A stretch of DNA of 26,243 nt from a virus, in IMG/VR virus record IMGVR_UViG_3300042507_002115, positions 1-26,243 of that record. One strand, 5' to 3'. Made by a program: the position numbers and the translations under genes. The first letter of the stretch is position 1. The number at the start of each line of letters is the position of its first letter. The notes beneath the pieces are model-generated. The model worked only from the letters and a program-made list of their open reading frames with translations. It was not told the DNA's origin and did not search any database. Below are positions 1-26,243 of this stretch, piece by piece.

Positions 1-43
1 TATCGACCCAGACATATTTGTGGATGGGGAGTGAGGCGATCAT
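1..43 (-). CDS. Start of an unidentified leftward gene (partial, cut by window edge)
   Basis: An ATG at 43-41 on the minus strand directly follows the TAA stop of the methyltransferase gene. A strong ribosome-binding sequence, AGGAGGA, lies just upstream inside the methyltransferase 3' end. Only about 14 residues are visible (MIASLPIHKYVWVD), too few to assign a family. The spacing and ribosome-binding site say it is the next gene of the leftward operon. Confidence 0.55.
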   Translation of the reverse strand, partial: MIASLPIHKYVWVD

Positions 44-887
44 TTATTCCTCCTGCGGCGAGGCTGCTTCAGCACTCAAGATTGCTCGTCCAATAAGCTC
101 TGGGATTTGGGGGACAACGGCGTTTCCGAGAGATTTAAGTCTGTCCACCCGAGCGGGAACCCCATTAGCCACTCGACCCACGTTGGGTTCAACGCGCCAT
201 TGTTTCGCTCCACTTTCTGAATATGCTCGCTCAAGTTCACCCCCCTCGATGATGCGGCTTGCCGTTTGTCTACTGTCTCTAGTTTCATTGATGATTTGTA
301 ATCCCGCGATGTCGGTGTGGGCCAAAGGTATTGATGCTTCACTTGATTGCTCAAGCTGAGTTGCCCCCCCTTCTCCGTATCGCTTGCTTTTGGGGTAAGC
401 CACAATCCAAACCCTGTCTCGTCGGTGAGGCGCACCAACGCTGGAAGCTGGTATGCAATGCCACTCTGCATCGTACCCGATCTGGGCCAGGTCTCCGAGA
501 ACACGGTCAAGCCCTCTCCCAAGAAGTGCTGAGACGTTTTCCACGATGACGTAGCGTGGTCGTAGTTCGCCAACAAGACGGGCGTACTCGCTCCATAATC
601 CGCTGCGTGTGCCTTCGCCCATTCCTGCCCCCCCCCCCTGCGAGGGAGATGTCTTGGCAAGGAAAACCTCCGCAAATAACGTCAACTGTGAGGCCGTCTG
701 CGGTGAGTTGGGCGGCGGTAAGGGTTTTGATATCGGTGTACTGTCTGACATGGGGCCAATGTTTCATTAAAACCTTTTGACAAAACTTATCTATTTCGCA
801 GAACGCTACAGTCTCAAAACCGCCAGTGCGTTCCAGGCCAAGGCTGAAACCGCCAATGCCGCTGAATAGGTCAAGGAGTTTTAGCAC
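44..887 (-). CDS. C5-cytosine DNA methyltransferase, frameshifted at a poly-G tract
   Basis: Two overlapping minus-strand frames together encode one complete Dcm/HhaI-type methyltransferase of about 280 aa, which transfers a methyl group from S-adenosylmethionine to cytosine C5. The first frame (887 down to about 628) has motif I (DLFSGIGG, residues 6-13) and the catalytic motif IV GGFPCQDIS with its Pro-Cys. The second frame (about 638 down to 44) has the ENV motif (VIVENVSALL), motif VIII (APHRRDRVWIV), a variable target-recognition stretch, and the C-terminal motif LGNAVVPQ. The frames meet at an 11-base G run (628-638 on the plus strand); ten Gs would restore one frame. As written, translation from 887 runs out of frame after the catalytic motif and stops at 507. 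The start is GTG at 887, adjoining the upstream gene's TAG, with a GGGAGGAG ribosome site. In phages such enzymes usually protect DNA from host restriction. The break could be a sequencing error, a mutation or a phase-variable switch. Confidence 0.9.
628..638. repeat. 11-base C/G homopolymer inside the methyltransferase gene
   Basis: Eleven consecutive C residues on the plus strand (G on the coding strand) sit exactly where the methyltransferase reading frame breaks, just after catalytic motif IV. Tracts of this length are prone to polymerase slippage in vivo and to length errors in sequencing. Confidence 0.95.
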
Positions 888-1154
888 CTACTCCTCCCGC
901 TTCGCCTTGTCGCGCTCGGCTTTCTTCTTGGCTCTGCCGGCGCGGGCGGCCTCCATGTTCGTGTTGTTCGCGGCGCCAAGTCGCCGGTAATAGTCGGCAT
1001 CTCCACGCACTTTTTTGCGTCCGCGGCGTAATCCTCCGAGCGCGCCCAGCTTGCTCATGTAGGCGGTGATCTCGATGCGGTCCTGCGGCGTCAGGGTGGC
1101 TTCCCACTCTGCGCGTAGGCGGGCCTTTTCTTTAGCGGTCAAATCGTCGGTCAT
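888..1154 (-). CDS. Small highly charged hypothetical protein (88 aa)
   Basis: This 88-aa protein is rich in Lys, Arg, Glu and Ala and looks mostly helical, with a very basic middle segment (GGLRRGRKKVRG) and a Lys/Arg/Glu-rich C-terminal helix. No catalytic motif is visible. Its TAG stop is immediately followed by the GTG start of the methyltransferase, so the two are probably translated together. The basic character would suit nucleic-acid binding, but that is inference. The start is ATG at 1154, behind a purine-rich GAGAGAG. Confidence 0.7.
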   Translation of the reverse strand: MTDDLTAKEKARLRAEWEATLTPQDRIEITAYMSKLGALGGLRRGRKKVRGDADYYRRLGAANNTNMEAARAGRAKKKAERDKAKREE

Positions 1155-1198
1155 TGTACGTCTCTCTCGATTTTAAATGGGACGGTCGCGGGGCTTTT

Positions 1199-1348
1199 CT
1201 AACCAAAGGTCGCCGTGTACTCCGCACACCCCCCCTGTTCGCGAGCGGTCTGGGTAGTCGTGTTTGGCAACGACGCGGGTGCGCGGCACTCTCCAGGCCC
1301 CGTTTGGGGCCAGTGTGCGTAAATGCAGTGGATGCAGTAGCGGTTCAT
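1199..1348 (-). CDS. Small cysteine-containing protein (49 aa), possible zinc-binding
   Basis: A 49-codon minus-strand frame (MNRYCIHCIYAHWPQTG...) starts at an ATG that overlaps the TGA stop of the upstream 60-aa gene by four bases (ATGA), a common sign of translational coupling. It has four cysteines: a CxxC pair at residues 5 and 8, then Cys21 and Cys41. This pattern would suit one small zinc site. No family is recognised. The case rests on the stop/start overlap and Cys spacing; its small size leaves it uncertain. Confidence 0.55.
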   Translation of the reverse strand: MNRYCIHCIYAHWPQTGPGECRAPASLPNTTTQTAREQGGCAEYTATFG

Positions 1349-1527
1349 GTTTTTTTCTTTTGCCATGCCGCAATGGCGGCTGCGCGGGCCTCTGGCGTTA
1401 CTGTTGACCAGTCAAAAGGCTTGGGCGGGCGACCGCGGCGGAACTTTACGGTGCCGGCTGCTGCGTCTGCTGCTTTCGCGTCTGCTGCCGTGTATGTCGC
1501 AGCCGTCTTCTTGCTGCGCGGCTTCAT
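1345..1527 (-). CDS. Small basic protein with AT-hook-like motif (60 aa)
   Basis: The protein has an Ala/Lys-rich N-terminal half followed by RRGRPPKP at about residues 30-37, a core like that of AT-hook DNA-binding peptides, then a short predicted helix (PEARAAAIAAWQKKK). A role in minor-groove DNA binding is inferred from this motif alone. The start ATG overlaps the TGA of the preceding 27-aa frame (ATGA), and its own TGA overlaps the ATG of the next gene, so it sits in a coupled string of small leftward genes. Confidence 0.65.
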   Translation of the reverse strand: MKPRSKKTAATYTAADAKAADAAAGTVKFRRGRPPKPFDWSTVTPEARAAAIAAWQKKKT

Positions 1528-1607
1528 GGCGTAACCAGGGTCAGGCAGTAAAGCAAAAAAGCCAGACCCAATGCACCGGCTGCTGTGACAAAAAAGTCGC
1601 GTATCAT
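1524..1607 (-). CDS. 27-aa single-span membrane peptide
   Basis: The frame starts at ATG 1607 behind an AGGAG ribosome site and encodes a 27-residue peptide: a short polar start (MIRDFF), then one hydrophobic segment of about 18-20 residues (VTAAGALGLAFLLYCLTLVT). Its TGA stop overlaps the start of the 60-aa gene (ATGA). Phages often encode such peptides, some of which act on the host membrane. No family is recognised and the function is unknown. Confidence 0.5.
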   Translation of the reverse strand: MIRDFFVTAAGALGLAFLLYCLTLVTP

Positions 1608-1639
1608 GGGGTGGCTCCTGGTTTGTGGGGTTTGCGGGG

Positions 1640-1894
1640 TTAGATTGCGTCTTCGGTTTCGTACGTCACTTCGACCCAACGAGTGCCGCCAAAATTGTTG
1701 TTAACGGCGTCCTGCACGGATTTGATTGATTGCTGATCGATATCGTTGACGTTTAATGAGAACGCCTCGGCGTAATCGCTGGGGCTAAACGTGTCGGTGT
1801 CGGGACTGGCGAACCATGTCCAGCCGTCGTTGCAGCCCGTCGGCGCGGGGACGGAGCGGTAGGAAAGGGTAATCAGGTTTGTCGGGCGGGGCAT
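1640..1894 (-). CDS. Hypothetical protein (84 aa), first gene of leftward operon
   Basis: An 84-aa acidic protein (MPRPTNLITLSYRSV...) with normal soluble-protein composition and no recognised motif. It is the first gene after the predicted leftward promoter at 1936-1964. CAGGAC lies a few bases upstream of the ATG as a modest ribosome-binding site. Its position suggests early expression. It contains one cysteine and no membrane segment. Confidence 0.7.
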   Translation of the reverse strand: MPRPTNLITLSYRSVPAPTGCNDGWTWFASPDTDTFSPSDYAEAFSLNVNDIDQQSIKSVQDAVNNNFGGTRWVEVTYETEDAI

Positions 1895-1935
1895 GGTTTT
1901 TGTCCTGTTTGATTTGTTTGCGGGTTAGTGAGAGG

Positions 1936-1964
1936 AGATTATTTGAGCGGCTTGCGCCTGTCAA
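1936..1964 (-). promoter_or_regulatory. Sigma70-type promoter for the leftward operon
   Basis: On the minus strand a perfect TTGACA (-35, 1964-1959) is followed after 17 bp by TAATCT (-10, 1941-1936). An overlapping alternative -10, AATAAT, has a 15-bp spacer. The expected transcript start is near 1928, about 35 bases before the ATG at 1894. Confidence 0.6.
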
Positions 1965-2060
1965 TACGGATAATGCGGGGTGGTTTTTTGTTGAGATAAC
2001 AAGAGTTGTAATGTTCGAAAATGGTGCAAGTTAGGGCCGGTTTTGTTGGTCCGTTTGAAA

Positions 2061-2102
2061 ACGTTGAGGCACGTTGAGGCACGTTGAGGCAAACGTTGAG
2101 GC
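2061..2102 (+). repeat. Iteron-like direct repeats ACGTTGAGGC
   Basis: Three perfect tandem 10-mers ACGTTGAGGC occupy 2061-2090, and a fourth copy follows after two extra A residues (ending at 2102). GTTGAGGC cores begin at 2063, 2073, 2083 and 2095. The period of about one helical turn puts the sites on roughly one face of the DNA, as in iterons or arrays of operator half-sites. Confidence 0.9.
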
Positions 2103-2104
2103 TG

Positions 2105-2133
2105 TACTTAGGCCCAGTATTGCTGGGTAAGTA
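2105..2133. repeat. Stem-loop next to the iterons
   Basis: TACTTA-gg-CCCAG (2105-2117) can pair with CTGGG-TAAGTA (2123-2133) around a TATTG loop, giving 11 base pairs with a two-base bulge. It starts three bases after the last direct repeat. No T-run follows, so a simple terminator is unlikely. Confidence 0.7.
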
Positions 2134-2197
2134 TGTGTTTTGATGGGTAGTTCGTACTCGCTCGCTTCAAAGGCTTGCCTCAACGTTATTAACCTTT

Positions 2198-2364
2198 GCT
2201 TCAACGGTTGAGGCTGGGGGAGGGTGTTTTGTGCTTTGAATGTTCAATGTTTGCTGAGGTTTTTGTGTGGGCGCTTCAATCGTTGAGGCAGCGTTTTTTT
2301 GGTGCCCATGCAATGAGGCTTTCTTCCCCCCCCCTGTAAGGGGGGAAGCCTCAACGGGTGATGC
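2198..2364. repeat. Three 17-bp dyad sites spaced exactly 75 bp
   Basis: GCTTCAACGGTTGAGGC (2198-2214), GCTTCAATCGTTGAGGC (2273-2289) and GCCTCAACGGGTGATGC (2348-2364) are versions of one imperfect palindrome, starting 75 bp apart each time. Their right half is the GTTGAGGC core of the upstream direct repeats. An inverted half-site GCCTCAAC also occurs at 2177-2184. They look like binding sites for a dimeric regulator or initiator. Confidence 0.8.
2315..2352. repeat. C/G-rich hairpin capped by the repeat core
   Basis: GAGGCTT (2315-2321) pairs with AAGCCTC (2346-2352), and the inner C run (2326-2334) pairs with the G run (2340-2345), leaving a short bulge and a small loop. The outer arms overlap the dyad core sequence at 2348. 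There is no following T-run. Confidence 0.6.
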
Positions 2365-2611
2365 GGGGGGTGAGAGAGGGGTCAATGAATTTCTCATTCG
2401 TTGTATGGAAAACACCGCCTTCACCGGCTTTACCGCATTCCGCGGGTTCGACTGCGGGAACTGTCAATGCGGCGGCGGTTATGCCGCCTTGCCGTCGTGC
2501 CGCAGTGACAGAGGCAAGGAGTAGGGGAAGGACGCCCCGCGAGAACTAAGATCCCCGCGTTGTTGCGAGGTCGTTGTAAACACTAGCAGCTTGCGTCTTT
2601 CAAGGTGGTTG

Positions 2612-3031
2612 ATGTGGCTCGAGGATGGAGTTAATTTTTCAGGCATGGAAAAAACGCAAGCGAGGCTAGAGAAACCCGAGGCGATGAAACGCCTCTCCAA
2701 GCCGGTTTTAAAGAGCGGCAGACCCGCGGGCTTGCTCAACTTGATACCTCGCCCCATTGCCAAAGAGATTGCCCGTGCGGCGGCTGAATGCCGTCCAGGA
2801 GGGTTCGGAGAGTTCCTGATAGAGATGTCTCGCAGTGAAGTAGCCAGCGACCGCGCTACCTTCGCCGGCTGCGTCCTGCGCCTTCTTCCGCCCGTACAGA
2901 CCCAGGCCGGCGGGCCGGCGGTGACGATCAACCTGGGCTGGCTGACCGGTCGAGCCGTCGCCGGCAGCGCTCACACCGTCACGATCGATCAGCCGGCGCC
3001 CGAGGCCGAGGCCCACAATGCAGACGTGTAA
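2612..3031 (+). CDS. Candidate terminase small subunit
   Basis: A 139-aa basic protein with GRPAGLLNLIP near residues 36-46, a helical centre (IAKEIARAAAECRPGG), and a stretch ATFAGCVLRLLPP before a beta-like tail (AVTINLGWLTG). This layout resembles small phage DNA-packaging proteins that carry a GRPxGxxN-IP start and a LLP segment. It is the first rightward gene, two genes before the large terminase, which is where the DNA-recognition subunit is often found. The start at 2612 is chosen for its AAGGTGG site; TTG 2591 and ATG 2645 are in-frame alternatives. The assignment relies on position and weak sequence resemblance. Confidence 0.5.
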   Translation: MWLEDGVNFSGMEKTQARLEKPEAMKRLSKPVLKSGRPAGLLNLIPRPIAKEIARAAAECRPGGFGEFLIEMSRSEVASDRATFAGCVLRLLPPVQTQAGGPAVTINLGWLTGRAVAGSAHTVTIDQPAPEAEAHNADV

Positions 3032-3301
3032 TCCGCGCAGGGTTACCCTAAAAACACCTGTTTTTCGGGTGCGAAATACACCAATGAATTGCACCTCGTT
3101 GAAATCATTCAATGTTTTACTTTCCGTAATGCACATTATGCGACAACGCAGTGCAGCATGGCCACGCCCCGCGCCCCCCGCGGCGTCAAAAACACCCCCC
3201 CACCCCCCCGAAAACGGCAGGGGGGGGCGGCGCGGGAACGGGGACCCGCCCCCCCCATGCCCAATTCCGTTTTTATTTTTTTCATGAAAAAGGCTTACAA
3301 A
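3032..3301. other. Intergenic gap with inverted repeat and C/G homopolymers
   Basis: No gene is supported in this 270-base gap. It contains the inverted repeat at 3045-3070 and a set of C and G runs of seven to eight bases (3195-3201, 3203-3209, 3220-3227, 3249-3256) that can pair with one another. T-rich sequence at 3268-3281 follows, so the C/G stems plus T-tract could act as a terminator, but this is not certain. Confidence 0.4.
3045..3070. repeat. 12-bp inverted repeat after the small terminase gene
   Basis: ACCCTAAAAACA (3045-3056) and TGTTTTTCGGGT (3059-3070) are inverted repeats with one mismatch, separated by CC. The left arm also overlaps a short palindrome AGGGTTACCCT (3039-3049). 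It starts 14 bases after the preceding stop. It could be an operator, a recombination site or a weak terminator. Confidence 0.6.
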
Positions 3302-3846
3302 ATGCGCCCTTTGCTCACCGTCGCGGCCTTAGTCGCGCTGCTGTCCCCCACAGCACACGCGACCACCATACAGGTCTGCGACGGTGAGTTTGCTTTGTGC
3401 GCCGCAAGTCCCACGACTGCGGTTCCAGGCCAGACAATCAACGTCAACGGCGTGACGTTTCCTCTTGGCACTTCAGTCTGCCCTGTCCTCAGAGGACCCG
3501 CGCTTGCCGACATGGATCTGATGAACAACTCGTGCGCCGCCCCAGGCCCAGGCAAGGTTTGGTCGCTCTTTCAGCCACGCACGCAATTCCCTCAGGCCCC
3601 GACCTGGGCGACACAGCCCGCCGCGTTCAGGAAGTTCACCACCACCGCAACGCCCCCGGCGGCATGAGCAATATGTTCAGCTTCCCTTGCAATGTCAGGC
3701 CAAACAAAATCAACAATACAAAGCTCGCCGACTGTTATGGCCCAATGAACGAAAGCCCGACGGGATCTGCTGTACCACCAGGCACTGAAGTTATGACGCA
3801 ATCACCGGCTGGCGCAGCCAACCCTGTTGGTGGCCCGACGCCGTGA
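3302..3846 (+). CDS. Secreted Cys-rich hypothetical protein, frameshifted
   Basis: The N-terminus is a clear signal peptide (MRPLLTVAALVALLSPTAHA, with a likely cut after AHA), so the product should leave the cytoplasm. The first frame runs to a TGA at 3665-3667. The second frame carries on as GGMSNMFSFPCNVRPNKINN and ends at 3844-3846, overlapping the next gene's GTG start by four bases (GTGA). Both halves have matching composition and together carry six cysteines. One extra C in the run at 3653-3657 would join them. The start at 3302 follows AAAAAGG at good spacing; ATG 3284 in the same frame is an alternative. It resembles no family I know. Its place before the one-TM protein might suggest a role at the cell envelope or in lysis, which is inference. 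Confidence 0.6.
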
Positions 3847-4106
3847 ACTGGGGCGACATACTTAAAGCGATTATCCCCGTAGTCGTTGCGTCAATCGCAT
3901 GGCTGCTGGGAGAAGTAAACGGTATGGGCATCAGGATGACTAAGTTGGAAGGTCAGATGCCAATGTTGATTACGCCGCAAGGCATCCCTACCGACAGCCC
4001 TCTTTCGGCTGATGCGCGGCACAAGATGCGTGAGGAAATATTCACGCAGATGAACGACATGAACGTGCGTCTGAGGCTGATGGAAGAACGTCAGAAGTCA
4101 AAATAA
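3843..4106 (+). CDS. Small one-TM protein, possible holin or spanin-like
   Basis: This 87-aa protein begins with one hydrophobic segment (ILKAIIPVVVASIAWLLGEV, residues 6-25), followed by a hydrophilic region and a charged C-terminal helix (MREEIFTQMNDMNVRLRLMEERQK) with coiled-coil character. The start is GTG at 3843, overlapping the secreted protein's stop. The stop is directly followed by the ATG of the large terminase. An N-terminal anchor with a helical tail fits single-span lysis proteins, and a secreted protein lies just upstream, but no diagnostic motif is present. Confidence 0.65.
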   Translation: MNWGDILKAIIPVVVASIAWLLGEVNGMGIRMTKLEGQMPMLITPQGIPTDSPLSADARHKMREEIFTQMNDMNVRLRLMEERQKSK

Positions 4107-5444
4107 ATGGACATAAATGAATATATCCCGCGCAAAGTCTTTCTTCCGCTTCACACGCGCAAGAAGCGTTGGGCTGTCGTCATTGCTCACCGCCGCGCTG
4201 GCAAGACGGTTGCGATGTGTGCTGACTTGGTTGTTGGCGCGATAGAAAGCAGCCTTCCCAAGCCGCAGTTTGCTTATCTTGCCCCATTCCGCGAACAGGC
4301 TAAGAAGGTCGCGTGGAATTATCTCAAAGAGCTTACCAAGCCGCTCCAATCAAAGCCGCCCAACGAGTCTGAATTAAAGATCACGATCAAGAACGGGTTT
4401 GGCAACGAGTCCACGATTTACGTTGGCGGCGCAGACCTCCCCGACAACTACCGCGGCATGTACTTTGACGGCGTAGTGCTCGACGAAGTGGGCCACATAC
4501 GCCCCAGCGCGTGGTACTCGGTCTTACGCCCCGCGTTGTCAGACCGCAGAGGCTGGGCGATATTCGCCGGCACGCCAAGTGGCAAGAACTTCTTCTGGCA
4601 GATGCGCGAAGAGGCGCGATTAAACCCTGACACGCACATGATGATGGAGCTGCCGGCGTCGAAGACTGACATCTTGCATCCTGACGAACTTCGCGACGCC
4701 CGCGCTCAGATGACCGAAGAGACATACCTGACCGAATACGAGATATCTTTCGACGCCGCGATCCCTGGCGCATATTACGCAAAGCAGATCGGGCAAGCCT
4801 ACGAAGACAAACGTGTAGGCAGCTTCCCCACAGACCAAGAGTTTACGACAGACCTGGTCGCCGACCTTGGTTTTACCGACAGTTGCAGTTGGTGGGGTTG
4901 GCAAACTACGACAGACGGCTACAAGATCACTGACTTTTACGAGAACGACAACCAGCCCATATCGCACTACATCGACTGGATTAAATCACGCCCGTACAAG
5001 GTTGGTACGGTTTGGTTGCCGCACGATGCCAAGGCAAAAAGCTTACAGACCGGCAAAAGCATTATTGAGCAGTTTCTACAGGCGGGCATAATTCCGCGAA
5101 TAGTAACGGAGCTTAAGTTGCAAGACGGCATTGAGTCAGCCCGCATGATTCTGCCCAAGTGCTACTTTGATGAAACCGGCACTTATGACGGCATTGAGCA
5201 TCTCCGCGCTTACATGCGTGAGTGGGATGAGAGTACTCAGACTTATCGCAGCAGACCAAAGCACGACCAGCACAGCCACGCCGCGGATGCGTTTAGATAC
5301 TTAGCCATCGCCGCCCAACCGGTTGCTAAACAGGCATCAACGGGCGTAAAAAAGGTAAAGCTGGCAATTGAGGGTGCAAACTATGCTTTTGCGCTCGATG
5401 ACATTTGGGATTGTCAGAACAATCAAAGTGGGCGGTTAGGCTAA
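4107..5444 (+). CDS. terL: Terminase large subunit (packaging ATPase and nuclease)
   Basis: This 445-aa protein is the motor that pumps phage DNA into the prohead and cuts it. The ATPase half shows a Walker A motif AHRRAGKT (residues 27-34), Walker B GVVLDEV (122-128) with the catalytic Glu, and coupling motif FAGTPSG (153-159). The C-terminal RNase H-like nuclease half shows the expected acidic residues: Asp253 in VADLGFTD, Asp307 in LPHDAKA, and Asp394 in HAADAFRY. It is full length for the family. The ATG directly follows the previous TAA, and its stop overlaps the portal ATG (TAATG). Confidence 0.96.
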   Translation: MDINEYIPRKVFLPLHTRKKRWAVVIAHRRAGKTVAMCADLVVGAIESSLPKPQFAYLAPFREQAKKVAWNYLKELTKPLQSKPPNESELKITIKNGFGNESTIYVGGADLPDNYRGMYFDGVVLDEVGHIRPSAWYSVLRPALSDRRGWAIFAGTPSGKNFFWQMREEARLNPDTHMMMELPASKTDILHPDELRDARAQMTEETYLTEYEISFDAAIPGAYYAKQIGQAYEDKRVGSFPTDQEFTTDLVADLGFTDSCSWWGWQTTTDGYKITDFYENDNQPISHYIDWIKSRPYKVGTVWLPHDAKAKSLQTGKSIIEQFLQAGIIPRIVTELKLQDGIESARMILPKCYFDETGTYDGIEHLRAYMREWDESTQTYRSRPKHDQHSHAADAFRYLAIAAQPVAKQASTGVKKVKLAIEGANYAFALDDIWDCQNNQSGRLG

Positions 5445-7372
5445 TGGAAAACCAAAACAGAATTGAGTCGAACAGCGACTTTGCAAACACGCCCACGGGC
5501 ATGGCGCAGCGTTGGGACACTGAAATCACGGCCAGTAAGAAAGAGTTAGGAAAGTGGCACGACGATGCCATCAAGATTACGCGCAGATACTTAGACCGGC
5601 GCGATGACTTTGGCCGCGACGAGAGCCGCGTAAACTTGTTTTGGTCGAGCATGAAGGTCTTGCTCAGTCTTTTGTACGCCCGACCGCCCAAGGCAAGCGT
5701 AGCGCGATCGTTCCTTGATGCGGACGACGACCAGGCCCGCGTTGCCGGCGTCATCATGCAGCGCATGCTCAACAGATCGTTCGACGACAACATCTCGAAC
5801 TGGGATGGCGCCATACGTCAGGGCATCGAGGACTGGCTTATTGTCGGGATGGGGCAATGCTGGCTGCGTTACGAGGTCGAGACGGTGCAAGAGCCTATGC
5901 CACCGCAGATCGACCCCATGACCGGCCTGGAAGTGGACACGGGCGAGATGTTCGAGCGCATCACGAACGAAGATGCGCCGCTTGATTATATCTACTGGCA
6001 GGATTTCTTTTATTCGCCGGCGCGCACTTGGGACGAGGTGCGTTGGGTGGCGCGGCGCGTAGCAATGACCCGCGACCAGCTCATTGCCCGCTTTGGCGAA
6101 GAGATCGGCAAGAGCGTTGCGCTTGGTACGCAATCTGGCACATCGGATATGCGCCTCAACAACGAGGCTCCTAAGTACGATCCCTGGTCTAAGGCAGAAG
6201 TGTTTGAGATTTGGGATAAAGAATCGCGCAGGGTTTTTTGGACTGCAAAAGGGTCAGACGTAATTCTTGATTACAAAGACGACCCGTTGAAGCTCGACAA
6301 TTTTTTTCCATGCCCCAAGCCGCTTGCGGCAAATCTTACCTCAAGCAACTTCCTCCCGCGTCCCGACTACATCTTCGCACAGGATCAATTCAACGAGCTT
6401 GATGAAATCAACACGCGCATCACCTGGCTGACCCGCGCCGCCAAGGTCGTAGGCGTCTATGACAGAAACGCCGAGGGCATCCAGCGCATGTTCTCACAAG
6501 CCGCGGAAAATCAACTAATCCCGGTGGACAACTGGGCCATGTTCAGCGAGGCCGGCGGCGTCAAAGGCAAAGTGGATTGGGTGCCGATCGAGCAAGTGGT
6601 CAACGCCATCGACCATTTGCGCCAATACCGCGCCGACAAGACGCAGCAGATTTACGAGGTGCTTGGCATCTCCGACATTATGCGTGGATCATCGAGGGCG
6701 TCTGAGACTGCGACCGCGCAGCAGATTAAAGCGCAGTTTGGCTCGACGCGGATCCAGCTTAATCAGTTTTACATTGCGGAGTGGATTACGAACCTACTGC
6801 GTATCAAAGCCGAGATCATCTCAAAGCACTTCCAGCCCGAGACGATTGCAACGCGCTCAAACATCATGCGCACGGCTGACGCTCAATACGGCGAACAGGC
6901 CATCCAGCTTATCAAAGACGAGAACCTAGCCGAGTACCGCGTCAACGTCGAAGCGGACAGCATGGCGGCTATGGACTGGAGCGCCGAACGCGACAGTGCC
7001 ACGCAGTTCCTGTCGGGCCTGGGCGCGTTTGTCAGCCAGGTTGCGCCGCTGGGACAAATGATGCCGCAGGCAGTGCCGTACATGCTGAAGCTCTTGCAGT
7101 GGAGCGTTAGCAAGTTCCGCGTCTCGGCTGACATCGAGGGCGTACTGGATCAGGCGATCGCGCAGATGCAGCAGGCCGGCGTGCAGCAGCCCCCGCCGCC
7201 AAACCCAATGCAGATTGCAGAGGTTGAAAACAAGAAGGCCCAGGCCGCGGAGCGTCAGGCTAACGCGCAGGACACCAGCGTGGACACACAAGCCAAGGTG
7301 CTCCAGCTAAACGCGATGATGCGCAACACAATGCAGCCCAATTCCGGTCTTCCCCCGGTCACAGGACAATAG
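5444..7372 (+). CDS. Portal protein
   Basis: A 642-aa protein following the large terminase, with the layout of podovirus-type portal proteins: an N-terminal region of charged helices (WDTEITASKKELGKWHDDAIKITRRYLDRRDD), a conserved-looking core (DYIYWQDFFYSPARTW, DEVRWVARRVAMTRDQL), and a helical C-terminus (QIYEVLGISDIMRGSSRASETATAQQI). Twelve copies normally form the DNA entry ring at one head vertex and act as the docking site for the terminase. The start is taken as ATG 5444 in the TAATG overlap; an upstream TTG at 5405 would lie inside terL. The C-terminal 40 residues are Gln/Ala-rich. Confidence 0.9.
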   Translation: MENQNRIESNSDFANTPTGMAQRWDTEITASKKELGKWHDDAIKITRRYLDRRDDFGRDESRVNLFWSSMKVLLSLLYARPPKASVARSFLDADDDQARVAGVIMQRMLNRSFDDNISNWDGAIRQGIEDWLIVGMGQCWLRYEVETVQEPMPPQIDPMTGLEVDTGEMFERITNEDAPLDYIYWQDFFYSPARTWDEVRWVARRVAMTRDQLIARFGEEIGKSVALGTQSGTSDMRLNNEAPKYDPWSKAEVFEIWDKESRRVFWTAKGSDVILDYKDDPLKLDNFFPCPKPLAANLTSSNFLPRPDYIFAQDQFNELDEINTRITWLTRAAKVVGVYDRNAEGIQRMFSQAAENQLIPVDNWAMFSEAGGVKGKVDWVPIEQVVNAIDHLRQYRADKTQQIYEVLGISDIMRGSSRASETATAQQIKAQFGSTRIQLNQFYIAEWITNLLRIKAEIISKHFQPETIATRSNIMRTADAQYGEQAIQLIKDENLAEYRVNVEADSMAAMDWSAERDSATQFLSGLGAFVSQVAPLGQMMPQAVPYMLKLLQWSVSKFRVSADIEGVLDQAIAQMQQAGVQQPPPPNPMQIAEVENKKAQAAERQANAQDTSVDTQAKVLQLNAMMRNTMQPNSGLPPVTGQ

Positions 7373-7374
7373 TC

Positions 7375-7554
7375 ATGCAAGCCAAGATGCAGATTTACGC
7401 TGAAATCCTGCGCCAGATCGGGCGTATGCCCGACGACTACAAAGAGCCTGAGATGGAAGAAATGGACGAGATGGAAGAGCCAGAGGAAGAAGAAGACAAA
7501 GGCTCTGAAAACGAAGACCGCATGAACGGCAAGAAAAAGCAAAAAGATGTCTGA
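7375..7554 (+). CDS. Small acidic protein (59 aa)
   Basis: A 59-codon frame lies between the portal and the 508-aa gene. It begins MQAKMQIYAEILRQIGRMP and continues into a run of Glu, Asp and Met (about residues 24-43), ending with a Lys-rich tail. It overlaps the next gene by eight bases (ATGTCTGA) and starts two bases after the portal stop, so it fits the operon well. The acidic centre could mimic DNA or bind a basic partner. No family is recognised. Confidence 0.7.
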   Translation: MQAKMQIYAEILRQIGRMPDDYKEPEMEEMDEMEEPEEEEDKGSENEDRMNGKKKQKDV

Positions 7555-9073
7555 GCAAAATTACGAAGCAGAACGCTCTCCCCGTAAAGAGCCTACCTGG
7601 AGGCAGTCTGCTTCAAAGGGGCAGCTTGCCAGCCACATCATTAATGCTCTGCGCCGCAACGCGCCGGCAATAAGAGAGGCTATGCCCAAGAGCGCCTACG
7701 AAATGGCGACACTGCCAGCGAGGGCTACCATTGCCGGCGTGCGCGGCGTTGGTAACGAAATTTATGAACTTGCACTGAATTCGCGCACCGCTAGAGAAAG
7801 CGGCGACATGGCTGCAATGAATGCAGCGGCGTTAGACACGGTCAAAAACACGGTGGGCGGTGCTATGGCCGCGTCTCACCTAGTCGGCCCCACGGGAAAG
7901 ATCATCGGCGCCGGCGTCAAGGCACGCGGTAAAGCTAAAGCGACTGCAGAGGCTTTGCGCGATCCGCGCTTTCTCATTGGTGGCAATGGTGGGCCTCCTT
8001 TGCAGCCCGCCAAACCTCTTGGATATAATCAGGCGAAGATCGCCGTCAACTATCCAAAAAATGACAAGCCTGTCTGGACTTATGACAATAAGAAAGACAA
8101 GTGGTACTGGGCCAAGGAGCTGACAGACGAGGGGAGGGCCGTCCAAAAAGCGCGCAAGGCCGCACAGAAAGACATCGACGCCGGCAACTACACGCCATAC
8201 TTCGACGTGTCAAAGCGCGACTATGTAGATCCTGCCAACTATCCTTTGCAAGGTGACACGCTTGTCGATGCTATGCCTAAAACGCAAAAGACGATCGATA
8301 AATGGACTGATCAGTTCGACACACCGGAAGCGCGGCAGCGTCTTTCTGATGCATACGATCGCTCAAAAAACGATCCTCTCGCAGAACACTGGTATGCGAT
8401 GAAGCAGCTCGAGGACGAATACATCCGCGTACTAGGCGCGAAGGAGGGACGGGCTGCATACAAAAAGGATTTTGCGGATGGCATGGCCGCAACGACCGGC
8501 GGCGCGGACCCAACATCCAATCTGATGATGGCACACTACGGCAACTTCCTGCGCGCAAGCGGGGACAAACTGCCGGACAAAGCATACAAAATGCCTTTCC
8601 CCATCGGGGGCCGATTTGTCGGCGGAAACATGCAACAATACGACCGGATCGTAAATAAGGGCGAAGCCCTCACCGCGGACGGGAACCCCAAGCGGTTTAA
8701 CTTCTCCGCAAACTTCCAAGGACACCGCGACAGGGCGACAATGGATGAGCAGATGTCAAAGGGCATCCAGCCTGGCATGAATATTCCGCCTGGGGATAGC
8801 TACGGTGTGGCGGAAAAGATTGTCCACGACCTTGCATATGAGCGCGGCATCCCAGCGGCTAACTTCCAAGACATTGGATGGGCCGGTCTAAAGGGCGTCC
8901 AGGGGAAGCCAATGATCTCGCACGTCAACGAGGCGATCGAGCGCACCAGCCGCATCACAGGCAAGACACCGGAAGAGATTATGGTCGAACACCTGATTAA
9001 GAAAAAGGGTCCGCTCTACTCTGTCGCCACTCCGTATTCTGGCAGCAGTTCTGAGTCCAACCCAGATGAATAG
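7547..9073 (+). CDS. 508-aa protein of unknown function in the packaging module
   Basis: The N-terminal 130 residues are Ala/Arg-rich and helical. A Gly/Pro linker (LIGGNGGPPLQPAKPLG) separates them from a folded-looking C-terminal region of about 350 residues, rich in Trp, Tyr and Asp. The last part (NFQDIGWAGLKGVQGKPMISHVNEAIERTSRITGKTPEEIM) resembles a C-terminal module I have seen in large phage virion proteins of unknown function. No nuclease, protease or lysozyme signature is visible. Its position between portal and scaffold is compatible with a minor head protein or one ejected with the DNA. It ends in a short Ser-rich tail that overlaps a convergent minus-strand gene. Confidence 0.7.
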   Translation: MSEQNYEAERSPRKEPTWRQSASKGQLASHIINALRRNAPAIREAMPKSAYEMATLPARATIAGVRGVGNEIYELALNSRTARESGDMAAMNAAALDTVKNTVGGAMAASHLVGPTGKIIGAGVKARGKAKATAEALRDPRFLIGGNGGPPLQPAKPLGYNQAKIAVNYPKNDKPVWTYDNKKDKWYWAKELTDEGRAVQKARKAAQKDIDAGNYTPYFDVSKRDYVDPANYPLQGDTLVDAMPKTQKTIDKWTDQFDTPEARQRLSDAYDRSKNDPLAEHWYAMKQLEDEYIRVLGAKEGRAAYKKDFADGMAATTGGADPTSNLMMAHYGNFLRASGDKLPDKAYKMPFPIGGRFVGGNMQQYDRIVNKGEALTADGNPKRFNFSANFQGHRDRATMDEQMSKGIQPGMNIPPGDSYGVAEKIVHDLAYERGIPAANFQDIGWAGLKGVQGKPMISHVNEAIERTSRITGKTPEEIMVEHLIKKKGPLYSVATPYSGSSSESNPDE

Positions 9074-9264
9074 CGCCACTGGTTTCCCATTGCCGACTTT
9101 GAGAACGACGCCTCGCGGAGGACCGAGCGCGGGTAATTGTCGGCCAGAAGGAGATAGTGATCTCCACTGTCGATCGTCTCTGCAGCGGCATCAAGAAACG
9201 CCTTCCACGCTTCAAGCGAAAGAGTAAGCGACGTCTTACCGATAATGATCTTCACGTCCGACAT
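9016..9264 (-). CDS. Lone antisense small protein (82 aa)
   Basis: In the only gap of the packaging operon the minus strand carries an 82-aa frame with normal protein composition (MSDVKIIIGKTSLTLSLEAW, then an Ala-rich helix and DHYLLLADNYPRSVLREASF). It starts at ATG 9264 behind AGGTGA at suitable spacing. Its 3' end overlaps the 508-aa gene tail to tail by 58 bases. No family is recognised. Inserted, oppositely oriented single genes in phage structural operons are often accessory genes expressed on their own, but this is inference. Confidence 0.55.
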   Translation of the reverse strand: MSDVKIIIGKTSLTLSLEAWKAFLDAAAETIDSGDHYLLLADNYPRSVLREASFSKSAMGNQWRYSSGLDSELLPEYGVATE

Positions 9265-9298
9265 AACACATCACCTGTTGAGAAAAACGGAACACATT

Positions 9299-9628
9299 AT
9301 GCCACGCTACAAATACGATGCAAAGACCAAAAAGGTCGTAGAGATCACCACAGAACGCAAAATTGACCGCACTAATGCTGACCGTTCGCTGTGGAACGAC
9401 ACGCATTATGACGGCGCAAGAACGACTGACGGCAAGGACATCGGCAGTCGCAAAAAGCACCGCATGTACATGCGCGACAACAACCTGACGACGAGCGACG
9501 ATTATAAGAACGAATGGAAATCCGCAGAGAAAGCGCGAGACATTTACAGAACTCGCGGCGGTACGATCACAAAACGTGACATCCATGATGCCATCACCCA
9601 GCTAGAAAGACAGAACAATGGAAAATGA
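9299..9628 (+). CDS. Conserved-type small phage protein upstream of scaffold (109 aa)
   Basis: A 109-aa charged protein: MPRYKYDAKTKKVVEI at the start, a central DGKDIGSRKKHRMYMRDNNL, and a helical C-terminus (DIHDAITQLERQ). I have seen this architecture (a short beta-like N-terminus, then a KHRMYMxxNxL-type segment) in small phage proteins just before the scaffold gene, with no established function. The start is ATG 9299; an in-frame earlier codon at 9245 would overlap the antisense gene's start. It overlaps the scaffold gene by 11 bases. Confidence 0.7.
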   Translation: MPRYKYDAKTKKVVEITTERKIDRTNADRSLWNDTHYDGARTTDGKDIGSRKKHRMYMRDNNLTTSDDYKNEWKSAEKARDIYRTRGGTITKRDIHDAITQLERQNNGK

Positions 9629-10688
9629 ACCCTCGATCCGCGAGTCAATCGAAGCGGCCATGCCAGAAGATGATGTTGTCGAAACAGTCGTAGACAACAC
9701 GCCGGCGCCAGAGCCTGCTCCGAAAGAAGAAGCGCAACCAGAGCGCCCGCAATTACGCGCTAAAGAAGCTAAGCCGACAGAAGGCAAACCTACAGAAGCC
9801 AAGCCTGACGAGAGTGTAGGCATACGCCCCGGGCCTAAATCTTCTCCGTCTAAGACGGAAGCTCGGGCGCCGGCGTCTTGGCATCCCGAGACCCGCGAGC
9901 ATTGGGCTGCTCTACCAGAGGCGGTGCGAACAGAAGTCGCACGCCGCGAACGCGAGGTACAGTCTACGTTAAAAGAGACTGCCGAGGCGCGTAAGTATGC
10001 CGAACAGATCGAGCGCACAATTGCGCCTTACCAGATGTTCATCAAGGCCGAGAACTCTAACCCGCTTCAGGCGATCGACAACCTAATGTCCACCGCGGCG
10101 CGGTTGCGGACAGGCTCCGCGCAAGATATCGCGCAACTGGTGTCTGGTCTGGTTAAGCAGTTTGGCGTCGGTCGCTTTGGGCAGGGCTTCATCGAGCAGC
10201 TCGATAGCGCCCTAGTGGGCGAGATCCCCCGCGTGGACGCCCAGCAGCAGCAACTCCAGCAAGCCATGCAGCAGCAGCTTGCGCCGATCCAACAGTTTAT
10301 GAACCAGCACCAAAGCGCACAGGCGCAAGCGCAACAGAACGTAGCGCGCCAAGCCGAAAGCGAGGTTCTCGACTTTATTGAGCGGGCTGAGTTTGCCGAA
10401 GACGTCCGCGAAGACATGGCAGATCTGATGGAGATGGCCCAGAGGCGCGGTCGCGACCTATCGCTTGGCGATGCGTATAAACAGGCGTGTGCCAGCAATG
10501 AGCGTGTGAGGTCGGTCTTGGTTGCTCGTCAGAAGGCACAAGGCGCGCAGAAGCTCACAGGGGCCGCGCAGAAGGCAAAGTCGGCGGCGGTAAGCGTCAG
10601 TGGCGCGCCGGCATTAGGAGCGCCACAGCAGACCGCGTTAGACGTCAGGGGCGCTATCGAGGCTGCTATTGCCAGCCACAGCCGTTAA
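9618..10688 (+). CDS. Capsid scaffolding protein
   Basis: A 356-aa protein just before the major capsid gene. It has an acidic, Pro/Glu/Ala-rich disordered N-terminus (about residues 1-85), a motif SWHPETREHWAALPEAVR typical of phage scaffold proteins, long helices with heptad character, a Gln-rich segment (AQQQQLQQAMQQQ, about residues 210-225), and a basic C-terminus. Scaffolds assemble with the capsid protein into the prohead and are then lost. Position and composition agree well. The start overlaps the upstream gene. Confidence 0.85.
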   Translation: MENEPSIRESIEAAMPEDDVVETVVDNTPAPEPAPKEEAQPERPQLRAKEAKPTEGKPTEAKPDESVGIRPGPKSSPSKTEARAPASWHPETREHWAALPEAVRTEVARREREVQSTLKETAEARKYAEQIERTIAPYQMFIKAENSNPLQAIDNLMSTAARLRTGSAQDIAQLVSGLVKQFGVGRFGQGFIEQLDSALVGEIPRVDAQQQQLQQAMQQQLAPIQQFMNQHQSAQAQAQQNVARQAESEVLDFIERAEFAEDVREDMADLMEMAQRRGRDLSLGDAYKQACASNERVRSVLVARQKAQGAQKLTGAAQKAKSAAVSVSGAPALGAPQQTALDVRGAIEAAIASHSR

Positions 10689-10697
10689 TGTTAAAAA
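10669..10697 (+). promoter_or_regulatory. Candidate promoter for the capsid transcript
   Basis: TTGCCA (10669-10674, five of six matches to the -35 consensus) is followed after exactly 17 bp by TAAAAA (10692-10697, four of six matches to -10). Transcription would begin near 10704, just before the first arm of the structured leader at 10709. The -35 lies inside the end of the scaffold gene. Confidence 0.4.
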
Positions 10698-10703
10698 TTG
10701 CAT

Positions 10704-11019
10704 GATAGCTTGCGGCACTTTTAAGATTGTCCTTTGATAAAAGCTGGACGTTTATTTGTAAGGCATCATCCGGTTGGAACGCCACGTCAGATAAGCACCA
10801 CCAGCAATATCAAATAATAATTAAAACTGTGCCGCAAGAACGTGCAGCGAATAACGCCATCGGAGAGCTAAGGCTCCCACCGTTGTTTCGTCGCGGTCAC
10901 TGTGCCATCGGGCCAAGGCCCGAACATGAGGCGACCACATTAGTTCCGCTGCAAGGAACGAACGTGTGTCACGCGGAGCAGTACCTGTTCCGTGAACCCT
11001 TTCCTCATGGAGATTTCAG
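10704..11019 (+). ncRNA. Structured 5' leader RNA of the capsid gene (candidate)
   Basis: This gene-free stretch can fold strongly. CTTGCGGCAC (10709-10718) pairs perfectly with GTGCCGCAAG (10829-10838), closing domain I. Domain II has a hairpin with a GAGC/GCTC core (10861-10882), a palindromic hairpin TCGGGCC-AA-GGCCCGA (10908-10923), and a three-way junction closed by CATGAGG (10925-10931) with CCTCATG (11003-11009). Its two arms are CACAT/GTGTG plus GTTCC/GGAAC (10936-10968) and CACG-GGA/TTC-CGTG (10970-10994). The closing helix ends on the first G of the ribosome site GGAG (11009-11012), seven bases before the capsid ATG. I know no named family that matches. A role in tuning capsid translation is inferred. 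Confidence 0.55.
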
Positions 11020-11991
11020 ATGGCTTTTCCGAACACTACGGACATTGTAGCAACGACAATTCAAAATCGTAGTCGCGCTATTGCGGACAACGTGACCAAG
11101 AACAACGCCCTGCTTGCCAAGCTCAACATGCGCGGCAACGTCAAGACGATCGGTGGCGGTAACGTCATCCTGCAGGAACTGAGCTACGCGCAGAACAGCA
11201 ACGGCGCGTTCTACAGCGGTTATGATCTGCTGCCCGTTGCGGCGGCTGATGTCATTAGCGCGGCTGAGTTCAACATTAAGCAGCTCGCCTGCCCGGTTGT
11301 GATTTCCGGCCTTGAAATGCTGCAGAACAGCGGCAAAGAAGCCTTCATCGACTTGCTTGAAGGCCGCATCAACGTAGCCGAAAGCACGATGTCGAACCTC
11401 TTGGCGCAGTCGATCTACAGCGACGGCACCGGCAGCGGCGGCAAAGAAGTCACCGGCCTCAACGCCGCTGTGCCTTCTGATCCTACGACTGGCACCTACG
11501 GCGGCATCAACCGCGCTACTTGGGCGTTCTGGCGTTCGCAGCTGTATGACTTCAGCACAGCGTCGGTGACTCCGTCTGCGACGACGATCCAGGCCGCGAT
11601 GAACTCGATGTGGGCCAGCCAGGTCCGCGGCTCTGACCGCCCTGACCTGATCGTCTCGGACAGCATCTTCTGGACTTACTATATGACCTCGCTGCAGGCC
11701 ATTCAGCGGTTTACGTCTCCAGAAACTGGTTCGCTCGGTTTCCCGACGATTAAATTTATGGATGCAGACGTTGTTCTGGACGGCGGCATCGGCGGCTACA
11801 TCGGCTCTTCGCTGATGTTCTCGCTGAACACCAAGTACATCTTCCTGCGCCCGCACAAGGACAGGAACATGGTCGCCCTTAGCCCGAACAAGCGTTACTC
11901 GGTCAACCAGGACGCAGAGGTACAGATCCTTGGCTGGGCCGGCAACCTCACGAGTTCTGGCGCGCAGTTCCAGGGTCGCATTCAAGCCTAG
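11020..11991 (+). CDS. Major capsid protein (HK97-like fold)
   Basis: A 323-aa protein directly after the scaffold gene, of usual size for an HK97-fold shell protein. It begins MAFPNTTDIVATTIQNRSR, followed by a long amphipathic region and a beta-rich core with Gly-rich turns (TIGGGNVILQEL, YGGINRATWAFWRS, SDRPDLIVSDSIFW). The C-terminal segment (KDRNMVALSPNKRYSVNQDAEVQILGWAGNL) is like that of many phage capsid proteins, which end on the statement that the sample is a wild-type shell subunit. GGAG lies seven bases before the ATG. A terminator follows. The identification rests on gene order plus this core. Confidence 0.9.
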   Translation: MAFPNTTDIVATTIQNRSRAIADNVTKNNALLAKLNMRGNVKTIGGGNVILQELSYAQNSNGAFYSGYDLLPVAAADVISAAEFNIKQLACPVVISGLEMLQNSGKEAFIDLLEGRINVAESTMSNLLAQSIYSDGTGSGGKEVTGLNAAVPSDPTTGTYGGINRATWAFWRSQLYDFSTASVTPSATTIQAAMNSMWASQVRGSDRPDLIVSDSIFWTYYMTSLQAIQRFTSPETGSLGFPTIKFMDADVVLDGGIGGYIGSSLMFSLNTKYIFLRPHKDRNMVALSPNKRYSVNQDAEVQILGWAGNLTSSGAQFQGRIQA

Positions 11992-12001
11992 TAGCCGTGG
12001 T

Positions 12002-12056
12002 GGCTCACCTCGCCTTGGCGGGCCTGGTGAGTCCCTCGTCCGCCAAGGCATTTTTT
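12002..12056 (+). terminator. Terminator after the capsid gene, with interleaved second stem
   Basis: GCCTTGGCGG (12012-12021) pairs perfectly with CCGCCAAGGC (12040-12049), and TTTTTT follows at 12051-12056, as in an intrinsic terminator. A second stem, GGCTCACC (12002-12009) with GGTGAGTC-type bases (12026-12033), interleaves with it, so the two either compete or form a pseudoknot. Confidence 0.75.
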
Positions 12057-12073
12057 AATTAGGAGAGATAAAA

Positions 12074-12580
12074 ATGGCTCAAGCAACAATTGGCATTAGT
12101 GCCGATCAAGTTACCGCTTCTACAAGCACTGCCGCTTTTCGCCTTGGTACTGTTGGTGGCTACGACAACCCCACCAATGGCTATCAGGAATTTATTTACG
12201 GACAAGCTGACGGGGCCGTCACTGGCGCTGGATATGCCGTTGTCGAACTGACCGGCTTTAATTTTGCAATGGCATCGACCACGACGACTGCACCCGGCTC
12301 TTCTGGGTTTGGGACTCGCTTTGCTGCCGCCCAGGCCGCTCTTGCGGACAACGAGTACGGTTGGTTCCAGATTTACGGCAAAGGAAGCCTCCGCACTCTG
12401 GCATCTGCTGCTAAAGGCACTCGCCTCAACTCGACTGGCACTGCCGGCGCTGTTGATGACGATGGAACCGCCGGCTCTGAAATTATCGATGGCATTGTTC
12501 TGTTGACTGCTACCGGCGGCGCTGCCGCGACAAACGCCGACGCTATGTTTTCCTACCCTAACGTAAGCAGCACTCTGTAA
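12074..12580 (+). CDS. Candidate head decoration or capsid-associated protein (168 aa)
   Basis: A 168-aa protein rich in Ala, Gly, Thr and Ser, with beta-type segments (GYAVVELTGFNFAMAS, NEYGWFQIYGKGSLRTL, IIDGIVLLTATG) and no cysteine. It follows the capsid terminator with its own strong ribosome site, AGGAGAG, and is itself followed by a terminator, as expected for an abundant virion protein. Position right after the capsid gene and beta-rich composition suggest a decoration protein on the head surface. No family motif proves this. Confidence 0.6.
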   Translation: MAQATIGISADQVTASTSTAAFRLGTVGGYDNPTNGYQEFIYGQADGAVTGAGYAVVELTGFNFAMASTTTTAPGSSGFGTRFAAAQAALADNEYGWFQIYGKGSLRTLASAAKGTRLNSTGTAGAVDDDGTAGSEIIDGIVLLTATGGAAATNADAMFSYPNVSSTL

Positions 12581-12588
12581 TTTCTAAC

Positions 12589-12621
12589 AACAGCGCGGGG
12601 CAACGTCTCCGCGCTGTTTTC
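12589..12621 (+). terminator. Intrinsic terminator after the decoration-type gene
   Basis: AACAGCGCGG (12589-12598) pairs perfectly with CCGCGCTGTT (12609-12618) around a 10-base loop, and the T-run continues to 12620. It lies nine bases after the stop codon. Confidence 0.85.
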
Positions 12622-12644
12622 TACATAAAACAAAAGGGTAAAAA

Positions 12645-13232
12645 ATGAACACCGCCACAGCACCGACAGATTGGAATAATGTTGCAGACGCAGTAGACGA
12701 CAACTCCAACAGGTTCCAGAACGACGACAAGCTGCATGTACAGTTCAGCCGTCGCCCAAAGATTCAGCCGGCTGAGTCAGACCTGGCTGGTCGCGCCATT
12801 TATAAAGAGATCGACTACATCACGATCATTGTCCCAGGCGACAAGGCAAGCATCGTCGAGCGTCCCGTTCAGTCTTATGACGTCACGCGCTTCGCGGCAA
12901 AATATGCCAACTGGCAAGCAAACGCCGGTGTAGTGCAGGAAGGCACGCCGATCTCCTCGCTGCCGAAGATGACGCCCAGCAAAATTGAGGAATACAAGTT
13001 TTTCTCTATTCACACTGTTGAGCAGCTTGCAGCGGCGTCAGATAGCGTGGGTCAAAAGTTCTTTGGCTTCCAAGATGACAAACGCTCTGCCAACGCTTTC
13101 TTGGAGATTGCCAAGGGCAACGCTCCCTTTGAGCGCATGAACAACGAGCTTAAAGAACGCGATGCCAAGATTGAGGAAATGCAGTCTCAGATCGAGGCGC
13201 TAAATAAAATGATGACTAAAGCCAAAAACTAA
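12645..13232 (+). CDS. Conserved-type phage protein of the connector region (195 aa)
   Basis: The first part (about residues 30-75) has beta segments ending in an IYKEIDYITIIVPGDKA segment, then VERPVQSYDVTRFAAKY and a Trp/Gln-containing stretch. It continues through TPISSLPKMTPSKIEEYKFF and a helical HTVEQLAAASD motif, and ends in a coiled coil (about residues 165-192). This ordered set of motifs is one I have seen in many phage genomes between the capsid and adaptor genes, without a proven function. AGGG precedes the ATG. It could be a structural or head-completion factor. Confidence 0.7.
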   Translation: MNTATAPTDWNNVADAVDDNSNRFQNDDKLHVQFSRRPKIQPAESDLAGRAIYKEIDYITIIVPGDKASIVERPVQSYDVTRFAAKYANWQANAGVVQEGTPISSLPKMTPSKIEEYKFFSIHTVEQLAAASDSVGQKFFGFQDDKRSANAFLEIAKGNAPFERMNNELKERDAKIEEMQSQIEALNKMMTKAKN

Positions 13233-13248
13233 TTAAGGGCTGGGTTAG

Positions 13249-13998
13249 ATGGCTTTCCAAATTATTCAAGACGCAAGTCTTTTAGCCATCGTTCAAAACG
13301 TGGCTCAGATGGTGAGCTATCCTACGCCATCCGACCCAGCCGGCGATTCAGATCCGTCTGTTCAGCAGATGGTGCAAGCCGTCAATATGTCGGCCACCGA
13401 ACTTCTTGGTCTGTACGATTGGCAAGAACTTACGCGAACTTATAATATTTCTATCGCTGCAGACACTCCCGGACAGACAGAACAAGCGTTTGATCTGCCC
13501 GAGGATTTCTACGAGTGGTTAGATCAGACGCAGTGGAACAGCACTAACCAGTGGCCGGCGATCGGGCCTATCAGCCCGCAGATGTGGCAGAACTTGTTAG
13601 TCAACGACGTCTTGCCGACAATGTCGTTCTACTGGCAAGTCCGCGACAATTCTCTGTATATCCTGGCGCCGCCGACTGAAGCGCAGACGCTGACGTTTAT
13701 GTATCAATCCATCGCCTGGGTACAGGATCAGGACAACCCAACGCTCTACAAAAACCGCGCCACCAAGAATGGCGACATCATTCTTCTTGATGCCTTTTTA
13801 GTCACGCTTTTCACGCGGGCAAAATGGTTAGAGATGAAGGGATTGGACTCATCCGCAGCAATGCGTGATTTCCATGTGAACTTTGAAAACCGCAAAGGCC
13901 AAGAAAAGGGCGCACCCGTTTTGAACATGGTGCGTACATACGGGTTCCCTTACCTCAACGCGCTCTACAACACGCCTGACACTGGCTTCGGTTCCTGA
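13249..13998 (+). CDS. Head-to-tail adaptor / tail tube A-like protein
   Basis: A 249-aa protein with a helical N-terminus (LLAIVQNVAQMVSYPTPSDP, then VQQMVQAVNMSATELLGLYDWQEL). A beta region with DLPEDFYEWLDQTQW and a helical C-terminal part (DAFLVTLFTRAKWLEMKGLD, ending in FPYLNALYNTP) follow. The start (residues up to LYDW) and the LPEDF motif match adaptor proteins of podoviruses that bind below the portal. Its TGA overlaps the ATG of the tail-nozzle-like gene (TGATG), and the pair sits where adaptor and nozzle genes normally lie. Confidence 0.75.
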   Translation: MAFQIIQDASLLAIVQNVAQMVSYPTPSDPAGDSDPSVQQMVQAVNMSATELLGLYDWQELTRTYNISIAADTPGQTEQAFDLPEDFYEWLDQTQWNSTNQWPAIGPISPQMWQNLLVNDVLPTMSFYWQVRDNSLYILAPPTEAQTLTFMYQSIAWVQDQDNPTLYKNRATKNGDIILLDAFLVTLFTRAKWLEMKGLDSSAAMRDFHVNFENRKGQEKGAPVLNMVRTYGFPYLNALYNTPDTGFGS

Positions 13999-15590
13999 TG
14001 CCGTTAGTCGCAGTCAAACCATTTAAGAGCCCTCGAGTATCTGCGGCAACGCAAGTCTCAATGATGACGAGTGTTCCGTCACCTGTGGGCGGTTTGAATT
14101 TCCGCGACCCGATCAGCGAGATGCCCGCGACCGACGCGATGGTGCTTAACAACTTCATCCCACAGCGCACAGGCTGTTTGTTGCGAAAGGGATGGCAGTA
14201 TAGCTGCAATGTCCTTGATGATCCGGTCACATCGTTGTTTAGCTATAACGCTGCTGACAGCGCGGATAACAAGTTGTTCGCGGCATCAGGCGGCAGCATC
14301 TGGGATGTTACTGGCGAAGATGCGGTTGAAGACCAAGCCGCAACAGGATCAACAGATGGCATCTGGAGCACGACACAGTTTGCGCTCGTCAGCGGCGAAG
14401 TCGTCTTACTCGCAGTCTCTCCCGGCGCCGGCTATTGGGTGTACGAGGCAACCACTGGCTGGACACAAACCACGCCCACAAATTTACCAACTGACTTGTC
14501 GTCTATAGCAGTTTGGAAAAATCGCGTTTGGTTTACGGAAGACAAGACTTCAACGGTCTATTACCTCGAAGACGTTGATGCAATCGACGGCGTTGCTGTA
14601 GCATTTGAGATGGGTTCGTTGTTGCGCAACGGCGGCTCTGTCCGCGGGCTTATCAACTGGACGCTCGACAGCGGCTTTGGCGTTGATGATTATCTTGTAG
14701 TTGTCGGCACCGAGGGCGATGTCGGCGTCTGGCAAGGCACCGATCCAACGTCTGCTGCTACGTTTGGGTTGAAGGGTGTCTGGTATGTCGGACCCGTCCC
14801 ATCAATAGGCCGTTTTTTTACCGCATACGGCGGCGATGTGATGATCTTGTCAGAGCTTGGCTTGGTGCCAATGTCTCGCCTGGTCAACGGCCAGTTCAGC
14901 GAAATACAGCCTGGGCCGTCTTCTAAAATTCAAAGCGTGTTGTCTCCACTGATTGTTCAATATCGCAACGACCCGTCGTGGGACGTTATCCTTGTTCCGA
15001 ACTCAGATGTCTTGATTATTAAAGTTCCGCCGCAAAACGGCATCTATGTGCAGTACGCAATGAACGTGAACACTGGGTCGTGGTGTTCGTTCACCAACAT
15101 GCCTATGGTCTGCACCGCGCTGCTCAATGGACAATTATATTTTGCCACCGACGACTACGGCATCGCCAAGGGGCTTTACGGAGAACAAGACGGACTAACA
15201 ATAGCCAATACCAGCGGCGATTATGTGAGCGGCGATGTCCAGGGAGCTTTTAACTCGTATCAAATGCCTGGGCGCTTGAAGAAATTTACAATGGTGCGTC
15301 CTGTTTTTATTACGACGAAGGCACCTGGCGTAAAACTGCGTATGAACACGCAGTACAGTTTCACTGGTGTTCCTGGCACGCCATCTTTTAGCGCAGATAC
15401 GACCTCAGAATGGGATACCGGAGTTTGGGGGACTGCCAAATGGTCTGGAGCCTCTAACACTTACGAAAATTGGTTTGGCGTTACCGGCCTTGGTTATTTT
15501 GGTGCTGTGCGCTTGCGTGTGAAGGGCGTTGGTGGATCAACAACGCTGTCCTCCTATCACGTACTTTATGAACCGGGAGGAATTATGTAA
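13998..15590 (+). CDS. Tail nozzle / stabilization-type protein (beta-propeller-like)
   Basis: A 530-aa beta-rich protein. The start SVPSPVGGLNFRDPISEMPATDAMVLNNFIPQ-type region contains motifs (GGLN, then LNNFIP, then RKGW) typical of phage tail proteins of the P22 gp10 or T7 gp12 type, which form a propeller-based hub or nozzle under the adaptor. Repeated short beta segments with Trp and Tyr (WSTTQFALVSGEVVLLAV, IAVWKNRVWFTED, LYFATDDYGIAKGLYG) support a propeller fold. The start is in a TGATG overlap with the adaptor, and the stop in a TAATG overlap with the next gene. Confidence 0.75.
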   Translation: MPLVAVKPFKSPRVSAATQVSMMTSVPSPVGGLNFRDPISEMPATDAMVLNNFIPQRTGCLLRKGWQYSCNVLDDPVTSLFSYNAADSADNKLFAASGGSIWDVTGEDAVEDQAATGSTDGIWSTTQFALVSGEVVLLAVSPGAGYWVYEATTGWTQTTPTNLPTDLSSIAVWKNRVWFTEDKTSTVYYLEDVDAIDGVAVAFEMGSLLRNGGSVRGLINWTLDSGFGVDDYLVVVGTEGDVGVWQGTDPTSAATFGLKGVWYVGPVPSIGRFFTAYGGDVMILSELGLVPMSRLVNGQFSEIQPGPSSKIQSVLSPLIVQYRNDPSWDVILVPNSDVLIIKVPPQNGIYVQYAMNVNTGSWCSFTNMPMVCTALLNGQLYFATDDYGIAKGLYGEQDGLTIANTSGDYVSGDVQGAFNSYQMPGRLKKFTMVRPVFITTKAPGVKLRMNTQYSFTGVPGTPSFSADTTSEWDTGVWGTAKWSGASNTYENWFGVTGLGYFGAVRLRVKGVGGSTTLSSYHVLYEPGGIM

Positions 15591-16642
15591 TGGCGAGAAC
15601 ATCTGGTTCTGCTGAATCTAGTCCGACCATCTCTGGGTACCCTGCCGGCGCTAACCCGCTGATTGCCGCGCTGCGCGCTAATTCTCCCGCGCCCGCAAGA
15701 TTGGCAACTGGACCGACAACGCTTAATTTCCCGTGGATGCAGAATACTGCACCTGGCGCGCCGCCTACACCGACACCTACCCCGCCGCCCGCCAATCCTG
15801 TCCCACCGCCGGCCCGCGATGACCCTACGCCCACCCCGACGCCTACCCCAGACCCGACGCGCCCCCCACAGCCGGGTGACCCTCTCCCTGACGACGAGGA
15901 ATGGCAGTATATAGATTTTGGTAATGGCTTTGGCGGGCAGTGGCTGAGAGTGCCGAAGTCTAATCGCACGCCCGCCAATCCTGTCCCGCCGCCCGCGGAT
16001 CCTGTCCCGCCGCCCGGCGGCGATGATCCGTTTGACCCGACGCGCCCCCCACAGCCGGATGACCCTCTTCCTGACGACGAGGAATGGCAGTGGATCAGCT
16101 TTGGCGACTTTGGCGGGCAGTGGCTGAGAGTGCCGAAGTCTAATCGCACGCCTGCGACGCCCACTCCTCCGCCCGCCAATCCTGTCCCCCCGCCCGCAGA
16201 TCCTGTCCCGCCGCCCGGCGGCGATGATCCGTGGCCTACTCCGACACCTACCCCGGCGCCCACTCCCGCGCCAGCCGATCCTTTCATGCCGCCTGAAGAC
16301 GAAGGCAGACCGGTTTACCCGCCGCCTTACACGCCGCCACCCGTAGACGAAGCACCGCCTTACACGCCGCCGCCGGTGGACGAAGCACCGGCCTACACGC
16401 CGCCGCCGGTGGACGAAACGCCGGCCTATACGCCGCCACCCGTAGACGAAGCACCGGCTTACGAAGACCCCGGCTATGATTTTGAATACGTGGATTTTGG
16501 CGACGGGTTTGGTGGGCAGTATGTGCAAGTTCCAAGAAAAAATTACACGCAACCCGCTCCGATTGCTCCACCTCCTTACACGCCGCCCGCTCCACCGAAT
16601 TACGATGACTACGAATATTACGACTACGGTAATTTGCTTTGA
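15590..16642 (+). CDS. Proline-rich repeat protein (350 aa)
   Basis: After a 50-residue N-terminus, most of the protein is Pro-rich low complexity (TPTPTPPP, NPVPPPADPVPPPGGDD). Three copies of a short aromatic/Gly module break it up: EEWQYIDFGNGFGGQWLRVP, EEWQWISFGDFGGQWLRVP and FEYVDFGDGFGGQYVQVP. A block of tandem YTPPPVDEAPA-type repeats (about residues 246-288) precedes the third copy. The C-terminus is Tyr/Asp-rich (YDDYEYYDYGNLL). There is no catalytic motif. It sits in the virion gene cluster, directly after the nozzle-like gene (TAATG), so a stretched structural or surface role is plausible. No family is recognised. The long antisense frames here mirror the repeats. Confidence 0.75.
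   Translation: MARTSGSAESSPTISGYPAGANPLIAALRANSPAPARLATGPTTLNFPWMQNTAPGAPPTPTPTPPPANPVPPPARDDPTPTPTPTPDPTRPPQPGDPLPDDEEWQYIDFGNGFGGQWLRVPKSNRTPANPVPPPADPVPPPGGDDPFDPTRPPQPDDPLPDDEEWQWISFGDFGGQWLRVPKSNRTPATPTPPPANPVPPPADPVPPPGGDDPWPTPTPTPAPTPAPADPFMPPEDEGRPVYPPPYTPPPVDEAPPYTPPPVDEAPAYTPPPVDETPAYTPPPVDEAPAYEDPGYDFEYVDFGDGFGGQYVQVPRKNYTQPAPIAPPPYTPPAPPNYDDYEYYDYGNLL
15851..16230 (+). repeat. Imperfect DNA direct repeat within the proline-rich gene
   Basis: A unit starting GACCCGACGCGCCCCCC at 15851 recurs at 16034 (offset about 183 bp) with few changes, and the following stretch at about 15970-16030 recurs at about 16171-16230. The repeat contains the aromatic/Gly module, so it arose by in-frame duplication. 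Confidence 0.8.
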
Positions 16643-17073
16643 TTCAATTTGGGCCGCATGACGTTTTTGAACGGTGGTTGTGCGAGAGAATAGAATACGC
16701 GCCGACGCGCAATTTAAGATGCCTTGCTAATGTTACGCCTGACGCAAAAATACGCGGCGTTGTCGGGCTTGATAACTGGAACGGTGCTTCATGCCAGCTT
16801 CATGTCGCTGGCGAGGGCATCTGGCTCACGCGAGAGTTTCTGAGGTGCGTGTTCGACTATGTGTTCAATGTAGCAAAGATTAAAGTTCTGCTTTGCATGA
16901 TCGAGAGCGGAAACGAGAAGTCACTTAGATTTACGCGGCGCGTAGGTTGGACAGAAATAGCGCGGATTGAGGGCGCACATCCTACCGGCGCTTTAATTGC
17001 CTTCGAGATGCGTCCTGAGAACTGCAAGTATTTGGAGAAACCTGATGGGCAAATCTACTCCCGCTGCGCCTGA
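16639..17073 (+). CDS. GNAT-family acetyltransferase
   Basis: A 144-aa protein with the usual features of a phage GNAT enzyme, which moves an acetyl group from acetyl-CoA to an amine. MIQFGPHDVFERWLCERI at the start, VTPDAKIRGVVGLDNWNGASCQLH (beta strands), LTREFLRCVFDYVFNVAKIKVLLCMIESGNEKSLRFTRRVGW (the helix and conserved late motif, with N and the F-R-xGW ending), and ALIAFEM at the end. The start TTG 16639 overlaps the previous gene's TGA; no ATG is available nearby in frame. The substrate is unknown. Confidence 0.8.
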   Translation: MIQFGPHDVFERWLCERIEYAPTRNLRCLANVTPDAKIRGVVGLDNWNGASCQLHVAGEGIWLTREFLRCVFDYVFNVAKIKVLLCMIESGNEKSLRFTRRVGWTEIARIEGAHPTGALIAFEMRPENCKYLEKPDGQIYSRCA

Positions 17074-18349
17074 TTATACCGGGGCGGCTAACGCGCAAGC
17101 GGCGGCGTCAAAAGAGAATTTGATAACGCAGAACTTTGCCAATCGCCCAACGATTAACACACCTTTTGGCAGTCAGTATTACGACACAGAGAAAAAAACA
17201 GACCCCGCTTCTGGGCAAGATGTAACGGCGTGGACGCAGCAAAACACTCTTGCACCAGGGCTTCAAAGCGCACTCGACGCGCAGATTGCATCTCAAAATC
17301 AACGCAGCACTCTTGCTAATAGTTTTATGAACCGTGTTGGCTCTGAGTACAGCCAGCCGTTTGACTATCAGAACCTCCCCAAGATGACCTCTGGCGGTCA
17401 GGCTGGCGAGATCAGGACTAATGTCGCTGACTATTCGCCGGGGCTAAACACCAGCTTCAACTTTGGTGGAGCGCCGGCGGCGCCTACCTACGATACCAAT
17501 TACCGCGATACAGTAGCGCGGGGCCTCATGGAACGCATGATGCCAGTGCAGGATTATCAGAACCGGCAGCTTCAGACGCAGCTGTCGAACCAGGGCTTTA
17601 AGCTTGGCAGCGAGGGCTACAAGCGCGGCCTAGATGAGCTTGCACAGCGCCAGGCTGCAGAGCGGTACAACGCCTATGACACTGCCGGCAACGAAGCACA
17701 GCGCATGTACGGCTCACAGATGGGCGCTCGTCAGCAGGGCATCAGCGAAGCTATGGCGCAGGGCAACTTTGGCAACCAGGCGCTAATTCAAGCGCAGGGC
17801 CTTGACATCAACGCGATGAACGCAATGAACGCGGCGCAGGGGCAGCAGTTTGGCTTAAACCAGAGTTACGCTAACGCGCAGAACACGCTGCGCCAGCAAG
17901 CCATTGCAGAACAAGCTCAACGCCGCGGCATGTCACTGAACGAGATGAACGCGCTCATGTCAGGCCAGCAAGTTAACATGCCGAATATGCCGCAGTTTAA
18001 TCAGGCTGGCATTTCTCAGACGCCGAATCTACTCGGCGCAGCGCAGAGCCAGTACGGTGCGGCGCTTGATGCGGCAAACGCAAAAAATGCCGGTATCAGT
18101 AACGTATTCGGTGGTTTGACCAGCTTGGGAGCGGGCGCTTTAAGCGGTGGCTTCTCATTCTCAGATGTCAGGCTCAAAAGCAACATTCGGCGCGTAGGCA
18201 CTCACTCTGTTGGTGTCGGTGTGTACGAATACGACATCTTTGGACACCGCGAACGCGGCGTGATTGCACAAGAGCTTAAGCGCGTCAGGCCTGACCTGGT
18301 GCGTCAGCATAACAGCGGATATTTAACCGTTAATTACGGAGCTTTGTGA
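17045..18349 (+). CDS. Internal virion protein with C-terminal S74-like domain
   Basis: A 434-aa protein starting MGKSTPAAPDYTGAANAQAA, followed by a long Gln/Ala/Asn-rich helical region (about residues 170-320) with little hydrophobic character. The last 62 residues (373-434) begin SDVRLKSNIRRVG and include GVYEYDIF, GVIAQELKRVRPDLV and GYLTVNYGAL, the pattern of an S74 peptidase / endosialidase-chaperone domain, in a short form. The start at 17045 is chosen because it is the ATG inside the GNAT 3' end; the in-frame 16997 start lies deeper in that gene. Proteins of this kind are usually internal or ejected in podoviruses. Its TGA overlaps the next ATG. Confidence 0.7.
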   Translation: MGKSTPAAPDYTGAANAQAAASKENLITQNFANRPTINTPFGSQYYDTEKKTDPASGQDVTAWTQQNTLAPGLQSALDAQIASQNQRSTLANSFMNRVGSEYSQPFDYQNLPKMTSGGQAGEIRTNVADYSPGLNTSFNFGGAPAAPTYDTNYRDTVARGLMERMMPVQDYQNRQLQTQLSNQGFKLGSEGYKRGLDELAQRQAAERYNAYDTAGNEAQRMYGSQMGARQQGISEAMAQGNFGNQALIQAQGLDINAMNAMNAAQGQQFGLNQSYANAQNTLRQQAIAEQAQRRGMSLNEMNALMSGQQVNMPNMPQFNQAGISQTPNLLGAAQSQYGAALDAANAKNAGISNVFGGLTSLGAGALSGGFSFSDVRLKSNIRRVGTHSVGVGVYEYDIFGHRERGVIAQELKRVRPDLVRQHNSGYLTVNYGAL

Positions 18350-18756
18350 TGACTGAAGAAGAACTGTATTTTCGCCAGCGGCAAGCCCAGCAAGATCAAG
18401 AAAACAACCGGCTGAGAAATCAGCAGTTTAACTACATGGTCGAAATGGGTGCGCTTGATCCTCAAGAAGAGGAGCTGCAACGTAAACAAGCGCAGATCGA
18501 CATGCTGCGCGACAGAGGTATGGAAGGACAAGAGGGCCGCATGGTCGGCAATACTTTTGTCGCGCCCTCGTTCGCGCAATACGCAGCGCAGCTTGGCAAC
18601 GCCTACATGGCCCGCAAAGGGAATGAAGAAACCAAGGCCGGCAGGGCCGACATTGCAGCAAAGAGGGCTGAGTCAGTTGGCAGATTTGCGGACAACAATT
18701 ACTCTTCTCAAGGCTACGATCCGCGCAAGAAGCGGTCTTACACAGGTCCGGTCTAA
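18349..18756 (+). CDS. Charged helical virion-module protein (135 aa)
   Basis: A 135-aa highly charged, Gln/Glu/Arg-rich protein with long predicted helices (EEELYFRQRQAQQDQENNR, EEELQRKQAQIDMLRDRG) and no motif I recognise. ATG 18349 overlaps the previous TGA, and a GTG at 18346 is an in-frame alternative one codon earlier. The stop overlaps the next ATG (TAATG). It is placed between two internal-type proteins, so it probably belongs to the internal or ejected set. Confidence 0.65.
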   Translation: MTEEELYFRQRQAQQDQENNRLRNQQFNYMVEMGALDPQEEELQRKQAQIDMLRDRGMEGQEGRMVGNTFVAPSFAQYAAQLGNAYMARKGNEETKAGRADIAAKRAESVGRFADNNYSSQGYDPRKKRSYTGPV

Positions 18757-20006
18757 TGGATTTCTACGACCCAAACGATGACGCTTTTGACCCGTCAACT
18801 TATGGGTCGCAGCAGCGTAGTTATTTGCCGAAAACGCGCAGACAGAGCGTGGGTGGTACATTGTCTCAGAAAAGCGCGGACGCTGCTTTTGAACGATTCA
18901 TGGAACTTGCTGGCGGCAAGGACGATTACTCTGAAGCCCAAATGCAAGCACTTGAACGCTCGAAACAAGCAAACATGGACGACAGACTTGCCATTGCGGC
19001 TCAGTACGCTGGGCCTAAGTTTGCTGGCATGCAGGAGAGCTATCTGAAGAGGGCGATGGCTGGTCGTGAACCCACGCGGGTGGGTAATGTCACGATTGGG
19101 CCTGATGGCACTGTTGTTAGAGATGTCGGCGCTGACAGGATGAAACAGGCAGAAGTGCAGTTTAGGCTCGGACAGAATTACGCACAAACAGCCGACCGCG
19201 AGGAGCGCAGGGCTGATAGAGATTATCAAATTGGCTTAGACCAAGACGAGCGCGACTACCAACGCGGGCGTAATATTGTCGCTGATGCTAACGCAGCAGA
19301 AACGCGCAGAATACAATCGCAACTTGGGTTTGGCGCTACAAGTTCAGGTGGATTTACGCCAAGTGGCGAAGCTGTAAGGCTTACAAAAGATTCAAGACCA
19401 TTTACAATTAATAATGGCGTCCCGACGTTATATTCTGGAATTATTAAGTATCCAGAAACCACTAAGCCGCCGACAGAGGACGCGCTAAAGGCTTCCTCAT
19501 GGCTTACGACTGCTGATATTGGCTGGAAGGACATGCAAGCGGCCATGTCTCGCGATCCTAATGTTGCTTACAAAAGCATGTCAGAAGGGATTACATCCTC
19601 CATCCCATTGGTGGGAGAAGCGGTTGCAAATATGGGCATGACGCCAGATCGGCAAATATTTACCGGCGGCGTTGCTAATGTGGTTGAGGGGTTGCTGAGG
19701 GCCGCGACCGGCGCTGGTATAACTAATCCAGAAACACTAGCAAAAATTAAAGCTATCTCCCCGGCCTATGGCGATTCGCCAGAGCGCGTAAGACAAAAAA
19801 TGGCTTCTATCCCAAAGCTTATTCAGTCTTTGCAGCAAAGAGCAGGAAGAGCGGCAACGCCAGAACAACAGAAGATGGATTATGAAGAAGAAATAAATAA
19901 GTGGGCGGCTGTGTCTGTTGCGCCAGAAGGCGTTTCCCAAGTTGATTGGGATAGTATGACGCCTGACGAAAAAGAAGAATTTACTGCTGCTGGAGTTCCC
20001 CAATGA
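18756..20006 (+). CDS. Internal / ejected virion protein (416 aa)
   Basis: The N-terminal half is charged and helical (DREERRADRDYQIGLDQDERDYQRGR, with strong coiled-coil character). The C-terminal part has TGGVANVVEGLLRAATGAGI, then SPAYGDSPERVRQKMASIPKLIQSL, a segment I have seen in large podovirus virion proteins near their C-terminus. An acidic end (DSMTPDEKEEFTAAG) follows. There is no signal peptide. It likely travels into the cell with the DNA or lines the head interior, by analogy with position and composition. ATG 20003 of the next gene overlaps its stop. Confidence 0.65.
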   Translation: MDFYDPNDDAFDPSTYGSQQRSYLPKTRRQSVGGTLSQKSADAAFERFMELAGGKDDYSEAQMQALERSKQANMDDRLAIAAQYAGPKFAGMQESYLKRAMAGREPTRVGNVTIGPDGTVVRDVGADRMKQAEVQFRLGQNYAQTADREERRADRDYQIGLDQDERDYQRGRNIVADANAAETRRIQSQLGFGATSSGGFTPSGEAVRLTKDSRPFTINNGVPTLYSGIIKYPETTKPPTEDALKASSWLTTADIGWKDMQAAMSRDPNVAYKSMSEGITSSIPLVGEAVANMGMTPDRQIFTGGVANVVEGLLRAATGAGITNPETLAKIKAISPAYGDSPERVRQKMASIPKLIQSLQQRAGRAATPEQQKMDYEEEINKWAAVSVAPEGVSQVDWDSMTPDEKEEFTAAGVPQ

Positions 20007-22105
20007 CACCGGCACAGCAAAAAATACTAGACGATGCCAAGGCAAGACGGGCCGCTGCTGACGCTCCCATTGGACACTTGCAAGGGCTGAGGGAGCAATT
20101 CGAGCAGGGCATAAGCCTTGGATCACTTGACGAGGGGCGGGCAGCGTTTGAGCGCGCCACCGGCAAGGCCGGCGACTACGATCTTTCAATGGAGCGGCAG
20201 AGGCGCGACCGCGAGAGATACGCCGCTGCGAACCCATATAAGGCCGGCACGGCAGCGGCTCTCGGGGCGGTGGCTCCAGTCGTCATGTCTTACGTGGGCG
20301 GCGTGGGCGCGGCTCCTTTCACCGGTGGCGCATCAATGGTTTTGCCAGCGGCCACTACAGCCAGGGCTTTACCAATAGTCATGGACGCTCTGTACGGCGT
20401 AGGCGGGGCTGGCAAGGTTGCCGCTGCGAATACGCTGCGCCAGGGCATCTCTTCCGGCGCAAAAGCTGGTGCCACTCCTGGCGCGCTTGAAGGTTATATG
20501 TCGGCTAATCCTGGGCAGCGCGAGTACGGCGCGGCACAGGGGGCTGTCGTCGGAAGCGGTCTTGGAGGCACAATTGGCGGTACCAGCATTGCGCTGCCGA
20601 GAGCCATGCGTTACGGGCGCGGGAAGCTAGACAACATCAACCAATATTTGGCTGGGCCAGGAAACGATCCCACACGCGGCTCTGTAAATGTAGGCGGCGG
20701 TCCATCTACGCGCACGCCTCGCGCACCTCGCACGCCATCTCCTGCGCCGGCAACGGCGGCAGAGGCGCAGATCATGCAAGCGATGCAAGACGGCAGCATT
20801 ACGCAAGATCAAGCGATTGCGGCGATTGCGCGGGCACAGCAGCTTAATGTCCCGGTGATGCTTGCTGATGTTGGTGGACAGCCTGTACAGCGTTTGACTC
20901 GGTCTGTGAGAACTCTAACTGGCCCCGGCAGCGCGATGGTCGATCAGGCTTTTGAGACAAGAGCCAGGGGCGGTGCTGGTCGGGTTATTAATGCAGTAGA
21001 GCGCGGTATCGGTGCCAGAACGACAGGCAACCCGGCTGCGGTGAGCGATAGGTTCCGCCAGCAAGCTCGGACAGATTCTCGCCCATATTACGAGCAGCTT
21101 CCTGGCTTGCCAGACATCAGCAACGCTGAAGTTATAGCGCAGATGCAAACGCCCGCGGTTCAGCGCATTATCCAAGCCGAGGAGAGGGCAAATAGAGATG
21201 TGGGGAGATCGGTGTCATCTCTTTATAACGATAATGGCACGCTTGCGAGAAACCCTACTTTTGAAGAATTAGACATTGTTAAAAAGATCGTCGGTGAAAC
21301 CATTACCGCGAACAGGCGCTTTGGCTCTCGCCCGACTGATCCGATCCCCGCGCAAACACAAACAGAAGTTGAACGGGCGCAGGACGTCGTAAACAACCTT
21401 TTGCGCGGCGCTGACGCTTCTGCCGGCGGCGACATCTATAGGATGGCACGCGGCGCTTATGAACGTCCCATGCAGCGAAAGGACGCATTTGACGCGGGCC
21501 TCGAGCAATTTAGGGCCAAGGGCGATTTTGAAACCCTGCGAGACATTGAAACAACGCCAGAGGCGATCCTTCCTGAGAATTTGAAATACCTCCGTCGCGG
21601 TCAGGTCGAGGCTCTCAGGCAGCGCGTGCAGTCGCCTAATGATCAAACGTCTAACCCAAACAGAGTTGCTCCGATTGCGGGAAGCATAAACGCAAGAGCG
21701 CAACTTGATGCTGCCGCTCTCAACGCGAACAGACGCGAAAGAATGAACGAGCGTCTTGCGCTGGAAAACCAGATGTCCGCGACAAGCAATTACGTTCGCG
21801 GCGGCTCTAATACAGCAGACAAAATTGCTGAAGCTGAACCAAACATAATTGGTGACATGGCGGCTGCTGCTCCAAGTGGGATGCAAGCTGTCGGCGTCTC
21901 TGGTGTGAAAAGCGTCTGGAACGCAATGAGCGGTGCCTTTGGAAAAGAAACCCGCGCAGAGATAGCCGGCATTCTGACCAATATGAACCCAAGGCAGTCG
22001 ATAGAATTTTTGGAACGTCTAAAAGTTCTCCAAGCGCAGGGAGAACTTACTACCAAGGCAATTAGGGCTACCGCTGCGGCGGCGACTACCTCGATGAACG
22101 AATAG
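20003..22105 (+). CDS. Large internal virion / ejection protein (700 aa)
   Basis: The first 60 residues are charged and helical. About residues 75-175 form Gly/Ala-rich hydrophobic segments (AAALGAVAPVVMSYVGGVGAAPFTGGASMV, ALPIVMDALYGVGGAGKVA) that look able to insert into a membrane. A Pro-rich linker (around residue 232) leads to a long helical body. This layout, with membrane-active N-terminal glycine-rich parts and an elongated helical rest, is typical of proteins ejected by podoviruses to make a conduit for DNA. ATG 20003 overlaps the upstream stop (ATGA), with GGAG seven bases before it. The domain assignment is by resemblance only. Confidence 0.6.
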   Translation: MTPAQQKILDDAKARRAAADAPIGHLQGLREQFEQGISLGSLDEGRAAFERATGKAGDYDLSMERQRRDRERYAAANPYKAGTAAALGAVAPVVMSYVGGVGAAPFTGGASMVLPAATTARALPIVMDALYGVGGAGKVAAANTLRQGISSGAKAGATPGALEGYMSANPGQREYGAAQGAVVGSGLGGTIGGTSIALPRAMRYGRGKLDNINQYLAGPGNDPTRGSVNVGGGPSTRTPRAPRTPSPAPATAAEAQIMQAMQDGSITQDQAIAAIARAQQLNVPVMLADVGGQPVQRLTRSVRTLTGPGSAMVDQAFETRARGGAGRVINAVERGIGARTTGNPAAVSDRFRQQARTDSRPYYEQLPGLPDISNAEVIAQMQTPAVQRIIQAEERANRDVGRSVSSLYNDNGTLARNPTFEELDIVKKIVGETITANRRFGSRPTDPIPAQTQTEVERAQDVVNNLLRGADASAGGDIYRMARGAYERPMQRKDAFDAGLEQFRAKGDFETLRDIETTPEAILPENLKYLRRGQVEALRQRVQSPNDQTSNPNRVAPIAGSINARAQLDAAALNANRRERMNERLALENQMSATSNYVRGGSNTADKIAEAEPNIIGDMAAAAPSGMQAVGVSGVKSVWNAMSGAFGKETRAEIAGILTNMNPRQSIEFLERLKVLQAQGELTTKAIRATAAAATTSMNE

Positions 22106-22114
22106 GAACTCACC

Positions 22115-24151
22115 ATGCCTCGTAACGGAGCAGGAACGTACACGCTGCCAGCCGGCAACCCGGTTGTCGCCAACACGAACATTACCGCGGACTGGGGTAA
22201 TGCAACGATGGAGGACATCGGCAACGAGATTACGAACAGCCTTAGCCGCGAGGGCGACGGCGGCATGAACGCACCGCTGCGCTTTGTAGACGGTGACGAA
22301 AACACCCCCGGCATTGGTTGGGTTAGCGAAACAAACAGCGGTTTTTATTGGGCTGGCTCGGGCGAGTATTGGGCGACTGTACTGGGAACGCCCATCTTAC
22401 AGTTTACAGAAAACGGTTTGCTTATTCCGAGCGGCATCGATCTTACAGTGCAAGGCACTGTCAGCTTTGAGGGCGCTCTTAATGTCGTCGGGAATTTCAG
22501 TGTAGCGACCAACAAATTCACCGTCGCGGCGGCGTCTGGAAACACGACTGTCGCAGGAACATTTGTCTGCGCTGGTGCGATTACCGCAACGAGTGGGCTT
22601 ACCGGCAACATAACCTCAAGCTCCGTGACAATCACGGGCGGCAACTTAAATGGCGTGACGATCGGCGGCACGACCCCCGGCGCCGGATCTTTCACGACTT
22701 TGGCATCATCGTCTGGTCTGACGGGTGACGTCACCGGCAACGTCACTGGCAACCTTACCGGAAACGTGACGGCGGCGAGCGGTACATCGACGTTCAACAA
22801 CGTGACGGTAAATGCCGGCCTCGACATGACGAACGGCATTATTGCCAACCTTGCCACGCCAATCACAGGCACCGACGCAGCGACCAAGGCGTATGTTGAC
22901 AGTATCGCGGGCGTTACCAGCGTTGGCCTGACCGCGCCTGCCGTATTTACGGTCTCCGGTAGCCCCGTCACGACAACCGGCACTTTGGCTCTTACTTATT
23001 CTGGGACTGCGCTGCCGGCGGCTAATGGCGGGACGGCACAGACGACTTACAGCACCGGCGACTTGCTCTATGCCAGCGGCGCAAACACGCTTTCAAAACT
23101 GCCGATCGGCACATCGTCTCAAGTGTTGACTGTCACGGCTGGAGTGCCTGCGTGGGGATCGTCTGGATCAGGCTCGGTTACGAGCGTTGCGCAGAGCTTC
23201 ACGGGCGGCTTGATCTCGGTCGCTGGTTCGCCGATCACCAGCTCTGGCACCCTGGCGCTTACTGTTGCTGGGACTAGCGGCGGGATCCCCTACTTCAGCT
23301 CGGCCTCGACCTGGGCCTCGTCGGCGGCACTCACGCAGTACGGCGTTGTCTACGGCGGCGGCGCCGGTGCGGCTCCTGTTGCCACAGCGAATGGAACGAC
23401 GGGTCAGGTGCTGACTGCAACGACCGGCGGAGCGCCAAGCTGGGCCTCTCCAGCTACAAGTGGAACCGTCACCAGTGTTGCAGTATCTGGCGGGACTACT
23501 GGCCTTACCACAAGCGGCGGGCCTATCACCGGCAGCGGCACGATTACGCTTGCTGGCACACTTGCCCCTGCAAACGGCGGCACTGGCGTTGCCAACAACG
23601 CGGCGTCAACGCTGACAATCAGCGGCGCTTTTGCGACAACGCTTACGGTAACTGCTACGACCGGCGTGACGCTACCGACAACCGGCACGCTGGCAACGCT
23701 CGCCGGCAGCGAGACTCTGACAAATAAGACGCTGACGTCTCCTACGCTGACTACCCCTGCACTTGGAACTCCTGCGTCAGGCATATTGTCGTCTTGTACA
23801 GTGGACGGGACAAACGAGGTTGGCTTCAAGAACATCCCGCAGAACAGCCAGAGCGCGGCATACACGCTTGTTCTTGCTGACGCCGGCAAGCACATCTTCC
23901 ATCCGTCAACAGATGCAAACGCGAGGACGTATACGATCCCCGCGAACAGTTCTGTGGCGTACCCGATCGGCACAGCCATCACGTTTATCAACATGACGTC
24001 ACAGGTTGTGACGATTGCGATCACAACAGACACCATGTACCTGTCCTCGGCTGGCACGACCGGCTCACGCAGCCTTGCTCAGTATGGATCAGCAACAGCA
24101 ATCAAGATGACATCGACAACGTGGCTAATTTCCGGGTCGGGGCTGACTTAA
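22115..24151 (+). CDS. Tail fibre protein
   Basis: A 678-aa fibre. The start MPRNGAGTYTLPAGNPVVAN with a following EDIGNEITNSLSREG region is a common N-terminal anchor of podovirus fibres, which joins the fibre to the tail. After that come fibre-type repeats: VTGNVTGNLTGNVT, then several GTVTSV...GLTTSGGPITGSGTITL-like units, and ETLTNKTLTSPTLTTPALGTP. The C-terminus (FKNIPQNSQSAAYTLVLADA, IFHPSTDANARTYTIPANSS) is a beta-rich distal end, likely the receptor-binding part. Repeats of this kind make elongated trimers. AGGAAC precedes the ATG. No catalytic (depolymerase) motif is visible. Confidence 0.85.
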   Translation: MPRNGAGTYTLPAGNPVVANTNITADWGNATMEDIGNEITNSLSREGDGGMNAPLRFVDGDENTPGIGWVSETNSGFYWAGSGEYWATVLGTPILQFTENGLLIPSGIDLTVQGTVSFEGALNVVGNFSVATNKFTVAAASGNTTVAGTFVCAGAITATSGLTGNITSSSVTITGGNLNGVTIGGTTPGAGSFTTLASSSGLTGDVTGNVTGNLTGNVTAASGTSTFNNVTVNAGLDMTNGIIANLATPITGTDAATKAYVDSIAGVTSVGLTAPAVFTVSGSPVTTTGTLALTYSGTALPAANGGTAQTTYSTGDLLYASGANTLSKLPIGTSSQVLTVTAGVPAWGSSGSGSVTSVAQSFTGGLISVAGSPITSSGTLALTVAGTSGGIPYFSSASTWASSAALTQYGVVYGGGAGAAPVATANGTTGQVLTATTGGAPSWASPATSGTVTSVAVSGGTTGLTTSGGPITGSGTITLAGTLAPANGGTGVANNAASTLTISGAFATTLTVTATTGVTLPTTGTLATLAGSETLTNKTLTSPTLTTPALGTPASGILSSCTVDGTNEVGFKNIPQNSQSAAYTLVLADAGKHIFHPSTDANARTYTIPANSSVAYPIGTAITFINMTSQVVTIAITTDTMYLSSAGTTGSRSLAQYGSATAIKMTSTTWLISGSGLT

Positions 24152-24152
24152 T

Positions 24153-24977
24153 ATGTCTGGCGCACTTCAAGCCTTATTTATGAACATGCGGAGTTTTGGC
24201 TCCACCGTCATCGTATTCTTCACCGCTGGTGGCACTTGGTTATGCCCAACCGGCGTGACTACCGTGGACTACTTGGTTGTTGGCGGTGGCGGTGCAGGCG
24301 GCGGCTCCACTGGTGGTGGTGGTGGTGCAGGTGGATTTAGAACTGGCACAGGTTTAGCGGTAATTGCTGGCGATACTTATACAGTTACCGTTGGTGCTGG
24401 AGGAGCAGTACCTGGGGCGGCGGCAACGGGTGGTTCTGGAAGTAGTTCTGTCTTTTCTACGATCACCTCTGCTGGCGGCGGCGGCGGCGGACGCAACGGC
24501 GGGGCGGGGGTAGACGGGGGTTCTGGCGGAGGTGGCTCATACACAGGTTATGCCGGTGGCTCTGGAAATACGCCTAGCGTTTCCCCTTCACAAGGAAATG
24601 GTGGCGGTGCTGGCGCTGGCCCACCGGGATACGCTGCTGGTGGAGGTGGCGGTGCGAACGCCGGGGGTGTGGCTGCGGTTGACTATGTAAGCGGCAACGG
24701 CGGTGCTGGAACAGCATCTTCGCTCAGCGGCTCGTCTGTACCATATGCTGGTGGCGGTGGTGGTGGCGGGTCTACCTATTACGGCACCTCGGCAGGAACG
24801 GGTGGATCAGGCGGCGGAGGTAACGGAGGCACAGACACAACTGGAACCTCCGGCACTGTAAACACAGGTGGTGGCGGTGGTGGTGCTGGGTACGGCACTG
24901 GCGCTCCGTCATTCCCAAACACATCGGGAAGCCCTGGCGGCTCTGGCATCGTGATTCTCAGCTACCTGGCATCGTGA
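24153..24977 (+). CDS. Glycine-rich adhesin-like tail protein (274 aa)
   Basis: Directly after the fibre gene, this 274-aa protein begins with hydrophobic and aromatic segments (TVIVFFTAGGTWLCPTGVTTVDYLVVGGGGAGGG). Most of the rest is runs of Gly broken by Thr, Ser, Ala and aromatic residues (GGGGGGRNGG, GGGGGGGSTYYG). It closes with GSGIVILSYLAS, an ending of this protein type. Glycine-rich runs in phage tail proteins (T4-like gp38 and relatives) fold as polyglycine II helices that present receptor-binding loops. A role as the host-recognition tip or adhesin of the fibre is inferred from position and composition. Confidence 0.65.
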   Translation: MSGALQALFMNMRSFGSTVIVFFTAGGTWLCPTGVTTVDYLVVGGGGAGGGSTGGGGGAGGFRTGTGLAVIAGDTYTVTVGAGGAVPGAAATGGSGSSSVFSTITSAGGGGGGRNGGAGVDGGSGGGGSYTGYAGGSGNTPSVSPSQGNGGGAGAGPPGYAAGGGGGANAGGVAAVDYVSGNGGAGTASSLSGSSVPYAGGGGGGGSTYYGTSAGTGGSGGGGNGGTDTTGTSGTVNTGGGGGGAGYGTGAPSFPNTSGSPGGSGIVILSYLAS

Positions 24978-25005
24978 TTTTAAAACTAAACGCATAGGCA
25001 AGGAC

Positions 25006-25266
25006 ATGGTTACAAAGACCTACATGATTCTTGGCATCGACACGGCGGTCCACCTATTGCGCCCCGGCGCGAAATGGGAATGGACTGGCGGTGTTGGCTT
25101 TACGCGCTGGGACGACCCGCGTTCGCAACCGAGCAAAGAAGAAATCGAAGATACGATTGAGAAGATCAAAGCCTTTGAGGACTCGATCACTACGCTCTGG
25201 TTACCGGAGCAAGTTGCGGCGAAAGAAAAGCAAGAGCGAGAAATTCAACAGGCTATGGCATCGTGA
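25006..25266 (+). CDS. Small tail-module protein (86 aa), XkdW-like
   Basis: An 86-aa protein with ILGIDTAVHLLRPGAKWEWTG, a Trp-containing turn, and a C-terminal helix (PSKEEIEDTIEKIKAFEDS). The pattern of a small beta half with LRPGAKWEW then SxEEI helix recalls the XkdW family of tail-region proteins, but the match is from memory and modest. AAGGA lies upstream. Its stop overlaps the GTG start of the oxygenase (GTGA). Confidence 0.6.
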   Translation: MVTKTYMILGIDTAVHLLRPGAKWEWTGGVGFTRWDDPRSQPSKEEIEDTIEKIKAFEDSITTLWLPEQVAAKEKQEREIQQAMAS

Positions 25267-25862
25267 TTACGCACAACCTGTTTCCGACGCCTGTATCGTT
25301 TCTTGAGCTTGGCCGTCAGTTTAGCGACGAGGAAACCGACTTCCTGTTGAACCTTGAGCAGAAGCCCAACAACGGCAATACGACCAGCAAAGAGCGCAAG
25401 CTACTAGATGACCCCAAGCTGGCTTCGTTGCGTGAGTTTATGGACGCCTCGGTTGCTTCGTATTTCAAAGAAATCTACAGCCCGAAGAACGAAGTCAGCC
25501 TTCGCATTACGCAGTCCTGGGTAAACTACACCAAGCCGGGGCAATGGCATCACAAACACGCGCACCCGAACTCGTTCTTAAGCGGCGTGTTCTACATTAA
25601 GGCCAACAAAGAAACTGACCGTATTCACTTCTTCAAAGACGGCTACCAGCAGATCAAACTGCCAGTAGATCAGTTCAATCTGTACAACTCAGAAAGCTGG
25701 TGGTTGACGGTCGAAACTGGTCAACTGATCCTGTTCCCGTCTTCGTTTACGCATATGGTCGAGGCCGTAAAGGGCGAAAATCTGCGCGTTAGTATGTCTT
25801 TCAACACCTTTCCGGTTGGCTACGTCGGCAGCGATGACGACCTCACCGGCTTGCATTTGTAG
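25263..25862 (+). CDS. 2-oxoglutarate-Fe(II) oxygenase family protein
   Basis: A 199-aa protein of the phage-type 2OG-Fe(II) oxygenase family, with GQWHHKHAHPNSFLSGVFYI (residues 93-112; a His/His/Pro cluster that supplies metal ligands) and GQLILFPSSFTHMVEAV with His164, then ENLRVSMSFN with Arg175, the pattern of distal His and 2-oxoglutarate-binding Arg. Such enzymes hydroxylate or otherwise oxidise a protein, nucleic acid or small molecule. The target here is unknown. The start is GTG 25263 in an overlap with the preceding stop. Finding it inside the fibre module is notable. Confidence 0.8.
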   Translation: MITHNLFPTPVSFLELGRQFSDEETDFLLNLEQKPNNGNTTSKERKLLDDPKLASLREFMDASVASYFKEIYSPKNEVSLRITQSWVNYTKPGQWHHKHAHPNSFLSGVFYIKANKETDRIHFFKDGYQQIKLPVDQFNLYNSESWWLTVETGQLILFPSSFTHMVEAVKGENLRVSMSFNTFPVGYVGSDDDLTGLHL

Positions 25863-25871
25863 GATCAACAC

Positions 25872-26231
25872 ATGGCCCATTTTGCCGAATTAGATGCCGA
25901 CAACGTAGTTCTCAGGGTAATTGTTGTCGCAAACGCAGACACCGCCGACGCAAGCGGCGTGGAAAAAGAGTATATTGGCGCGGCTTTCTGCGAAAACCTA
26001 TTGGGCGGCATCTGGAAGCAGACAAGTTATAACGGCAATATTCGCAAGCGATATGCTGGTATCGGCTATACTTACGACGCTGGCCTGGATGCGTTTATTA
26101 CCCCTCAGCCGTACCCCTCGTGGGTGCTGGACGAGAACACCGACTGGCAAGCTCCGGTGCCAATGCCGACTGACGGAAAGCGGTACAGTTGGGACGAGCC
26201 GACTTTTAGCTGGTTGGAGGTGCCGACATGA
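25872..26231 (+). CDS. Common small phage protein of the fibre region (119 aa)
   Basis: A 119-aa protein beginning MAHFAELDADNVVLRVIVV, with KQTSYNGNIRKRYAGIGYTYD and PYPSWVLDE, then PTDGKRYSWDEPTFSWLEV. I know this ordered set of motifs from many marine and cyanophage genomes, where it is of unknown function and often near tail fibre or structural genes. It is a complete frame. The TGA stop overlaps an ATG (ATGA) that starts the next gene. Confidence 0.8.
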   Translation: MAHFAELDADNVVLRVIVVANADTADASGVEKEYIGAAFCENLLGGIWKQTSYNGNIRKRYAGIGYTYDAGLDAFITPQPYPSWVLDENTDWQAPVPMPTDGKRYSWDEPTFSWLEVPT

Positions 26232-26243
26232 GCGCAGACGCCA
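26228..26243 (+). CDS. Start of next gene (partial, cut by window edge)
   Basis: ATG at 26228 overlaps the preceding TGA in an ATGA arrangement. Only MSADA is visible, so no family can be given. Confidence 0.5.

Follow-up and report, generated by a model that had tools for sequence, protein, structure and literature searches.

A G tract splits a phage C5 methyltransferase gene

The window, i.e. the whole stretch of DNA analysed here, is a viral record of 26,243 bases and represents a fragment of a tailed phage. Its + strand carries terminase, portal, major head protein and tail genes, all of them uninterrupted, so the window bears no sign of general decay. A megablast search with window positions 1-25000 against phages gave no match. 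At the left end, on the - strand, lies a C5 methyltransferase gene that is split by a homopolymer of 11 G (628-638, - strand; C11 on the + strand), as seen directly in the sequence. This tract is the longest homopolymer of the window, the next one being a C9 at 2326-2334, and only about 0.03 runs of G or C of at least 11 are expected in the window under an independent-base model.

Hereafter, D denotes the C5 methyltransferase frame and W the protein encoded in the +1 frame of the same DNA; the tract lies inside both. In D, it is positioned just after the PCQ motif. The 5' part of D (639-887, - strand) runs from motif I (DLFSGIGG) to motif IV (GGFPCQDIS) and matches PF00145 (4e-22, profile positions 2-85). 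The 3' part (44-627, - strand) matches the same profile (5e-18, positions 75-178) as well as phrog_363 (2e-42), and contains motif VI (VIVENV), motif VIII (RRDRVWIV), a variable region and a motif X-like sequence (LKSLGNAVVPQ). The upstream ORF (507-887, - strand) and the downstream ORF (44-751, - strand) are in frames one base apart that join at the tract. With 11 G, the D product leaves its frame and ends at a stop codon at 507-509, giving 126 aa.

A preliminary description of this DNA had claimed that the G11 breaks the methyltransferase by one base, and both the direct sequence and the PF00145 matches bear this out. Its claim that every C5 motif is present held only in part: D contains what we take to be motifs I, IV (PCQ), VI (ENV), VIII and X (the last aligning weakly), but the D frame has no recognisable motif IX. 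A motif IX-like sequence, LNPTWVEWLMGFPLGWT, sits in the overlapping +1 frame instead. The outcome named there as a refutation, decay elsewhere in the gene, was looked for and not seen, in that the 3' part of D in the window has no additional stop or frameshift. What the preliminary description had missed is the second protein, W, broken by the same tract.

Two further features of the window lie apart from this locus. Between divergent gene blocks, at 2058-2364, the sequence CGTTGAGGC and its inverse, GCCTCAACG, are repeated in both direct and inverted orientation; this region possibly serves in replication or regulation. At 2323-2348 there is a terminator-like C9/G6 inverted repeat (CTTCCCCCC...GGGGGGAAG), and a similar element with a run of 9 is found in the contig L191.

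W is a conserved protein encoded in the +1 frame

The 5' part of W (639-751, - strand) has its own ATG at 749-751 and begins MSDST..., the same N-terminus as in W of L001, the closest relative; upstream of the tract, W shares its frame with ORF 44-751. The 3' part (76-627, - strand) reads SSWKTSQ...FSETWPRSG...LWLTP...WPTP...LNPTWVEWLMGFPLGWT and belongs to a third-frame ORF of 199 aa (76-675, - strand), with a match to phrog_1008 (2e-28 for the part and for the ORF). In the window, D and W are thus both broken at one place, the G11. We inferred the start region of W from stop depletion and start codons in relatives; in the window itself, no obvious ribosome-binding site is found at the W start.

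As relatives, we used the 80 best viral contigs from a search with the 3' part of D. By strict motif, 73/80 rows contain a W-like ORF in the +1 frame (5 of the 80 rows are duplicates). For an open-frame test we considered the stretch from PCQ to GNxVxP in the 78/80 rows whose D ORF passes three motif checks, corresponding to 74 distinct genes. The +1 frame was open in 73 of these, as compared to 2.3 expected from within-gene synonymous codon shuffling, and the +2 frame in none (0/74; 9.39 stops per gene vs 8.90 expected). The tract-bearing genes gave the same picture: among 58 distinct in-frame tract loci with a findable GN motif, the +1 frame was open in 58/58 (1.9 expected) and the +2 frame in 0/58. 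The D frame overlapping W was likewise preserved: of 79 W loci scanned, 3 lacked the motif, and the 76 that were scored had no stop in the 150 D-frame codons checked. Depletion of stops in the +1 frame starts 10-20 codons before GGFPCQ and stops about 180 codons after it, and an ATG accompanied by a purine-rich stretch is present 11-80 bases upstream of PCQ in many relatives.

At four-fold degenerate D codons, where a third-base identity of 0.26 is expected, 500 random gene pairs gave 0.311 ahead of W and 0.417 across the 25 codons that immediately precede PCQ. Within the overlap the values were 0.542 and 0.438, the W motif LNPTWVEWLMGFP reached 0.886, and beyond W identity was 0.358. Amino-acid identity in the +1 frame amounted to 0.449 vs 0.254 expected and was higher in 250/250 pairs. 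The +2 frame was also raised (0.381 vs 0.247 expected), as conserved third bases would cause. Taken together, W is an overlapping gene under purifying selection; this is a result of sequence analysis, and translation of W is inferred.

W may be the small domain that D lacks

Each of the 69 aligned W proteins has a match to phrog_1008 but to no Pfam or NCBIfam family. A search of PDB sequences with the W profile found nothing, and an AlphaFold2 model of W built from 69 relatives was poor (pLDDT 57, pTM 0.28). We therefore rely on comparison of the W profile with 14 proteins (E-values computed with Z=1000). The profile matches the second, +1-overlapping genes of split actinophage methyltransferases, i.e. 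those of Firecracker (4e-19), Camerico (1e-17) and Goose (3e-16), and more weakly those of Heather (8e-6) and Refuge (1e-5). It also matches the middle of the single-chain C5 methyltransferases of Quico (6e-12) and PFR1 (7e-7); the match to that of Neville (0.047) was not significant. In the matched single-chain enzymes, motif X is directly preceded by LPTP repeats and a WMMG.P motif, and the matched region is the place of motif IX and the target-recognition region.

D in turn aligns to M.HhaI over residues 14-184 (motifs I-VIII) and, weakly, over 294-319 (motif X), with nothing in between; we find no recognisable motif IX or target-recognition region in the D chain. Its predicted structure comprises a confident catalytic core and the motif X helix, with pLDDT below 50 at residues 186-253, where motif IX belongs, and Foldseek aligns the model to M.HhaI and M.HaeIII over about 170 columns. 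As W resembles the target-recognition/motif IX part and D has no motif IX, the two look like subunits of one enzyme. On the other side of the ledger, a 23-residue profile of the motif IX-like stretch of W found no methyltransferase in the PDB, and the N-terminal half of W, which overlaps motifs IV-VIII of D, has no methyltransferase counterpart. We consider it likely that W is the small-domain subunit of D, a reading that rests on sequence alone; their pairing, the methylation and the need for W are inferred.

The tract recurs in relatives

The closest relative, L001 (on the same contig as L191; about 86% DNA identity to the window), has an in-frame run of 10. Of the 74 distinct PCQ segments (L001-L159), 72 have a longest G run of 2-8; the other two, L001 and L040, have one of 10, in both cases in frame and at the same codon as the window tract. 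We then scanned viral contigs for a PCQ motif with GCN and a run of 9 or more G after it, which retrieved at least 120 contigs. True run lengths among them were 9 (11 contigs), 10 (51), 11 (29), 12 (8), 13 (4), 14 (7), 15 (9) and 17 (1). By phase, 80 of the 120 retrieved contigs are in frame, 21 one base short, 15 one base long and 4 unclear, and 104/120 are distinct by 240 bases of flank. The same scan in a genome collection gave two matches, a Gallionella MAG and Cerasicoccus arenae. Many apparent extra tracts one base from the main tract were rejected, being the same tract preceded by a GCG codon. In the Cerasicoccus arenae contig (L282) we observed three G tracts of at least 9, two of them apparently within one C5 methyltransferase gene.

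In a control scan that allowed any Gly codons in the in-frame AGGGAG loop (80 rows listed), the G were uninterrupted in 46/80 loops. GGG makes up 0.228 of the Gly codons in these genes, the cube of which is 0.012, and the tract is thus maintained as a tract. A codon tally over 102 sequences was not used as a rate, as it mixes in loci fetched for having the tract. On a tree of 167 rows (95 with tract, 72 without), tract-bearing rows are the window/L001 pair, L040/L277, L282 and the members of a large clade of 90. The tract label must change at least 5 times on this tree, though a single origin remains compatible with the strongly supported branches. Tract-free members of the large clade are under-represented because the clade was fetched by the tract pattern. 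Many members of the subfamily have no tract and keep both the D and W frames intact.

Tract length differs between near-identical contigs

Length differences were found between contigs that are otherwise the same. L163 and L279 share 9,820 aligned nt that differ by one mismatch and one gap, the latter being the tract (15 vs 13); L175 and L275 align over 5,928 nt without mismatch (14 vs 15), and L185 and L260 over 7,385 nt without mismatch (17 vs 10). Defining near-identical pairs by at least 98.5% identity over at least 1 kb spanning the tract, 4/18 pairs differ at the C5 tract and 3/23 at a similar tract in N6-adenine methyltransferases (see below), i.e. 7/41 in all, with tract length agreeing in the other 34/41. 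Other homopolymers of at least 6 differed in 2/270 cases, a comparison that is not length-matched since those runs are mostly shorter. Besides, out-of-frame lengths recur in separate near-identical contigs (L199/L213, L210/L224, L256/L263, L186/L266, L179/L247 and L227/L273), which is unlike random error, unless these contigs share reads through re-assembly.

Certain caveats apply. Being metagenome assemblies, the contigs are prone to errors in long G runs, and some were maybe re-assembled from one sample. Each of the three identical-DNA C5 differences involves a run of at least 13; at lengths of 9-11, the C5 evidence consists of one 97% pair (L225/L257) and more distant pairs, with the N6-adenine pairs besides. 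Within these bounds, tract length differs among otherwise identical genomes of relatives, as opposed to the window's own population.

These data bear on the remaining claims of the preliminary description. It had proposed that a run of 10 would restore the enzyme, which is the in-frame length found in L001, and that tract length should be compared in relatives, where both in-frame and out-of-frame lengths turned up; how widespread the tract is among viral contigs had escaped it. Its suggestion of a possible phase switch is supported by the relatives, yet reversible switching remains an inference and no reads of the window's phage are available. Its main alternative, a base-calling error, also survives in so far as the eleventh G of the window contig could still be an assembly error.

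A similar tract in N6-adenine methyltransferases

The L163 phage carries both the C5 tract and a tract in an N6-adenine (DPPY) methyltransferase gene. At L163 9073-10392, an in-frame G10 directly precedes VDMLLTDPPYNV in a protein with ParB_N and N6_N4_Mtase domains. Scanning for a G tract before DPPY yielded 71 viral contigs with runs of 9-15, of which 46 are in frame according to an automatic phase call (made from very short upstream sequence for L359 and L387). Here again, close relatives differ in length: L355 (9) and L406 (11) are 99.8% identical, L353 (10) and L379 (11) 99.0%. Two unrelated classes of phage methyltransferase hence bear the same kind of tract beside the catalytic motif.

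A putative two-subunit switch and its alternatives

We propose that 628-638 is a contingency tract that controls a two-chain phage methyltransferase and is seen here in its off phase. The tract, its overlap with a frame under purifying selection and the length differences between near-identical contigs are shown on sequence; the switch itself we regard as likely, with translation of W, the pairing of D and W, methylation, reversible switching and its benefit all inferred. As both frames contain the tract, the gain or loss of one G through replication slippage would throw D and W out of frame together. With one base more, the state of the window, D would end after the PCQ region and the start of W would run into the tail of D; with one base fewer, the start of D would run into the tail of W. 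Neither fusion product would hold the catalytic core and the recognition part in order, and other tract lengths would restore both chains together. A phage population may then be mixed, some virions having methylated DNA and others not, which could be a hedge between two kinds of host restriction enzyme, one cutting unmethylated and the other methylated DNA.

The alternative closest at hand is that the eleventh G is a sequencing or assembly error and the real gene is in frame and normal. Homopolymers are the commonest site of indels, the nearest relative is in frame, the rest of the D and W frames is intact and reads of the window's phage are lacking. However, an error accounts for one base only and not for a conserved tract in more than 100 contigs, and it leaves unexplained both the uninterrupted G in 46/80 loops and the recurring out-of-frame lengths; we thus hold it to be unlikely. 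Similarly improbable in our view is that W, while a true overlapping protein, has an unrelated function, e.g. as an inhibitor or regulator, and is no methyltransferase subunit. The absence of Pfam, NCBIfam and PDB matches, the poor structure model and the N-terminal half without methyltransferase counterpart would fit such a protein. Against this stand the match of the W profile to the target-recognition/motif IX part of single-chain C5 enzymes and to the second genes of split ones, the lack of that very part in D, and the D frame that remains free of stops in 76/76 scored W loci.

Two further explanations appear very unlikely to us. The tract might be a programmed slippage site for polymerase or ribosome, every genome giving in-frame and out-of-frame products without any switching of the genome. 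Slippage does occur at homopolymers, two overlapping frames and a third, chimeric one meet at the tract, and one base fewer joins the start of D to the tail of W. Yet lengths vary between near-identical genomes and cover all three phases, many tract-free members keep both frames intact, so W does not need slippage, and many members have a start codon and a purine-rich stretch just upstream of PCQ. Alternatively, the gene could be decaying and the tract be a neutral mutational accident. In favour of decay, 36/120 retrieved tract contigs, about a third, are out of frame, and the gene is lost through another indel in Llama-type phages. This reading is at odds with the in-frame excess (80/116 called), the absence of stops in the +1 frame of 58/58 tract-bearing genes, the intact D and W downstream of the tract in the window, and the presence of tracts next to the catalytic motif of an unrelated methyltransferase class.

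Both frames are broken in Llama-type mycophages by an insertion of one base that is not part of a homopolymer, and loss of D and W is therefore tolerated in some phages. In Mycobacterium phage Llama (L422), the insertion lies at about 840 and splits the methyltransferase and the +1 frame relative to Nitzel, which is 98% identical. We rejected the Llama/Nitzel difference as an isolate example of the switch because the extra base is not in a homopolymer. Other mycophage records also match in two pieces with two genes.

Returning to the contingency tract, a bolder reading, inferred from sequence alone, is that phages run phasevarions of their own: G tracts beside the catalytic motifs of C5 and N6-adenine methyltransferases, once both in one phage, would spread the population over methylated and unmethylated states, and in the C5 case one slip would switch two overlapping subunits. 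We lean towards this reading, if only by a narrow margin. If true, viruses use modification of their own DNA to bet-hedge against host defences of opposing kinds, and some phage methyltransferase genes annotated as broken are switches in the off state. The conserved overlapping frame of about 200 codons moreover provides a strong, testable case of two enzyme subunits sharing DNA.

Relation to known systems

Phase-variable methyltransferases and two-chain C5 enzymes are each known separately; their combination in phages was not found in the literature searched. Specifically, this search, which covered few subscription papers, turned up neither G-tract switching in phage methyltransferases nor the W overlap. 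Poly-G phase-variable methyltransferases are known in H. pylori and others (PMC12003011; PMC12707154). The present locus resembles such bacterial systems, e.g. the Helicobacter pylori poly-G type III MTases and phasevarions, in that a homopolymer within an ORF, typically poly-G, lets one base toggle the full enzyme. In contrast to these, it concerns the phage's own C5 gene and not a host restriction-modification gene, and the tract adjoins the catalytic motif and sits in two overlapping frames.

As for the two-chain architecture, the large chain of M.EcoHK31I has motifs I-VIII and X, and motif IX resides in the small chain (PMC3404938). The frame of the M.EcoHK31I small chain overlaps that of the large chain. 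The D/W arrangement would fit such a two-polypeptide C5 enzyme by analogy, without direct sequence comparison; here, however, the genes are those of a phage, W contains the WPTP region and exceeds a bare motif IX chain in length, and a G tract lies in both frames. M.AquI and the split actinophage methyltransferases (Firecracker, Goose, Refuge, Heather and Camerico) are two-chain C5 enzymes as well, and in the actinophage ones the second gene, which overlaps in the +1 frame, is matched by the W profile. In these enzymes motif X belongs to the second chain, the first one ending after motif VIII, whereas D retains motif X and overlaps with W over almost its entire length. None of the five split actinophage loci showed a G tract.

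Annotation of this DNA varies. In Pseudomonas phage VB_PaD_phPA-G (L424), the annotated CDS at 942-1670 is the W frame and the methyltransferase frame is unannotated. Finally, PHROG 1008, including the 'Mte8-like protein' ORF28 of Escherichia phage K1ind2, is the W family itself. Both overlapping ORFs are annotated in K1ind2, which has no tract, and the family is labelled only 'DNA methyltransferase' or 'hypothetical'; with W as the putative small-domain subunit of D, it would gain a concrete role.
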